From an uncultured Pseudomonadota bacterium (GTDB lineage Bacteria > Myxococcota_A > UBA796 > GCA-2862545): DNA of 64,000 nucleotides. How positions within the stretch are numbered: the first letter of the stretch is position 1; each line of letters starts with the position of its first letter. The stretch covers positions 1-64,000 of the forward strand of contig CAIOSP010000064.1 of the NCBI GenBank assembly GCA_903861005.1. Direction: 5' to 3'. Under the pieces are notes generated by a model, which saw nothing but the letters and a program-made list of their open reading frames with translations, searched no databases and had not been told where the DNA came from. This document shows, one piece after another, positions 1-64,000 of this stretch. Position numbers and translations under genes: made by a program.

Positions 1-677
1 CAGCCGCCGCCGCCGCCGCCGATAGCGGTTACTGAAGCGAATATTGAATTACCGCCGTTGCCGCCGCCGGTATAAGCGCTGGTGCCCGGGGTCCCGCCGC
101 CGCCGATCGTTATCGTATAAGCCTGGTTGGTCACGGCAACCGCGGAATTGTATACCAGGCCGCCTGCGCCGCCGCCGCCGCCCCAGCCGCCGCCGCCGCC
201 GCCGCCCCAGCCGCCGGCACCGCCGCCGCCGCCCCAGGTGCTGGTGTCGGGGGTCCAGCCGCCCCAGCCGCCCTGCGTGTCGAGGGCTGCCGTGTCACCG
301 GTGTGGGCCGTGTCGCCGGTGTGGGCGGTGTCCGACGCCGTGTCGGTGACCCCGCCCGGTCCGCCGCCAGGACCACCGCCAGGGCCGCCACCCGGTCCAC
401 CGCCGCCGGGGCCGCCGCCCACGCCCGTGTCGGTGTCGACGATGTCCGTGTCCGCCACGACGACGTCCATGTCCGCCACGACGACGTCCGTGTCCGTCAT
501 GTCCGAGTCAGACGCGATGTCCGTGTCGGCGGCGAGGTCCGAGTCTGCCGCGATGTCCGTGTCGGAGGTCATCGCGCCGTCGTCGTGGGTCGGCGAGTCC
601 GACTCCTTGATCTTGAGCGAGCCTACGTCACAGGCGACGAAGGTCAGGGCGATCAGGGCGAGGGGAGCAGCGCGCAT
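1..677 (-). CDS. Gly-rich Asp/Thr-rich lipoprotein, C-terminus cut by window edge
   Basis: Reads leftward off the window edge, so the C-terminus and stop are missing. The ATG at 677-675 has GAGG about 7 bases upstream. The first 16 residues are hydrophobic and end in FVAC, so this is probably an exported lipoprotein (F at -3 is not the classical lipobox). Residues 30-85 are dominated by repeated Asp-Thr-Asp/Asp-Ser-Asp units. Residues 86-110 are Gly/Pro repeats, 135-173 a Gly/Trp tract, and from about 174 the sequence resembles the glycine-rich domain of phage-tail or cell-surface proteins (Thr-Ile-Thr-Ile-Gly-Gly-Gly-Gly). From about position 158 down to 1 the codon use changes sharply (ATA, TCA, GTA, TAT, AAT), unlike the GC-rich start. 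Function unknown; a join of two unrelated sequences through the GGC repeat is possible. Confidence 0.6.
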   Translation of the reverse strand, partial: MRAAPLALIALTFVACDVGSLKIKESDSPTHDDGAMTSDTDIAADSDLAADTDIASDSDMTDTDVVVADMDVVVADTDIVDTDTGVGGGPGGGGPGGGPGGGPGGGPGGVTDTASDTAHTGDTAHTGDTAALDTQGGWGGWTPDTSTWGGGGGAGGWGGGGGGGWGGGGGAGGLVYNSAVAVTNQAYTITIGGGGTPGTSAYTGGGNGGNSIFASVTAIGGGGGG

Positions 678-776
678 TCGTGGACCTCATGGGTGGCGCA
701 ATACACCACACACGACCGTTGCCGTCTACCCGCCTTGCGGATGGCTGGCGTTCAGAGGTCGGTTTGGGGCGACGGA

Positions 777-1601
777 TCAGCGGGCGTCGGACGTGCCGTC
801 GGCTTCCCAGATTGCCAAATCACCGTCTTCGATCGTGCCAAACCCGCGGCACAGCTCACCGGAGAGCCGCGGCGTGCTGGCGGAGCTGTGCCTGGACGGC
901 GCGCGCAGGCCGTCATTCCAAGGCTGACCCTCGGGGCCCTTCTCTTCGTCCGGGTGGTACAGGTTCATGTGCAGGATCGCCAAGCCCTGGCTGCTGCTGC
1001 GGTGGGCGATCTTGATCGTGCCCTCGGCGTCGACGGACAGGACGACGCCGATGTGGGTCAGCTCGTCGTCGTTGCGGCCGTTGTTGTTCTTGTCCCAGGT
1101 GCGGTCGAAGAACACCAGATCGCCGCGCGCGGGGCGCTTGCGGTGGTGGACGGTGCCTGCCTCTTCTGCCATCTTCCACAGGTCGTCGGATCCACCGTCC
1201 ATCACCAGGCCGGCGCGATCGGCGGCGGCGCAGACAAAGCCGCTGCAGTCGCGGCGAAAGCCGTTCGGCGTGTCGTGGCCGAGCAGGTGCTCCGCGGAGT
1301 CCGCCATGCGCTCGGCGAACGAGCGGCCGTGTCCGCGCTCCGCGTGGGCGACGAGCGTGTCGTCGTCATGTCGGCCATCGCCGGATGCGTCGACCGCCTC
1401 GGGGTGGTCCAGGCGCTGGCTGTACTCGCGAGGGGCGGGCTTCGGGGCCTCGGCAGCGGCCGCCACCGGGTCCGGCGGGGCCGAAGGCAGACTTACGACC
1501 TGCGCGGGAGGCGCGAGCCGCACCATGTAGGTCGGGCCCGGCATCACGGGGATCCGTGTTGCGCAGGCGACGGCCAGCAGTGCGAAGAGGGCGACTCGCA
1601 G
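777..1601 (-). CDS. NlpC/P60-like lipoprotein, probable CTG start
   Basis: A Cys-His hydrolase of NlpC/P60 (or CHAP-like) type. DCSGFV supplies the probable nucleophile Cys and THIGVV the His, about 60 residues later, so cleavage of peptidoglycan peptides is likely outside the cytoplasm. The frame stays open upstream of the first conventional starts (GTG 1547, ATG 1544). The added residues read LRVALFALLAVAC, a good lipoprotein signal. No ATG, GTG or TTG lies between the upstream in-frame TAA and 1547, but CTG at 1601-1599 has GGAG with a 5-base spacer. I therefore place the start at CTG 1601 (274 aa). A Pro/Ala-rich linker follows the signal. The hydrolase assignment is good; the exact peptidase family is less certain. 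Confidence 0.72.
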   Translation of the reverse strand: MRVALFALLAVACATRIPVMPGPTYMVRLAPPAQVVSLPSAPPDPVAAAAEAPKPAPREYSQRLDHPEAVDASGDGRHDDDTLVAHAERGHGRSFAERMADSAEHLLGHDTPNGFRRDCSGFVCAAADRAGLVMDGGSDDLWKMAEEAGTVHHRKRPARGDLVFFDRTWDKNNNGRNDDELTHIGVVLSVDAEGTIKIAHRSSSQGLAILHMNLYHPDEEKGPEGQPWNDGLRAPSRHSSASTPRLSGELCRGFGTIEDGDLAIWEADGTSDAR

Positions 1602-1625
1602 AGTTTCTCCAACAAACGTGGGCGG

Positions 1626-1653
1626 TCTTTACGCACCAACTCGACAGATCCAA
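1626..1653 (-). promoter_or_regulatory. Predicted promoter for the NlpC/P60-like lipoprotein
   Basis: On the minus strand, TTGGAT (1653-1648) and TAAAGA (1631-1626) are 16 bases apart. Transcription would begin roughly 17 bases before the proposed CTG start at 1601, which fits that start better than GTG 1547. Prediction by eye only. Confidence 0.3.
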
Positions 1654-1727
1654 CCACATTCGGCGCGTCGGGCCTGTCAGAGTTAATTGACGCGCCCCCC
1701 GGTTGACTCCGGGACACGGAGGTCGAC

Positions 1728-3380
1728 GTGGTGATCCTGGGCGTGGCGGACGGGCCCTCAGCGGCAGCCGCCGTCGTGGTGGACGACGCCTTGGTGGCAC
1801 TGTCGACCGAGAGCTTGCGGGTGGATCCCACGAGCGTGGACGCGCTCCCGTGGCGGGCCATTGATGATGCCTTGACAATTGCGGGCGTCTCGTTGGATCA
1901 GGTTGACGTCGTGGCGGTGGCCGGACGATTCAGTCCCCTGCTGGCTGTACGGCGGCGCCCCTGGCTGTCGGCCCTGGTGGCAGCGCCTTTCTCGCTCGCG
2001 ATGGACGCGCAGGTGGCCTGGCAGGCCTTCCTTCGGGTCAGCGGATTTGGTGCGGTCGAGGCCGATCGGGCTGCCGAATGGGTCGAAGGGCGCCTGAACG
2101 TGCACGGCATCACGCCCGAGCGCGTGCTGATGGTCGACGCCCACCGCGCGCTGGCCGAGGCCGTCTACCGCTGCGCGAGCGAAGACGACGTGCTGATCGT
2201 CGGCCTGCAGCCCATGGGCGACGGGACCGCCACCGCCGTGCACCGCGGCCAGGGTGGCCAGCTGGATCGCCTCTCGACGGATCCAGCGGTGTCGAGCCTG
2301 CACACACACCTCGCGCGGGTGACCAGCGCGCTTGGCCTGGGCGGGCCGGTGTCACCGCGTCGGCTGGGAGCGCTCGCGGCGCGGGGGACACCTGATCCGG
2401 TGCTGCTGGGCCTGCTCGCCTCGCAGATGTCGTCGGAGGGCACGGCACTGGCGCGGTGGGCCGGCATGTCGTCGGTGCGGGCGGACGATCCGCTCTACGC
2501 GCGCATCCGCAGCCTGTCGCCCGAGGACGCGGCGGCAAGTATCCACCAGAACCTGACGGAGGCGGTGACCTCGCTGGTCCGTCGCCTGATCCGCCTGCAC
2601 GGTGTGCCTAAGGTGGCGCTCGTCGGCGAGGTGTTCGAGGATCCGCGCATCGTCGCGCGCATCGCGGAGCTGGACGGCGTCACCAAGGTGTTCGCGCTCC
2701 CGGCGTCGACCGCGGAGACGCTGGCGATCGGCGCGGCGACCTCGCAGGCGGGCCTGGGCCCGGCCCTGCGCGACCTCCACCTGGGCGCGGACGTGGACGG
2801 TGAGTCGGTGGAGCGTGTGCTGGCGGCGTCGGGCCTGTCGGCGGTGCGCACGGCGACCCTCCCGACGCGGCTGGCGGCGGGCGTGGCGGTCGCGCGCGTG
2901 CGCGGTCGCGGCGGTCCCGGTCCTCGGGCGCTGGGCGCGCGCTGCGTGCTCGTGCGGGCGGACGACGCGGTCGCGATCGCCCGGGCGCGCAAGGCGCTGC
3001 GGGTCCCCGAGGACGAAGAGGCGCTGATCATCACCATCCCCACGCCGAACGAGGGCGCGATCGAAGGCTTCGAGGCGCTTCGTCCGACGCTGGCGTTGGG
3101 CGCGGTCGCGCCCAAGGTCGACGACGTGTTCCGGCGTCGGTACGCGGCGGTCATCCCCAAGGACGGCCGGGTGTGGATGATGCGCGTGGAGAAGGAGCAG
3201 GAGCCGGGCCTGCACTCGGTCGTGCAGGCGCTTGTGCGCGCGAGCGGGTGTGGGGCGGTCGCCGCGCTGCCGCTGCCGGACAACGGCACCGTGTCGGACG
3301 TGGCGGCGCGCCTCGTGGCGGGTGACCTGACGGCAGCGCAGCTCGGGCCGTTCTGGGTAGACGCGGGAGGCCGTCGATGA
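1728..3380 (+). CDS. NodU/TobZ-type carbamoyltransferase family protein
   Basis: A 550-residue member of the carbamoyltransferase family that transfers carbamoyl from carbamoyl phosphate to hydroxyl groups of small molecules or glycans. The N-terminal half has the Kae1/TsaD-like ATPase-type fold expected for the family. The C-terminal domain carries the hallmark GPRALG at about residue 398, inside RGRGGPGPRALGAR. The GTG start at 1728 is preceded by GGAGG with a 5-base gap; a second GTG follows directly. The stop overlaps the ATG of a 19-codon ORF (ATGA at 3377-3380), so this gene, the small ORF and the CPBP protease look translationally coupled. The substrate cannot be inferred. The protein is acidic and Ala/Val-rich like its neighbours, with no sign of recent transfer. 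Confidence 0.85.
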   Translation: MVILGVADGPSAAAAVVVDDALVALSTESLRVDPTSVDALPWRAIDDALTIAGVSLDQVDVVAVAGRFSPLLAVRRRPWLSALVAAPFSLAMDAQVAWQAFLRVSGFGAVEADRAAEWVEGRLNVHGITPERVLMVDAHRALAEAVYRCASEDDVLIVGLQPMGDGTATAVHRGQGGQLDRLSTDPAVSSLHTHLARVTSALGLGGPVSPRRLGALAARGTPDPVLLGLLASQMSSEGTALARWAGMSSVRADDPLYARIRSLSPEDAAASIHQNLTEAVTSLVRRLIRLHGVPKVALVGEVFEDPRIVARIAELDGVTKVFALPASTAETLAIGAATSQAGLGPALRDLHLGADVDGESVERVLAASGLSAVRTATLPTRLAAGVAVARVRGRGGPGPRALGARCVLVRADDAVAIARARKALRVPEDEEALIITIPTPNEGAIEGFEALRPTLALGAVAPKVDDVFRRRYAAVIPKDGRVWMMRVEKEQEPGLHSVVQALVRASGCGAVAALPLPDNGTVSDVAARLVAGDLTAAQLGPFWVDAGGRR

Positions 3381-3436
3381 CGCTCGGAGCACCGGTCGAA
3401 CACGCGTCGGCGCCGGTGGACCCGTTCGCACGATGA
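3377..3436 (+). CDS. 19-residue coupled small ORF between carbamoyltransferase and CPBP genes
   Basis: The ATG at 3377 has a strong GGAGG (3366-3370) with a 6-base spacer and overlaps the carbamoyltransferase stop as ATGA. Its own TGA (3434-3436) overlaps the ATG of the CPBP gene, again as ATGA. The peptide would be MTLGAPVEHASAPVDPFAR. It could be a coupling peptide that feeds ribosomes to the protease gene, whose own ribosome binding site is weak, or the true N-terminus of the CPBP protein separated from it by a one-base error. No recognisable family. Confidence 0.4.
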   Translation: MTLGAPVEHASAPVDPFAR

Positions 3437-4206
3437 AGCGCCGACTCCTCACCGAGGTGGCGGTGACCACCGCGGTCGTGCTGGTGGCGATCCGCCTCTG
3501 GCTGTCGCTGCTGGGGTCGGGGATCGACGCGCTCGGCGGTCTGCCGGCGATCGTCATCCCGGTGCTCTTCATGTGGGTGCCGGTCTGGGTGATGCGTGCG
3601 CAGGGCGATGACCCCGACGCCTTCCCGCTGGCCGTGCCGAGCAGCGACGAGCGCGAGGTCTGGGCGCGGTCGCTCAAGGCGTTCGCGCTCACCGCCGCCG
3701 TGATCACGCCGCCCTTCGTGGCGATCTACGCCTGGTGGTACGGCGACTTGTTCCCGTGGCTCTCCAGCGAGCTCTGCCATGTGTGGCGCGCCGTGTGCCC
3801 GATCTCGCGTCAGGTCCGGCACCTCTCGCCGCACTGGGTCTTTCCGACCGAACCGCTGCGCCTGATTGCCTACCACCTGCTGTTCGTCGCGCCGGGCGAG
3901 GAGCTGTTCTACCGAGGCTACGTCCAGAGCCGCCTGGATCAGGTCTGGGCGCCGCGCTGGAAGATCGCCGGGGCCACGCTGGGGCCAGGCTGGCTGGTGA
4001 CCTGCGCGGTGTTCGCGCTCGGGCACAGCGTCGTCGCCTTTCAGTGGTGGCACTTCGCCATCTTCTTCCCGGCCCTGATCTTCGGCTGGCTTCGCGCGCG
4101 GACGGGACACGTCGTCGCGGGCGCGCTCTTCCACGCGTGGTGCAACATCCTCGTCGCGTTCCTGGACGTGGCGTGGGGTCTGCAGACTCCGGGTCTGCAC
4201 GGATAG
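3433..4206 (+). CDS. CPBP family intramembrane glutamic protease, possible myxosortase
   Basis: A 257-residue polytopic membrane protein with the three CPBP (Abi/CAAX-protease) motifs in order: GEELFYRG at about residues 155-162 (the EExxxR motif), FALGHS near 196 and FHAWCN near 233. Several hydrophobic segments flank them (for example residues 8-30, 38-55, 80-100 and 190-225). CPBP proteases cleave within membranes at prenylated or C-terminal signals. In Myxococcota some act as myxosortases on MYXO-CTERM proteins, and a protein with such a tail is encoded at 57.8-58.9 kb. That role is inference. The start codon overlaps the stop of the 19-codon ORF, suggesting coupled translation with the carbamoyltransferase. 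Confidence 0.85.
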   Translation: MKRRLLTEVAVTTAVVLVAIRLWLSLLGSGIDALGGLPAIVIPVLFMWVPVWVMRAQGDDPDAFPLAVPSSDEREVWARSLKAFALTAAVITPPFVAIYAWWYGDLFPWLSSELCHVWRAVCPISRQVRHLSPHWVFPTEPLRLIAYHLLFVAPGEELFYRGYVQSRLDQVWAPRWKIAGATLGPGWLVTCAVFALGHSVVAFQWWHFAIFFPALIFGWLRARTGHVVAGALFHAWCNILVAFLDVAWGLQTPGLHG

Positions 4207-4310
4207 GGTTTCGCTGGCCAGCGACCTGCCCAACCGGGTAGGGAGGTGGCGCTGGCGTGCTGTTTCTGTTCGGTACGGCGGTCTGTGAGTGGCGCTCAAC
4301 GGAGAATATC

Positions 4311-5270
4311 TTGGCGCAGTGCCCGTTTTGTCATGCCCCGGTGTCCGAGAGCCTCGTCCGTCACGGCGGCACCTGTCCGGCCTGCCTGCATGTCATCCCC
4401 GGTGAAGAGGCCCCCACCCACCCGGGTGATGAGGTCATGGCCGAGATCCGCAAGGCGGACGAGGCCCACCAGCGGAAGCGCGCGGACAAGCCGCTGAAGT
4501 TCGGCTTGCCGCTGTTCGTCGTGGCGCTGCTGGTCGTGGGCTACGCGCTCAAGCCTGAGCCGCCGCTCGAGAAGTTGGAGTTCGGCGCCGACGAATTCGG
4601 GTTCAAGTTCGACGCCGCGGAGTTCGCTGAGGCGGACCCCAACGCCCCGGTCCAGGCGGACGCGCCCACCGCCAACGCCGGCAAGCCCGGCGGTCAGGCC
4701 TCCAAGCCGCGCGCCGCAAGCGGCGGTCTGGCTGGCGCGGCCAACGTGGCCGAGGGTCTGGGCAGCGGCCCGGCCGTTCCGTCCGGCGACCTGTCGCAGG
4801 GTGGCTCGGCCGACCCCGGCACCCCCGTATCGCACCGGGTCGAGACCGAGCAGGGCAGCGCCGTGCGTGAGGCCGGCGGCCTCGCGGGCGCGGGCTCCGC
4901 GTCCGGTTCGTCCGCGCCCAGCAGCCTGGACGTCGCGTTCAACGCGCGCCGCACCGCCGCGGTCCTTGAGTCCCGCGACGACATCCAGGCCGCCATCAAG
5001 GACATGCTCCGCGCCCGCGTCCCCCGCCTGAAGCAGTGCTACGAGCGCAGCCTCAAGTCCAACGAGGAACTGCACGGCTCCTGGCGCATGTCGTTCATGC
5101 TCGGCAAGGAAGGCGCTGTGCAGGGCGCCAGCGCCGCAGGCCAGACCATGCACGACGCCAAGTTCGAGTCCTGCCTGGTCAACGAGCTCTCCGCGTGGGC
5201 CATCCTCGGCCAGCTCAAGCGCGAGTTCGGCCCGGTCGGCTTCCCCGTCCAGTTCGGCTCCGAAGAGTAG
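4311..5270 (+). CDS. Zinc-ribbon membrane protein with AgmX/PglI-type C-terminal domain
   Basis: The TTG at 4311 has GGAG with a 6-base spacer and opens directly on a zinc ribbon (AQCPFCHAPV ... TCPACLH). The frame extends further upstream to 4257, but that stretch has no ribosome binding site. After the ribbon comes a charged stretch, one membrane segment (LPLFVVALLVVGYAL, about residues 64-78), a long Gly/Ala/Ser-rich linker, and a C-terminal domain of about 90 residues with the conserved RVPRLKQCYER and a second Cys near the end (FESCLVNELS). This matches the AgmX/PglI (gliding motility/TonB-like) tail of Myxococcota. It probably spans the cytoplasmic membrane and reaches into the periplasm. 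The partner is unknown. Its stop is immediately followed by the convergent rimI stop. Confidence 0.72.
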   Translation: MAQCPFCHAPVSESLVRHGGTCPACLHVIPGEEAPTHPGDEVMAEIRKADEAHQRKRADKPLKFGLPLFVVALLVVGYALKPEPPLEKLEFGADEFGFKFDAAEFAEADPNAPVQADAPTANAGKPGGQASKPRAASGGLAGAANVAEGLGSGPAVPSGDLSQGGSADPGTPVSHRVETEQGSAVREAGGLAGAGSASGSSAPSSLDVAFNARRTAAVLESRDDIQAAIKDMLRARVPRLKQCYERSLKSNEELHGSWRMSFMLGKEGAVQGASAAGQTMHDAKFESCLVNELSAWAILGQLKREFGPVGFPVQFGSEE

Positions 5271-5699
5271 CTAGAGCGCCCGCTGCATGACGACGGCGTC
5301 GGTGCCGTCGTAGTAGTAGCCGCGTCGGACCCTGGTCCGCGTCCAGCCCGTCGCCTCGTAGAGCGCGATGGCGCCTGCGTTGTCGACGCGCACCTCCAGC
5401 CAGCCGGTGACCACGCCGTGTGCGCGCCACGACGCCTCGACCGCGTCGAGCAGCGCCCGGGCAAGCCCCTGCCGTCGCGCGTCCGGGTGCACGGCGATCG
5501 TGAAGATCTCGCCCTCGTCCGCCACCTGCGACGCCACGACGTGGCCGACCACGCGCGCCTGGTCTGCGACGAACGCGACCGTGGTGTTCGCGTCGAGCGT
5601 GCTGGCCAGCGCGTCGGCGTCCCACGGGTGGGACGCGGCCGCCGCCTCGACTGAGGCCATCGCGGGGAGATCGTGGGGGGTGGCGCGACGGACCGGCAC
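5271..5699 (-). CDS. rimI: Ribosomal protein S18 alanine N-acetyltransferase-like GNAT protein
   Basis: A 142-residue single-domain GNAT acetyltransferase. The acetyl-CoA loop RRQGLARALL lies at about residues 75-84, preceded by the beta strand EGEIFTIAVHPDAR. The C-terminal strand reads DNAGAIALYEATGWTRTRVR, typical of RimI, followed by a Tyr-rich end. RimI acetylates the N-terminus of ribosomal protein S18 and is often linked to the tsaB/tsaD genes; tsaD lies 1.5 kb away here. Start is GTG at 5699. It is divergent from the selenoprotein gene, with only about 45 bases between them. A general GNAT enzyme cannot be excluded. Confidence 0.75.
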   Translation of the reverse strand: MPVRRATPHDLPAMASVEAAAASHPWDADALASTLDANTTVAFVADQARVVGHVVASQVADEGEIFTIAVHPDARRQGLARALLDAVEASWRAHGVVTGWLEVRVDNAGAIALYEATGWTRTRVRRGYYYDGTDAVVMQRAL

Positions 5700-5744
5700 G
5701 GGTCACCTGACGGTCCTGAAGTCCTTGGTGGACGAGGAGACCGC

Positions 5745-7246
5745 ATGTGGAGCCTGCTGCTGGCGCTGGCCGGGTGCAACCCATTCGCGCACAATGCGGA
5801 CACGTCCGTGACGCTGCTGCACACCGCGGGGATGGAAGGAGAGATCGCCCCCTGTGGTTGACCCAAGCACCCCACGGGCGGTCTGCCCAGGCGTGCAACG
5901 GTGATCTCCCTGGCTCGCGACGCGGGCCCTGTCGTCGTGCTCGACGCGGGGCAGTCGCTCGCGCCGGCCACACCCATCCCTGAGGCGGAGCTCGCGCAGC
6001 GTCGCGCCAAGGCGGACCTGATCGCGTCGGCGTTGGAGACGTCGGGCATCGACGTGATGACGCTGGGCTCGCACGACTGGGCGTTGGGTGTGCCCGAGGT
6101 TCGCGCGTTGGTCACGGCCCACCACCTGCCGGTGATCGCCGCCAACCTGACCTGCGACGGCGCCGCGCCCTACCCAGCGTACAGGGTGGTCGAGCGGGCC
6201 GGGCGTCGGATCGGGTTTGTCGGGGTGACCAACGGCGTGGTCGACGGCTGCGTGGTCGGGCCGCTGCGCGACGGCGTGGTGTCCGCGATCGAGTCGATGG
6301 GCCCGGTGGACGCGGTGGTGGCGCTGCTGCCCACCGAGACGCCCGACACGCTCAAGACCCTCGTCGGCTTGTCCGGGATCGACCTGGTGATCGACGCGGA
6401 CCCGTCCCGACGCCCGGACGCCGCGGAGGCGCTTGGACGCGCGTGGGCGGTGGGCGCGGGCAAGCGCGGTCAGATGGTGGGCGGCACCACGCTCACCTGG
6501 GTGGAGGGCGGTGTGGGCTGGGCGCCCGACGACGACGTGAAGCGTGCCCAGGGCGAGGTCGCGCGCCTGCAGCGGCGGGTGGATTCGCTGAACAAACGGC
6601 TGATTCTGCCCAACGGCCAGCCCGATCCCAAGGTGGCCAAGCTCCTCGACGAGGCCAAGCACGCCGTCGACCAGGCCACCGCGAACATCCCGACCGACGA
6701 CTCGACGCCGCACAACCGCATCGGCAAGGCGAACAACCTGCTCGACACCAGCGTGGCGGACGAGCCGACGCTGGCGAAGGCGGTGGAGGCCTTCAAGGCC
6801 CAGAACACGACGGAGGCCCCGCCTGAGCCGGTGACCGGCCATCTCGCCCCCGAGGGCTCGGCCTACGCGGGCTCAGACGCCTGCCGCGCCTGCCACCCCG
6901 ACGAGTTCGCGCAGTGGGTCGGCACCCGGCACGCCACGGCGTGGGCGTCGCTGCTCAAGGACCACCGGGAGCGCGACCAGGAGTGTGTGAGCTGCCACGC
7001 CACCGGCGTCGGCCTGCCCGGCGGACTGCTCGCCGCGAGCGAGATCGCCGGCCTGCGCGACGTGCAGTGCGAGTCCTGCCACGGGCCGTCCAAGGAGCAC
7101 GCTTCCGTGCCCCCGTCGCAGCGTCCGCCCAGCCCGAAAGATGCGACGATGTGCCTGACGTGTCACGATGGAAAGCGCGACGAGGGTCGCTTCGACTTCA
7201 AGGCCTACTTGCCTAAGGTCGTGCACCGCCCGCGCCAGGACTCCAA

Positions 7247-7250
<4 letters not shown>
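5745..7250 (+). CDS. UshA-like tetraheme cytochrome lipoprotein, probable selenoprotein with Sec at residue 39
   Basis: ATG 5745 has GAGGAG with a 5-base spacer and starts a clean lipoprotein signal, MWSLLLALAGC (lipobox LAGC). After 38 codons an in-frame TGA (5859-5861) follows PCG. The same frame then runs unbroken to 7250, continuing with GGLPRRATV, as in UshA-like proteins that have PCGC at this place. Sec in place of that Cys gives a 501-residue protein. Residues 39-260 are metallophosphoesterase/5'-nucleotidase-like (VVVLDAGQS, LGSHDW, ViAANLTC). Residues 265-350 are helical. The C-terminal part has four haem motifs: CRACH (380), CVSCH (414), CESCH (442) and CLTCH (470). It is probably an outer, haem-bearing redox lipoprotein; the substrate is unknown. 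The stop overlaps the tsaD start (GTGA). Alternatives are a disrupted gene or a TGC-to-TGA error. Confidence 0.72.
5873..5895 (+). promoter_or_regulatory. Candidate bacterial SECIS hairpin downstream of in-frame UGA
   Basis: The upper stem is GGGC (5876-5879)/GCCC (5885-5888), closing the loop GGTCT (5880-5884). A lower CAC/GTG (5873-5875/5893-5895) is separated by a bulge on the 3' side. The loop begins 18 bases after the UGA. Bacterial SECIS elements need a short stem with a G-G-U apex at about this distance, and as I recall E. coli fdhF also has GGTCTG after 18 bases. SelB binding is inference. Confidence 0.6.
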
Positions 7251-8223
<973 letters not shown>

Positions 8224-8227
<4 letters not shown>

Positions 8228-9051
8228 TCGACGCCAGTGATCCCGCAGCCATCCTCCGCGACCTGGAGCAGCGCGCCCGCAAGCGCTTCGGCCAGCACTT
8301 CCTCACGCGCACCGACATCGTCGCTCGCATGGTCCGCGTGGCCAAGGTCAGCCCCGGCGATCGCGTGGTGGAGATCGGCCCCGGCCTGGGCATCCTCACG
8401 CACGCGCTGCTCCAGGCGGGCGCGGACCTCACCGCGATCGAGATCGACGACATCCTCGCCGCGCGCTTCGCCGAGGTCTACCCGCAGGCCCGGCTGATCC
8501 ACCAGGACGCGCTGCGCGTGAACTGGGCGGAGATCTGCCCCGGCAGCGGCTGGAAGGTGGTCGCGAACCTGCCGTACAACGTGGGCACGGGCCTGGTGAT
8601 GGACCTGGTCCGCCAGCCCGAGCGCTTCTCCACGCTCACCGTCATGCTGCAGGCCGAGGTGGTCGACCGCTTCGTCGCCGACCCGGACGGGCGCGCGTAC
8701 GGCGCTCTCACCGTGCAGCTCGGCGCGCGCGCCGTCGCCCGCGCGGTGTTCTCGGTCCCGCCGGACTCGTTCGTGCCGCCGCCCAAGGTCAACAGCTTGG
8801 TCGCGCACATCGAGCTTCGCCCAGCGCCCGACGTCGGCGGGGTGGACCCGGACAAGTTCGACCGCGTGGTCGCGGCCGCGTTCAGTCAGCGGCGCAAGAC
8901 CATCCGCAACAGCCTCGGGTCCCTGTACGGTCGCGAGCGCGCCGAGGCGGCGCTGGCGTCGGCGGGTGTGGACCCGGGCGTGCGCGCGGAGGTCCTGGGT
9001 CGGCCGGAGTTCATCGGGCTGGCGCAGGCGCTGGAAGGCACGACGGGCTGA
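8224..9051 (+). CDS. rsmA: 16S rRNA (adenine1518/1519-N6)-dimethyltransferase RsmA (KsgA)
   Basis: A 275-residue methyltransferase of the KsgA/Dim1 family, which dimethylates two adjacent adenines at the 3' end of 16S rRNA during 30S maturation. Family marks are KRFGQHFL near the N-terminus, SAM motif I VVEIGPGLGILT, the acidic IEIDD, the catalytic NLPYNVGT (N-L-P-Y), and the C-terminal FSQRRKTIRNSL. The start is the ATG overlapping the tsaD stop; the open frame extends upstream through tsaD only as a shadow. Fully intact. Confidence 0.96.
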
Positions 9052-9123
9052 GTCGGTCGTGGCGGCGTGACGGGGTTGGCCGAGCGCGCTCGCGCGTGGC
9101 ATCGACTCGTACTCGGAGCGCCT

Positions 9124-9825
9124 ATGTTCACCACCGACGTCGAGTACACCTTCGAAGGCCAGCGGATGGTCGGCTTCCTGGCCGCGCCCGACACCAAGGA
9201 CACCCAGCCCGGCGTGCTCGTCATCCCCGACGCGGGCGGCCTGGGCGAGCACCTCAAGGAGAAGGCGCGTCGGCTCGCGGGCCTCGGCTACGTCGCGCTT
9301 GTGATGGACATGTTCGGCGGCGGCGCCGTCGTGAGCGACGGCCTGGGGCGCATCCAGGAGCTGGCGAGCGACAACCGACGTTGGCGCGCGGTGGCCAAGG
9401 CGGGCCTCGACGTGCTCGCCGCGCGGCCGGAGGTCGACGCGTCGCGGCTTGGGGCGATCGGGTACTGCTTCGGCGGCACGACCGTCTACGAGCTGGCGCG
9501 CAGCGGGGCCGACCTGAAGGGTGTGGTGGGCTTTCACAGCGGGCTCGCGCCCAGCTCGGGCGAGGCGCGGAACATCCGGGGCAAGGTGCTGACGCTGATC
9601 GGCGCGGACGACCCGCTGATCACGCCCGAGGCGCGGCTGGTGTTCGAGCGGGAGCTGCGCGAGGCGGGCGTCAGCTGGCAGATGACGCTCTACGGCGGGG
9701 TGGGGCACAGCTTCACGAACCCGGCGATGACGCCGGGGATGCGGCCGGGGTTCGCGTACGACGCGCTGGCGGACGCGCGGGCGTGGGCGGAGATGACCCG
9801 GTTCTTCGAGGAGGTCCTCGGCTGA
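9124..9825 (+). CDS. Dienelactone hydrolase family protein
   Basis: A 233-residue alpha/beta hydrolase. The nucleophile is Cys in IGYCFGGTT, as in dienelactone hydrolases rather than Ser; the acid is Asp in GADDPLIT and the base His in GVGHSFTNP. ATG 9124 has GGAG with a 5-base spacer; the frame is open back to 9067 without a comparable site. It follows rsmA by 72 bases in the same direction and may be read with it. The substrate is unknown; many family members act on cyclic or activated esters. Cytoplasmic, as there is no signal peptide. Confidence 0.85.
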   Translation: MFTTDVEYTFEGQRMVGFLAAPDTKDTQPGVLVIPDAGGLGEHLKEKARRLAGLGYVALVMDMFGGGAVVSDGLGRIQELASDNRRWRAVAKAGLDVLAARPEVDASRLGAIGYCFGGTTVYELARSGADLKGVVGFHSGLAPSSGEARNIRGKVLTLIGADDPLITPEARLVFERELREAGVSWQMTLYGGVGHSFTNPAMTPGMRPGFAYDALADARAWAEMTRFFEEVLG

Positions 9826-10010
9826 CGGCCGCGACCGGCAGCGCGCGGAAGAGCGTGGCGCCGCCTTGAGCCGTTCGGGGCGGACGCGAGTACACGGCGC
9901 AGGACGCAGCATCGGCTTTCAAGAGGCGCTCGCGCGAGGGCCCCGCGGGACAACGGCCCGTCCGCCGCAGCAGGGACCGGCGAGCGTGCATCTCGCCGCC
10001 CGCCCCGGCG

Positions 10011-11612
<1,602 letters not shown>

Positions 11613-11725
11613 CGGGGCTCCATGCCTGCGATCTCTACCGAGACCTGGGCTCGGGAGCCCGCGTGGCCTGCCGTTTCGAGCACGTGGGCCGCACCACGGC
11701 CTCCAGCGGGGGCGCGCGCCAGGAT

Positions 11726-11756
11726 GGGTGCTCTCTGCGGATCGCTCCGAGCACCC
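11726..11756 (-). terminator. Hairpin downstream of acyl-CoA dehydrogenase
   Basis: A perfect 8-bp inverted repeat GGGTGCTC (11726-11733)/GAGCACCC (11749-11756) lies 22 bases beyond the acyl-CoA dehydrogenase stop, with a 15-base loop holding a small GGA/TCC pairing. There is no T-run, so it may be Rho-assisted or only protect the transcript end. Confidence 0.35.
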
Positions 11757-11778
11757 CTCAACCGGCGTCGGGCTGCTC

Positions 11779-12927
11779 CTAGCGAGCGCGCTCGAACAGC
11801 TCCTTGGCGATGATCAGACGCTGGATCTGGCTCGTGCCCTCGTAGATCTGGAAGATCTTGGAGTCACGGAGCAGCTTCTCGACCGGGTACTCCGAGCTGT
11901 AGCCGTAGCCGCCGAACACCTGGACGGCGTCGCTGGCGATGCGGTGCGCGGCGTCTGCGGCGAAGCACTTGGCCATCGACGCGTACATCGTGTTCTTGTC
12001 ACCGTTGTCCTTCATCCACGCGGCCTGGCGGACCAGGAGGCGGGCGGCCTCGATGTCCTTGGCCATGTCGGCGATCATGAAGCTGACGGCCTGGTGGGAC
12101 GCGAGGAGCACACCCATGGTCTTGCGCTCGGTGGCGTAGCGGCGCGCGTGCTCGAAGGCGGCGCGGGCGACGCCGACGGCCGCAGAGGCGACCAGCGGGC
12201 GGGTGTGGTCGAAGGCGCCCATGGCGAGCAGCCAGCCACCGCCGACCTGACCGATGACGTTCTCCTCGGGGACCTCGACGTCGGTGAAGGTGATGCCGCG
12301 GGTGTCGCTGCAGCGCTGGCCGAGGTTGTACTCCTTCTTGCCGGGCTCGACGCCCTTCCAGCTCTTCTCGACCAGGAACGCGGTCATGCCGCGGTACTTG
12401 GCGGCGCGGTCCGTGTAGGCCACGACGAAGTACCAGTCGGCGACGCCGGCGTTGGTGATCCACATCTTGGAGCCGTTGAGGATGTAGCGGTCACCCTTCT
12501 TGTCGGCGGTGGTGAGCATGGCGGCCACGTCCGAGCCGGCGCCCGGCTCAGTGACCGCGTACGCGGCCATCTTCGGGGAGACGGTCATGGGCTGAACGTA
12601 CTTCTCTAGGAGGTAGTCGGACGCGCCGGTGAGCACAGGCTCAAGCGCGAGGCCGTTGGCCTCCAGGGCGGTCCCGATGCCGCTGCAGCCCCAGGCGAGC
12701 TCTTCGGCGATGATCGACGCGTCGACGCAGCCCATGCCCAGGCCGCCCCACTTCTCGGGGATGTGGCTGTTCATCAGGCCCATCTCGTGCGCCTTGCCGA
12801 TGACTTCCCACGGGTACTCGCCGGTCTTGTCATGGTGCTCGGCCACGGGGCGGACCTCGCGCTCGGCGAAGTCGTGGGCGAGCGAGCGGAGGGCCTCCTG
12901 GTCCTCAGAGAGCTTGAAGCCGATCAT
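11779..12927 (-). CDS. Acyl-CoA dehydrogenase
   Basis: A 382-residue FAD-dependent acyl-CoA dehydrogenase that introduces the alpha-beta double bond in fatty or branched acyl-CoAs. It has the FAD-binding AYAVTEPGAGSD and WITNAG, and the C-terminal signature IYEGTSQIQRLIIA, whose Glu corresponds to the catalytic base of medium/short-chain enzymes. The ATG at 12927 has AGGAG about 8 bases upstream. Length is normal and all motifs are intact. No partner beta-oxidation genes or electron-transfer flavoprotein genes lie in this window, so chain-length preference is open. Confidence 0.94.
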   Translation of the reverse strand: MIGFKLSEDQEALRSLAHDFAEREVRPVAEHHDKTGEYPWEVIGKAHEMGLMNSHIPEKWGGLGMGCVDASIIAEELAWGCSGIGTALEANGLALEPVLTGASDYLLEKYVQPMTVSPKMAAYAVTEPGAGSDVAAMLTTADKKGDRYILNGSKMWITNAGVADWYFVVAYTDRAAKYRGMTAFLVEKSWKGVEPGKKEYNLGQRCSDTRGITFTDVEVPEENVIGQVGGGWLLAMGAFDHTRPLVASAAVGVARAAFEHARRYATERKTMGVLLASHQAVSFMIADMAKDIEAARLLVRQAAWMKDNGDKNTMYASMAKCFAADAAHRIASDAVQVFGGYGYSSEYPVEKLLRDSKIFQIYEGTSQIQRLIIAKELFERAR

Positions 12928-13080
12928 GGTCGAATCTCCTGCGGGTAGGGTCTGGCAAGGGAGGCGCGACTATCGCGTCCACGGCGGCGCCGGGCGCGGT
13001 TTTGCGGGTTCGCCACGGATGGACCGGCGCTTGGGGGGGCGCGCAACAAGTTGAGACGCACGCTCGCCCACAATCGGCGA

Positions 13081-13590
13081 TCAATGGACCGGCGGGGCGC
13101 TCATGTCGGTGATGGTGGCGCTCGGATCCAGGGACAGGATGGCGGACACGTAACAGCTGGCCCAGGCCGGCCGGATGGTCTTGAAGAACAGGGCCTGCAG
13201 AGGCCACTTCGGCGCGTCAAGCGGCGTGCGGAGCGTGACGCTCGAACCGTCGCCCTCTGTTGCGACCTCCACGACCAGGTAGAAGCCCAGGTTGTCCTTG
13301 CGGCCGGCGAGGTCCCAGTCGACGCGACGGCCTGTCTTCACCTGGTCCACCGTGACGTGTACCTTGCGATGCATCCACGACGGGATCCAGGTCAGGTTGA
13401 CGAAGTCGTGGGTGGCGCCGGTCACCTTGGCGCAGGACCGCGGGAAGCGCGCCGTGGCGTCGGGCAGGTCCTGGAACGCGGCGAGAACCGCGTCCGGGCT
13501 CATGGATGTCGTGGCGGACGCGCGAACGTCCCCGCTCAAGCCCGCGTAGGGGTTGCCCGCAAGTGCCGCGGCCATCCACACCGTCCACAT
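13081..13590 (-). CDS. Exported SRPBCC/START-like protein
   Basis: 169 residues from ATG 13590, which has GGAGG with a 5-base spacer; the open frame upstream to 13800 lacks coding character and overlaps the divergent serpin. A short hydrophobic start (MWTVWMAAALAG) suggests export. The rest has the pattern of the SRPBCC (polyketide cyclase/START-like) fold: an N-terminal strand-helix with a segment on accumulation of differences (VLAAFQDLP), long beta strands, and a C-terminal amphipathic helix. The protein at 31355-31870 is of the same type. The ligand is unknown. The gene is divergent from the serpin gene. Confidence 0.6.
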   Translation of the reverse strand: MWTVWMAAALAGNPYAGLSGDVRASATTSMSPDAVLAAFQDLPDATARFPRSCAKVTGATHDFVNLTWIPSWMHRKVHVTVDQVKTGRRVDWDLAGRKDNLGFYLVVEVATEGDGSSVTLRTPLDAPKWPLQALFFKTIRPAWASCYVSAILSLDPSATITDMSAPPVH

Positions 13591-13757
13591 CGTCGACCTC
13601 CGTGGCTCCCGTCTAGCCCGCGCGCGGGCGTTCATCCTTGACGGCGTGGGGGGCACCGGATCGGGTGTGCCGCGTTCCGGTGCACCCGCTCGGGATCCAC
13701 TTGTTGGTTCTGGGTGGCGGTGCACATACTTCGGAACGTCACCCTCTCGGAGGCCCC

Positions 13758-15050
13758 ATGCGTCACGCGAGCTTGCTGTTGATTCTATCGTTCGCGGCAT
13801 GTGATCCGGCCGGTCCAGGCAAGGACCTTCACGCGTGGGATCCCAACCGCGTCGCGCGCTCGATCACCTCCGCCGACGGCGACGTCGGTGCGGTGGTGGA
13901 CGGCAACGACGCCTTCACCTGGGACCTCTACGGGCAGCTCGCGACCGGGGAGGAGAACCTCTTCTTCTCGCCGATCTCCATCTCCGCGGCGCTCGGGATG
14001 ACCACGGCGGGCGCGGGCGGCGACACGCTCACGCAGATGCAGGATGTGCTGCACCTCAGCATCCCCGCCGAGCAGTGGCATCCGGCGTTTGGCGCGCTGA
14101 TCGACGACCTGAACGGCGACAAGCTCCGTGGCTACCGCCTGGAGGTCGCCAACCGCCTGTTCGGGCAGGACGGCACAGCCTGGGCCGCGGACTTCCTCGC
14201 CACCTGCAACGACGACTGGCATGCCCCGATGCAGTCTGTGGACTTCGCGGGAGATCCCGAGGGTTCGCGCGGCGTCGTGAATGGGTGGGTGTCAGACCAG
14301 ACGCAGCAGCACATCCCGGAGCTGATCCCGCAGGGCGTCATCACGCCGGACACCCGCTTGGTGCTCGCCAACGCGATCTACTTCCTGGCGGACTGGTGGA
14401 CGCAGTTCGACACCACCGAGACCAAGGGCGGCAGCTTCACGCGGCTCGATGGCTCCAAGGTCACCACCGACATGATGTGGCTCGACCTGTCGAAGGTCGA
14501 GGACTCTCGCGTGCGCAGCACCGAGATCAACGGCGCCGCGATCGTCCGCATGCCCTACGAGGACGACGAGGTCGCGGCGTACCTGGTGATCCCCGCGGCC
14601 GAGGACGGGCTCCCTGGCCTGGAGGCCCAGCTCAACAAGGACACGTTTCGCGAGTGGGTCGCCCCGATCGAGGGCGCCTACAGCGAAGATCGCGACGAGG
14701 AGGGCATGGTCGCGATCCCCAAGCTGGAGCTCAGGTGGAAGGGTTCGCTCGTGCCCGCGCTCCAGGCGCTCGGCATGACGGACGCGTTTGACCCGCTGCT
14801 CGCCGACTTCTCGCCGATGGCCGACGGGGGCGCGGCGTCCCACTACATGATCAGCGACGTGATCCACGAGGCGTGGGTGCGCGTGGACGAGGCGGGCACC
14901 GAGGCCGCCGCGGCGACCGCCGTGGTGATCACGGACACCGCGGCACCCATCCCGCGCGTCGCCGACCACCCGTTCTTGATCGTCGTGCGGGACGACCTCA
15001 CCGGCAGCTTGCTGTTCGTCGCCCGGGTCATGGACCCGACCGCGGGATGA
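13758..15050 (+). CDS. Serpin (serine protease inhibitor), exported lipoprotein
   Basis: 430 residues. ATG 13758 has GGAGG upstream and begins an export signal ending FAAC, so it is probably anchored as a lipoprotein. The serpin fold is clear: NLFFSPISISAALGMTTAGA (helix B), LANAIYFLADWW, and the C-terminal DHPFLIVVRDDLTGSLLF. The reactive-centre hinge EAGTEAAAATAVV at about residues 378-390 has the small residues required for loop insertion, so it should be inhibitory. The scissile bond should lie in ITDTAAPIP; P1 is probably Thr or Ala, which points to an elastase- or subtilisin-like target. Serpins are sporadic in bacteria. It may protect the cell from its own or a rival's secreted proteases. 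Confidence 0.92.
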   Translation: MRHASLLLILSFAACDPAGPGKDLHAWDPNRVARSITSADGDVGAVVDGNDAFTWDLYGQLATGEENLFFSPISISAALGMTTAGAGGDTLTQMQDVLHLSIPAEQWHPAFGALIDDLNGDKLRGYRLEVANRLFGQDGTAWAADFLATCNDDWHAPMQSVDFAGDPEGSRGVVNGWVSDQTQQHIPELIPQGVITPDTRLVLANAIYFLADWWTQFDTTETKGGSFTRLDGSKVTTDMMWLDLSKVEDSRVRSTEINGAAIVRMPYEDDEVAAYLVIPAAEDGLPGLEAQLNKDTFREWVAPIEGAYSEDRDEEGMVAIPKLELRWKGSLVPALQALGMTDAFDPLLADFSPMADGGAASHYMISDVIHEAWVRVDEAGTEAAAATAVVITDTAAPIPRVADHPFLIVVRDDLTGSLLFVARVMDPTAG

Positions 15051-15079
15051 GGCACACCCCGCCGGCCACGACGCGTCGC

Positions 15080-15469
15080 CTAGCCGGGGCGGTTTCGCAT
15101 GTGGTCCGCGACCTCGGCGAACGCCTTCACGAGCGTCGCGCGGAGCGCGGGGTCCGGGGTCACGTCCTGGAGCGCGCGCGCCATGCACAGCATCCACGCG
15201 CGCGCGGCGGACAGGTCGATCGGCAAGTGGCCGTGCCGGCGCCGCAGCATCGGGTGGCCGTACTGCTCCCAGTAGAGCGGCGGCCCGCCGAGCCAGCCGG
15301 ACAGGAAGGCCGCGAGCTTGTGGCGGTCGTCCGTGAGGTCGTCGTCGTGCAGGCCGCGGATGGAAGCGGCCTCGGGCAGCGTGTCCATGTGCGTGTAGAA
15401 CCGGTCGACGAGGCGCACGACTTGATCGTGGCCGCCGAGCTGTTCGTACAGAGAGGGTTCGTCAGACAT
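15080..15469 (-). CDS. Group II truncated haemoglobin
   Basis: 129 residues from ATG 15469 (AGGT 8 bases upstream); a GTG three codons earlier is possible. It is a 2-over-2 globin of the trHb2 (GlbO/YjbI) class: LYEQLGGHDQVVRLVDRFY at the N-terminus contains the B10 Tyr, the proximal His is in RRRHGHLPI, and Trp in RAWMLCM fits position G8, characteristic of group II. Such proteins bind O2 and help remove NO or peroxide. It sits alone between the serpin and a divergent nucleotidyltransferase; no regulator is seen. Confidence 0.9.
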   Translation of the reverse strand: MSDEPSLYEQLGGHDQVVRLVDRFYTHMDTLPEAASIRGLHDDDLTDDRHKLAAFLSGWLGGPPLYWEQYGHPMLRRRHGHLPIDLSAARAWMLCMARALQDVTPDPALRATLVKAFAEVADHMRNRPG

Positions 15470-15537
15470 CGCCGGCACCTAACCCTGGGCGTCGGCGAAC
15501 GCAGATCTGCGACGTGCAGAGTGAGGGGAGGGATTTC

Positions 15538-16458
15538 ATGCAACGCCTAGAAGTGGTCCGCAGCAGCCCAGACGAGACGGGCGACGCGTGGGTGGTGGTC
15601 CTGGCCGGCGGCGACGGCCGGAGGTTGGAGGCGGTCGCGCGCTCCCGCTACGGACACCCACGCCCCAAGCAGTACTGCGACTTTGGATGCGGGCACACGC
15701 TGCTCGGTACCACGATCGAGCGCGCCCGGATCTTGGTGCCCGATGACCGCATCGTCGTGGTCACCACGCGGACGCACCGCGCGTTCGCGGATGAGTGCTT
15801 GGCTGCGTACCCGCACGTCCGGCGTGTGGAGCAGCCGAGCAACCTCGACACGACACCCGGCATCCTGCTGCCGCTGCTTCATGTGATCGAGCGCAACCCG
15901 GAGGCGCGCGTGGTGTTGATGCCCTCGGACCACAGCGTGGAGCGAGATCACGAGTTCGTCGCGGTGGTGCGGGACGCGCTCGATTCGCTGCGCCGCCACT
16001 GGTACGACGTGCTGCTGCTCGGCGCGCCGGCGCGCGACGCCGAGGACGGCTACGGCTGGATCTTGTCGTTCGAGAGCAAGCACGAGCACTGGCGTCGCGT
16101 CGCCGACTTCCGTGAGAAGCCGCCCTGCACGGACCTGCCGGCCCTCATCGCGGAGGGCGCGGTCCGCAACACGTTCGTGATCGTCGCCAGCGCGTCGGAG
16201 CTGGTGGCGTTGATCGCGCAGCACGCGCCCGAGTGGTTCGACGCCCTCGGTGCGGCGCCGACCCCGGAGATCATCGAGCACGCGTACGCGACGCTGCCGC
16301 GGAGCAACTTCAGCAGCGACGTGTTGGAGCCTTCCCGATACCGGCTCCGCGTGGTGCCGCTCGGCGACGTGGGCTGGGACGACATCGGCACGCCCGAGCG
16401 GCTCGCGAGAGCGAGCGTCTCGCACCCCGCCGCCCAGATGTCGATGTCGATGGCCTAG
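15538..16458 (+). CDS. Mannose-1-phosphate guanylyltransferase-like sugar nucleotidyltransferase
   Basis: 306 residues from ATG 15538, preceded by GGGAGGG; the frame is open a little further upstream without a better site. The N-terminus holds the nucleotide-binding loop VVVLAGGDGRRLE and the following RPKQYCDF (PKQ). Further marks are LMPSDHSVERDHEF (the metal-binding Asp) and FREKPP. The C-terminal end GDVGWDDIGTPERL is typical of GDP-mannose pyrophosphorylase-like enzymes. The C-terminal isomerase domain of bifunctional ManC is absent. It probably activates a hexose-1-phosphate for glycan synthesis; the exact sugar is not determined. The C-terminus ends in a Met/Ser repeat (QMSMSMA). Confidence 0.8.
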   Translation: MQRLEVVRSSPDETGDAWVVVLAGGDGRRLEAVARSRYGHPRPKQYCDFGCGHTLLGTTIERARILVPDDRIVVVTTRTHRAFADECLAAYPHVRRVEQPSNLDTTPGILLPLLHVIERNPEARVVLMPSDHSVERDHEFVAVVRDALDSLRRHWYDVLLLGAPARDAEDGYGWILSFESKHEHWRRVADFREKPPCTDLPALIAEGAVRNTFVIVASASELVALIAQHAPEWFDALGAAPTPEIIEHAYATLPRSNFSSDVLEPSRYRLRVVPLGDVGWDDIGTPERLARASVSHPAAQMSMSMA

Positions 16459-16504
16459 GACCCCTCGCGCACCACGCATCATGCCGGACGGGAAGGCTCT
16501 GCCA

Positions 16505-17515
16505 TCAGGCCCCGCCCATGACACCCACGTTGCGCGCCGCCGCGGCGACGATCTCGATCGACCGGGCGCGCGCGTCCGGATCGTAGATCGCACCAGACAG
16601 GATCACCTCGTCGGCGCGCGTGCGCTCGATGAACGCGGCGAGCCCGGCCTCTACGTCGGCCTGGGTACCGATGGCCGAGTAGTGCTGGAAGCTCTGGAGC
16701 ATCGCGCGCGCGCCCGCGTCCAGCGTGTCGCCGAATCCGCGGACCGGCGGCTGGAGCTTGCCCGGGTTCCCCGTGCGGAGCGCCACGATGCTCTGCTGCA
16801 TTGACGTCGCCAGGAAGCGCGCGTCGTCCGCGGTGTCTGCGGCGCACGCCCCAAAGCCCACCATCACGTGAGGGCGGTCGAGGAAGCGCGATGGGCGGAA
16901 GTCGCGGTGGTAGGTCGCGAGCGCCTGATCCATCATGGCGGGCGCAAAGTGCGACGCGAACGCGTAGGGCAGGCCCAAGATCGCCGCGAGGCGCGCCCCA
17001 AACGTGCTCGAACCCAAGATCCAGATCGGGACCTTGGCGCCGGCGCCGGGCGTCGCTTGGAAGCCATGCTTGGGATCGCCGTCGAAGAAGGACTGCAGCT
17101 CCAGCACGTCGCGCGGGAACTGGTCCGAGTCGCTGTCCAGGTGGCGTCGCATCGCCTGCGCGACGCGGCCGTCCGAGCCCGGTGCGCGGCCAAGGCCTAG
17201 GTCGACGCGGCCCGGGAACAGCGCCTCCAGCGTGCCGAACTGCTCGGCGATCTGCAGCGGGCTGTGGTTGGGGAGCATGATGCCCCCCGCGCCGAGGCGG
17301 ATCGTCGACGTGGCCTGCCCGACGTGCGCCAGCACCACCGACGTGGCCGCGCCGCCGATGCCCGGCATGCCGTGGTGCTCCGCCACCCAGAAGCGCTTGA
17401 AGCCCAGACGCTCGACGTTGGCCGCGTGGCGCGCGGCGTTGCGGAGCGCGTCGCTGAGGTCCTGCCCCTCGCGGACGGGGACGAGATCGAGGACGGAGAA
17501 GGTCGTGTTCGTCAT
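16505..17515 (-). CDS. Luciferase-like (LLM class) flavin-dependent oxidoreductase
   Basis: 336 residues with the bacterial luciferase-like TIM-barrel pattern: FSVLDLVPVREGQ at the N-terminus, RFWVAEHHGMPGIGGAATSV, IRLGAGGIMLPNHSPLQIAEQF and RVDLGLGRAPG. These are the hallmarks of the group sometimes called MsnO8/YhbW-like. Such enzymes use reduced flavin to oxidise small organic compounds. ATG 17515 lies 34 bases after the sterol-desaturase-like gene in the same direction, so the two may form an operon. The substrate is unknown. Confidence 0.9.
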   Translation of the reverse strand: MTNTTFSVLDLVPVREGQDLSDALRNAARHAANVERLGFKRFWVAEHHGMPGIGGAATSVVLAHVGQATSTIRLGAGGIMLPNHSPLQIAEQFGTLEALFPGRVDLGLGRAPGSDGRVAQAMRRHLDSDSDQFPRDVLELQSFFDGDPKHGFQATPGAGAKVPIWILGSSTFGARLAAILGLPYAFASHFAPAMMDQALATYHRDFRPSRFLDRPHVMVGFGACAADTADDARFLATSMQQSIVALRTGNPGKLQPPVRGFGDTLDAGARAMLQSFQHYSAIGTQADVEAGLAAFIERTRADEVILSGAIYDPDARARSIEIVAAAARNVGVMGGA

Positions 17516-17549
17516 TCGGGCGATCTAGCGCTTGGCGCGGCCCGCGTCG

Positions 17550-18392
17550 CTACGCCTCGCTGCCCGACGCGCTGCCGCGGAGGCGCTCCACGACAGCGCG
17601 CCACGAACGTCGGAAGGGCCAGACGAGCGCGTCGAAGAAGCGAGCCTGCTCGTGAGAGGCGAGCCCGGTCGCCGGGTACTCGTCGGGCTGCGGCGCGTAG
17701 GCCGTGCCAAACAGGACGTCCATGAAGGGGAGGACGACCGCGAAGTTCTTGCCCTGATGTTCGGGCCGCGTGGAGTGGTGGATCCGGTGCCACTGCGGGG
17801 TCACGACGAACGGGTTCGCGCCCCAAGGGTGCCGCACATTCATGTGCGAGAGCCGAGGGGGGATGGACCAAATCCACGTCGCGAACACGACTGTGGTGGG
17901 GTCGATCCCGATCAGCAGGCCGATCGTGGCGCGCACCGGCAGGCTCAGCAACGCGGCGGTCCAGTGCTCCCGCGCGGTGGTCACGACGGTGAGGTGCGTG
18001 CTGCTGTGGTGGAACGAGTGGATCGCCCACAGCCATGGGACGGAGTGGCTGGCCCGGTGCCACGCGTAGTCGATGATGTCCATCAGCACGAAGTACCCGA
18101 GGGTCAGCGCCAAGCGGCCAACCCACCCTTGGGCGCTGAAGTACAGGAGCGGGTGCCCTCCGACCGCGGCCATCCCGCGGCTGCATACCCACACGGACAG
18201 CGGTGCGAGCAGGGCTGCGCTCGCGAGATAGATAAGCGCGAACGCCCACTCGCGCTGCATCTCGGCGCGTGCCTCGGCGGTGGACGAGTCCTCGGCGGAG
18301 TGCCGCGCCTCGACGCCTCGGGCCAGCGCAAACGCTAGCCCCAGCGTGCCAAATGTGGCCGCCCACCCGCCAATCGCGAGCACCCAAGACAC
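17550..18392 (-). CDS. Sterol desaturase/fatty acid hydroxylase family membrane protein
   Basis: 280 residues from GTG 18392, which has GGGGGAG with a 4-base gap; a GTG 14 codons upstream at 18434 lacks a clear site. It is a multi-span di-iron membrane protein with His boxes HRASH, HSFHHSS and HRIHHSTRP in the order expected for the fatty acid hydroxylase superfamily (ERG3/C4-sterol methyl oxidase-like). It should hydroxylate or desaturate a lipid in the cytoplasmic membrane using O2. The luciferase-like gene follows downstream. Bacterial sterol or other lipid substrates are both possible. Confidence 0.88.
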   Translation of the reverse strand: MSWVLAIGGWAATFGTLGLAFALARGVEARHSAEDSSTAEARAEMQREWAFALIYLASAALLAPLSVWVCSRGMAAVGGHPLLYFSAQGWVGRLALTLGYFVLMDIIDYAWHRASHSVPWLWAIHSFHHSSTHLTVVTTAREHWTAALLSLPVRATIGLLIGIDPTTVVFATWIWSIPPRLSHMNVRHPWGANPFVVTPQWHRIHHSTRPEHQGKNFAVVLPFMDVLFGTAYAPQPDEYPATGLASHEQARFFDALVWPFRRSWRAVVERLRGSASGSEA

Positions 18393-18578
18393 TCGGCTCC
18401 CCCCAGAGAGTGGAGTGTGGTCACACGCTACCACCTCATCTCACGAGGGTGGGACACTTTACGCAGGTCGACTCCGAGACGTCGGCCCCCATTGCGCCGC
18501 CGTATGAATTAGCTGCTCCCAGAACGGTGCTTGGTCCACAATCCTGTGTCGCAGGACCGCACCGCCGCCGGAGCCTCG

Positions 18579-21500
18579 ATGCCCGTCCCGACCCCACGGT
18601 TTCACCTTGAGGTGGTGTCCACCCCTCGGACCAACCTCGCGATGCAGCAGAACGGCGTGCCGCTCGTGCGAAGCCTTCGGGTCCGCAACGTGGAGGAGGT
18701 CGGTTGGCGAAAGTTGGTGCTGCGCGTGGTGGCGGATCCGGCCTGTGTGGCGCCATGGTCGGTGACGGTCGACGGCCTGCGCCCTGGGGCCACCCATGCG
18801 GTGGAGCCGGTGCCGCTGCTGCTCTCGCCCAGCTTCCTCGCGCGGCAGGCCGAGTCGGAGGTGGGCACGCTCATGGTCGGCGTGACCGTCGACGAGGACG
18901 AGGAGGTGCTGACGACCTTCCCGCTGGAGGTGATGGCGCCGACCGCCTGGATGGGCACGAGCGTGCTGCCCGAGCTGCTGGCCGCGTTCGTCCGCCCGAA
19001 CGCGCCGGTGCTGGCGCCCCTGCTGAAGGACGCTTCGGAGCGCCTGCGCGCGGCCACGGGGGACGCGTCGCTGTCGGGCTACCAGTCGCGTGACCCCAAG
19101 CGCGTGTGGCGCACCGCCGCCGCGCTGTACGAGGCCGTGCAGGCCCGCGGCACCAGCTACATCAGCCCCCCCGCCAGCTTTGAGGTGACCGGCCAGAAGG
19201 TCCGCACCCACGAGCAGGTGATCGAAGGTGGGCAGGGCACCTGTCTGGATCTGACGGTGCTGCTGGCCGCGCTGCTGGAGCAGACCGGGCTCCACCCGCT
19301 GCTGGTGGTGGTGCAGGGGCACGCGTTCCCTGGCGTGTGGTTGACCGACTTTGCGCTGCAGGAGCCCGCGCTCGACGACCCGCTGCCGCTCCGCAAGCGC
19401 GTGGAGCTCGGCGAGGCGCTGGTCTTCGACAGCTCGGCGGTGGCCCAGGGCGTGCCTTTTGAGCGCGCGGTGGCGGTGGCGGAGCGCGCGCTGCACGACG
19501 TGGAGCGCTTCCGCATGGTGCTCGACGTCACCTGCGCGCGCAGCAACCGCGTGCGACCGCTGCCCTTGGAGAGCGCGGGCGACGCGCTCGCCGACGCCGT
19601 GTTGGCCGCGCCAGACCTGCGCCTTGGTGTGGTGCCGTCGGCTGTGCCCGAGGACCGGTTCCGCTTCACCGGGGCTCCGTCCAAGGCCGCGACGCCCGTC
19701 ACCCGCACGCGGGTGGACGCCTGGAAGCAGCGACTCCTCGACCTCTCGCTCAACAACCGCCTGCTCAACTTCCGTTCGGGCAAGGCGACGCTGGAGCTGC
19801 CCGGGATCGACGTACACGCGCTGGAGGACGCGCTCTGTGAGGGCAAGTCGCTGGAACTGGTTCCCAAGCTGACGCCGCGCGCGGCCGACCCGCGCGACCC
19901 GGCCGCGGACGGCGTGCCGGCGGACGTGCTCGCCGAGGCCCGCGCAAAGGAGGAGCAGGCCGCCGGTCGTCTGCACTCGGCGCAGCCGCCCGCGGAGCAT
20001 GAGCGCGCGCTGCTCGAGCTGTTCCGCACCAGCCGGTCCGCGTTCGAGGAGTCCGGCGCCGTGTTGCTCTACGTGGCGATCGGCATGCTCGTGTGGTTTG
20101 AGTCGGCGTCGAGCACGCAGCCTCGCAAGGCGCCGCTGGTGCTGGTGCCGGTGCAACTCAAGCGCGGTCGCGCGCCAGGCACCTGGACGCTGTCGCGCGC
20201 CGATGAGGACACCCGCGTCAACGTCACGCTGCTGCAGAAGCTGCAGAAGGACTTCGGCGTGGACGTCGCCGGGCTGGACGTGCTCGAAGAGGACGGATCG
20301 GGCTTCGACATCGCGCGCGTCCTCCACGGCTTCCGCGCCCGCATCCGGGACCGCGATCGGTGGCTGGTGGTGGAGGAGGCGCACCTCGGCCTGTTCTCGT
20401 TCCACAAGTTCCTGATGTGGCTGGACCTGGAGGCCAAGACCGACGCGCTCCTCCAGAACCCGGTGGTGAAGCACATCTTCGAAGGTGGCGGCAGCGCGTT
20501 CCCGCTGGCAGCACCCCTCGTGGCACCCGGCGATGTGGATCTGGCGCGCGCGCCGCGGGATGTCCTGACGGTGGTCGACGCCGATCCGAGCCAGCTGTCT
20601 GCGATCCTCGCGGCGGAGGACGGCTCGTCGTTTGTGCTCCAGGGGCCGCCCGGCACGGGCAAGTCGCAGACCATCACCAACCTGATCGCGCAGCTGCTGG
20701 CGGCGAACAAGACGGTGCTGTTCGTGTCGGAGAAGCTGGCCGCGCTGGAGGTGGTGCAGCGTCGCCTGGCCAAGGTGGGTCTGGCGCCGTTCTGCCTGGA
20801 GTTGCACTCGAACCAAGCGAGCAAGGCCGCGGTCATGGCGCAGCTCAAGTCCTCGTTCGAGGTGGGCGCGACCCGCTCCGGCGAGGCGTGGACGGACCAC
20901 TGCGCCAAGCTGGAGGCCGCGCGGGTGCAACTCAACGCGCACGCCGCGCGGCTCGCGGCGCCGTCGCCGTTTGGTCTGCCCACCCGTGAGGTGCTGGCGT
21001 CGCTCTTTGGCATGATGGACGTGCCACGCCTCGCGCTGCCCGCGGTGGACATGCGCGTCCTGGCGCCCTCGGACGTGGCGAGCCGTCTGGCGGCAGCGCG
21101 CGCGCTGTCTGTCGCCGTGGGGCAGGTGGGGGACCTGGCGACGCATCCGTTCCGTGGCGCGGGGCGCTCCGACTGGGATCCGACCTGGGCCCGTCAGGTG
21201 GACGACGCCGCGCGCGCGTTGGCGGACGCGGCGCGGGTGGTGGACGCCAAGGTGTCCGCGGCCCTGTCGGCGACCGGGATGCCCGTCGACACCGATCTGG
21301 ACACGCTCGTCGAGGCCGCGACGCTGCTGCTTGAGTCGCCCGCGCCGCCGGCCGCGCTCGTCGCGCTCGGGGGCTTCCCGGATCGCGCGGCTCGTGTGCG
21401 CGGCTGGATCACGCGTGGGCGCGTGCTCGGGCAGCGTCGCGCGGCGTTGCTCGACACCTGGCAGGAGTCGATCCTCACCGCCGATCTCGCGTCGCTGCGG

Positions 21501-24428
21501 GAGCGCTTCGGCGTGTGGGCGCACGCCTTCGTGCTGTTCGCGTTTGTGATGCTGTGGGGCGCGCGCCGTCGCCTGCGCGCGTTCGCACGCGCCACGGTGC
21601 CTGGAAACGCCGCCGTGATTGAGGGGCTGGACGAGGCGACCTTCGTGCGCGACGAGACCGCGGCGCTCGCCAAGGTGGGTCCGGTGGCGCGAGGCTGGTT
21701 GGGCGAGCGCTGGCAGGACGCGGGCACGCCGTGGGACGCGGCTGAGCAGGTGCTCACCTGGGCCGAGCGCTTCCAGGGCTTCCTGCTTCGCCTAGTCGAC
21801 CGCCGCGGGACCACCGCGGAGGCCGCGCGGCTCACCACGCTGGCCACCGACCAGGCCGCGCTGCTGCGCCCAGGCTCGCGCACGCACGCCGCGTTGTCCG
21901 AGCTGGTGGGCGCGGCGAGCACGCTCGGCGACGCGCGTCGTGCGGCGGTGACGCGGCTCGGGCTCGACGAGGCGGTCGCGTGGGGGACTGCGCCTACGCC
22001 GGCGCGGCTGGCGGCGGTCGCGGACGGCTGGCTCGCGTCGGGCACGCTGCTGCGCGCTTGGTGTGACGTGGTGGACGCGGTGGTGGACGCCTCCAAGCTG
22101 GGGCTGCGCCCGCTCGTGGATGCGGTCACCGCGGGGACGGTCCGGCACGCCCACATCGAGCGGTCGGTCGATCGCAGCCTGCGCGAGGGCTGGTGGGAGG
22201 CGCTGCTCCAGAAGGAGCCCGCGCTCGCGCGCTTCCGCGGGGCGACGCACGCGGACTTGATCACGCGCTTCCGCGAGCTGGACCGCAAGGCGATCGAGTT
22301 GGCCCGCGCGGAGGTGCGCGCCAGGCTCGCGGCGCGGGTCCCGGACGCGAACGCCCCTGGCGACGAGATGGCGCTGCTGCGTCGGCAGCTGATGATGCAG
22401 CGTCGGCACATGCCGATCCGGCAGCTCTTCACCAAGATCCCCACCACGCTCAAGCGCGCCAAGTCTTGCGTGCTGATGAGCCCGCTGTCGGTCGCGCAGT
22501 ACCTGGACCCCAGCCTCGAAGGGTTCGATGTGGTCGTGTTCGACGAGGCCTCGCAGATCCCGCCGTGGGACGCGGTGGGCGCGATCGCGCGCGGCCGCCA
22601 GGTGGTCGTCGTGGGCGACAGCAAGCAGCTTCCGCCCACCAGCTTCTTTGGCCGCAGCGCCGACGAGGACGGTGACGATCCCGACGACGAGTCGCTGGTC
22701 GAGATGGAGAGCATCCTCGACGAGGCGGTGGGCGCGGGCCTGACCCAGCTGCTCTTGCAGTGGCACTACCGAAGCCAGCACGAGTCGCTCATCTCGTTCA
22801 GCAACGTGCACTACTACGAGAGCCGCCTGCACACGTTCCCCTCCGCGGCGGCCGACGTGCCCGAACTGGGCGTGAAGCTGGTCAAGGTCAACGGCTTCTA
22901 CGACCGCGGCGGCAGCCGCACGAACGAGGCCGAGGCGATCGCGGTGGTCGACGAGGTCATCCGCCTGCTTCAGCTCCCGGATGATCAGCGCCCCTCGGTG
23001 GGCGTGGTCACCTTCAGCATGCCGCAGCAGCGCTGCGTGCAGGACCTGCTCGACGCGCGCCTGCGCACGCTCCCGGACCTGCAGAAGCACTTCACGGACG
23101 CGGTGTCCGAGAAGGTGTTCGTGAAGAACCTGGAGAACGTCCAGGGCGACGAGCGCGACGTCATGCTGTTCAGCGTCTGCTACGGGCCCGACAAGGCGGG
23201 CAAGCTGACCATGAACTTTGGTCCGCTCAACCGCAAGGGTGGCGAGCGTCGGCTCAACGTCGCCGTCACCCGCGCGCGCAAGCGCCTGATGCTCTTCTCC
23301 ACGCTGTCGTGGGATCGCATCCCCGATCACGGCACGGCGGCGGTCGGAGTGGCGCACCTCAAGGCCTATCTGCGGTTCGCGGAGCACGGCGAGGCGGCGC
23401 TGCTCGCGACCACCTCCACGCCCGATCGCGACACCTTCATGAGCCCGTTCGAGGAGCAGGTGTTCCGCGAGCTCACGGACGCGGGCTTTCAGGTCCACAC
23501 CCAGGTGGGCTGCAGCGGCTACAAGATCGACCTGGCGATCGTGGATCCGGAGCGGCCCGGCACCTACCTGATCGGCATCGAGTGCGACGGTGCGACCTAC
23601 CATGGCTCACGCGCGGCGCGAGAGCGCGACCGCCTGCGCGAGGACGTGCTCGTCACGCTCGGCTGGCGCATCCACCGCATCTGGTCGACCGACTGGTGGT
23701 ACGAGCGCGCGACCGCGGTCAAGCGGGTGATCGAGGCCGTCGAGGAGGCGAAGGTGGCGCCTCGTCTGGCGCCTCGTGTGGCGCTGCCCCCACCGGAGCC
23801 GGTGATCGCCGAGGCGGCGGCGCCGTCGCTGGAAGAGCGTCTTGCCTCACCCGTGGCCGTGGCTTGGCCCGCCAACGCGAAGCCGTGGCGTGTGATGCAG
23901 CTCGCGGACGTGCCCGGCGGTCGCGAGGCGTTCTACGAAGTGCACGCGCGCCCCAGGCTTGCGACGGCGCTCCTGCAACTGGTGAACACCCACGGACCGG
24001 TGCACCGCGACAGCGCCTACCGCACGGTGGCGGGCGCGTGGGGGCTGGCCTCGCTCGGCAAGCGCATCGTCGCGCAGCTCGACGCGTCCCTGCTCGTGCT
24101 GACCCCTGACCAGCGGCCGATGATCCGCGGCGAATTCCTCTGGTCGCCAGGCGTCGACCCGAAGACGTGGCGTGAGTTCCGCTACCCGGTGGGCGGCTCG
24201 CGCGACCTCGACACGGTCAGCGCCGAAGAGGCCGCGAACGCCGCGGCGTGGGTCCTCTCCCGCGGTCTGTCGATGGGGCAGGAGGACCTCGCGCGCGAGA
24301 CGGCCAAGGTGTTCGGCCTGGCCGGGGTGAGCGCGAAGGCGCGCGCGCGTTTGGACGAGGCCGTACCGCAGCTCGTCGCGTCGGGTCGCGCCTCGCGCGA
24401 CGGCGATCGGCTGCGCTGGAGCGGCTGA
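18579..24428 (+). CDS. Giant DUF4011/SF1 helicase/Vsr-like nuclease protein, candidate Hhe-type antiphage defence
   Basis: 1949 residues in one gene. ATG 18579 has GGAG with a 5-base spacer. Domains in order: an immunoglobulin-like N-terminus (to about 200); a transglutaminase-like segment with GGQGTCLDLTVLLAAL (Cys) and VQGHAFPGVW (His); a DUF4011-like region beginning RVDAWKQRLLDLSLNNRLLNF; helicase Walker A GPPGTGKSQT (about 690); a long helical insertion that includes a hydrophobic stretch; Walker B VVFDEASQIPPWD and motif III VVVGDSKQLPPTSFF; C-terminal helicase motifs NVQGDERDVM and RRLNVAVTRARKRL; then a Vsr/PD-(D/E)XK-like nuclease (FMSPFEEQVF, KIDLAIVD, IGIECDGATYH); and a DUF3320-like end. 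As I recall, DUF4011-helicase-Vsr proteins were reported as single-gene phage defence. It stands alone, with unrelated neighbours on both sides. Confidence 0.85.
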   Translation: MPVPTPRFHLEVVSTPRTNLAMQQNGVPLVRSLRVRNVEEVGWRKLVLRVVADPACVAPWSVTVDGLRPGATHAVEPVPLLLSPSFLARQAESEVGTLMVGVTVDEDEEVLTTFPLEVMAPTAWMGTSVLPELLAAFVRPNAPVLAPLLKDASERLRAATGDASLSGYQSRDPKRVWRTAAALYEAVQARGTSYISPPASFEVTGQKVRTHEQVIEGGQGTCLDLTVLLAALLEQTGLHPLLVVVQGHAFPGVWLTDFALQEPALDDPLPLRKRVELGEALVFDSSAVAQGVPFERAVAVAERALHDVERFRMVLDVTCARSNRVRPLPLESAGDALADAVLAAPDLRLGVVPSAVPEDRFRFTGAPSKAATPVTRTRVDAWKQRLLDLSLNNRLLNFRSGKATLELPGIDVHALEDALCEGKSLELVPKLTPRAADPRDPAADGVPADVLAEARAKEEQAAGRLHSAQPPAEHERALLELFRTSRSAFEESGAVLLYVAIGMLVWFESASSTQPRKAPLVLVPVQLKRGRAPGTWTLSRADEDTRVNVTLLQKLQKDFGVDVAGLDVLEEDGSGFDIARVLHGFRARIRDRDRWLVVEEAHLGLFSFHKFLMWLDLEAKTDALLQNPVVKHIFEGGGSAFPLAAPLVAPGDVDLARAPRDVLTVVDADPSQLSAILAAEDGSSFVLQGPPGTGKSQTITNLIAQLLAANKTVLFVSEKLAALEVVQRRLAKVGLAPFCLELHSNQASKAAVMAQLKSSFEVGATRSGEAWTDHCAKLEAARVQLNAHAARLAAPSPFGLPTREVLASLFGMMDVPRLALPAVDMRVLAPSDVASRLAAARALSVAVGQVGDLATHPFRGAGRSDWDPTWARQVDDAARALADAARVVDAKVSAALSATGMPVDTDLDTLVEAATLLLESPAPPAALVALGGFPDRAARVRGWITRGRVLGQRRAALLDTWQESILTADLASLRERFGVWAHAFVLFAFVMLWGARRRLRAFARATVPGNAAVIEGLDEATFVRDETAALAKVGPVARGWLGERWQDAGTPWDAAEQVLTWAERFQGFLLRLVDRRGTTAEAARLTTLATDQAALLRPGSRTHAALSELVGAASTLGDARRAAVTRLGLDEAVAWGTAPTPARLAAVADGWLASGTLLRAWCDVVDAVVDASKLGLRPLVDAVTAGTVRHAHIERSVDRSLREGWWEALLQKEPALARFRGATHADLITRFRELDRKAIELARAEVRARLAARVPDANAPGDEMALLRRQLMMQRRHMPIRQLFTKIPTTLKRAKSCVLMSPLSVAQYLDPSLEGFDVVVFDEASQIPPWDAVGAIARGRQVVVVGDSKQLPPTSFFGRSADEDGDDPDDESLVEMESILDEAVGAGLTQLLLQWHYRSQHESLISFSNVHYYESRLHTFPSAAADVPELGVKLVKVNGFYDRGGSRTNEAEAIAVVDEVIRLLQLPDDQRPSVGVVTFSMPQQRCVQDLLDARLRTLPDLQKHFTDAVSEKVFVKNLENVQGDERDVMLFSVCYGPDKAGKLTMNFGPLNRKGGERRLNVAVTRARKRLMLFSTLSWDRIPDHGTAAVGVAHLKAYLRFAEHGEAALLATTSTPDRDTFMSPFEEQVFRELTDAGFQVHTQVGCSGYKIDLAIVDPERPGTYLIGIECDGATYHGSRAARERDRLREDVLVTLGWRIHRIWSTDWWYERATAVKRVIEAVEEAKVAPRLAPRVALPPPEPVIAEAAAPSLEERLASPVAVAWPANAKPWRVMQLADVPGGREAFYEVHARPRLATALLQLVNTHGPVHRDSAYRTVAGAWGLASLGKRIVAQLDASLLVLTPDQRPMIRGEFLWSPGVDPKTWREFRYPVGGSRDLDTVSAEEAANAAAWVLSRGLSMGQEDLARETAKVFGLAGVSAKARARLDEAVPQLVASGRASRDGDRLRWSG

Positions 24429-24434
24429 TCGGCG

Positions 24435-24668
24435 CTACTGCTGCAGCCACGCCCAGCGGAGCGCGAACGCGAGGAGCGCGCCCATGCCCCCCAGCGCGAA
24501 GGTCCCTGCAAAGGCGAGGATCTGCTTGTCCGTCTCGTCCAGATAGGGGCGCCACCACACGGGCTTTACGTAGGTAGGCGGACGCGGAGACCTCCGGGGG
24601 GAGGGTCGGTCGTCGCGGGATGCATGACGCAGCGAGCGTGTGGTCAGCGTGTCCTCGCCGGAGGCCAT
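24435..24668 (-). CDS. Small single-pass membrane protein, hypothetical
   Basis: 77 residues from ATG 24668. A basic N-terminal half rich in Arg/Ser/Pro ends in a Trp/Tyr-containing patch, then one strong membrane helix (ILAFAGTFALGGMGALLAFAL) and a short WAWLQQ tail. This looks like a cytoplasm-in small membrane protein. The stop lies 6 bases from the convergent helicase gene stop. No family is recognised and the ribosome binding site is weak, so it could be spurious, but the clean hydrophobic segment supports it. Confidence 0.5.
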   Translation of the reverse strand: MASGEDTLTTRSLRHASRDDRPSPRRSPRPPTYVKPVWWRPYLDETDKQILAFAGTFALGGMGALLAFALRWAWLQQ

Positions 24669-25360
24669 GGGCGACTCTCGCCGGTGAGGGGTGGTGGTGG
24701 GTGCGGGAGGATGGTGCACGGGTCGGGGGCCTCTCTGCACCGGATCGATCTGCGCGGGCGGAACTTTGAGTGCGATTTCGAAGGCCGTGGTTCGGATCGG
24801 CCGACGCAGCACGCGGTGTGCGGCGCCCGGAAAGAACGATCTCCAAAATCAGGTCCGACGCGACGACGAGTGGGTTGGGAGTGCTCCTCCCAAGCCCGGC
24901 CTCTCCACTTCAATTCCACCTTCCTGGTTGACGTGGAGAGGCTAGGCCACTTCCCTCGCTGGGGTGGCCGACTGCGGCTCGCTGGCCTGCTGCCTACTCG
25001 GGGTCGGCGGACGACGCTTGGTTCGCCCGCTCGACCCGGGCGATCGCGTGGGTCAGCTCGCGCAGGTGGCGGACAAAGTCTCGCGGGGCCTCGGTGCGCT
25101 GCGGACCTGCGGCCTTCCCGGGAACTGCGTCGTGCTGGGTCGGGGGCGCGGCGGGCGTCACGCTTGGGGTCCGAGGCGGAGGGGGAGACGTCGTCGTCGC
25201 TTTGTTCACAGGCAGGGTGTCCGTATACGTGGTGGTACGTACGGTAAGTCCCTTCCGAGGTGGCGCGTATACGGTGAAGCCCGTACCTCCCGTGTAGAAG
25301 TGCTTGGTTGGACCGTGGGTGCGGTGCGTGGGCTCGGCTTCGGTCGGGAGCGGGACCGTT
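24669..25360. other. Non-coding 0.7-kb stretch with hairpins and palindromes
   Basis: No convincing gene. It holds two adjacent stem-loops (24872-24881 with 24887-24897; CCTCTCCAC 24900-24908 with GTGGAGAGG 24933-24941) and, further right, a 9-bp inverted repeat CCGTATACG (25221-25229)/CGTATACGG (25266-25274), with the palindrome GTACGTAC between them. The AT-richer patches stand out from the surroundings. A minus-strand frame of 160 codons at 24994-25476 is Pro/Thr-rich, lacks a ribosome binding site and overlaps the next gene, so it is not called. Confidence 0.5.
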
Positions 25361-27427
25361 TTGAGACCCTTCAGACTGCGTGGTGTCTGCGGCCTTGCGC
25401 TCTGCGCGTGGGGGTTGGTGTGCTCGGACCAGGGCGCCAAGCCCTCTGACACGGACCGTGGCGCGACCGAGGACACGGATCAGCCGGTCGCCGCGAGCGT
25501 GGCCCCCCACGCCGGGCGCTGCGTCACCTGTCGCGCGCTGAGTACAACCGCACCGTCGCAGACCTCACCGGCACCCGGCTCCAGCCCGCCAACGACTTCC
25601 CGCAGACGACGTCACCGACGGGTTTGACGTGGTGGCCGAGGGGCTGTCGCTGTTGCCGCTGCTGATCGAGGCGTACGATCAGGCCGCCGCAGCGCTGGCG
25701 GACGAGATCGTCGACCGTCCGCTCGACGCGGCGGTGGACGTGACGCTGAGCCCCGTAGGCCGGGACGTCACCGTGGAGAGCGCGGACCACGCGGTCGTGG
25801 GCGACACCATGGCGCTGTTCACGGCGGGTGCGGTGCGCGTCCCTTACGACGTGCTGGAGAATGGCAGCTGCGTCCTCTCGGCGCATGTCTGGACGGACCT
25901 GGCGGGCGGGGTGTCGACGCCGCGCTGTTTGGGACCACGGAGTCCGGGCCGCGGCGCTTCGCCGTCACCGCCACCAGCGCGGCGACCGCGGAGTGGATCC
26001 AGGTGGGGCTTCGACTGACGCGCGGCCGCGCGCAGCTTGAGCTGGCGCTGGAGTCCGACGTCGTCGACGCGAGCGCGGATCGGACGCTCTACGTCGACGC
26101 GCTGCGCGTGCAGGGCCCGAGTGATCTCGCAGTGCGTACCAACACGCCGCACGACCGGGTGATGTCCTGCGACCCCGAGCTGGAGTCAGACCCACGGGCC
26201 TGCGCCCAGGAGGTGCTCACGGCGTTTGCGCCGCGCGCCTGGGGTCGTCCGGTGGAGCCGTCGGAGAACGATCGCCGCTTGGAGGTCTTCGACATGGTGA
26301 TCGCCGACGGCGATCCGCCTCGCCTCGCGATGGACTACGCGCTGCGGGCCGTGCTCTCCAGCCCGTACTTCGTGATGCTGGTGGCACCGGCGCCCGAGGC
26401 CGACGGCCGCTCCCCGGTCGCGGACGACTTCACGTTGGCGTCGCGTCTGTCCTACCTGCTGTGGTCGTCGACGCCCGACGACGAGCTGTTCGGGCTGGCC
26501 GAGCGCGGGGCGCTGAGTCATCCTGACGTGCTGGGCGCGCAGGTCGAGCGCATGCTGCGCAGCCCGAAGGCGTCGGCGCTGGCGGAGGACTTCGCCGGTC
26601 AGTGGCTGCTCGGACGCGCGGTCGATCGCGCGGGGCCAGACTCGCTCATCTACCCGCAGTTCAACGAGAGCGTGCGCGCGTCGATGAAGGAGTCGATGCG
26701 GCTCACCTTCCTGGATCGGCTGCGCGCGGCCACGCCGGTGACCGGCCTGCTGCTGTCCACGCACATGCACGTGGATGGCGCGCTCGCGCCGCTCATCGGG
26801 ATCGACCTCGCGCCGTTCGCGCCGTTCGCGGATCAGGATGTGTCCGCAGCCGGTCGGTACGGGTGGCTGTCGATGCCCGGCCTGCTCACCGTCACCTCGG
26901 TGCCCACGCGCACCTCGCCGGTTCGGCGCGGCGCCTGGGTGCTGTCCAACCTGATGTGCACGTCTCCGGGCACGCCGCCGCCGGGTGTGTCGGGCTTCCC
27001 GGACGCCAGCCCGGACGCGGCCACGGTGCGCGAGCGGCTGGAGCAGCACCGCCAAGATCCGGCGTGCGCCGCGTGCCACGACCCGATCGATCCGTTGGGC
27101 CTCGCGCTGGAGAACTTCGACGGGATCGGCGCGTGGCGCGACCAGGACAACGGCGAGCCGATCGACGCGTCTGGCCAGCTGCCCAACGGCACCGCGGTGG
27201 ACGGCGCGGCCGACCTCGCGCACGTGCTGGGCTCCGACCCGAGCTTTGGGCGCTGCGTCGTGAAGAAGCTGTTCACCTACACGCACGGCCGCGCGCCGGA
27301 CGACGCGGATCGGGCACGACTCAACCTGCTGACCGACGGTGCCCTGGCCGGGCAGGCGTCGTTCTCCGACATCCTGGTGCGCTTGGTCACCGATGACGCG
27401 TTCATGCAGGTTGGGGTGGAGCGATGA
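25361..27427 (+). pseudogene. DUF1587/DUF1592/DUF1588/DUF1585 secreted protein, three -1 frameshifts near its 5' end
   Basis: This family (about 650-700 residues, frequent in Planctomycetes and Myxococcota, paired with DUF1552) is here broken into pieces. A TTG near 25361 starts a hydrophobic export segment; the start is uncertain. One base is missing in C6 at 25503-25508, after which the DUF1587 sequence ALRHLSRAEYNRTVADLTG appears. A second is missing in CCC at 25599-25601 (then ADDVTDGFDVVAEGLS), and a third in GGGG at 25908-25911 (then VDAALFGTTESGPRRFAV). From about 25915 the frame is intact to 27427; the open part from 26003 encodes DUF1592, DUF1588 (SVPTRTSPVRRGAWVLSNL, CAACHDPIDPLGLALENFD) and DUF1585. 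The stop overlaps the DUF1552 gene start (ATGA). All three breaks are in homopolymers, so sequencing error is as likely as decay. Confidence 0.75.
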
Positions 27428-28722
27428 CCGTCTCACGCAGGATGTTCCTGGGCGGCGCGGCGGGCTTGATCGCGCTGCCGCTGCTCCCGTCGCTCCTGCC
27501 ACGCGCGGCGCGCGCGGCCGACGACGCGCCGGGGCGCCTGATGTTCATGTTCGCCCCCAACGGCGCGAACATGGCGCAGTGGCGGCCGACCGGGTTCGGG
27601 CGGGACTTCGCGTTCGGGCCGACGCTGTCGCAGCTCGAGGACATCCGCGACGACGTGCTGGTGATCAGCGGGCTCTCCAACCCGGTCGCCGACGCGCTGG
27701 TCACGGGCCACCACCTGCGCGGCACCTCGACGATGCTCACGTCGACGCACCTCGGCACGTCGGTCGTCTCCAACGGCGAGAGCGCCGATCAACTCGCCGC
27801 GCGCACGCTCGGCGCGACGACGCCATTCCGGTCGCTGGAGCTGGCGGTGGAGCCCTCCGGTCCGGCGATCGGCACCTGCGAGGGCGGGCTGCCCTGTGTG
27901 TACGGCCAGCACGTCGCGTGGACCGCGGACGGCGTACCCCTGCCTGGCCTGTCCGGCCCGCGCAACACGTTCAACCTGCTGTTCGGGGGATCGGACGCGC
28001 TGCTCACCGCCACCGAGAACCAGCGGCGCAAGCGCTACCGCCTGTCCGTCCTCGACAGGGGCGCCGATCAGGCGACCGCCCTGTCGCAGCGCGCCGCGGT
28101 GGAAGATCGCGTGCGCCTGGATCAGTACCTGACCGCAGTGCGCACCGTAGAGACCCGCATCGACGCGCTGGAGGCGTGCGTGGGCCTGGGGGCTGCGCCG
28201 GGCGACGCGCCGTTGGAGGAGCTCGCCGACGTGCTGCTGGACTTGGCGGTGCTGGCGTTCCAGTGCGACCGTACGCGGGTTGTGACCATGATGCTCGGCG
28301 CGGCGACGAGCGAGCTCGTGTACACGTTCCTGGGCGTACGCACGCCGCACCACTCGCTCTCGCACCACCAGCGCCTGCCGGACAACCTGGCCAAGCTGGC
28401 GCTGATCGACACCTTCCAGGCGGGGCGCTTCACTCGACTCGTCCGCAAGCTCAAGGACGTGCCCGAGGGCGGCGGGACGATGTTGGATCACACGCTGCTG
28501 ATGATGTCGTCGGACGTCTCGGACGGCGACCTGCACAACCACGACGACATGCCCGTGCTCGTCGCCGGACACTTGGCCAACGCGATGGGCGGCGGGCGAC
28601 ACCTCGACGGGACCGGCGAGACGCTCGCGCACCTCTGCACGTCCATGCTTCAGGCCGGCGGCGTGCCCATCACCAGCTTTGGCGAGGCAGCCGCGGGGCC
28701 GCTCACCGGCTTCGCGGGCTGA
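27424..28722 (+). CDS. DUF1552 protein with Tat signal
   Basis: 432 residues. The N-terminus has a twin-Arg export signal (SRRMFLGGAAGLIALPLLP ... ARAAD), so the folded protein is exported by Tat. The body is of DUF1552 type, an alkaline-phosphatase-superfamily-like fold: FMFAPNGANMAQWRP, SGLSNPVADALVTGHH and the His-rich RTPHHSLSHHQ. ATG 27424 overlaps the stop of the DUF1592 gene, so the two are coupled as usual for this pair. Biochemical function unknown; a role in breakdown of polymers at the cell surface has been suggested by its contexts. Intact, unlike its partner. Confidence 0.88.
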   Translation: MTVSRRMFLGGAAGLIALPLLPSLLPRAARAADDAPGRLMFMFAPNGANMAQWRPTGFGRDFAFGPTLSQLEDIRDDVLVISGLSNPVADALVTGHHLRGTSTMLTSTHLGTSVVSNGESADQLAARTLGATTPFRSLELAVEPSGPAIGTCEGGLPCVYGQHVAWTADGVPLPGLSGPRNTFNLLFGGSDALLTATENQRRKRYRLSVLDRGADQATALSQRAAVEDRVRLDQYLTAVRTVETRIDALEACVGLGAAPGDAPLEELADVLLDLAVLAFQCDRTRVVTMMLGAATSELVYTFLGVRTPHHSLSHHQRLPDNLAKLALIDTFQAGRFTRLVRKLKDVPEGGGTMLDHTLLMMSSDVSDGDLHNHDDMPVLVAGHLANAMGGGRHLDGTGETLAHLCTSMLQAGGVPITSFGEAAAGPLTGFAG

Positions 28723-28813
28723 GCGCGTCAGTGACGGCTGGCTGCGCCCCCCCTGTCAGACGCCCGCGAGCAGCCGCGACGCGCGAGCAGGCGGATCGAC
28801 CGGAGCTTGGAGA

Positions 28814-29206
28814 TCAGCCTTCGCGCTCCAGGCGCTCGGCGACCTGATGGTAGCCCGCCATCCGCGCGAAGTCGGCTGGGAGCGATCCGTCCTTGGTCCG
28901 GCGCTTGGCGTCGGCGCCCGCGGCCAGCAGCGCCTCGACGGACGCGAGGTCACCCTTGAAGGCGGCCGCGACCAGCGGCGTCATGCCTCGCGGGCCGGCC
29001 TCGTCGAACTTGGCGCCCAGGGCCGCCAGGCGTGTCACCAGCGCCGCGCCGCCGTTGTACGCGGCCAGCATCAGCAGGGTGTCGCCGGCGGGGGAGGTGC
29101 TCTCGACGGGGACTCCGGCCGCCAGCGCGGCGTCCAGCGCGACGGCGTCGTGGGTTCGAACGGCGAGCAGGGCGCGCTCCTTCCAGGCGTCGAGATCGTC
29201 GGGCAT
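28814..29206 (-). CDS. Ankyrin repeat protein
   Basis: 130 residues from ATG 29206 (GGAG, 5-base spacer). About three ankyrin repeats can be read: DTLLMLAAYNGGAALVTRLA, GMTPLVAAAFKGDLASVEAL and DGSLPADFARMAGYHQVAERL. No other domain or signal peptide is present, so it is a small cytoplasmic binding protein. The partner is unknown. It is convergent with the DUF1552 gene and divergent from the large lipoprotein at 29343. Confidence 0.85.
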   Translation of the reverse strand: MPDDLDAWKERALLAVRTHDAVALDAALAAGVPVESTSPAGDTLLMLAAYNGGAALVTRLAALGAKFDEAGPRGMTPLVAAAFKGDLASVEALLAAGADAKRRTKDGSLPADFARMAGYHQVAERLEREG

Positions 29207-29342
29207 GCGGGCTCCGGGGTGGGGGCGAACTCGCCGCCTAACGCTGCGTGCAGCGTTTCGGGCAGATCCGATCGACGTGCACGGATCGGCTGGACGGGTC
29301 GGGTCGCGGGCCGCTACGGTGCGCGGCCTCTCGGAGGGGTTC

Positions 29343-31301
29343 ATGCGCGCGTCTCTTCTCTCGGTGTTGTGGATCGCGGCCTGTGTCCAAGATCCCGGAC
29401 CGCCCGCCGACGACTTGTCCAACAACTTTGGCGTGACCGAGAGCCAGGGCAGCCCCGCATGCGACAACCTCGACGGCGACGGGCACTGCCTGCTGCCGTT
29501 CCCGTCCGACCACTGGCGTGACGCCGACAGCGGCAAGCTCGCGCTGGTCGAGGACGCCATGCCGATGACCACCGCTGGCGTGCACGTCTCGGTCGAGGCC
29601 TTCGACGAGGACGGGTTTGGCGTGGGCACCCCGATCCTGTTTCAGCTCCAGGGCGCCACGCTCGACGGGCTGTCGGACACCTTCGACGCCGCCACGTCGC
29701 TTCCGGACGGCGCGCGCACGGTGCTGCTCAACGCCACGACCGGTGAGCGCATCCCGCACTGGGTCGAGAACGACTGGCTCGACAATTCGCCGGGCGACAA
29801 GATCCTCGTGATCCGCGCGGCCGTGCCCTTGCCCGCGGCGACGCGGATCATCGTCGGCGTGCGCGGGCTGGTGGACGCGACCGGCGTCGCGGTCGACGCC
29901 CCCGTCGGGTTCTCCGCGCTGCGCGACGAGGAGGCCAGCCACCGCCTGGGCGTGCACGCCCGTCGCCAGCACTATGAGGACGACGTCTTCCCCGCGCTGG
30001 AGACCGCCGGCTTTGCCCGCGCCGACCTGCAACTGGCCTGGGACTTCACCACCCGCGGCGACGCTGGCGCGATCAAGGACCTCGGGGACCTGTCGGCCGC
30101 GATGTACGACGCGCTCGGAACGGGCGCGCCGGACTTTGTCGTCGACCACGTCGAGGTGGTGAGCGGCGATCCCAACTTGGCCGTCATCGTCGACGCGACC
30201 GCGCAGATCCCCAGCTTCCTGGGCGCGCCGGACGCGGACGGGGTTCGTCGCCTGCGACGTGACGCGTCTGGTGCCCTGGTCGCGGAGGGCTTCGAGTCCA
30301 TCCCGTTCCGCGTCCAGGTGCCGCCGTCGGCGCTCGACGGGGGCGCCCCCGCGCCGGTGATGCAGTACGGGCATGGCTTCTTGGGCAGCCGCGCCGAGGC
30401 CGACAACGGCTGGCTGCGCGAGATGGCGCAGCGCCACCGCTTCTTGATCCTCGCGTGCGACATGCAGGGCATGTCCGACGCCTCGACCTTGATCTGGTCA
30501 CGCGTGCTGCTCAACGACGCGGGCCACATGGGCTGGTTGACCGACGAGGCGATGCAGGGCGTCGTCAACCACCTGGCGCTGCAGCGCCTGATGAAGCTCG
30601 GGATGAACGGTCAGGCGCCTACGGAGCTGGTGACCGAAGGCGGGGATCCGGTGTGGGACCCGAACCAGCTCTGGTACCACGGCAATTCTCAGGGCGGGAC
30701 GATGGGCACGCTGGTGCTCGCGACCTCGCGGGACGTCACCCGAGGCGTGCTCGGCGTGCCGGGCGCCGCGTTCCCGTTCCTGCTCGACCGCAGCTCGGAC
30801 TTCGTGGACTGGGCGGGCCTGCTCCAGGTCGCGTACCCGGACCCGGGTGACCTCACGATCGTGCTCGGCCTGCTCGGCACCGCGTGGGACCGCATGGACG
30901 GGCTCACCTGGGCGCCGAAGGTCGGCGCCGATCCGCTGCCCGACACGCCCGCCCATCAGGCGTTGCTGCATGCGGGCCTGGAGGACGCGCAGGTCATGAA
31001 CCAGATCAGCTGGGAGCTGGCGCGCGCTGTGGGCGCGGTGCAGCCCGAGGGGAACGCGCGTCCGATCTGGGGGATCCCGTCGGTGTCTCTGCCCACGACG
31101 GCCGCGCCCGCGGTGATCGTGAACTGGGATTTTGGCGTCGCTCCCGATGCGACGCCGATGGATCCGCCGGCCTCCGAGACCGACACCCACGGTGATCCCC
31201 GCAAGCTCCACGAGGCGCAGGACCAGTCGGTGCACTTCCTGTCGACGGGGGAGGTCATCGACACCTGCGCCGGCGGGCCCTGCCTGTTCGCGAGGCCCTG
31301 A
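29343..31301 (+). CDS. Large alpha/beta-hydrolase-like lipoprotein
   Basis: 652 residues. ATG 29343 has GGAGGGG upstream and a signal ending IAAC, so it is probably surface- or periplasm-anchored. The first 230 residues are a beta-rich region (SDHWRDADSGKLALVED, VNDWLDNSPGDKILVIR) like the N-terminus of some bacterial lipase-like proteins. The central part has WYHGNSQGGTMGTLVLA near residue 448, with a Ser nucleophile elbow G-N-S-Q-G, preceded by VMQYGHGFLGSR. His in the C-terminal HEAQDQSVHFLSTG could complete the triad. A Cys pair near the end (DTCAGGPC) suggests a disulfide. Lipase or esterase activity is inferred. Confidence 0.75.
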   Translation: MRASLLSVLWIAACVQDPGPPADDLSNNFGVTESQGSPACDNLDGDGHCLLPFPSDHWRDADSGKLALVEDAMPMTTAGVHVSVEAFDEDGFGVGTPILFQLQGATLDGLSDTFDAATSLPDGARTVLLNATTGERIPHWVENDWLDNSPGDKILVIRAAVPLPAATRIIVGVRGLVDATGVAVDAPVGFSALRDEEASHRLGVHARRQHYEDDVFPALETAGFARADLQLAWDFTTRGDAGAIKDLGDLSAAMYDALGTGAPDFVVDHVEVVSGDPNLAVIVDATAQIPSFLGAPDADGVRRLRRDASGALVAEGFESIPFRVQVPPSALDGGAPAPVMQYGHGFLGSRAEADNGWLREMAQRHRFLILACDMQGMSDASTLIWSRVLLNDAGHMGWLTDEAMQGVVNHLALQRLMKLGMNGQAPTELVTEGGDPVWDPNQLWYHGNSQGGTMGTLVLATSRDVTRGVLGVPGAAFPFLLDRSSDFVDWAGLLQVAYPDPGDLTIVLGLLGTAWDRMDGLTWAPKVGADPLPDTPAHQALLHAGLEDAQVMNQISWELARAVGAVQPEGNARPIWGIPSVSLPTTAAPAVIVNWDFGVAPDATPMDPPASETDTHGDPRKLHEAQDQSVHFLSTGEVIDTCAGGPCLFARP

Positions 31302-31354
31302 TCGGGGACATCCTCGGACGAGTCAGCGGGTTCGGACGCGGTTAGGAGTGAAAC

Positions 31355-31870
31355 GTGTTCTCGTTGTGCCTGGAGGCCGCGGTGATCGGTGCGTTTCTGC
31401 TCTCAGCGGCGCTCGCAGGAGAGCCCACATCGTACGTCTCCTCGACGGGCGCTGTGGTCGGCACGGTCAGCCTGCCCGTCGCCCCGGACAAGGTGCTGAC
31501 GTTCGTGTCGGACCCGATCGCGGCGAACCGAGTGGCCGGCGGGTCGACGCGCGTCACGCTCGTGGAGCGGCAGGGTGCCTGCATGGTGCTCGACTACCTG
31601 TCTCCGTCGGTGATCGCGGACGTGCGCTACCGGGTGCGTCAGTGTCCGGTCGAAGGTGGGTTCGAGTCCAACCTGATCGAGTCGGACTCGTTTTCCCAGT
31701 ACCATGCCCATTACACGCTGACGCCGGAAGGGTCAGGCACGCTGCTGCGCTACGAGGTCAGCATGACCGTCACGCTCTGGGTGCCCAAGTCGCTGGTGGA
31801 GCAGACCACCAAGCGTGAGGTGCGCAAGATGATGGGCAGTCTCCTCGAGCACTTCACCGGCGGGTCCTGA
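31355..31870 (+). CDS. Exported SRPBCC-like protein
   Basis: 171 residues from GTG 31355 (AGGAG with a 6-base gap). A signal peptide (MFSLCLEAAVIGAFLLSAALAG) is followed by a START/SRPBCC-type beta sheet with a C-terminal helix (SLVEQTTKREVRKMMGSLLE). It resembles the protein at 13081-13590 in design: export signal, then a lipid- or hydrophobe-binding fold. It is followed after 7 bases by the TPR protein gene and may be cotranscribed with it. Confidence 0.65.
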   Translation: MFSLCLEAAVIGAFLLSAALAGEPTSYVSSTGAVVGTVSLPVAPDKVLTFVSDPIAANRVAGGSTRVTLVERQGACMVLDYLSPSVIADVRYRVRQCPVEGGFESNLIESDSFSQYHAHYTLTPEGSGTLLRYEVSMTVTLWVPKSLVEQTTKREVRKMMGSLLEHFTGGS

Positions 31871-31877
31871 GCCTCGG

Positions 31878-32558
31878 ATGTCCAGCTCTTGGCTCCTGTA
31901 CATGCTGGTCGTCCTGTTGGGCGGCAACCCGCTCCTGGCGTTGGCGCTGGTCGTGGCGTCGGCGTGGGGTGGAAACGCTTGGTGGCGCGGGCGCGCTTGG
32001 CGGCCGTGGGCTCCGCTTGAGCGCTGGCGCAAGCGGCGTGAGCTGCGCGCCAACCTGGCGGTCAACCCGCACGACCTGACCACGCGCGGCGAGCTCGGTC
32101 GGATGCTGGTGGAGCGTGGGCAGTACGCCCAGGCGCGCGACGAGCTGGAGCAGGTGTGTGGGCGCGGCAAGACGTTGGCCTTGCCGGCGTGGAACCTGGG
32201 CCAGGCCTACCTCAAGCTGGGCGACTTGGGCGCGGGCCAGCGCTGGATCGAGCACGCGCTCTCGCTGCGCAAGGACCTTGGCTACGGTCAGCCGGTCATG
32301 GACCTGGGCGACTACTTCTTCGACCGCCAGCGCTACGCGGACGCGCTGCCCTGCTACGAGCGCGGCCTCGCCGTGCACGGCGGGTCGATCGAGGGGCGCT
32401 ACAAGCTGGGACGCTGTCGGCTGGCGACGGGCGATGCGTCGGGCGCGCGCGCCATCTTCGACGAGGCGATCCAGGCCTACGACGCCTCTCCGGCGTTCAA
32501 GCGGGCGCAGGACCGCGCGTGGCGGTGGCGCGCGTGGTGGTGGCGCCCCAAGTCGTGA
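31878..32558 (+). CDS. Membrane-anchored TPR protein
   Basis: 226 residues. The N-terminus is a membrane hairpin (SWLLYMLVVLLGGNPLLALALVV), followed by a basic Trp/Arg patch and about four tetratricopeptide repeats (for example LGRMLVERGQYAQARDELEQ, NLGQAYLKLGDLGAGQRWIE, DYFFDRQRYADALPCYERGL). The end is again Trp/Arg-rich. TPR proteins hold complexes together, so it is probably a cytoplasmic-face scaffold. It follows the SRPBCC-like gene by 7 bases. No partner can be named. Confidence 0.8.
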   Translation: MSSSWLLYMLVVLLGGNPLLALALVVASAWGGNAWWRGRAWRPWAPLERWRKRRELRANLAVNPHDLTTRGELGRMLVERGQYAQARDELEQVCGRGKTLALPAWNLGQAYLKLGDLGAGQRWIEHALSLRKDLGYGQPVMDLGDYFFDRQRYADALPCYERGLAVHGGSIEGRYKLGRCRLATGDASGARAIFDEAIQAYDASPAFKRAQDRAWRWRAWWWRPKS

Positions 32559-32645
32559 GGTTGCCCGTGAACTGTCGTGGCGTGCTGACTCGGCCTTGGG
32601 AAATCCGTTAAAGGTCGTGGAATCGTCACGGGACTCCACGCCATC

Positions 32646-34451
32646 ATGTCGGCAGACGCCCAACCCACCCCACCGACGTCCGCCCTGCTCCGAATGGTGC
32701 CTGCGCTGGATTCGCTCCGGACCTACGGCGTCGCGGATCTGCGGGCGGATCTGCTCGCGGGCATGACAGTGGCCGCGATCGCGGTCCCCCAGGCCATGGC
32801 CTACGCGATGGTGGCTGGGCTGCCGCCCCAGTACGGCCTCTACACCGCGATCGTGATGACCGCGGTGGGCGCGCTCTTCGACTCGTCGAAGCAGCTGATC
32901 AATGGCCCGACGAACGCGATCTCCATCGCCGTGCTGAGCGCGCTCGCCGTGGCGACCACGCCCGAGGAGCGGATCAGCGGCGCCATCCTGCTCGCGTTCA
33001 TGGTGGGCTCGATCCAGGTCGGCATCACGCTGCTGCGGCTGGGTGATCTGACCCGCTTCATCTCGCACTCGGTGATCGTGGGCTTCACGCTGGGCGCGAG
33101 CGGCCTGTTGGTGCTCGACCAGCTCAAGAACCTGCTGGGGATGAAGGCGGTCGGCGACGTGCACGACCACTTCCTCGTGCGCTTCTGGCTGACCATGACC
33201 CAGGGTGGGGGCGTCCACATGCCCACGCTGATGGTGGGCCTTGGGACCATGGCGCTGGTCATCGGCCTGCGCATGATCAAGCAGCGCCTCGGCTGGACGA
33301 TCCTGCCCGAGCTGCTGCTGGTGGTGATCGCGGTGTCCGGGCTGTCGGCGTGGTGGGGCCTGGACGCTCAGGGCGTGAAGCTGGTCGGCGAGATCCCCGC
33401 GTCGCTGCCCACCTTTGCGCTGCCCCAGTTCGACGCCGTGATCATGCGTCGCCTGTCCGCGAGCGCGCTCGCCATCGCCGTGCTCGGCCTGCTGGAGGCC
33501 ATCTCCATGGCCAAGGCGATCGCGGCGCAGACGGGCCAGCGGCTGGACATGAACCAGCAGTGCATGAGCGAAGGCCTGGCGAACCTCAGTGGCAGCTTCT
33601 TTCACTGCATCCCGGGGTCGGGGTCCCTGACGCGGTCCGCGATCAACCAGCAGGCGGGCGCGCGGACCCAGTGGTCGGGCGTGATCTCCGCGGTGTCGGT
33701 CGCCGCGATCATGTTGATGTTCGCGCCCTACGCGCGCTTCATCCCGAAGGCCGCGCTCGCCGGCATCCTCGTCGTCTCAGCGTGGCGCATGGTCGACCGG
33801 CACGCGCTCGCCTACCACTGGCGCGCGTCGCGCTTCGACGCGGTGATCGTGGGCGTGACGGCGTTCGCGGCGATCGCGGTGTCGGTCGAGTTCTGCGTCC
33901 TGATCGGCGTGTTCATGTCGTTCATGCTGACGGTGCCGCGCGCCGGTCGCATGCTGCTGACGGAGTTCGTCGTCACTCACCAGGGCGTGATCCACGAGCG
34001 GGTCTCGGACGACTCGCGCTGTGATCGCGTCTTGATCTTCGGGCTGGAAGGGGAGCTGTTCTTTGGCGCCGCCAGCGCGCTCGAGTCGCACTTCGACGAG
34101 ATCGAGGCGCGGGTGCTGCCGGCCACGAAGGTGATCGTGCTGCGCATGAAGCGCGTCCGCAGCCCGGACGCCGTGTGCATGACCCTGATCGACGGCTTCT
34201 TGAGCCGGATGCGCGCCCGCGGCGTGCACGTGATCATGTGCGGCGTGCGCGCCGACCTCAACGAGGCGCTGGACCGCACGGGGATCACCCGCACGCTGGG
34301 CCCCGACCAGGTGTTCCACGAGGCGGCCGTGCGCCACTCCAGCACGCTCCAGGCCGTTCGGCACGCGTACAGCATGCTGGACACGTTCTGCGACCACTGC
34401 CCACGGCGTGATCCGGCCAATCGGGACCAGGCGCTTTACTACTTGGTCTGA
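32646..34451 (+). CDS. SulP family anion transporter with STAS domain
   Basis: 601 residues. The membrane part (about residues 30-420, 10-12 helices) has the SulP signature region AGMTVAAIAVPQAMAYAMVA, GLYTAIVMT and NGPTNAISIAVLSALA. The C-terminal 130 residues form a cytoplasmic STAS domain (VLIFGLEGELFFGAAS ... VIVLRMKRVRSPD). SulP proteins carry sulfate, bicarbonate or other anions, usually with H+ or Na+; the substrate is not readable from sequence alone. The end has a Cys/His patch (FCDHCPRRDP). There is no carbonic anhydrase or sulfate gene next to it. Confidence 0.92.
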   Translation: MSADAQPTPPTSALLRMVPALDSLRTYGVADLRADLLAGMTVAAIAVPQAMAYAMVAGLPPQYGLYTAIVMTAVGALFDSSKQLINGPTNAISIAVLSALAVATTPEERISGAILLAFMVGSIQVGITLLRLGDLTRFISHSVIVGFTLGASGLLVLDQLKNLLGMKAVGDVHDHFLVRFWLTMTQGGGVHMPTLMVGLGTMALVIGLRMIKQRLGWTILPELLLVVIAVSGLSAWWGLDAQGVKLVGEIPASLPTFALPQFDAVIMRRLSASALAIAVLGLLEAISMAKAIAAQTGQRLDMNQQCMSEGLANLSGSFFHCIPGSGSLTRSAINQQAGARTQWSGVISAVSVAAIMLMFAPYARFIPKAALAGILVVSAWRMVDRHALAYHWRASRFDAVIVGVTAFAAIAVSVEFCVLIGVFMSFMLTVPRAGRMLLTEFVVTHQGVIHERVSDDSRCDRVLIFGLEGELFFGAASALESHFDEIEARVLPATKVIVLRMKRVRSPDAVCMTLIDGFLSRMRARGVHVIMCGVRADLNEALDRTGITRTLGPDQVFHEAAVRHSSTLQAVRHAYSMLDTFCDHCPRRDPANRDQALYYLV

Positions 34452-34540
34452 AGGTGGGTTATGCCCCGCAGCGGCTTGCCCGCGCGTCCGCGCTAGGCGC
34501 GTCCAACGGTCGCATCGTGCGCACCGTGCAGGGAGACCGC

Positions 34541-35299
34541 ATGGGAATCGAAGCCGTCGGCATCACCGACATCGGGCTGAAGCGCGACCGGAACGAGGAT
34601 GCGTTCCTGATGAACGAGGAGCTCGCCCTGTACGTCGTCGCCGACGGTATGGGCGGCCACGTGGGCGGACAGCACGCGTCCACGCTCGCCGTGAACACGG
34701 TCGAGGAGATGGTGGGCGAGCTGATCCTGCCGTCGGGCACCGAGTCCGGCACGGTGGATCCGGTCGATGCCGTCCGACGCGGCCTGGACGAGGCCGTCCG
34801 CCTCGCCGGCAAGAGGATCCACGCTTGGGCGACCGACCACCCCGAGTTCAAGGGCATGGGCACCACCATCGTGGTCGTCCTGACCCACGGCAGCAACGCC
34901 TACGTCGCCCACGTCGGCGACAGCCGCGCCTACCTGATCCGCGACGGCGCCATCGAGCAGATCACGGACGACCACAGCCTGGTCGCCCAGTCCATCCGCG
35001 ACGGCCTGATCACCGAAGAGCAGGCCAAGAGCCACCGCATGCGCAACGTCATCACCCGCGCGCTCGGGTTCAACCCGGACGTCGAGGTGGACGTGCAGGT
35101 TCGGGCGCTCCGGCGCGGCGATCGTTTCCTGCTCTGCACCGACGGCCTGTCGGGCAAGATGGACGCGCACGAGATGAAGGATCTGGTCGAGCGCTACGAG
35201 GGCGCAGAGGCGCTCCGTCAGCTCGTGGGCCTCGCGTGCGCCCGCGGCGGCGACGACAACGTCACCGTCGTGATGCTCACGGTCGAGGACGCCGCGTGA
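34541..35299 (+). CDS. PP2C-type serine/threonine phosphatase
   Basis: 252 residues from ATG 34541 (GGGAG upstream). It is a stand-alone bacterial PP2C (PstP/Stp1-like) with the metal-binding aspartates in GLKRDRNEDAF, YVVADGMGGHVGG, AHVGDSRAYLIRDG, LCTDGLSGKM and GGDDNVTVVML. These dephosphorylate targets of Hanks-type kinases; no kinase gene is in the window. The stop overlaps the start of the M23 peptidase gene (GTGA), linking signalling and cell-wall work. Confidence 0.94.
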   Translation: MGIEAVGITDIGLKRDRNEDAFLMNEELALYVVADGMGGHVGGQHASTLAVNTVEEMVGELILPSGTESGTVDPVDAVRRGLDEAVRLAGKRIHAWATDHPEFKGMGTTIVVVLTHGSNAYVAHVGDSRAYLIRDGAIEQITDDHSLVAQSIRDGLITEEQAKSHRMRNVITRALGFNPDVEVDVQVRALRRGDRFLLCTDGLSGKMDAHEMKDLVERYEGAEALRQLVGLACARGGDDNVTVVMLTVEDAA

Positions 35300-36267
35300 T
35301 CCCTCCCGCCCGCGACCCCCGGATGGATCGCGGCGTCGGCCGGGCTGTCGTCACCGTGTCCGCCGCGGCGATCGACGGTCGCGTCGGGCGCGTGCTGACG
35401 TCGCTCGCCTTCGTGCTGGCGGTCGGGTTGGCGTTCACGCTGCCGCGCGCGGTGGCCTACGCGGGCCTCGTCGACGAGAACCTGTCGTTGAAGGGCAAGC
35501 TCGAACAGGTCGACCACACCATGGGCGAGGTCGACCGCATCCTGAGCCGCCTGCGGCTGTATGACGCCCAGCTGCGCTCACTCAGCGAGGCGCGCGGCGC
35601 GCACGGCCCCATCGCGGACGTGGGTCCCATGTCGGGCGACGTGTTGGAGTACGCGGACGACCTGGAGGACGACGCGCTGGCGCTGGACGCGCCGATGCTC
35701 ACGTCCGACGACGTGCTCGACGGCACCACCATCACCTCCGACGACCTGCGTCCCGCGGACGCCTGGGCCGCCGACATCGCCGACCGGGTGACCGGGTTTG
35801 TCGACCAGTTCGACAGCTCGGAGGCGGAGCTGGCCGCGCTGATGGCGGATCTGGAGGCCCTCCGGTCGATCCACCAGGCCCTCCCTGCGGTCTGGCCGTC
35901 CGAGGGCGAGATCAGCTCGGGCTTTGGCTGGCGGCGCGATCCCATCCGTCGCTACACCAAGTTCCACTCCGGCTTGGACATCGCGAATGACATCGGCACG
36001 CCGATCGAGTCCGTGGCGGACGGCACCGTCGTCCGGGCCGAGTACACCTCCGGCTACGGCAACATGGTTGACATCGACCACGGGTTCGGCATCGTGACCC
36101 GCTACGGCCACTGCTCGGCGCTGCTCGTCGCCGCCGGGGATCACGTCCAGCGGGGCGACCCGATCGCCCTCATGGGCAGCACGGGTCGGAGCACCGGCCC
36201 TCACGTGCACTTTGAGATCCGGATCGACGGCAGCGCTCAGGATCCGCTTAAATACCTGCCTCGATAG
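35296..36267 (+). CDS. M23 family peptidase with coiled coil (LytM-like)
   Basis: 323 residues from GTG 35296, overlapping the PP2C stop. A membrane anchor (about residues 35-55, LTSLAFVLAVGLAFTLPRAV) is followed by a coiled coil (VDENLSLKGKLEQVDHTMGE ...) and an acidic linker. The C-terminal LytM domain has all zinc ligands: FHSGLDIAND (H-x-x-x-D) and GPHVHFEIR (H-x-H). It should cut peptidoglycan cross-links in the periplasm, or act as an EnvC/NlpD-like activator if inactive, but the ligands are present. Coupling to the phosphatase gene is notable. Confidence 0.93.
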   Translation: MIPPARDPRMDRGVGRAVVTVSAAAIDGRVGRVLTSLAFVLAVGLAFTLPRAVAYAGLVDENLSLKGKLEQVDHTMGEVDRILSRLRLYDAQLRSLSEARGAHGPIADVGPMSGDVLEYADDLEDDALALDAPMLTSDDVLDGTTITSDDLRPADAWAADIADRVTGFVDQFDSSEAELAALMADLEALRSIHQALPAVWPSEGEISSGFGWRRDPIRRYTKFHSGLDIANDIGTPIESVADGTVVRAEYTSGYGNMVDIDHGFGIVTRYGHCSALLVAAGDHVQRGDPIALMGSTGRSTGPHVHFEIRIDGSAQDPLKYLPR

Positions 36268-36289
36268 GCTACCTGGGTTGCCGGTCGGC

Positions 36290-36319
36290 GGAATGGTGAG
36301 CAAGAGAGCCCACCGTTCC
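36290..36319 (+). promoter_or_regulatory. Stem-loop in the secA leader
   Basis: GGAATGGTGAGC (36290-36301) pairs with GCCCACCGTTCC (36308-36319), 12 positions with one G-U and one mismatch, loop AAGAGA. It starts 22 bases after the peptidase stop and ends 38 bases before secA ATG 36358. No T-run follows, so it could be a processing site or a control element rather than a terminator. Confidence 0.35.
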
Positions 36320-36357
36320 GGTCCCGCCCGGAAGTTGGGTCTGGAGACGTGCCGGTC

Positions 36358-39156
<2,799 letters not shown>

Positions 39157-39186
39157 GGCGCGGCGGGTGGTCGATAGGGTCGGTGA

Positions 39187-39208
39187 CCCCGGGCGCTGTG
39201 GCCCGGGG
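39187..39208 (+). terminator. GC-rich hairpin after secA
   Basis: A perfect 8-bp inverted repeat CCCCGGGC (39187-39194)/GCCCGGGG (39201-39208) with a 6-base loop lies 30 bases beyond the secA stop. There is no T-run; it is just upstream of the predicted rpsB promoter, so it may separate the two transcripts. Confidence 0.45.
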
Positions 39209-39211
39209 AGC

Positions 39212-39240
39212 TTGATCAGGCTCGCGGCGCCGGATAATGG
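39212..39240 (+). promoter_or_regulatory. Predicted rpsB-tsf promoter
   Basis: TTGATC (39212-39217) and TAATGG (39235-39240) are separated by 17 bases. It lies after the hairpin behind secA and leaves a leader of about 130 bases before rpsB, long enough for the S2 feedback control known in other bacteria, though no known motif is recognised. Confidence 0.4.
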
Positions 39241-39375
39241 GCGCTGCCCGCTCGGAGATGGTCTCCGGGAAGGGTGAATTCGCACGCTGGATCCACGGAA
39301 TCCCCCTCGGTGCCTCGCCTGATGCGAGGTCGGGACGGTTCCCCGGCGGACGTACAACCAAACAGGATGTCGATC

Positions 39376-40182
39376 ATGATGAACCTCTCCCTGCGTGACC
39401 TGCTCGAGGCAGGCGTCCACTTCGGCCACCAGACCGGTCGCTGGAACCCCAAGATGAAGCCGTACATCTACGGCGCCAAGGACGGGATCCACGTCATCGA
39501 CCTGCAGAAGACGGCCAAGGGCCTGATCGACGCCAGCCGCTTCGCAACCGCCACGGTCCAGTCGGGTCGCCCGGTGCTGTTCGTCGGCACCAAGCGCGCG
39601 GCCCGCGACATCGTCGTGGAAGAGGCCAAGCGCGCCGGAATGCCCTACGTCTCGCACCGCTGGCTCGGCGGCACCCTGACCAACTGGGTCACCGTGAAGA
39701 AGTCCATCGAGAAGCTCCTCAAGCTGGAGCACGCTCGTGACGAAGGCCGCTTCGAGCTCCTCACCAAGAAGGAAGCCCTCGAGCTGACCCGTGAGATCGC
39801 CAAGATGGACCGCGACCTCGGCGGCATCAAGCACCTCAAGGGCCTGCCCTCGGCCATCTTCATCATCGACCCCAAGAAGGAGCACATCGCCATCCAGGAG
39901 GCCGCTTCGCTCGGCATCCCCGTGATCGGCCTGTGCGACACGAACTGCGATCCGAGCGGCATCTCCTACGTGATCCCCGGCAACGATGATGCCATCAAGT
40001 CCGTCCGCCTGTTCACGGGCGCCGTGGCTGACGCTTGCATCGAGGGCCGCAACGCCTCCACCAACCGCTCTTCGGGCGCTTGGGTTGGCGAGCAGTCGAT
40101 CGCCGCGGAAGGCGAAGTCGAGATCGTGAAGCGTGGCGGCCCCGTGGTCGAGCCCGCCGCCGAGACCGACGCCGAGGCCTGA
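39376..40182 (+). CDS. rpsB: 30S ribosomal protein S2
   Basis: 268 residues if started at ATG 39376; AGG at 39364-39366 is then 9 bases upstream, while ATG 39367 has no site. S2 lies on the back of the 30S head and recruits S1. The family marks are all present: [59 protein letters not shown] and [12 protein letters not shown]. There is a short acidic C-terminal extension ([11 protein letters not shown]). Followed by tsf after 72 bases, the usual rpsB-tsf pair. Confidence 0.97.
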
Positions 40183-40254
40183 TCGGTCTCCCGCGCCCGG
40201 GGCGTGTCCTGACGGACCGCCCTGGCCCCGTCCCTACCCAACTCTGGAGAATCC

Positions 40255-41728
<1,474 letters not shown>

Positions 41729-41827
41729 CCGCCCCGAGCCTGCCCGTAGACGCATGCCCCGTCACCCGCCTCCCTGCGCGCGTGGCGCGGTGCAACGCGT
41801 TACCCCGTACCCGTTTCGGAGGACGTG

Positions 41828-42388
41828 ATGGAAGAGTACCTGCAAGCGGCCGAAGACGACATGAAGGCCTCGGTCGAGGCGTTGGGCAAGGATCTCCAGA
41901 AGATCCGCACCGGTCGAGCCACGCCCAAGCTCCTGGAGAACGTCCAGGTCGAGGTCCAGTCCTACGGCGCCACCATGCCGCTCAACCAGCTGGCGACGGT
42001 CCAGGCCGCCGACGCGCGCCTGCTCGTCGTCACCCCCTGGGACAAGGCCACCCTCCAGGACGTCGAGCGCGGCATCGTCGCGGCCGGTCTAGGCCTGAAC
42101 CCGTCGAACGACGGCCAGATCCTGCGCGTGCCGATCCCGCCGCTGACGGCCGACCGTCGCCGCGACTTGGTCAAGCAACTGCACACCATGGGCGAAGACG
42201 CCAAGGTGCGGGTGCGCCACGTCCGCCGCGAGTACAACGAGACCTTCAAGGAAGGCGAAGAGAGCGGAGACATCACCGAGGACCAGCTCACGCGGTACCT
42301 CGACAAGGTGCAGAAGCTCACGGATGACTACGTCGAGAAGATCGACGCGGTCTGTGGCGCCAAGGAGAAGGAAGTCGTCGAGGTGTAG
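41828..42388 (+). CDS. frr: Ribosome recycling factor
   Basis: 186 residues from ATG 41828; GGAGGA sits 4 bases upstream, while the GTG one codon earlier is too close. RRF splits post-termination ribosomes together with EF-G. Sequence marks: KIRTGRATPKLLENVQVE, YGATMPLNQLATV, DGQILRVPIPPLTADRRRDL and VRHVRREYNE. Normal length. The stop is one base before the uppS start. Confidence 0.97.
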   Translation: MEEYLQAAEDDMKASVEALGKDLQKIRTGRATPKLLENVQVEVQSYGATMPLNQLATVQAADARLLVVTPWDKATLQDVERGIVAAGLGLNPSNDGQILRVPIPPLTADRRRDLVKQLHTMGEDAKVRVRHVRREYNETFKEGEESGDITEDQLTRYLDKVQKLTDDYVEKIDAVCGAKEKEVVEV

Positions 42389-42389
42389 G

Positions 42390-43163
42390 TTGCCAGAACC
42401 GATCGACGCGCGTGAAAGCGCGCTTCCCGATGGCCCCATCCCGCGCCACATCGCCATCATCATGGATGGCAATGGCCGGTGGGCCCAGCAGCGCGGGCTC
42501 CCTCGCACCGCCGGTCACACGGCTGGGGCGGAGGCGGTCCGTGAGATCGTGCGTGCTTGCGGCGAACTCGGCGTCGAAGTCCTGACGCTCTACTCGTTCT
42601 CCACCGAGAATTGGGCCCGTCCTGAGGACGAGGTCGCCGCGCTGATGGGCCTGCTCGAGACCTACCTCCGCGACGAGACGCCCGAGCTGCTCCACAACAA
42701 CGTGCGCCTGCGCGGCATCGGCGAGCTGGATCAGCTCCCGGACAACGTGCGCTGGCTCTTGCATGCGGGCGAGGCCGCCACCGCGGACAACACCGGCATG
42801 GAGCTGCTGCTGGCGCTGTCGTACGGCAGCCGCGCGGAGCTTGTCTCGGCCATCCGCGAGCTGGCGGGTGAGGTGGCCGCCGGTCGGCTGAAGGCCGACG
42901 ACATTGATGAGGCGCTGGTCGGCTCGCGGCTCTACACCGCCGGCCTGCCCGATCCGGACCTGCTGATCCGCACCAGCGGCGACTTGCGTGTCTCCAACTT
43001 CCTGCTCTGGCAGATCGCCTACAGCGAGCTGTACGTCACGCCGGTGGCCTGGCCCGACTTCCGTCGGCCCCAGCTGCTGGAGGCGTTACACGCGTATCAG
43101 GCGCGGCATCGTCGTTTTGGCAAGACCGGTGAGCAGGTCGCGCCCCCCGAGGAAGGCTCTTGA
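42390..43163 (+). CDS. uppS: Isoprenyl transferase (undecaprenyl diphosphate synthase)
   Basis: 257 residues from TTG 42390, one base after the frr stop; the frame is open upstream only as a shadow of frr. Cis-prenyltransferase that builds the C55 carrier lipid for peptidoglycan and other glycans. Marks: HIAIIMDGNGRWAQQRGLPR (the DGNGRW catalytic loop), TLYSFSTENWARP, LLLALSYGSRAEL, DLLIRTSGDLRVSNFLLWQ and ELYVTPVAWPDF. The stop overlaps the cdsA start (TTGA). Confidence 0.97.
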   Translation: MPEPIDARESALPDGPIPRHIAIIMDGNGRWAQQRGLPRTAGHTAGAEAVREIVRACGELGVEVLTLYSFSTENWARPEDEVAALMGLLETYLRDETPELLHNNVRLRGIGELDQLPDNVRWLLHAGEAATADNTGMELLLALSYGSRAELVSAIRELAGEVAAGRLKADDIDEALVGSRLYTAGLPDPDLLIRTSGDLRVSNFLLWQIAYSELYVTPVAWPDFRRPQLLEALHAYQARHRRFGKTGEQVAPPEEGS

Positions 43164-43963
43164 CGTCCACCCGAATTCTGGCCGCGGTGGTAGGCCTCGC
43201 GCTCGTGCTGCCGCTGCTGATCTGGGGCGGGATGGCGGGCATGGTCCTGCTCGTGTGCATCGGCGGTGTCATCGCGCTCGACGAGTACGCGCGCATGGCC
43301 TTCCCGGAGGACAACCTGTTCGCGCTCGCGTGGATGACGCTGTGCTCGGGCGTGGTCGTCGCCTCGTGGCTGGCGTTCCCCGAGCACCTGGCGATCGTCG
43401 CGGGCGGCGTGGTCGTGCTGTCGATGGCTCAGGTCACCCTGCGGCCGGGTGACACGCTGGACGGCGCGGCCGACAAGGCCGGGCGCTACGTGCTGGGCGT
43501 GGGCTGGATCGCGGGCCTGATGCCGTTCCTGCTGTCGTTGCGCGCGCTGGAGCACGGCATCACCTGGGTGTTCCTGGTGATGGTGATCGCCTGGATGGGC
43601 GACACGGGCGCCTACTTCGCGGGCCGCGCGTTCGGGAAGCACCCGCTTTACCCCAAGGTCAGCCCCAAGAAGACCGTCGAGGGCCTAGCCGGCGGGTTTG
43701 CAGGGTCCACGGTGGGCGTGGCGGTCGTGAAGATGCTCTTCCTGCCGCAGCTGACGCCACTGGATGTCGTCTTCTATGGAGTGGTGGCGAGCGGCTTGGG
43801 CGTGATGGGCGACCTGTGTGAGTCCATGCTCAAGCGGGCCTTCAAGGTGAAGGACTCTGGCTGGATCATGCCCGGCCACGGAGGCATCCTGGATCGCATC
43901 GACTCCATGCTGTTCGTCGCGCCGACGGTCTACGCGTACGCTGTCCTGGTCCACGGGGCCTAG
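43160..43963 (+). CDS. cdsA: Phosphatidate cytidylyltransferase
   Basis: 267 residues starting at a TTG that overlaps the uppS stop. Polytopic membrane enzyme making CDP-diacylglycerol from phosphatidate and CTP. The C-terminal signature is clear: DTGAYFAGRAFGKHPLYPKVSPKKTVEG and GDLCESMLKRAFKVKDSG (read with the following PGHGGILDRIDS). Followed after 3 bases by rseP, without the dxr gene that commonly separates them. Confidence 0.96.
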   Translation: MTSTRILAAVVGLALVLPLLIWGGMAGMVLLVCIGGVIALDEYARMAFPEDNLFALAWMTLCSGVVVASWLAFPEHLAIVAGGVVVLSMAQVTLRPGDTLDGAADKAGRYVLGVGWIAGLMPFLLSLRALEHGITWVFLVMVIAWMGDTGAYFAGRAFGKHPLYPKVSPKKTVEGLAGGFAGSTVGVAVVKMLFLPQLTPLDVVFYGVVASGLGVMGDLCESMLKRAFKVKDSGWIMPGHGGILDRIDSMLFVAPTVYAYAVLVHGA

Positions 43964-43966
43964 CCG

Positions 43967-45667
43967 ATGCACATTCTCCAGTACTTGGCGGCCGGCGGCT
44001 TCGCGATCGGGTTCCTGATCCTGATCCACGAGGCGGGGCACTGGGCCGCCGCCAGGCTGCTGGGCATCGGCGTGCCGATCTTCTCGATCGGCTTCGGGCC
44101 GCGCCTGTTTGGGTTTCGCGCCGGCGGGACCGACTTCCGCGTGAGCGCGCTCCCGTTTGGTGGCTACGCGTGGATCGCCGGCGGCGACCAGTTCGGCGAG
44201 GACGACGCGGATGCGCCCCCGCGCGCGGTCGACGCGTCGCAGAGCATCGCCAACCGCCCGGTGTGGCAGCGCCTGTTCGTCAACGGCGCCGGCCCCGCGG
44301 TCAACCTGATCGTGCCGTACTTCATGCTGATCGGCGTGCTGCTCCACGGCCTGCCTGAGGCCGGCAACCAGCTCGGTGAGGTGCTGCCCAGCTCGATGGC
44401 CGAGGCCGCGGGCCTGCTGCCCGGAGACACGCTCGTCGGCGTGAACGGCCACGAGGTCGGCTACTGGAACGACATCCAGGACCAGCTCGATGAGGTCATC
44501 GATCACGAGTCGGTGATCCCGCTGACGGTCGAGCGCGGCGGCAAGCGCGTGGACCTGTCGCTGCCCGCGCACGCGATCGGCGCGGACCCGGACGGGCAGG
44601 CCAACCTGGAGCGTCTGGGCATCGAGGCCGCCACGCTCACCTCGCGCGTGGGCGTCGAGTCCAGCACGTCACCCGCGGGCCGCGCGGGCCTCAAGACCGG
44701 CGACGTGATCACCGCGGTGGACGGCAAGGCCGTCGACAGCTGGCGCGGCATGCTTCAGGCGATGTCGGGCACCACCCACACCCTGTCGGTGAAGCGCCCA
44801 TTCGACGTCGACCTGGACCAGGCGACGCCGTCGCGCAAGGCGCCTGAGAACCTGACGTTCACGATCGAACGCACCGCGGGTGACTACCTGTCGCCGGTGC
44901 CCGCGTACGCCAACCCTTGGGGCTTCGCCCCGGCCATCGTGATGATGTTCGCGGTGAGCAAGGACAGCGTCGCCGAGAAGGCGGGCCTGAAGGGCGGCGA
45001 CCGCATCGCCGTGGCCGATGGCCTGCCGATGCTCACGTTCGCGCAGCTGATCAACGCCACGCGCTCCACGTCGGTGAACGGCGCTCCGCCTCGGCAGATG
45101 GTGATCGGCGTGGTGCGTGAGGGGCAGCTGCTCCCCATCCCGCTGACCCCGCGCCTTCAGGTGGTCGACGGTCGTGAGACGCGCGCGCGTCCGCTGATCG
45201 GCGTGCAGAGCTACGGCGAGGTCGGCCGCTACATGCCGACGAAGGTGCGCCCGTTCACCGTGGCCGCCGCCGCCGCGCGCTCCGCGGAGACCATGGCCAC
45301 GCAGATCAGCAACCAGTTCGCCATCCTAGGCAACCTGCTGACCGGCGCGTCCAGCGTCGAGAAGAACCTGGGCGGCCCGGTCGCCATGTTCGTCGCCGCC
45401 GGCGAGACCGCCTCGATGGGCGTCGTGTACTACGTGACCCTGCTCGCCGCGATGTCGATCGGACTGGGCGTGATCAACCTGCTGCCGGTGCCTGTGTTCG
45501 ACGGCGGTCGCATCACGTTCGACTTGATCGAGGCGGTGCGCGGTCGGCCCGTGTCGATCGAGGTGCGCGAGAAGACGATGATCGCCAGCATCGTCGGCGT
45601 CGTCCTGCTGATGGTCTACGTGACGCGCAACGACCTCCTCCGGTTCATCGCCCAGTACTTCGCGTGA
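43967..45667 (+). CDS. rseP: RIP metalloprotease RseP/RasP with three PDZ-like domains
   Basis: 566 residues, longer than the usual 430-450. Site-2 intramembrane zinc protease: HEAGH at residues 21-25 in the first helix, the third zinc ligand in NLLPVPVFDGG, and FGGYAWIAGG after the first loop. Three PDZ-like segments can be read: LPSSMAEAAGLLPGDTLVGV, SSTSPAGRAGLKTGDVITAV and SKDSVAEKAGLKGGDRIAVA; two are usual. RseP cuts anti-sigma factors and signal-peptide remnants. The stop overlaps tsaB (GTGA). Confidence 0.95.
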   Translation: MHILQYLAAGGFAIGFLILIHEAGHWAAARLLGIGVPIFSIGFGPRLFGFRAGGTDFRVSALPFGGYAWIAGGDQFGEDDADAPPRAVDASQSIANRPVWQRLFVNGAGPAVNLIVPYFMLIGVLLHGLPEAGNQLGEVLPSSMAEAAGLLPGDTLVGVNGHEVGYWNDIQDQLDEVIDHESVIPLTVERGGKRVDLSLPAHAIGADPDGQANLERLGIEAATLTSRVGVESSTSPAGRAGLKTGDVITAVDGKAVDSWRGMLQAMSGTTHTLSVKRPFDVDLDQATPSRKAPENLTFTIERTAGDYLSPVPAYANPWGFAPAIVMMFAVSKDSVAEKAGLKGGDRIAVADGLPMLTFAQLINATRSTSVNGAPPRQMVIGVVREGQLLPIPLTPRLQVVDGRETRARPLIGVQSYGEVGRYMPTKVRPFTVAAAAARSAETMATQISNQFAILGNLLTGASSVEKNLGGPVAMFVAAGETASMGVVYYVTLLAAMSIGLGVINLLPVPVFDGGRITFDLIEAVRGRPVSIEVREKTMIASIVGVVLLMVYVTRNDLLRFIAQYFA

Positions 45668-46323
45668 AGACATTGGGGATCGACACGACCGGCCCCGTAG
45701 TGGGCGTGGCGGCCTTTGACGGTGCGCGCGTGTCCGTGCGCGCCGCGCGCGTCGGACGCGACGTGGAGGCCGTGCTGCTCGACTGGGTGGTCGAGTGCTG
45801 CGCTGAGCTTGGCTTCACGGTCGGCGACATCGACGGCGTGGCGGTGGCCGTGGGTCCAGGCGCGTTCACCGGCCTTCGCGTCGGTCTGTCCACCGCGATC
45901 GGCCTCGCGCTCGCGCGCGGGGTGCCGATGTGGGCGGGGTCTTCGCTGGTGTCGCGGGCGCGTCGCGCGGCAGGGCATGGCAGCGTTCTCGCCATGCTCG
46001 ACGCCCGCAAGCAGCGCGTCTACGCGTCGGCGGTGGAGGACGGCGTCGAGCGCACCGGCCCCGAGGACGTGGCACCGCAGGTCGCGGTGTCTTGGATGAC
46101 GGCGCCGTTCGTGGCGACCGGCGAGGGCGCGCTCGTGTACCGTGACGTGGTCGAGGCGGCTGGCGGCGTGGTGTTCGCGGACGCCGAGCACCCCGCGGTC
46201 GACGTGCTGGTGCGAATGGGCGCCGACGCGATCGCCCGCGGTGAGGGTGTGGCAGCGGTGGACATCACGCCGGTGTACGTGCGGGAGCCGGACGCGCGTC
46301 CGCGCGCGGGAGGGTCGACGTGA
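45664..46323 (+). CDS. tsaB: tRNA threonylcarbamoyladenosine biosynthesis protein TsaB
   Basis: 219 residues starting at GTG 45664, overlapping rseP. TsaB is the inactive paralogue that partners TsaD (encoded at 7.2 kb) in t6A formation. The N-terminal KTLGIDTTGPVVGVAA, the central VAVAVGPGAFTGLRVGLSTA and LAMLDARKQRVYAS are typical. Its stop overlaps the start of the Asd-like gene. Confidence 0.95.
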   Translation: MKTLGIDTTGPVVGVAAFDGARVSVRAARVGRDVEAVLLDWVVECCAELGFTVGDIDGVAVAVGPGAFTGLRVGLSTAIGLALARGVPMWAGSSLVSRARRAAGHGSVLAMLDARKQRVYASAVEDGVERTGPEDVAPQVAVSWMTAPFVATGEGALVYRDVVEAAGGVVFADAEHPAVDVLVRMGADAIARGEGVAAVDITPVYVREPDARPRAGGST

Positions 46324-47327
46324 GCAAGGACGGTCTGCGGGTCGGTGTGGCGGGGGCGACGGGCGCTCTGGGCAAGGAGATCATCTCGGTGCTGGAGGCG
46401 TCGCCGTGGCGGCCCGGCACGATCGTGCCGCTGGCGAGCGCCAAGTCGACCGTGCCGTTCGTCGATTGGCAGGGCAGCCAGGTGGCGGTGGACGAGCTCG
46501 GCCACGAGGACCTCGGCTCGCTGGACGCGGTCTTCGTGGCGCTGCCGCGCGCGATCGCGCGTGATTTCGTGGAGCGCGCCGCGGTCGCGGGCGTGCGCGT
46601 GGTGGACGCCTCTGGCAGCCACCTCGACGACCTGAACTTCCCGCTGGTCCTGCCGTGGATGGGCCTGGACAAGCTGGGGGCGCCGCGCGCGCGCGACGTG
46701 GCGGCGATCCCGTCCGCCGCGGCCACGCTGGTGGGCACCGTCGTGGGCGCCATCGCCCGCGGGTTTGACGTCGGCTCGGTCACCGCGACGGTCATGACGC
46801 CCGCGTCGGCCGCCGGTCGCGACGCGATCGAGGAGCTGTCGCGCCAGGTGGTGTCGCTGTTCAATGGCTCGCCGCCGCCGCGCAAGGTCTACCCGCAGGG
46901 GCTCGCGTTTGACCTGCTCCCGCTGGTGGGCGAGGCCGGCGTCACGGGCTGGTCCACCGAGGAGATCCGCATCGCCGCGGAGATCGGTCGGCTCACCTCG
47001 GTTCGCGCCGACGTCACGCTCGTCGCGGCGCCGCTGTTCTCCGGCATGGCGGCCACCATCCGCGTCGAGATCGACGAGGACGTGCTGGTCGAGGACGTGA
47101 TCGACAAGCTCGAGGAGGGCTTGGTGAAGGTCACGTTAGGCAGCGACCCGCGCAAGCTGCCGCGCCCGCGCAAGCTTGAAGGCGAGCGTCAGGTGCACGT
47201 CGCGCGCGTCCGTCGCACGCTGGACGGCAAGGCGATCGAGCTGTGGGCGAGCATGGACAACCTGCGCGTCGCCGCGGTGGCGGCGGTCGGCACCATGGCG
47301 GCGCTGCTCGATCGGCAAGAGAGCTGA
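46320..47327 (+). CDS. Asd/Usg-like semialdehyde dehydrogenase-family protein without catalytic residues
   Basis: 335 residues overlapping tsaB by 4 bases. The NAD(P)-binding start RVGVAGATGALGKEIISVLE and the VALPRAIARDFVE segment place it with aspartate-semialdehyde dehydrogenase. However, the active-site Cys of the family motif (N-C-x-T) is replaced: the equivalent reads AIPSAAATLVGTV. The catalytic His region reads APLFSGMAATIRV, with Met where a His is expected. It is therefore probably a pseudo-enzyme like E. coli Usg, not a working Asd. Its role is unknown. Confidence 0.8.
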   Translation: MSKDGLRVGVAGATGALGKEIISVLEASPWRPGTIVPLASAKSTVPFVDWQGSQVAVDELGHEDLGSLDAVFVALPRAIARDFVERAAVAGVRVVDASGSHLDDLNFPLVLPWMGLDKLGAPRARDVAAIPSAAATLVGTVVGAIARGFDVGSVTATVMTPASAAGRDAIEELSRQVVSLFNGSPPPRKVYPQGLAFDLLPLVGEAGVTGWSTEEIRIAAEIGRLTSVRADVTLVAAPLFSGMAATIRVEIDEDVLVEDVIDKLEEGLVKVTLGSDPRKLPRPRKLEGERQVHVARVRRTLDGKAIELWASMDNLRVAAVAAVGTMAALLDRQES

Positions 47328-47372
47328 GCGCGACCGCGCGTCGCGATCGGGCACGCGCACCCGGTCGCGGAT

Positions 47373-47423
47373 GACAGTTTGTCCGGCGTCGGGGGCGCTG
47401 CGGGACCCCAGGGACAGCTTGTC
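47373..47423 (+). promoter_or_regulatory. Two GACA-N3-TGTC dyads, candidate activator sites
   Basis: GACAGTTTGTC (47373-47383) and GACAGCTTGTC (47413-47423) are 11-base dyads exactly 40 bases apart. They lie about 75-120 bases before the predicted sigma-54 start, where enhancer-binding proteins act. Confidence 0.45.
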
Positions 47424-47468
47424 TCAGGAGGGGGCCAGAAGGCCTCGAAAACCCGCCCAGATGCGCGT

Positions 47469-47484
47469 CGGCACGGAGCTTGCT
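47469..47484 (+). promoter_or_regulatory. Predicted sigma-54 (-24/-12) promoter
   Basis: CGGCACGGAGCTTGCT matches the RpoN consensus TGGCACG-N4-TTGCW except for the first base. The GG (47470-47471) and GC (47482-47483) have the required 10 bases between them. Transcription would start near 47495, leaving 15-28 bases before the gene start. Confidence 0.65.
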
Positions 47485-47522
47485 AACGGGTTGGCGGCGC
47501 ATGGTGCGCGGTGGGGCGTCGC

Positions 47523-50093
47523 ATGCTCGGTTGGTTGAGCCTGGTCGGTTTTGCGCTCGCTGCGCCTCCGGATCACGCGCCGACAGGCGCCTCGTTCGGC
47601 ACCGCCAGCGCGGGCAGCGCCATCACGCGGCTGGTCGTGTCCAAGGACAAGCTGCTGGTCGCGGGCGTGTCGGACGCGGGCGGTCTGCTGCCTGCGCGCA
47701 AGGGCCAGGTGATCCTGGTGGACGCCAGCACTTGGACCGTCGGCGAGACCTCGTTCGGCACGGACGAGTGCTACGCGCTTTCGGTGGCGGTCGCGCCGCG
47801 CGCCGCCGGTGGTGACTGGGTCTGGATCGGTTGCCAGGACGGCACCATCGAGACCTGGCTCTGGAAGAGCGGCACGTTCGCCGCCTACAAGGGCACGGGC
47901 ACCAAGGCCCAGGTGTTCGACCTGGCGTCTCTGACCGACGGCACCAGCGCTCGCAGCGTGATCGGCCTGTGGCCCGGCGCAACCAGCGACGTGCTCTACG
48001 CGCTCGATGACGGCGACGGCTCGCAGGACACCTACGCGCACAAGCTGTTCGTGACGGACGGCGAGCTGACCGAGGACACGACCTACACGCCGTCGGGCAT
48101 CTTTGGCGACGCCGATCCGATCGACGCGGTGCTGCGCCCCGGGCTGCTTAGCGACGATCCTGGCCAGGTCGTGGTCGCGCACGGCGGGTCCAACTTCGCG
48201 ATCTGGACGCTGTCGTCCGGGTTTGTCCAGCGCTCGCAGCTGTCCCTGCTCGCGCTCGACCCCACAGATCTGGCGCCGCATGAGCTGTCTGGCGCCTACG
48301 TCGCCGAGCGCGCCAACGACCGGATCTCGCGCTGGGACGGAACCACCTCGCCGAACTCCGTCGTCGTGCTCCGCGCCACCGGCCTGAACGCGCCGCGCTC
48401 GATCGTCTCGGTGACCGACTCGACGACGTCCGTCGTGTCGCACCTGGTGGCGGACGGCGACGGCAGCGGCAACCACCGGATCCAGGTGTTCGCCGACGTG
48501 ACCGCCGAGCCGACCAGCGAGTTCAGCCTCGACTTCGTCACCGCCGACATGGTGTCAGGCCTCGACGGCTACGTGTTCGCCGGGACCGAAGGCGGCACCA
48601 TCCGCGTGCTGACGCGGGGGCCGTGGGTCGACAAGGTCAAGCTGTCCAAGAGCTCTGCCGTGTCCGGCGACTCGGTCGACTTGACCTTCAAGTCCGACAC
48701 CGATGGCAGCTACAACGTCGTACAGGACGGCACCTACAGCGGCGGCGGCACCACGCTGTCGTCGGGCGACATCACGGCGAGCGGCAGCGGCGCGGCCAGC
48801 TTCACGGTGGACTCCACGTGGACCGAAGGCGACCACTCTGTCTGGGTGCGTGTGACGGACGGCGGCGGTGACGTGGGCTACGCCCGCGCCGTGCTGACCA
48901 TCGACAACCCGCCGACCGGCGTGCAGCTGCGCAACGCGAACGTCGGGTTCATCAACCGCGGCATCGTCCTGAACTTCGATGCGCTCACCGCGTCGGACAC
49001 AACAGGCTACGATGTGTACATCTCGCGCGACCCGTTCACCGACGCGGAGTATCCGGACGGCACTGGGCCCACGGGCGTCGTCGACGGCGTCACGTCTCCC
49101 ATCTCGGTCGACCAGCCCACGGACTCCAGCACCGTGACGGTCACGATCCCCAAGCTGGTCAACGATACGACCTACTATGTCGCGGTTCGCGGCAAGGATT
49201 CCAAGAGGTCCGGCCCCATGAGCAATGTGGTTTCCGAGACGCCCCGCGCCACGCTCTCCGCGTCTGACGTGACTGGCGAGGTTGGCGGTCCCCCCGCGTG
49301 GTGCGCCACCGGCCCCACGGGCCTGCTTGGCGGTATTGGCGTGCTGGGCGCGGTCGCCCTGATGCGCCGTCGTCGTGGCGCTCTCGCCGCGCTCGCGGTC
49401 GCGGCCCTGACCACCTCGTCCGTCGCGCGCGCGCAGGACGCCGAGGACGACGGAGGCCCGCCGTCCACGCGCCCTCGTGGCCTGAGCCGCTTTGATCGCG
49501 ACGTGACGTCCGCCTGGGGTAACTTCACGTTCGACGGTGGCAGCTACGCCTACAAGGACGCGACGATCCAGAGCATCTACGGCCAGCGTGGCGTGGACTT
49601 CCGGGTGTCGGCCGGCGTCCAGCTGTTCCGCTACGCCGAAGTCAACGTCGGCGTCGGCCTGATCACCAAGAAGGGCTTCACGGTGGACTCCACCGGCCAG
49701 ACGTCGGCCGAGTACACCCGCCTGCAGATGGCGCCGTTCTCGCTCGACGCTCGCCTGCGGCTCCACGTGATCGACGAGCAGCCCGTCGTGCCGTTCGGCG
49801 GTGTGGGCGTGGACTGGGTCTTTTGGCGTGAGACCCCGCTCGACGCGGACAAGGTGCCGGTGGCCGCGGGGCGCATTGTCGGCTCCAAGCTCGGCTGGCA
49901 CTGGGACGCGGGCGTGAACATCCTCCTCGACACCTTCGCGCCCAACCGCGCGAGCGAGCTCGAGGCCCGCTCCGGCATCAACGACACCTGGCTGACCATC
50001 CAGTACCGTCGACAGATCGTTGGCAAGACCGGCGACGCCGGGCTGGATCTGGACGGCTGGACGCTGTCCGGCGGCCTGAAGATCGACTTCTAG
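47523..50093 (+). CDS. Beta-propeller/FN3-like protein fused through a MYXO-CTERM-like helix to an outer-membrane beta-barrel
   Basis: 856 residues from ATG 47523 (GGTGGGG upstream; GTG 47511 also possible) with a Sec signal peptide (WLSLVGFALAA). Residues 20-360 look like a beta-propeller (repeats with DGSQDTYAHKLF, DRISRWDG). Residues 370-575 hold an Ig-like and a fibronectin-III-like domain. At about 590-618 the sequence PPAWCATGPTGLLGG, a hydrophobic helix and MRRRRG form a MYXO-CTERM-like tail, but the frame continues. A second export-like segment ending ARAQD leads into a roughly 200-residue beta-barrel (VNVGVGLITKKGF, WTLSGGLKIDF) ending in Phe as outer-membrane proteins do. Possibly two proteins made as one precursor. 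The stop TAG shares CTAG with the convergent truA stop. Confidence 0.8.
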   Translation: MLGWLSLVGFALAAPPDHAPTGASFGTASAGSAITRLVVSKDKLLVAGVSDAGGLLPARKGQVILVDASTWTVGETSFGTDECYALSVAVAPRAAGGDWVWIGCQDGTIETWLWKSGTFAAYKGTGTKAQVFDLASLTDGTSARSVIGLWPGATSDVLYALDDGDGSQDTYAHKLFVTDGELTEDTTYTPSGIFGDADPIDAVLRPGLLSDDPGQVVVAHGGSNFAIWTLSSGFVQRSQLSLLALDPTDLAPHELSGAYVAERANDRISRWDGTTSPNSVVVLRATGLNAPRSIVSVTDSTTSVVSHLVADGDGSGNHRIQVFADVTAEPTSEFSLDFVTADMVSGLDGYVFAGTEGGTIRVLTRGPWVDKVKLSKSSAVSGDSVDLTFKSDTDGSYNVVQDGTYSGGGTTLSSGDITASGSGAASFTVDSTWTEGDHSVWVRVTDGGGDVGYARAVLTIDNPPTGVQLRNANVGFINRGIVLNFDALTASDTTGYDVYISRDPFTDAEYPDGTGPTGVVDGVTSPISVDQPTDSSTVTVTIPKLVNDTTYYVAVRGKDSKRSGPMSNVVSETPRATLSASDVTGEVGGPPAWCATGPTGLLGGIGVLGAVALMRRRRGALAALAVAALTTSSVARAQDAEDDGGPPSTRPRGLSRFDRDVTSAWGNFTFDGGSYAYKDATIQSIYGQRGVDFRVSAGVQLFRYAEVNVGVGLITKKGFTVDSTGQTSAEYTRLQMAPFSLDARLRLHVIDEQPVVPFGGVGVDWVFWRETPLDADKVPVAAGRIVGSKLGWHWDAGVNILLDTFAPNRASELEARSGINDTWLTIQYRRQIVGKTGDAGLDLDGWTLSGGLKIDF

Positions 50094-50863
50094 TCGTCCT
50101 GCTCGTCGTCAGACGGGGCTTCGCCGCCGACGTATTCGACGTAGACCAGCGTCAGCCCCTGGGGCGGCGCGGTCTTGCCCAGGTGCTTGCGGTCGGCGGC
50201 GGACAGGATGCGCTGAAACCCGGCGACGTCGATCTTGCGTGTGCCGACGCTGTAGAGCGTGCCTGCGAGGATCCGCACCATGTGGCGCAGGAACCCGTTG
50301 CCGACGATCTCGAAGTACACGAGGTCGCCCTCGCGGCGGACGCGCGCGTCCTCGACCGTGCGAATGGGGTGGGTGCTCGCGCAGCCCGCCGCGCGGAACG
50401 ACGCGAAGTCGTGTCGACCGATCACGAGCCTGGCGGCCTCGTGCATGCGCTCCACGTCCAGCGTGTGGCCGAGGTGCCACACCCGGTCGGCGAGCATCGG
50501 GCTGCGCGCAGGGCGCTCCAGGAACGTGTAGCGGTAGAGCTTGCGACGGGCCTGACGGCGCGGGTCGAAGTCTGGATCCACCACGTCCGCAGCCAGGCAC
50601 GCGACGTCCGGCGGGAGGAGGGAGTTGAGGCCCTTCATCACGGCGCGCTCGGTCCGCTCCGCCGTCGTGTCGAAGGCCGCAACCTGGCCAAGCGCGTGCA
50701 CGCCGGCGTCCGTGCGACCGGATCCAGCGACGTGTGTCTCGTGGCCGAGCAGCTCAGCGAGCGCGGCCTGGAGCACGCCCTGCACAGAGCGACCGTTCGG
50801 CTGGACCTGCCAGCCGACGAACTCTGTCCCATGGTACTCGAGCACGAGACGAAAGCGCGTCAT
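50090..50863 (-). CDS. truA: tRNA pseudouridine synthase A
   Basis: 257 residues from ATG 50863. Makes pseudouridine at positions 38-40 of tRNA anticodon arms. Catalytic Asp in GRTDAGVHALGQV, RNA-binding start FRLVLEYHGTEFVGWQVQPN, KLYRYTFL, FLRHMVRILAGTL and the C-terminal PPQGLTLVYVEY. It has a short acidic tail (SDDEQDD). Its stop overlaps the convergent stop of the beta-barrel gene, so no terminator lies between them. Confidence 0.96.
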   Translation of the reverse strand: MTRFRLVLEYHGTEFVGWQVQPNGRSVQGVLQAALAELLGHETHVAGSGRTDAGVHALGQVAAFDTTAERTERAVMKGLNSLLPPDVACLAADVVDPDFDPRRQARRKLYRYTFLERPARSPMLADRVWHLGHTLDVERMHEAARLVIGRHDFASFRAAGCASTHPIRTVEDARVRREGDLVYFEIVGNGFLRHMVRILAGTLYSVGTRKIDVAGFQRILSAADRKHLGKTAPPQGLTLVYVEYVGGEAPSDDEQDD

Positions 50864-50936
50864 GCTCGGATCCTATGAGGCGGGGGCGCGCCACGCTGGG
50901 AGACCAGCCGGCGTGCGCGTGACCGCGAGGACGAGA

Positions 50937-51248
50937 TCAGTCTTCTTCGACGATCTCTTCTTCGCCGCCATCTTCCTCGGGCTCTTCCTCGTCGACCATG
51001 TCGTCGTCGAGTTCGTCGTCCTCACCCAGCTCGTCCGGGTCGAACGAGGAGTCGGACAGGTTCTCGTCGTCCTCGTCGTCCACGCGGCTCTTGCCGGACA
51101 GCAGCGACTTGATGTCACGGACGGGCGCCAGGCTCTGGTCCGCGCCGCACTCAGGGCAGTTGGGCTGCGGGCGGTTCAGGTCGTAGAACTTGGTCCCGCA
51201 CTGGAAACACGCGTAGCGGTTACCGAGCTTCGCCTTGTCGTAATTCAC
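50937..51248 (-). CDS. FYDLN-type acidic zinc-ribbon protein
   Basis: 103 residues from GTG 51248 (GAGG upstream). The N-terminus is a zinc ribbon with the signature GTKFYDLNRPQPNCPECG; the rest is a highly acidic Asp/Glu tail (about 45% acidic). This is the TIGR02300/FYDLN_acid family, widespread in alpha- and deltaproteobacterial genomes and of unknown function. It lies 73 bases upstream of truA in the same direction and divergent from the sialidase-fold lipoprotein. Confidence 0.88.
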   Translation of the reverse strand: MNYDKAKLGNRYACFQCGTKFYDLNRPQPNCPECGADQSLAPVRDIKSLLSGKSRVDDEDDENLSDSSFDPDELGEDDELDDDMVDEEEPEEDGGEEEIVEED

Positions 51249-51369
51249 GCGGACCTCAAGTGGTGTAGAAGGGCGGGGCCACCTAGCCCATGCGCCAACG
51301 GTGCGTCAAGCCTGCGGGCGGACGCGAAGTCGGATATTATGGACGGCCTGTTGGCTTGGAGTCGCTAAG

Positions 51370-52836
51370 ATGCGTCGTCATCTCCTTCCGTTCGTCACCG
51401 TCCTCGCGTACGCCTGCACCAACGGGGGCGCGGTCCCGAGCGACTTCAACTTCGACCAGCAGGTCGACGACGAGGCGGAGAACAACCAAGTCAGCAGCTC
51501 CAACGTCAAGATGTGCGTCGGCGGCGCCAACGTCTACCTGATGTGGATCGACAACCGGAACAACTTCAAGGACGTCTGGTTCAACTCGTCCTCCGACGGC
51601 GGCGCCACCTGGTCGGGCGCCACCCGTGTCAAGCAGGGCTCGGGCGACGCCAGCGGCCTGTCGCTGGCTTGCACCGGCGACCACGTGTTCGCCGCCTGGG
51701 AAGACACCCGCGACTCTGACTCGGCCTACCCGAACATCTACGTCAACTTCTCCAACGACGCCGGCCGCACTTGGCAGGAACAGGACCAGCGGATCGATAA
51801 CGACCCCGAGGGTCGCTACATCTCCCTGGCGCCGCAGATCGCCATCTTCCAGGGCTCGGTGCACGTCGTGTGGTTCGACCAGATCAACGGCGCGCCCGAG
51901 ATCTTCATCGCCACCTCGTCCAACGCGGGCCGCAATTTCGGCGACCCCATGCAGGTCAGCGGCGATCCCGAGAACCCGGGCGAGTACTGGTCCGGCAACC
52001 CGCGCGTCGCCATGGACGACAAGGGCCGCACGCACATCGCGTGGGAGACCACCAAGAGCGGCACGCAGGAGATCTTCTATTCCCGCGTGAACGAGACCGG
52101 CGACAACTTCACGCCGGCGCAGCGCGTGAACCTGGGCGAGAAGCCCGGCAAGTTCTTCGCGTTCGCCCCGTCCATGGGCGTCAGCGGCGACAACGTCTAC
52201 CTCGCGTGGCACGACACCCGCGGCGGCGACGGCCTCGACATGTTCTACAACTACTCGGCGAACGGCGGCGGGGACTGGCTCCAGGCGGCGGTCCGTCTTG
52301 AGTCCGACGCCCCCGGCTCCCACGAGAGCCGCGACGCCTCCATCGAGGTGGTGGACGACGTGGCCCACATGGTGTGGGAGGACAACGTCAACGGCGGCTA
52401 CGACATCCTGTACCGCACCGCCAAGGCCGGCGTGCTGGGTGACGCCGAGATCCGCCTGGACGGCGGCGACTCGCCCGGCACCGGCAACTCGGTCCACCCC
52501 AAGATCACCTCCAAGGGTGACCTGATGATCACGGCCTGGGAAGACCTCCGCTCCGGCGGGGACAGCGGCCGTAACGACCTGTTCTACAACTTCAACTCCT
52601 CGGCGGATCCGGCTCGTCCCTGGGACAAGAACCGCGATTACCGCCTGAGCAGCGTGCAAGCGGGCTCGTCGTTCACCAAGGACCTCAACGTCGGCACCGA
52701 CGGCGAGCTGGTCTACACGGCGTGGCTGGACTTCCGCGGCGGTGAGGAAGACGGAGACGTCTACTTTGCCGCTGTGGTCCCCGGCGAGGCCATCAGCACC
52801 GCCGAAGACGCGGTCGCCGCCGGCCTCACCAAGTAG
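51370..52836 (+). CDS. Sialidase-fold (BNR repeat) lipoprotein
   Basis: 488 residues from ATG 51370 (GGAG 8 bases upstream). An export signal ends AYAC, so it is probably a lipoprotein. The rest is a six-bladed beta-propeller with Asp-box-like repeats: SSSDGGATWSG, FSNDAGRTWQE, SSNAGRNFGD, ETGDNFTP and SANGGGDWLQ, alternating with VYLMWIDNR/VYLAWHDTR/VFAAWEDTR strands. Catalytic residues of true sialidases (Arg triad, Tyr/Glu) are not evident, so it is more likely a binding or surface protein. It stands alone before the rplM promoter. Confidence 0.8.
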   Translation: MRRHLLPFVTVLAYACTNGGAVPSDFNFDQQVDDEAENNQVSSSNVKMCVGGANVYLMWIDNRNNFKDVWFNSSSDGGATWSGATRVKQGSGDASGLSLACTGDHVFAAWEDTRDSDSAYPNIYVNFSNDAGRTWQEQDQRIDNDPEGRYISLAPQIAIFQGSVHVVWFDQINGAPEIFIATSSNAGRNFGDPMQVSGDPENPGEYWSGNPRVAMDDKGRTHIAWETTKSGTQEIFYSRVNETGDNFTPAQRVNLGEKPGKFFAFAPSMGVSGDNVYLAWHDTRGGDGLDMFYNYSANGGGDWLQAAVRLESDAPGSHESRDASIEVVDDVAHMVWEDNVNGGYDILYRTAKAGVLGDAEIRLDGGDSPGTGNSVHPKITSKGDLMITAWEDLRSGGDSGRNDLFYNFNSSADPARPWDKNRDYRLSSVQAGSSFTKDLNVGTDGELVYTAWLDFRGGEEDGDVYFAAVVPGEAISTAEDAVAAGLTK

Positions 52837-52852
52837 CCCTGGTCGGATCGGC

Positions 52853-52881
52853 TTGACAGCCGACGCACGACCGCATAAACC
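52853..52881 (+). promoter_or_regulatory. Predicted rplM-rpsI promoter
   Basis: A consensus TTGACA (52853-52858), 17 bases, then TAAACC (52876-52881); it is 58 bases before rplM. Best match to a housekeeping promoter in the window. Confidence 0.6.
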
Positions 52882-52938
52882 GGCGGGGCTTTCTGGGAGC
52901 TCGCGCTCCCAACCCGCATCGTTTCACGAGTGGAATGC

Positions 52939-53376
52939 ATGAACACCACCTTCTCCCCTAAGGCCGCTGACGTCGACGAAAAGTGGTTCGTCGTTGACGC
53001 TTCGGACTACAATCTCGGCCGTCTGGCCACCCGCGTCGCCACGGTGCTCCGCGGCAAGCACAAGGTCACCTTCGCGCCCCACGTGGACGGCGGTGACTTC
53101 GTGATCGTGGTCAATGCCAGCCATGTCAACCTGACGGGCAACAAGCTCGATCGCAAGCACTACTACAACTACTCGGGCTACCCGGGCGGTCTGAAGTCGG
53201 TGGATGCGCGCACGCTTCGTGCGGAGAACCCCGAGCGCGTCATCATGGACGCGGTCAAGGGCATGCTCCCCAAGAACCGTCTCGCTCGCCAGATCATCAA
53301 GAAGCTGAAGGTGTACGGCGGGGCGGATCATCCCCACGCCGCGCAGAACCCTCAGCCCATCCCCGCGCACGTCTGA
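52939..53376 (+). CDS. rplM: 50S ribosomal protein L13
   Basis: 145 residues from ATG 52939; a GTG three codons upstream is possible. An early-assembly protein of the 50S subunit. Marks: [56 protein letters not shown] and [11 protein letters not shown]. It is followed after 11 bases by rpsI, the universal bacterial pair. Confidence 0.98.
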
Positions 53377-53387
53377 GGCCCACACAC

Positions 53388-53786
53388 ATGGCTCGCACCC
53401 CGACTCAGTACCAGGGCACCGGTCGCCGCAAGACCTCCACGGCCCGCGTTATCCTTCGCCCGGGCAATGGCACCATCATCGCCAACGGCCGCGCCCTTGA
53501 GGAGTACCTCCCCCGGGAAGTCCTCCGCATGGACCTCCGTCGCCCGCTCGAGATCTGCGAAGTGCAGGAGCAGTTCGACGTCCATGTGAACGTGAACGGC
53601 GGCGGCATGTCCGGTCAGGCCGGCGCGATGCGCCTCGGCATCGCCCGCGCGCTGCTGCTGGTGAACCCCGAGTTCCGCGCCCGCATGAAGCCCATGGGCC
53701 TGTTGACCCGTGACGCCCGCGAAGTTGAGCGCAAGAAGTACGGCAAGGCCGGCGCCCGCCGCAGCTTCCAGTTCAGCAAGCGCTAA
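53388..53786 (+). CDS. rpsI: 30S ribosomal protein S9
   Basis: 132 residues. The tail, ending in [14 protein letters not shown], reaches into the P site and contacts the initiator tRNA. The N-terminal [12 protein letters not shown] and the central [24 protein letters not shown] are typical. The ATG is preceded by a gap of 11 bases from rplM. Two tandem terminators follow. Confidence 0.98.
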
Positions 53787-53838
53787 GCGCTGGCCGTCCG
53801 GTCGAGCCGACGCGAGTCGCTCGTCCACTGGGCAGACA

Positions 53839-53869
53839 AGCCGCTCCCCCGAAAGGGTGGGCGGCTTTT
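53839..53869 (+). terminator. First terminator after rpsI
   Basis: AGCCGC (53839-53844) pairs with GCGGCT (53861-53866), with an inner C-run/G-run stem and a GAAA loop, followed by TTTT. 53 bases past the rpsI stop. Confidence 0.85.
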
Positions 53870-53886
53870 CCGCTTTCTAGCCCCGA

Positions 53887-53917
53887 AGTCGCTCCCCCGA
53901 GAGGGTGGGCGGCTTTT
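53887..53917 (+). terminator. Second terminator after rpsI, near-identical copy
   Basis: 29 bases (53890-53918) repeat 53842-53870 with one change (A to G in the loop). The outer stem is weakened in this copy because GTCGC faces GCGGC. Also ends in TTTT. Confidence 0.75.
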
Positions 53918-54089
53918 CGTCCTTCTGGCCCTACGCGTCCGTGTTGGAGGTGCTCCGCGTGGAAGTTCGCCGTTGGATCCGCTGCGGATCGGTGCGGGCT
54001 GCAGAGAAGTGAAATACCCCCGCGACAGGGCAGGCGAGGCCAAGTTAGACCCGCCCGGGCCGGTGCACGCATCGTCCCCCACGCTCTGA

Positions 54090-55718
<1,629 letters not shown>

Positions 55719-55741
55719 GGGCGGGCGGCGCGCTCGGCCGC

Positions 55742-55800
55742 AAGCACGCGGAACGGGAAGAATTCGACATCCGCTTGCTTCCCGATCCGTTTTTGTGCTT
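55742..55800 (+). terminator. Extended imperfect hairpin after pyrG
   Basis: Three nested pairings: AAGCAC (55742-55747)/GTGCTT (55795-55800), CGGA (55749-55752)/TCCG (55786-55789) and CGGGAAG (55754-55760)/CTTCCCG (55778-55784). A T5 run lies inside the 3' arm at 55790-55794, so the inner stem plus T-run can act as an intrinsic terminator. Confidence 0.6.
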
Positions 55801-56008
55801 ACGTTCAAGGCGTGCGGTGCGAACGACCAACTCTCGACCTCCTCTCCGACGCCAGCGAAATGGCGCGACGGGCGGGTGTCGATCCCGGTCGTTCCAGGCG
55901 TGGTGGGCGTGCACTTTCGCGCGCCGTGTGCCTCCGCACCCTGGTGGGCCATTCCGACCCCTCGGGCCGACATGTCGACGCCGCCGTTGCGGCGTCAGAG
56001 GAGGCAGC

Positions 56009-56368
56009 GTGCACCTCGATGTGACCTTCCGTAATCTGCGTTCCCGTGATGAGGTCCGTCGTCGGGCCGAGGCCCTGTTCGAGAAGCTGGAGCGCTTCCT
56101 GGACCCGGCCGCCACGGCGCAGCTCGTCATCACCCATGAGCATGACTCGACCGTCACGGAGCTCACCGTGAACACGCATGGCGAGGTCCACCAGGTCCAG
56201 GAGGATGACGAGGATCTCCGCACCGCGCTCGACCGCGCCTTCCACCGCGTCGAGACCGGCCTGCGCCGCTCCAAGGAGCGCCGCATCGACCGCCAGCATG
56301 CCGGCGGCGCCAAGAGCGATGGCTTCGAGATCGGCGAGGACGGAGAGGTCAAGCCCGTCAGCGTGTAG
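56009..56368 (+). CDS. hpf: Ribosome hibernation promoting factor (HPF/RaiA family)
   Basis: 119 residues from GTG 56009 with GAGGAGG upstream; the open frame continues far upstream but without coding character. Beta-alpha-beta-beta-beta-alpha fold: HLDVTFRNLRSRDEVRRRAE, helix, LVITHEHDSTVTELTVNTHG, and the basic helix TGLRRSKERRIDRQ. It binds 70S ribosomes in stationary phase and silences them. The tail is short, so it is the short-type HPF/RaiA, not the long dimerising form. It is closed by a strong terminator. Confidence 0.8.
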   Translation: MHLDVTFRNLRSRDEVRRRAEALFEKLERFLDPAATAQLVITHEHDSTVTELTVNTHGEVHQVQEDDEDLRTALDRAFHRVETGLRRSKERRIDRQHAGGAKSDGFEIGEDGEVKPVSV

Positions 56369-56383
56369 CACCCGCAGATCAAG

Positions 56384-56432
56384 GCGCCCGGCCGGCGACG
56401 CTTCACGGCGTCACGGCCGGGCGCTTTCGTTT
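56384..56432 (+). terminator. Intrinsic terminator of hpf
   Basis: A perfect 11-bp stem GCGCCCGGCCG (56384-56394)/CGGCCGGGCGC (56414-56424), with a nested GACGC/GCGTC in the loop, followed by TTTCGTTT. Confidence 0.85.
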
Positions 56433-56439
56433 GTCGTGG

Positions 56440-56511
56440 AATTGCGGGCTGAGCGGCGCACCATTGGCTCCGTGGGTGAGCCCCGGATAGCTGGGCGCTC
56501 CGTCGGCAATT
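56440..56511 (+). promoter_or_regulatory. Structured metK leader with alternative hairpins
   Basis: AATTGC (56440-56445) can pair with GCAATT (56506-56511), enclosing two mutually exclusive hairpins: GGCTC (56466-56470)/GAGCC (56478-56482), or GAGCCCC (56478-56484) with GGG-C-GCTC (56493-56500). A riboswitch-like layout 35 bases before metK, but it matches no SAM-class consensus I can recognise. Confidence 0.35.
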
Positions 56512-56545
56512 GCGACGACTGAGCCCACCTCCGAGGACCCGCCCG

Positions 56546-57709
<1,164 letters not shown>

Positions 57710-57719
57710 GATTGGTGAC

Positions 57720-57748
57720 GGGGCTGTCCGCGTTCTGCGGCCAGCCCC
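57720..57748 (+). terminator. Hairpin after metK
   Basis: GGGGCTG (57720-57726)/CAGCCCC (57742-57748) with inner CCGC/GCGG, 10 bases past the metK stop; no T-run. Confidence 0.5.
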
Positions 57749-57776
57749 ACCGCTGCCGCCTCTGGGCCGCGTAGAA

Positions 57777-57818
57777 GCGCCGACTCGGTCATCGTGACCG
57801 GGTCGGCGTTCCTGCTTT
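57777..57818. terminator. Bidirectional terminator between metK and the MopE-type gene
   Basis: A 14-bp stem CGCCGACTCGGTCA (57778-57791)/TGACCGGGTCGGCG (57795-57808) with one G-U pair and a 3-base loop; T-rich TTCCTGCTTT follows on the plus strand. Lies between convergent genes and can serve both. Confidence 0.7.
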
Positions 57819-58923
57819 CTAGGCCGCCGCGCGCCGCCGACGGGCGAGCCAGGCGAGGCCCAGGCCGAGCCAGAGGGGAGAGCCGGGCGAGCTGTCACAG
57901 CCGCAGCCAGCGGGCTTGGCGGTGCCGGAGTCGGTGTCGTCGCCGCCGTCGGTGTCCTGCCCCGCCATGGTGATGACGTCGGTGTCGCCGGGCGCGTCCG
58001 TGTCGGTGCTGGCGACCGCGTCCACGCCGTCGCAGTCCTGGTCGATCCCGTCGCCCGCGATCTCGGACGCGCCGGGCCCGACGGTGGCGTCGGCGTCGTC
58101 GCAGTCGAGGGCGTTGTCGGCGGTGTAGGCCAGGCTACGGTCTCTGCACGACAGGTTGTTGTCGGCGACGACGGCAGGGGGGGGCTCCTCCAACCCCGGG
58201 GGCGCCGAACTTGTCGTCGTCCGCGTCGACGTAGCACAGGTCAACCCCGTCGCAGTCCTCGTCGATGCCGTCGCCGACGAAGGACGGGTCGCGATCGAAC
58301 TCGCTCGACTCCACGGGAAGATTCCGCAGCGGGGGATGCGTCCAGTCCTCCGTCGTGATCAGCGGGTGGATCGTCGCGTCGGTGTCCTTGCAGTCGGTGT
58401 TGAAGGGCGACCACGAGGTGTAGTCGACGTCCGGCGGGCACGCGCCTTGGACGGCGCCTGAGAAGGACACGCGGCCGAAACCGTCGTGGTCCTGGTCCAC
58501 GTACCAGATCGTGTCGGTCGGGATGCCGTCGTCGATTGCGCCGTTGCAGTCGTTGTCGACGCCGTCGCAGAACTCAGGAATACCGGGCCCGATCGCGCTG
58601 TTCGTGTCGTCGCAGTCGCCGCCAACGGTGACCCAGACGCCGGCGGATCCAAGCGATGGGAGGACGTCAGTCGGGCACGCGTCGACGTGCTCCGACGCGC
58701 TGCCGAACGTGTCCCCGTCGCGGTCGGCGTACCAGCGGACCTCCAGGTCGTCGATGACGCTGTTGCAGTCGTTGTCGATGTCGTCGCACAGCTCGGGCGC
58801 GCCCGGGTGGAGCGACGGGTCGTTGTCGTTGCAGTCGGCGGGCGCGTCGAACCCGTCGCTGTCCGCGTCCGCGAACGCCAGCTGGGGGAGGAGCATGATC
58901 AGCAGCGCAGCGACGGTTCGCAT
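57819..58923 (-). pseudogene. MopE-repeat protein with MYXO-CTERM tail, frameshifted in a G8 tract
   Basis: About 367 residues if joined. ATG 58923 has GAGG upstream and starts a signal peptide (MRTVAALLIMLLPQLAFA). Four or more MopE-type Cys/Asp repeats follow (DCNDNDPSLHPGAPELCDDI, DNDCNGAIDDG, DGIDEDCDGVDL). At the run of eight G (58177-58184; C8 in the gene) the frame is off by one; with seven the sequence continues AVVADNNLSCRD, another repeat (DCDDADATVGPGASEIAGDG), a Thr/Asp linker and AGCGCDSSPGSPLWLGLGLA followed by RRRR, a classic MYXO-CTERM tail (Cys motif, helix, Arg cluster) for myxosortase processing. As written, translation ends near 58135 without the tail. An assembly error or slippage-based switching are both possible. 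Confidence 0.8.
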
Positions 58924-58970
58924 CAACACCTCTGGACCCTTCGTACACGACGCTCGCGCGGTGTCGCTTG

Positions 58971-59007
58971 AAAAAGCAGAAGCCGCGGGCACGGGCCCCG
59001 CGGCTTC
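58971..59007 (-). terminator. Intrinsic terminator of sdhCAB
   Basis: Read on the minus strand: an 11-bp perfect stem GAAGCCGCGGG/CCCGCGGCTTC (59007-58997 with 58989-58979) followed by TGC and T5 (58975-58971). 25 bases past the sdhB stop. Confidence 0.92.
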
Positions 59008-59031
59008 CAGACTCTCAAGCGACCGACGGGA

Positions 59032-59778
59032 TCAGGTCCCGGTGGCCTTCGACCACAGCCATCCCAACGGATCGTAGTAGCGATCCACCACGCGCTCCTT
59101 CATGGGGATGATCGCGTTGTCGGTGATGGCGATGTGCTCAGGGCAGACCTTGGTGCAGCACTTGGTGATGTTGCAGTAGCCCAGGCCGTTGTCGTCCTTG
59201 AGCTCCTTGAGGCGGTCGTCCGTGTCGAGCGGGTGCATCTCGAGCGCCGCGTTCCACATGATGAAGCGCGGGCCGATGAACTCGTCGTGCTTCTGGTGGT
59301 CGCGCAGGACGTGGCAGACGTCCTGGCACAGGAAGCACTCGATGCACTTGCGGAACTCCTGCACACGGTCCACGTCGCGCTGGGCCATGTTCCAGGTGCC
59401 GTCCGCGTTGTCGGCGGGGCGCGGCTTGAACTTCTTGATCTTCTCCTTCACGCGGAAGTTCCAGGAGACGTCGGTCACCAGGTCCTTGATGCGCCGGAAG
59501 GTCTTCATCGGCTCGATCTTGACCGGGACCGAGAGGTCCAGATCCGACAGCCGCGTCATGCACATCAGGCGAGGCATGCCGTTGATCTCGGCCGAGCACG
59601 AGCCGCACTTGCCGGCCTTGCAGTTCCAGCGCGCGGCCAGATCGGGCGCGTGCACCATCTGGACCAGGTGCACGGCGTCAAGGACGACCATGCCTTCGCT
59701 GATCTCTACGGCGTAGTCCTTGAACTCGCTGTGCGTCGCGCTGTCACCGCGGGAGATTCGAAAAGTCGCCTGTGGCAT
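59032..59778 (-). CDS. sdhB: Succinate dehydrogenase/fumarate reductase iron-sulfur subunit
   Basis: 248 residues. It holds the three clusters that carry electrons from the flavin to quinone: 2Fe-2S in RWNCKAGKCGSCSAEINGMP, then FRKCIECFLCQDVCHVL and YCNITKCCTKVCPEHI for the 4Fe-4S and 3Fe-4S centres. It acts on the inner face of the cytoplasmic membrane in the TCA cycle or fumarate respiration. The ATG overlaps the sdhA stop (TAATG). Last gene of sdhCAB, closed by a T5 terminator. Confidence 0.96.
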   Translation of the reverse strand: MPQATFRISRGDSATHSEFKDYAVEISEGMVVLDAVHLVQMVHAPDLAARWNCKAGKCGSCSAEINGMPRLMCMTRLSDLDLSVPVKIEPMKTFRRIKDLVTDVSWNFRVKEKIKKFKPRPADNADGTWNMAQRDVDRVQEFRKCIECFLCQDVCHVLRDHQKHDEFIGPRFIMWNAALEMHPLDTDDRLKELKDDNGLGYCNITKCCTKVCPEHIAITDNAIIPMKERVVDRYYDPLGWLWSKATGT

Positions 59779-61592
59779 TACTTGTTCTCCTCGATGACCT
59801 GCTTGAGCTCGTCAGGCATGGGCGGAATCGGGCGACGGTGCATGACCATCTGACCGTCTTCGCCCTTCTTCACGATCAGGTTGAAGCTTGCGTACGCGTC
59901 GTCCTTGGCAGGGAAGTCGTCGCGGAAGTGACCGCCGCGGCTCTCCTTGCGCTCGATCGCGCACATCGTGACCGCCTCGCTGACCAGCAGGAGGTTGCGA
60001 AGGTCGATCGCGGTGTGCCAGCCGGGGTTGTACTCGCGGTGGCTGCTGATGCCGACCTTGGCCGCGCGGTCCTTGAGCAACTGGAGTTGGTCCTGCGCGA
60101 ACTTCATCTCCTCCTCGACGCGCACGATGCCGACGTTGTCCTGCATGAGCTCCTGGAGGTCGTGCTGGACGCGGTAGGGGTTCTCGGCGGCGCCGCCAAA
60201 CTCGAACGGCTTGAGCGAGGCGGCCTCCGCGGCCGCGAGGGCTGCCTGATCGACCGTGCCGCGACCGTTCTCCTTGGCCCACTTGGCCGCGTGCTCACCC
60301 GCGCGCTTGCCGAACACGATGAGGTCGGACAGCGAGTTGCCGCCGAGGCGGTTGGCGCCATGCAGACCGGCGGCGACTTCGCCCGCGGCGAAGAGGCCGG
60401 GCACGTTGGTCATCTGGCTGTCCGGGTCCACGCGAACGCCGCCCATCATATAGTGGGTGGTGGGACCGACCTCCATGGGCTCGGTCGTGATGTCGATGCC
60501 CGCCAGCTCCTTGAACTGGTGGTACATGCTCGGGAGCTTCTTGCGGATGTGTTCGGGAGCGTTCGGCACCTTCTCCTTGATCCAGGAGATGTCGAGGAAC
60601 ACGCCGCCGTGGGGCGAACCACGACCGGCCTTCACCTCGCGGCGGATGCAGCGGGCGACGTGGTCGCGGGTGAGGAGCTCCGGCGGACGACGGGCATTCT
60701 TGTCGCCCGTGACGTAGCGCCAGCCTTCCTCTTCCTTGTCGGCGGTGGACGACTTGTAGTTGTCCGGGATGTCGTCGAACATGAAGCGCTTGCCCTGGTT
60801 GTTGACCAGGATGCCGCCTTCGCCGCGGACGCCTTCGGTCACCAGGATGCCCTGGACGGACGGCGGCCACATCATGCCCGTGGGATGGAACTGGATGAAC
60901 TCCATGTCCATGAGCTCAGCGCCCGCCTCGTAGGCGAGGGCCTGACCGTCACCCGTGTACTCCCAGGAGTTGCTGGTGACCTTGTACGCGCGACCGATGC
61001 CGCCGGTGGCGAGCACCACGGCGCCCGCGCGCCACAGCTTGAAGCGGCCGCGCTCGCGGTCGTAGCCGAAGGCGCCGACGACGCGATCGCCGTCCTTCAC
61101 CAGGGAGACGACCGTGTTCTCCATGTAGAACTTGATGCCCTGGTGGATGCCGTGATCCTGCAGGGTGCGGATGAGCTCGAGGCCCGTGCGATCACCGACG
61201 TGCGCCAGGCGCGGGTAGCGATGGCCGCCGAAGTTGCGCTGGAGGATCCGACCGTCCTTGGTGCGGTCGAACAGCGCGCCCCACTTCTCAAGCTCGCGGA
61301 CGCGGTCCGGGGCTTCCTTGGCGTGCAGCTCAGCCATGCGCCACTGGTTGAGGTACTGGCCGCCACGCATGGTGTCGGCGAAGTGGACCTTCCAGGAGTC
61401 GCGGTCGTCGACGTTGCCCATGGACGCGGCCATGCCGCCTTCGGCCATGACGGTGTGCGCCTTGCCGAGCAGCGACTTGCAGACCACGCCGACAGAGCAG
61501 CTGCCCGCGGCCTCGATCGCGGCGCGGAGGCCAGCGCCGCCCGCACCGATCACGAGCACGTCATGCTCGTAGACTTCGAATTCGGTCGCCAT
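59778..61592 (-). CDS. sdhA: Succinate dehydrogenase/fumarate reductase flavoprotein subunit
   Basis: 604 residues from ATG 61592 (GAGG 10 bases upstream); the frame is open upstream only as a shadow of sdhC. It oxidises succinate to fumarate with covalently bound FAD. Marks: HDVLVIGAGGAGLRAAIEAA, KSLLGKAHTVMAEGGMAASM (His for FAD attachment), QFHPTGMMWP, GVRGEGGILVNNQGKRFMFD and HGANRLGGNSLSDLIVFGKR. The form is that of the type found with a single membrane subunit in many Deltaproteobacteria and Actinobacteria. The start overlaps the sdhC stop (TGATG). Confidence 0.96.
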   Translation of the reverse strand: MATEFEVYEHDVLVIGAGGAGLRAAIEAAGSCSVGVVCKSLLGKAHTVMAEGGMAASMGNVDDRDSWKVHFADTMRGGQYLNQWRMAELHAKEAPDRVRELEKWGALFDRTKDGRILQRNFGGHRYPRLAHVGDRTGLELIRTLQDHGIHQGIKFYMENTVVSLVKDGDRVVGAFGYDRERGRFKLWRAGAVVLATGGIGRAYKVTSNSWEYTGDGQALAYEAGAELMDMEFIQFHPTGMMWPPSVQGILVTEGVRGEGGILVNNQGKRFMFDDIPDNYKSSTADKEEEGWRYVTGDKNARRPPELLTRDHVARCIRREVKAGRGSPHGGVFLDISWIKEKVPNAPEHIRKKLPSMYHQFKELAGIDITTEPMEVGPTTHYMMGGVRVDPDSQMTNVPGLFAAGEVAAGLHGANRLGGNSLSDLIVFGKRAGEHAAKWAKENGRGTVDQAALAAAEAASLKPFEFGGAAENPYRVQHDLQELMQDNVGIVRVEEEMKFAQDQLQLLKDRAAKVGISSHREYNPGWHTAIDLRNLLLVSEAVTMCAIERKESRGGHFRDDFPAKDDAYASFNLIVKKGEDGQMVMHRRPIPPMPDELKQVIEENK

Positions 61593-62374
61593 CAGAAGAT
61601 CCTCAGGTCGGGGATGAAGCCCATCGCGCAGGACCGGACGTACATGTCGACGAAGAGCACGCCGAACAGGCTGGCCCAGGCCCACTTCATGTGGTTGCGG
61701 TTGCAGGCGCTGACGCCGTCGTAGCAGGCACCCTTGAAGCCGACGGGCAGCGAGTCCGCGCGGCCGCCGAGCAGGTGGCGGAGCGCGTGGCAGCCGAAGG
61801 TGTAGCCGCCGATCAGCACCACGTTCATCATGGTGAGCAGCGAGCCCACGCCCAGGCCGAAGCCGTCCTCGAACTGCGTCGACTCGACCGCGTCGTAGGC
61901 GAGGACGAGCATCAGCGCGAGCGCGAAGTACAGGAAGTAGCGGTGCACGTTCTGCATCACGAGCGGGAACCAGTTCTCGCCCAGGTAGGAGCTGCGGGGC
62001 TCACCGACCGTGCAGGCGACGGGGTCGGCCCAGAACGCCTTGTAGTAGGCGCCACGGTAGTAGTAGCAGGTGAAGCGGAACCCGGCGGGCGCCCACGCGA
62101 TGAAGATGCCCGGCGTGAACGGAAGCCACGCAGGCCAAAAGCCAGGACGCGCGCCGAAGAGCGCGTGAGGCGAGTCACCCCAGAGCTCCAGGCCGTACAA
62201 CGGGGAGATGTAGGGGCCGTAGGTGTAGTTCTTGCCGACCAGGATCGCCCAGGTGCCGTACACCAGGAAGAACCCCAAGCCGAGGAACGTGAGGAGGGAG
62301 GGGATCCACCAAGCATCCGTACGCGACGTCTTGAGGAACGGCGTAGGGGGCGGGAGGGCCTTGGAATCGGCCAT
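61592..62374 (-). CDS. sdhC: Succinate dehydrogenase membrane (cytochrome b) subunit
   Basis: 260 residues, five membrane helices (for example residues 25-48, 83-100, 140-165, 180-205, 235-255). Conserved histidines for haem b, such as QNVHRYFLYFAL and TFGCHALRHLLGG, fit the single-subunit, type-B-like anchor that passes electrons to quinone. First gene of sdhCAB. The promoter lies 39-67 bases upstream on the minus strand, divergent from the citrate synthase gene, so two TCA-cycle units share one control region. Confidence 0.88.
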   Translation of the reverse strand: MADSKALPPPTPFLKTSRTDAWWIPSLLTFLGLGFFLVYGTWAILVGKNYTYGPYISPLYGLELWGDSPHALFGARPGFWPAWLPFTPGIFIAWAPAGFRFTCYYYRGAYYKAFWADPVACTVGEPRSSYLGENWFPLVMQNVHRYFLYFALALMLVLAYDAVESTQFEDGFGLGVGSLLTMMNVVLIGGYTFGCHALRHLLGGRADSLPVGFKGACYDGVSACNRNHMKWAWASLFGVLFVDMYVRSCAMGFIPDLRIF

Positions 62375-62412
62375 GGTCGAACTCCGGCGGTGTCGTTCGC
62401 GAAGAGGGCGGG

Positions 62413-62441
62413 GGTCTAGCCGTTGCGCGTCGAGGATTCAA
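62413..62441 (-). promoter_or_regulatory. Predicted sdhCAB promoter
   Basis: Minus strand TTGAAT (62441-62436), 17 bases, TAGACC (62418-62413). Leader of about 30 bases before sdhC. Confidence 0.45.
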
Positions 62442-62634
62442 CTGCGCTGCAACAAAGCGCGGACGGATGTGCGAACAAGCTCGAGGCCGTTTCAGACGTC
62501 GGTAGCCGCCGGGCGGCGTTGCGCCCACGGTTTGGGGCGCGCCGTTCGTCGGTGGACCGACGGGTCCCGTAAGTGGGTGCGGGAGCGCCCTCACGACGTG
62601 TAAACGCGGCGACGAGTTGTCGACACTCGTTCGC

Positions 62635-62663
62635 TTGACCACGCGGTAGGATCCCGCTAGGTC
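62635..62663 (+). promoter_or_regulatory. Predicted citrate synthase promoter
   Basis: TTGACC (62635-62640), 17 bases, TAGGTC (62658-62663). The -10 resembles those of sdhCAB and rplM. Leader of about 70 bases. Confidence 0.45.
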
Positions 62664-62741
62664 GGCACCCCGAACGGGTGCTGGCCGGCGCGTGCTCGTT
62701 CCTAGCAATGCCCCATGCGCCGGAGCACTCCGAGGACGACC

Positions 62742-63917
62742 ATGGCCGCAGATCCTTCCGAGGTCCTGTTCACTGTCACGCGTGCCCACCTGGATACGGG
62801 CCTGCGCGGCATCCCTGTCGGCACCTGCGGGACGTCCAAGGTTGACCCGATCGAGGGCGTCTCCTACGTCGGCTACCCGGTCGCCGAGATGGTCGACGTC
62901 GAGCCCGAAGCGGCCGTCTACCTGCTCTACTTCAAGGAGTTGCCCACGCCCGAGCAGCTCGCAGCCTTCAAGGCTGACCTGCGCGCCCGTCAGGGGCTCT
63001 CCCCCACGGTGATCAACGCCATCAAGGCGATGCCGCGTGAGGGCCACCCCATGGAGTGGCTGATGGCCGGCCTAGTCTACCTGGGCATGACCAGCAAGAC
63101 CGGCGACTGGGTGGAGGACGCCAAGAACCTCGTGGCCAAGTCCACCGAGCTGACGGCCGCCATCTTCCGCGTCCGCAGCGGCTGGGGCGAGCCCATCGCG
63201 CCTCGCGCGGATCTCGACCTGATCGAGAACTTCGTCTACATGCTGGGCGTCCCCGGCGCGGACAACGCCAAGCTGACCGAGGTCCTCCGCTCGTTCTACG
63301 TGCTCCACCTGGATCACGGCGGCGGCAACCTCTCCACGTTCGTCGGCAAGGCCGTCGCGTCCGGCAACGCGGATCAGTTCGCGTCCGCCTGCGCCTCGAT
63401 GGCGGCGCTCTACGGCCCGCTCCACGGCCGCGCCAACCAGGACTGCCTCGAGCTGGTCCGCAAGGTCGGCACGGATGACCCCGAGAAGGCCGCCGCGTAC
63501 ATCAAGGCCGCCTTCGAGCGCGGCGACAAGATCTACGGCTTCGGCCACGCCGTCCTCCGCGCTGAGGATCCCCGCGCCCGCGTCCAGTACGCGCTCGGCG
63601 AGCGGATCTGCCCGGATGACCCCCTGTTCCGCACGGCCAAGACCCTGCGCACGGTGGCCCCGGCCGTCCTCGGCACCTTCGAGAAGGTCAGCAACCCGTT
63701 CCCGAACGTCGACGCGGTCAGCGGCGCGCTCCTCAACGCGGTCGGCCTGACGGACAGCAACTACTACACGGTTCTGTTCGGCCTCTCTCGCATGGCGGGC
63801 ATCGCCGCCCAGGTCATCGACGAGCGGGTTCGCGCCCGCGGCGGCAAGGGCGTGCCCATCTATCGTCCGAAGTACATCGCGGAGGGCCAGCCCCCCCGTC
63901 ATCTCAACAAGAGCTGA
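62742..63917 (+). CDS. gltA: Citrate synthase
   Basis: 391 residues from ATG 62742 (GAGG 8 bases upstream). Condenses acetyl-CoA and oxaloacetate, the entry step of the TCA cycle. Catalytic residues: His in LDHGGGNLS, the second His in IYGFGHAVLR, and Asp in FPNVDAVSGALL; HGRANQDCLELV lies between them. This is the shorter form without the N-terminal zinc region of the Gram-negative hexameric type, so it is probably dimeric. 2-methylcitrate synthase activity cannot be excluded. Divergent from sdhCAB. Confidence 0.94.
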   Translation: MAADPSEVLFTVTRAHLDTGLRGIPVGTCGTSKVDPIEGVSYVGYPVAEMVDVEPEAAVYLLYFKELPTPEQLAAFKADLRARQGLSPTVINAIKAMPREGHPMEWLMAGLVYLGMTSKTGDWVEDAKNLVAKSTELTAAIFRVRSGWGEPIAPRADLDLIENFVYMLGVPGADNAKLTEVLRSFYVLHLDHGGGNLSTFVGKAVASGNADQFASACASMAALYGPLHGRANQDCLELVRKVGTDDPEKAAAYIKAAFERGDKIYGFGHAVLRAEDPRARVQYALGERICPDDPLFRTAKTLRTVAPAVLGTFEKVSNPFPNVDAVSGALLNAVGLTDSNYYTVLFGLSRMAGIAAQVIDERVRARGGKGVPIYRPKYIAEGQPPRHLNKS

Positions 63918-64000
63918 TCGTCGAGGCCCACGCGGAGCCCCCGGACGACGTCGGCCCCGCGCGGCACACGGTCCTAGAACCATGGCCCGCGCGGGCCCAC

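What the first reader, a model, noticed from the sequence alone, without database searches (positions are those of the whole stretch)
5745..7250. Probable selenoprotein: UshA-like tetraheme lipoprotein with in-frame UGA and an fdhF-like SECIS
Seen: one frame from ATG 5745 to 7250 is interrupted only by TGA 5859-5861. The part before it is a lipoprotein signal plus EGEIAPCG; the part after it continues GGLPRRATV. Cys-containing relatives have PCGC at this place, so Sec would replace Cys. A hairpin GGGC-GGTCT-GCCC starts 15 bases after the UGA, with its loop at 18 bases, the position I recall for E. coli fdhF. Known: bacterial SECIS elements lie just after the UGA with a GGU apex, and UshA-like selenoproteins have been noted before. 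A fusion with four CxxCH haem sites may be little described. An annotation pipeline would truncate or split this gene.
Basis: partly seen in the sequence, partly recalled or inferred. Interest (0 to 1): 0.92.

Follow-up and report, generated by a model that had tools for sequence, protein, structure and literature searches.

The report
Selenocysteine tetraheme UshA-like lipoprotein
A bacterial gene that looks cut by a UGA stop codon most likely encodes one complete haem protein containing the rare amino acid selenocysteine; it belongs beside a known but uncharacterised protein family that looks like a dead phosphatase turned into a redox protein.

Summary
Frame 5745-7250 is broken only by TGA 5859-5861. 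The genome encodes tRNA-Sec, SelA, SelB and SelD. Of 30 order-level loci fetched (window included), 29 have TGA at this codon and one lacks the site at a contig end; apart from the same-genus gene they are 34-43% identical to the window protein. The GGUCU loop lies 18 nt after the UGA, as in E. coli fdhF. Its apex Gly codon is GGT in 29 of 29 Sec genes, against 152 of 1,341 Gly codons elsewhere in these genes and 1 of 13 Cys paralogues. Selenocysteine is as well supported as sequence allows.

The novelty claim fails: the protein matches NCBIfam NF041198 "UshA_like_PCGU" end to end, haem part included, and UshA-like CxU selenoproteins were in print by 2008. It scores below that model's cut-off (224.7 against 275).

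Least described is the anatomy: the phosphatase fold stays, no member of 30 keeps all metal ligands, yet Cys-Gly-Sec/Cys, four CxxCH and two further His are invariant. I propose a redox protein with a Cys/Sec couple served by haems; substrate unknown.

The parts
5745..7250 (+). Whole gene: 501 codons incl. Sec at codon 39, stop TGA 7248-7250
   Evidence: One frame with TGA read through; purifying selection on both sides of the UGA
5745..5777 (+). Lipoprotein-type signal MWSLLLALAGC, proposed lipid-carrying Cys at codon 11
   Evidence: Read by eye; no signal-peptide program was run
5802..6809 (+). Metallophosphatase (UshA/5'-nucleotidase) fold without its metal ligands, about residues 20-355
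   Evidence: Profile match to solved nucleotidases, AlphaFold model and structural alignment, ligand columns
5859..5861 (+). Sec UGA codon, residue 39 of the Cys37-Gly38-Sec39 motif
   Evidence: TGA at this codon in 29 of 30 order-level loci, one lacking the site; Cys or Sec at the site in 42 of 43 wider relatives, one unresolved
5876..5888 (+). Core SECIS hairpin GGGC-GGUCU-GCCC
   Evidence: Core pairs kept in 107 of 108 cells over 27 distinct sequences; same loop and offset as fdhF
6882..7166 (+). Tetraheme region, first to last CxxCH (residues 380-474), with invariant His396 and His452
   Evidence: Cytochrome_C554 PF13435 E 1.4e-16; motifs and His; haem attachment and axial ligands not tested
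7247..8227 (+). tsaD, overlapping the end of the gene by 4 bases; neighbour, not thought to be part of the system
   Evidence: PF00814 E 1.1e-84

Best explanation
The gene encodes a 501-residue exported selenoprotein. At UGA 5859-5861, SelB carrying Sec-tRNA(Sec) binds the hairpin 5876-5888 and inserts selenocysteine instead of terminating (the machinery genes are shown; the insertion is inferred). The mature protein is probably lipid-anchored outside the cytoplasm. It consists of a metallophosphatase fold whose metal site has been dismantled and a C-terminal tetraheme part. Cys37-Gly38-Sec39 lies just after strand 1, in the region that carries the D-x-H metal ligands in true 5'-nucleotidases. 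Most likely Cys37 and Sec39 cycle between selenol/thiol and selenylsulfide, exchanging electrons with an extracytoplasmic substrate on one side and, through the four haems, with periplasmic electron carriers on the other. My odds by step: Sec insertion 0.96; redox rather than hydrolytic function 0.65; direct exchange between the Cys/Sec pair and the haems 0.45. Substrate unknown.
For: Sec machinery in the genome: tRNA-Sec 60.9 bits (gathering 47) and ARAGORN tRNA-SeC; SelB 298.8 (cut-off 242.25) with SelB winged-helix domains; SelA 472.1 (267.9); SelD 201.1 (125). TGA conserved in 29 of 30 order-level loci, the other lacking the site. GGT apex codon 29 of 29 against 152 of 1,341 and 1 of 13. 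Hairpin position as in fdhF. Purifying selection on both sides. Site is Sec in 16, Cys in 26, unresolved in 1 of 43 relatives. Cys37, Gly38, Cys/Sec39, four CxxCH, His396, His452 invariant in 30 of 30, while His of D-x-H and Asn of G-N-H are absent in 30 of 30 and the window has none of the seven ligands. Fold: PDB profile matches, Z about 30 to CD73, UshA and SoxB.
Against: No peptide, selenium or haem was measured. Hairpin energy not significant; no Rfam match; little covariation (2 cells with both sides changed; 289 of 500 shuffles reach the observed number of such pairs). Three genomes with the gene show no selA (G008, G039, G047; 77, 78 and 95% complete). The haem region is the less certain part of the model (block means mostly 56-82), and no Sec-haem distance was measured. 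Gene neighbours give no substrate. Ligand positions were mapped by eye from one PDB alignment, with ligand roles recalled.
Confidence: 0.7

Rival explanations
1. Cys37 and Sec39 are structural: a stabilising selenylsulfide in a loop, and the protein is only an electron carrier or binding protein.
For: Human CD73 and snake-venom 5'-nucleotidases also have cysteines in the corresponding loop before the GG-x-A-R motif (alignments).
Against: Sec is costly and rarely structural (general knowledge); Cys-Gly-Cys/Sec is invariant in 30 of 30 while the sequence around it varies.
Confidence: 0.2
2. The protein is still a hydrolase (nucleotidase or SoxB-like thiosulfohydrolase) that uses Sec/Cys as a metal ligand or nucleophile.
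For: Overall fold equals 5'-nucleotidases and SoxB (Z about 30); some family members keep single ligands (D of D-x-H 10 of 30, D of GD 12 of 30).
Against: Two ligand columns are empty in 30 of 30 and the window keeps none of seven; Pfam finds no metallophosphatase or 5_nucleotid_C domain in the window protein at E 0.1.
Confidence: 0.12
3. The UGA is a real stop: a broken gene, a sequencing error, or a separate gene starting at GTG 5901.
For: A standard ORF list gives an ORF from GTG 5901; hairpin energy alone is unremarkable.
Against: Same TGA in 29 order-level loci and in members from other phyla; selection on both sides; complete Sec machinery; start at 5901 would lose the signal and strand 1 of the fold.
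Confidence: 0.03

Closest known systems
NCBIfam NF041198 UshA_like_PCGU, 'UshA-like (seleno)protein' (COG0737 UshA-like, CxU, in PMC2398784, PMC9312934, PMC13188914; passages seen)
   Same: Whole-length match, E 1.9e-66, haem region included; PCG-Sec motif
   Different: 224.7 bits, below the curated cut-off 275; of 10 relatives scanned, 3 pass it. The window and L055 form a divergent branch by score
NCBIfam NF049981 UshA-like (seleno)protein family 2 (CxxU in PMC13188914)
   Same: Weak match to residues 22-111
   Different: 27.9 bits against cut-off 140; spacing here is CxU
5'-nucleotidase / UshA / CD73 and SoxB
   Same: Metallophosphatase fold, Z about 30 over about 270 residues
   Different: Metal ligands lost; tetraheme region instead of the C-terminal nucleotidase domain
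Cytochrome c554 (Nitrosomonas; PDB 1bvb)
   Same: PF13435 match and PDB match of the haem region
   Different: Here fused behind a phosphatase-like domain; axial ligands not established
E. coli fdhF SECIS
   Same: GGUCU loop 18 nt after the UGA
   Different: Different stem sequence

Membership tests
Bacterial selenoprotein gene | In-frame UGA at a position that is Cys in homologues | tested here: met
   Sec 16, Cys 26, unresolved 1 of 43 relatives
Bacterial selenoprotein gene | Stem-loop just downstream with conserved G in a small apical loop | tested here: met
   criterion as in PMC1088965 passages. Energy not significant
Bacterial selenoprotein gene | selA, selB, selC, selD in the genome | tested here: met
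Bacterial selenoprotein gene | Selenium found in the protein | not testable with these tools
   Needs 75Se labelling or mass spectrometry
NF041198 UshA_like_PCGU (equivalog) | PCG[U/C] motif and whole-length profile match | tested here: met
   5-485 over 6-518 of 519; motif
NF041198 UshA_like_PCGU (equivalog) | Score over the curated cut-off 275 | tested here: not met
   224.7 bits; so filed as a divergent relative, not as a formal member of the equivalog
NF049981 UshA_like_Sel_2 | Score over the curated cut-off 140 | tested here: not met
   27.9 bits
5'-nucleotidase / UshA enzyme | Metallophosphatase fold | tested here: met
5'-nucleotidase / UshA enzyme | Dinuclear metal ligands | tested here: not met
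   None of seven in the window; two columns empty in 30 of 30 (mapping by eye, roles recalled)
Tetraheme c554-like cytochrome | Four CxxCH motifs | tested here: met
Tetraheme c554-like cytochrome | Covalent haem and axial ligation | not testable with these tools
   Two invariant extra His are candidates only

The most novel reading that the evidence does not exclude
The PCGU/PCGC family is an undescribed class of extracytoplasmic oxidoreductase: a 5'-nucleotidase fold that lost its dinuclear metal site and put a Cys-Gly-Sec/Cys redox centre in the same active-site region, passing electrons through a fused tetraheme chain.
Probability: 0.5. Interest if true: 0.65.

Novelty: new member of a known kind. 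Interest (0 to 1): 0.38.

Why it matters
It is a well-supported selenoprotein in a branch that the curated model scores below its limit, so such genes may be cut short in annotation. It also turns an uncharacterised selenoprotein family into a testable proposal: a dead phosphatase whose old active-site region now holds a selenium redox centre served by haems.

Tried and rejected
Two or three in-frame TGAs in some rows looked like multi-Sec proteins. Reading L033, L034, L035 and L039 showed the later TGA to be the natural stop inside the end of the alignment; the other such rows were not read one by one for this.

Gene neighbours: tsaD overlaps the gene by 4 bases and lies within the fetched flanks of 16 further loci out of 39 searched including the window's own (L024-L062); L025 and L054 are probably one gene, and flank lengths differ. 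In other phyla the neighbours differ. Other multihaem genes sit next door in L060, L063 and L064. No substrate clue.

Rfam: no match. Folding energy: not significant (z from -1.7 to 1.4 over all Sec genes). Formate dehydrogenase as another Sec gene in this genome: seven matches, none over the cut-off, no stop inside; no other selenoprotein family was searched for there.

selA against presence of the TGA gene in 58 genomes: 44 of 51 with a selA match and 3 of 7 without have the gene (Fisher p 0.0195). I counted the gene by hand from the capped listing; 29 were checked at codon level, the rest taken from rows with a TGA inside. Three of the 51 selA matches are fragments with E 1e-4 to 1e-18. The genomes are partly incomplete and related, so the support is weak.

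Literature: searches listed no paper that I recognised as describing the haem part or the lost metal site of this family; only passages of four papers were seen (a fifth had no matching passage), and the library is open access only. That a Cys-Gly-Cys motif suits thiol-disulfide chemistry is recalled; one search gave a listing only.

Full report
What is in the sequence. The frame from ATG 5745 to stop TGA 7248-7250 encodes 501 residues and is interrupted only by TGA 5859-5861. It begins with what I read by eye as a short lipoprotein signal, MWSLLLALAGC. Cys37-Gly38-[UGA] is followed by PKHPTGGLPRR. The C-terminal part has CxxCH at residues 380, 414, 442 and 470 and matches Cytochrome_C554 (PF13435, E 1.4e-16).

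Sec machinery. The window lies on contig C64 of an assembly of 5.81 Mb, 96.7% complete. It holds a tRNA-Sec (60.9 bits, gathering 47; ARAGORN tRNA-SeC, anticodon tca), SelA (472.1, cut-off 267.9), SelB (298.8, cut-off 242.25) with GTPase, SelB barrel and two SelB winged-helix domains, and SelD (201.1, cut-off 125), which is fused to a pyridine-nucleotide oxidoreductase domain.

The UGA is conserved. In 58 genomes (own and relatives), 56 have some match at E 0.001 or better, many of them to the haem part or to Cys paralogues only. The best 30 loci were fetched, the window's own included. In 29 of them codon 39 is TGA: 28 and L035, which has some undetermined bases. L032 starts at residue 79 at a contig end. 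Apart from the same-genus gene, at 92%, these are 34-43% identical to the window protein. Against the same-genus gene, dN/dS is 0.195 before the UGA (4 changes only) and 0.193 after it, and 1.9 and 3.2 in shifted frames; the UGA and the 45 bases after it shown in the alignment are identical. From the 79 loci I took the 43 whose match covered most of the protein: the site is Sec in 16, Cys in 26 and unresolved in L065.

The SECIS. The hairpin GGGC-GGUCU-GCCC (5876-5888) has its loop 18 nt after the UGA, the same loop and offset as E. coli fdhF read from NC_000913. The second Gly codon, which forms the GGU apex, is GGT in 29 of 29 Sec genes; GGT is 152 of 1,341 Gly codons downstream in these genes, and 1 of 13 at the same site in Cys paralogues of the order (14 were fetched; L134 did not match my motif). 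Over 27 distinct sequences the four core pairs are kept in 107 of 108 cells and the six-pair helix in 87.7% of cells, against 19.8-61.7% when slid. Against it: only 2 cells show a change on both sides, 289 of 500 shuffles reach the same number of such pairs, the outer two pairs fail in 19 of 54 cells, the window hairpin folds no better than shuffles (z -0.96), Rfam finds nothing, and a loose version of the hairpin follows 14 of 1,380 TGAs in the window. The argument rests on conservation across distant genes.

What the protein is. NF041198, UshA_like_PCGU, 'UshA-like (seleno)protein', matches residues 5-485 over 6-518 of 519 positions, E 1.9e-66, but 224.7 bits is below the curated 275. Of 10 relatives scanned, all hit this model and 3 pass its cut-off. 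The tetraheme part lies inside the model, so the fusion is the family's normal architecture. By the cut-off the window protein is not a formal member of the equivalog; it is a divergent branch of the same kind. UshA-like CxU selenoproteins are in a table of the GOS survey of 2008 (76 sequences; PMC2398784, passages seen) and in reviews of 2022 and 2026 (PMC9312934, PMC13188914; passages seen), the last naming NF041198.

How it may work. A profile of 30 proteins (the window and 29 of the 43 relatives; 14 left out as near-duplicates, partial or doubtful) finds YfkN (9.3e-27), 5'-nucleotidases (from 6.2e-25) and SoxB (from 9.6e-16) in the PDB. The AlphaFold model (mean pLDDT 81.6) has the same fold, Z up to 30.7 over about 270 residues. 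I mapped the seven nucleotidase metal ligands by eye from the alignment to 3ivd, with ligand roles recalled. The His of D-x-H and the Asn of G-N-H are missing in 30 of 30; the other five are present in 10, 12, 11, 8 and 1 of 30; the window has none of the seven and keeps only His110, at the position I recall as the catalytic His, which 8 of 30 have. By contrast Cys37, Gly38, Cys/Sec39, the four CxxCH, His396 and His452 are invariant. The Cys-Gly-Sec motif follows strand 1, six to eight residues behind the former D-x-H. The simplest reading is that the hydrolase site was abandoned and a thiol/selenol redox centre took over, with four haems to carry electrons. Shown: the losses, the invariances and the predicted fold. 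Inferred: export, haem loading, the redox cycle and the coupling. The haem region is the weaker part of the model and I could not measure the Sec-haem distance.

Co-occurrence. selA is found in 51 of 58 genomes. 44 of these 51, and 3 of the 7 without selA, have the TGA gene by my hand count (Fisher p 0.0195). The three exceptions, G008, G039 and G047, are 77, 78 and 95% complete; the last is a mild point against, unless selA is missing from the assembly.

Verdict. Observation confirmed. Selenoprotein and SECIS readings supported. Novelty reduced to a divergent new member of a known, uncharacterised kind. The dead-phosphatase-to-redox reading is the part worth an experiment.

Noticed in passing
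L056:6001-7485 and the gene with its motif at L056:7849: An AT-rich genome carries two PCGU/ACGU genes in tandem, each with TGA and a GGTCT hairpin and four CxxCH.
   Followed up: no
G000:C170:27804-28652 (L147:3148-): The own genome has a protein with a thioredoxin-like N-terminus by eye and eight CxxCH, related in its haem part to the window protein.
   Followed up: no
L133, L135-L146: Other genomes of the order carry a separate Cys paralogue group with (P/A/V)CGCPT...GGF in place of PCGU...GGL (13 of 14 fetched matched the motif); none of this type was found in the own genome.
   Followed up: partly
L151:3108-5270 (own genome C35): SelD is fused behind a pyridine-nucleotide-disulfide oxidoreductase domain and is a Cys form by eye.
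   Followed up: no
L063:4560-5860: In a Planctomycetes relative a sigma-70-type factor and a zf-HC2 protein, perhaps its anti-sigma factor, lie just upstream of the PCGU gene.
   Followed up: no
window 7247-9051: tsaD overlaps the gene by 4 bases and is followed by an rRNA adenine dimethylase gene.
   Followed up: partly
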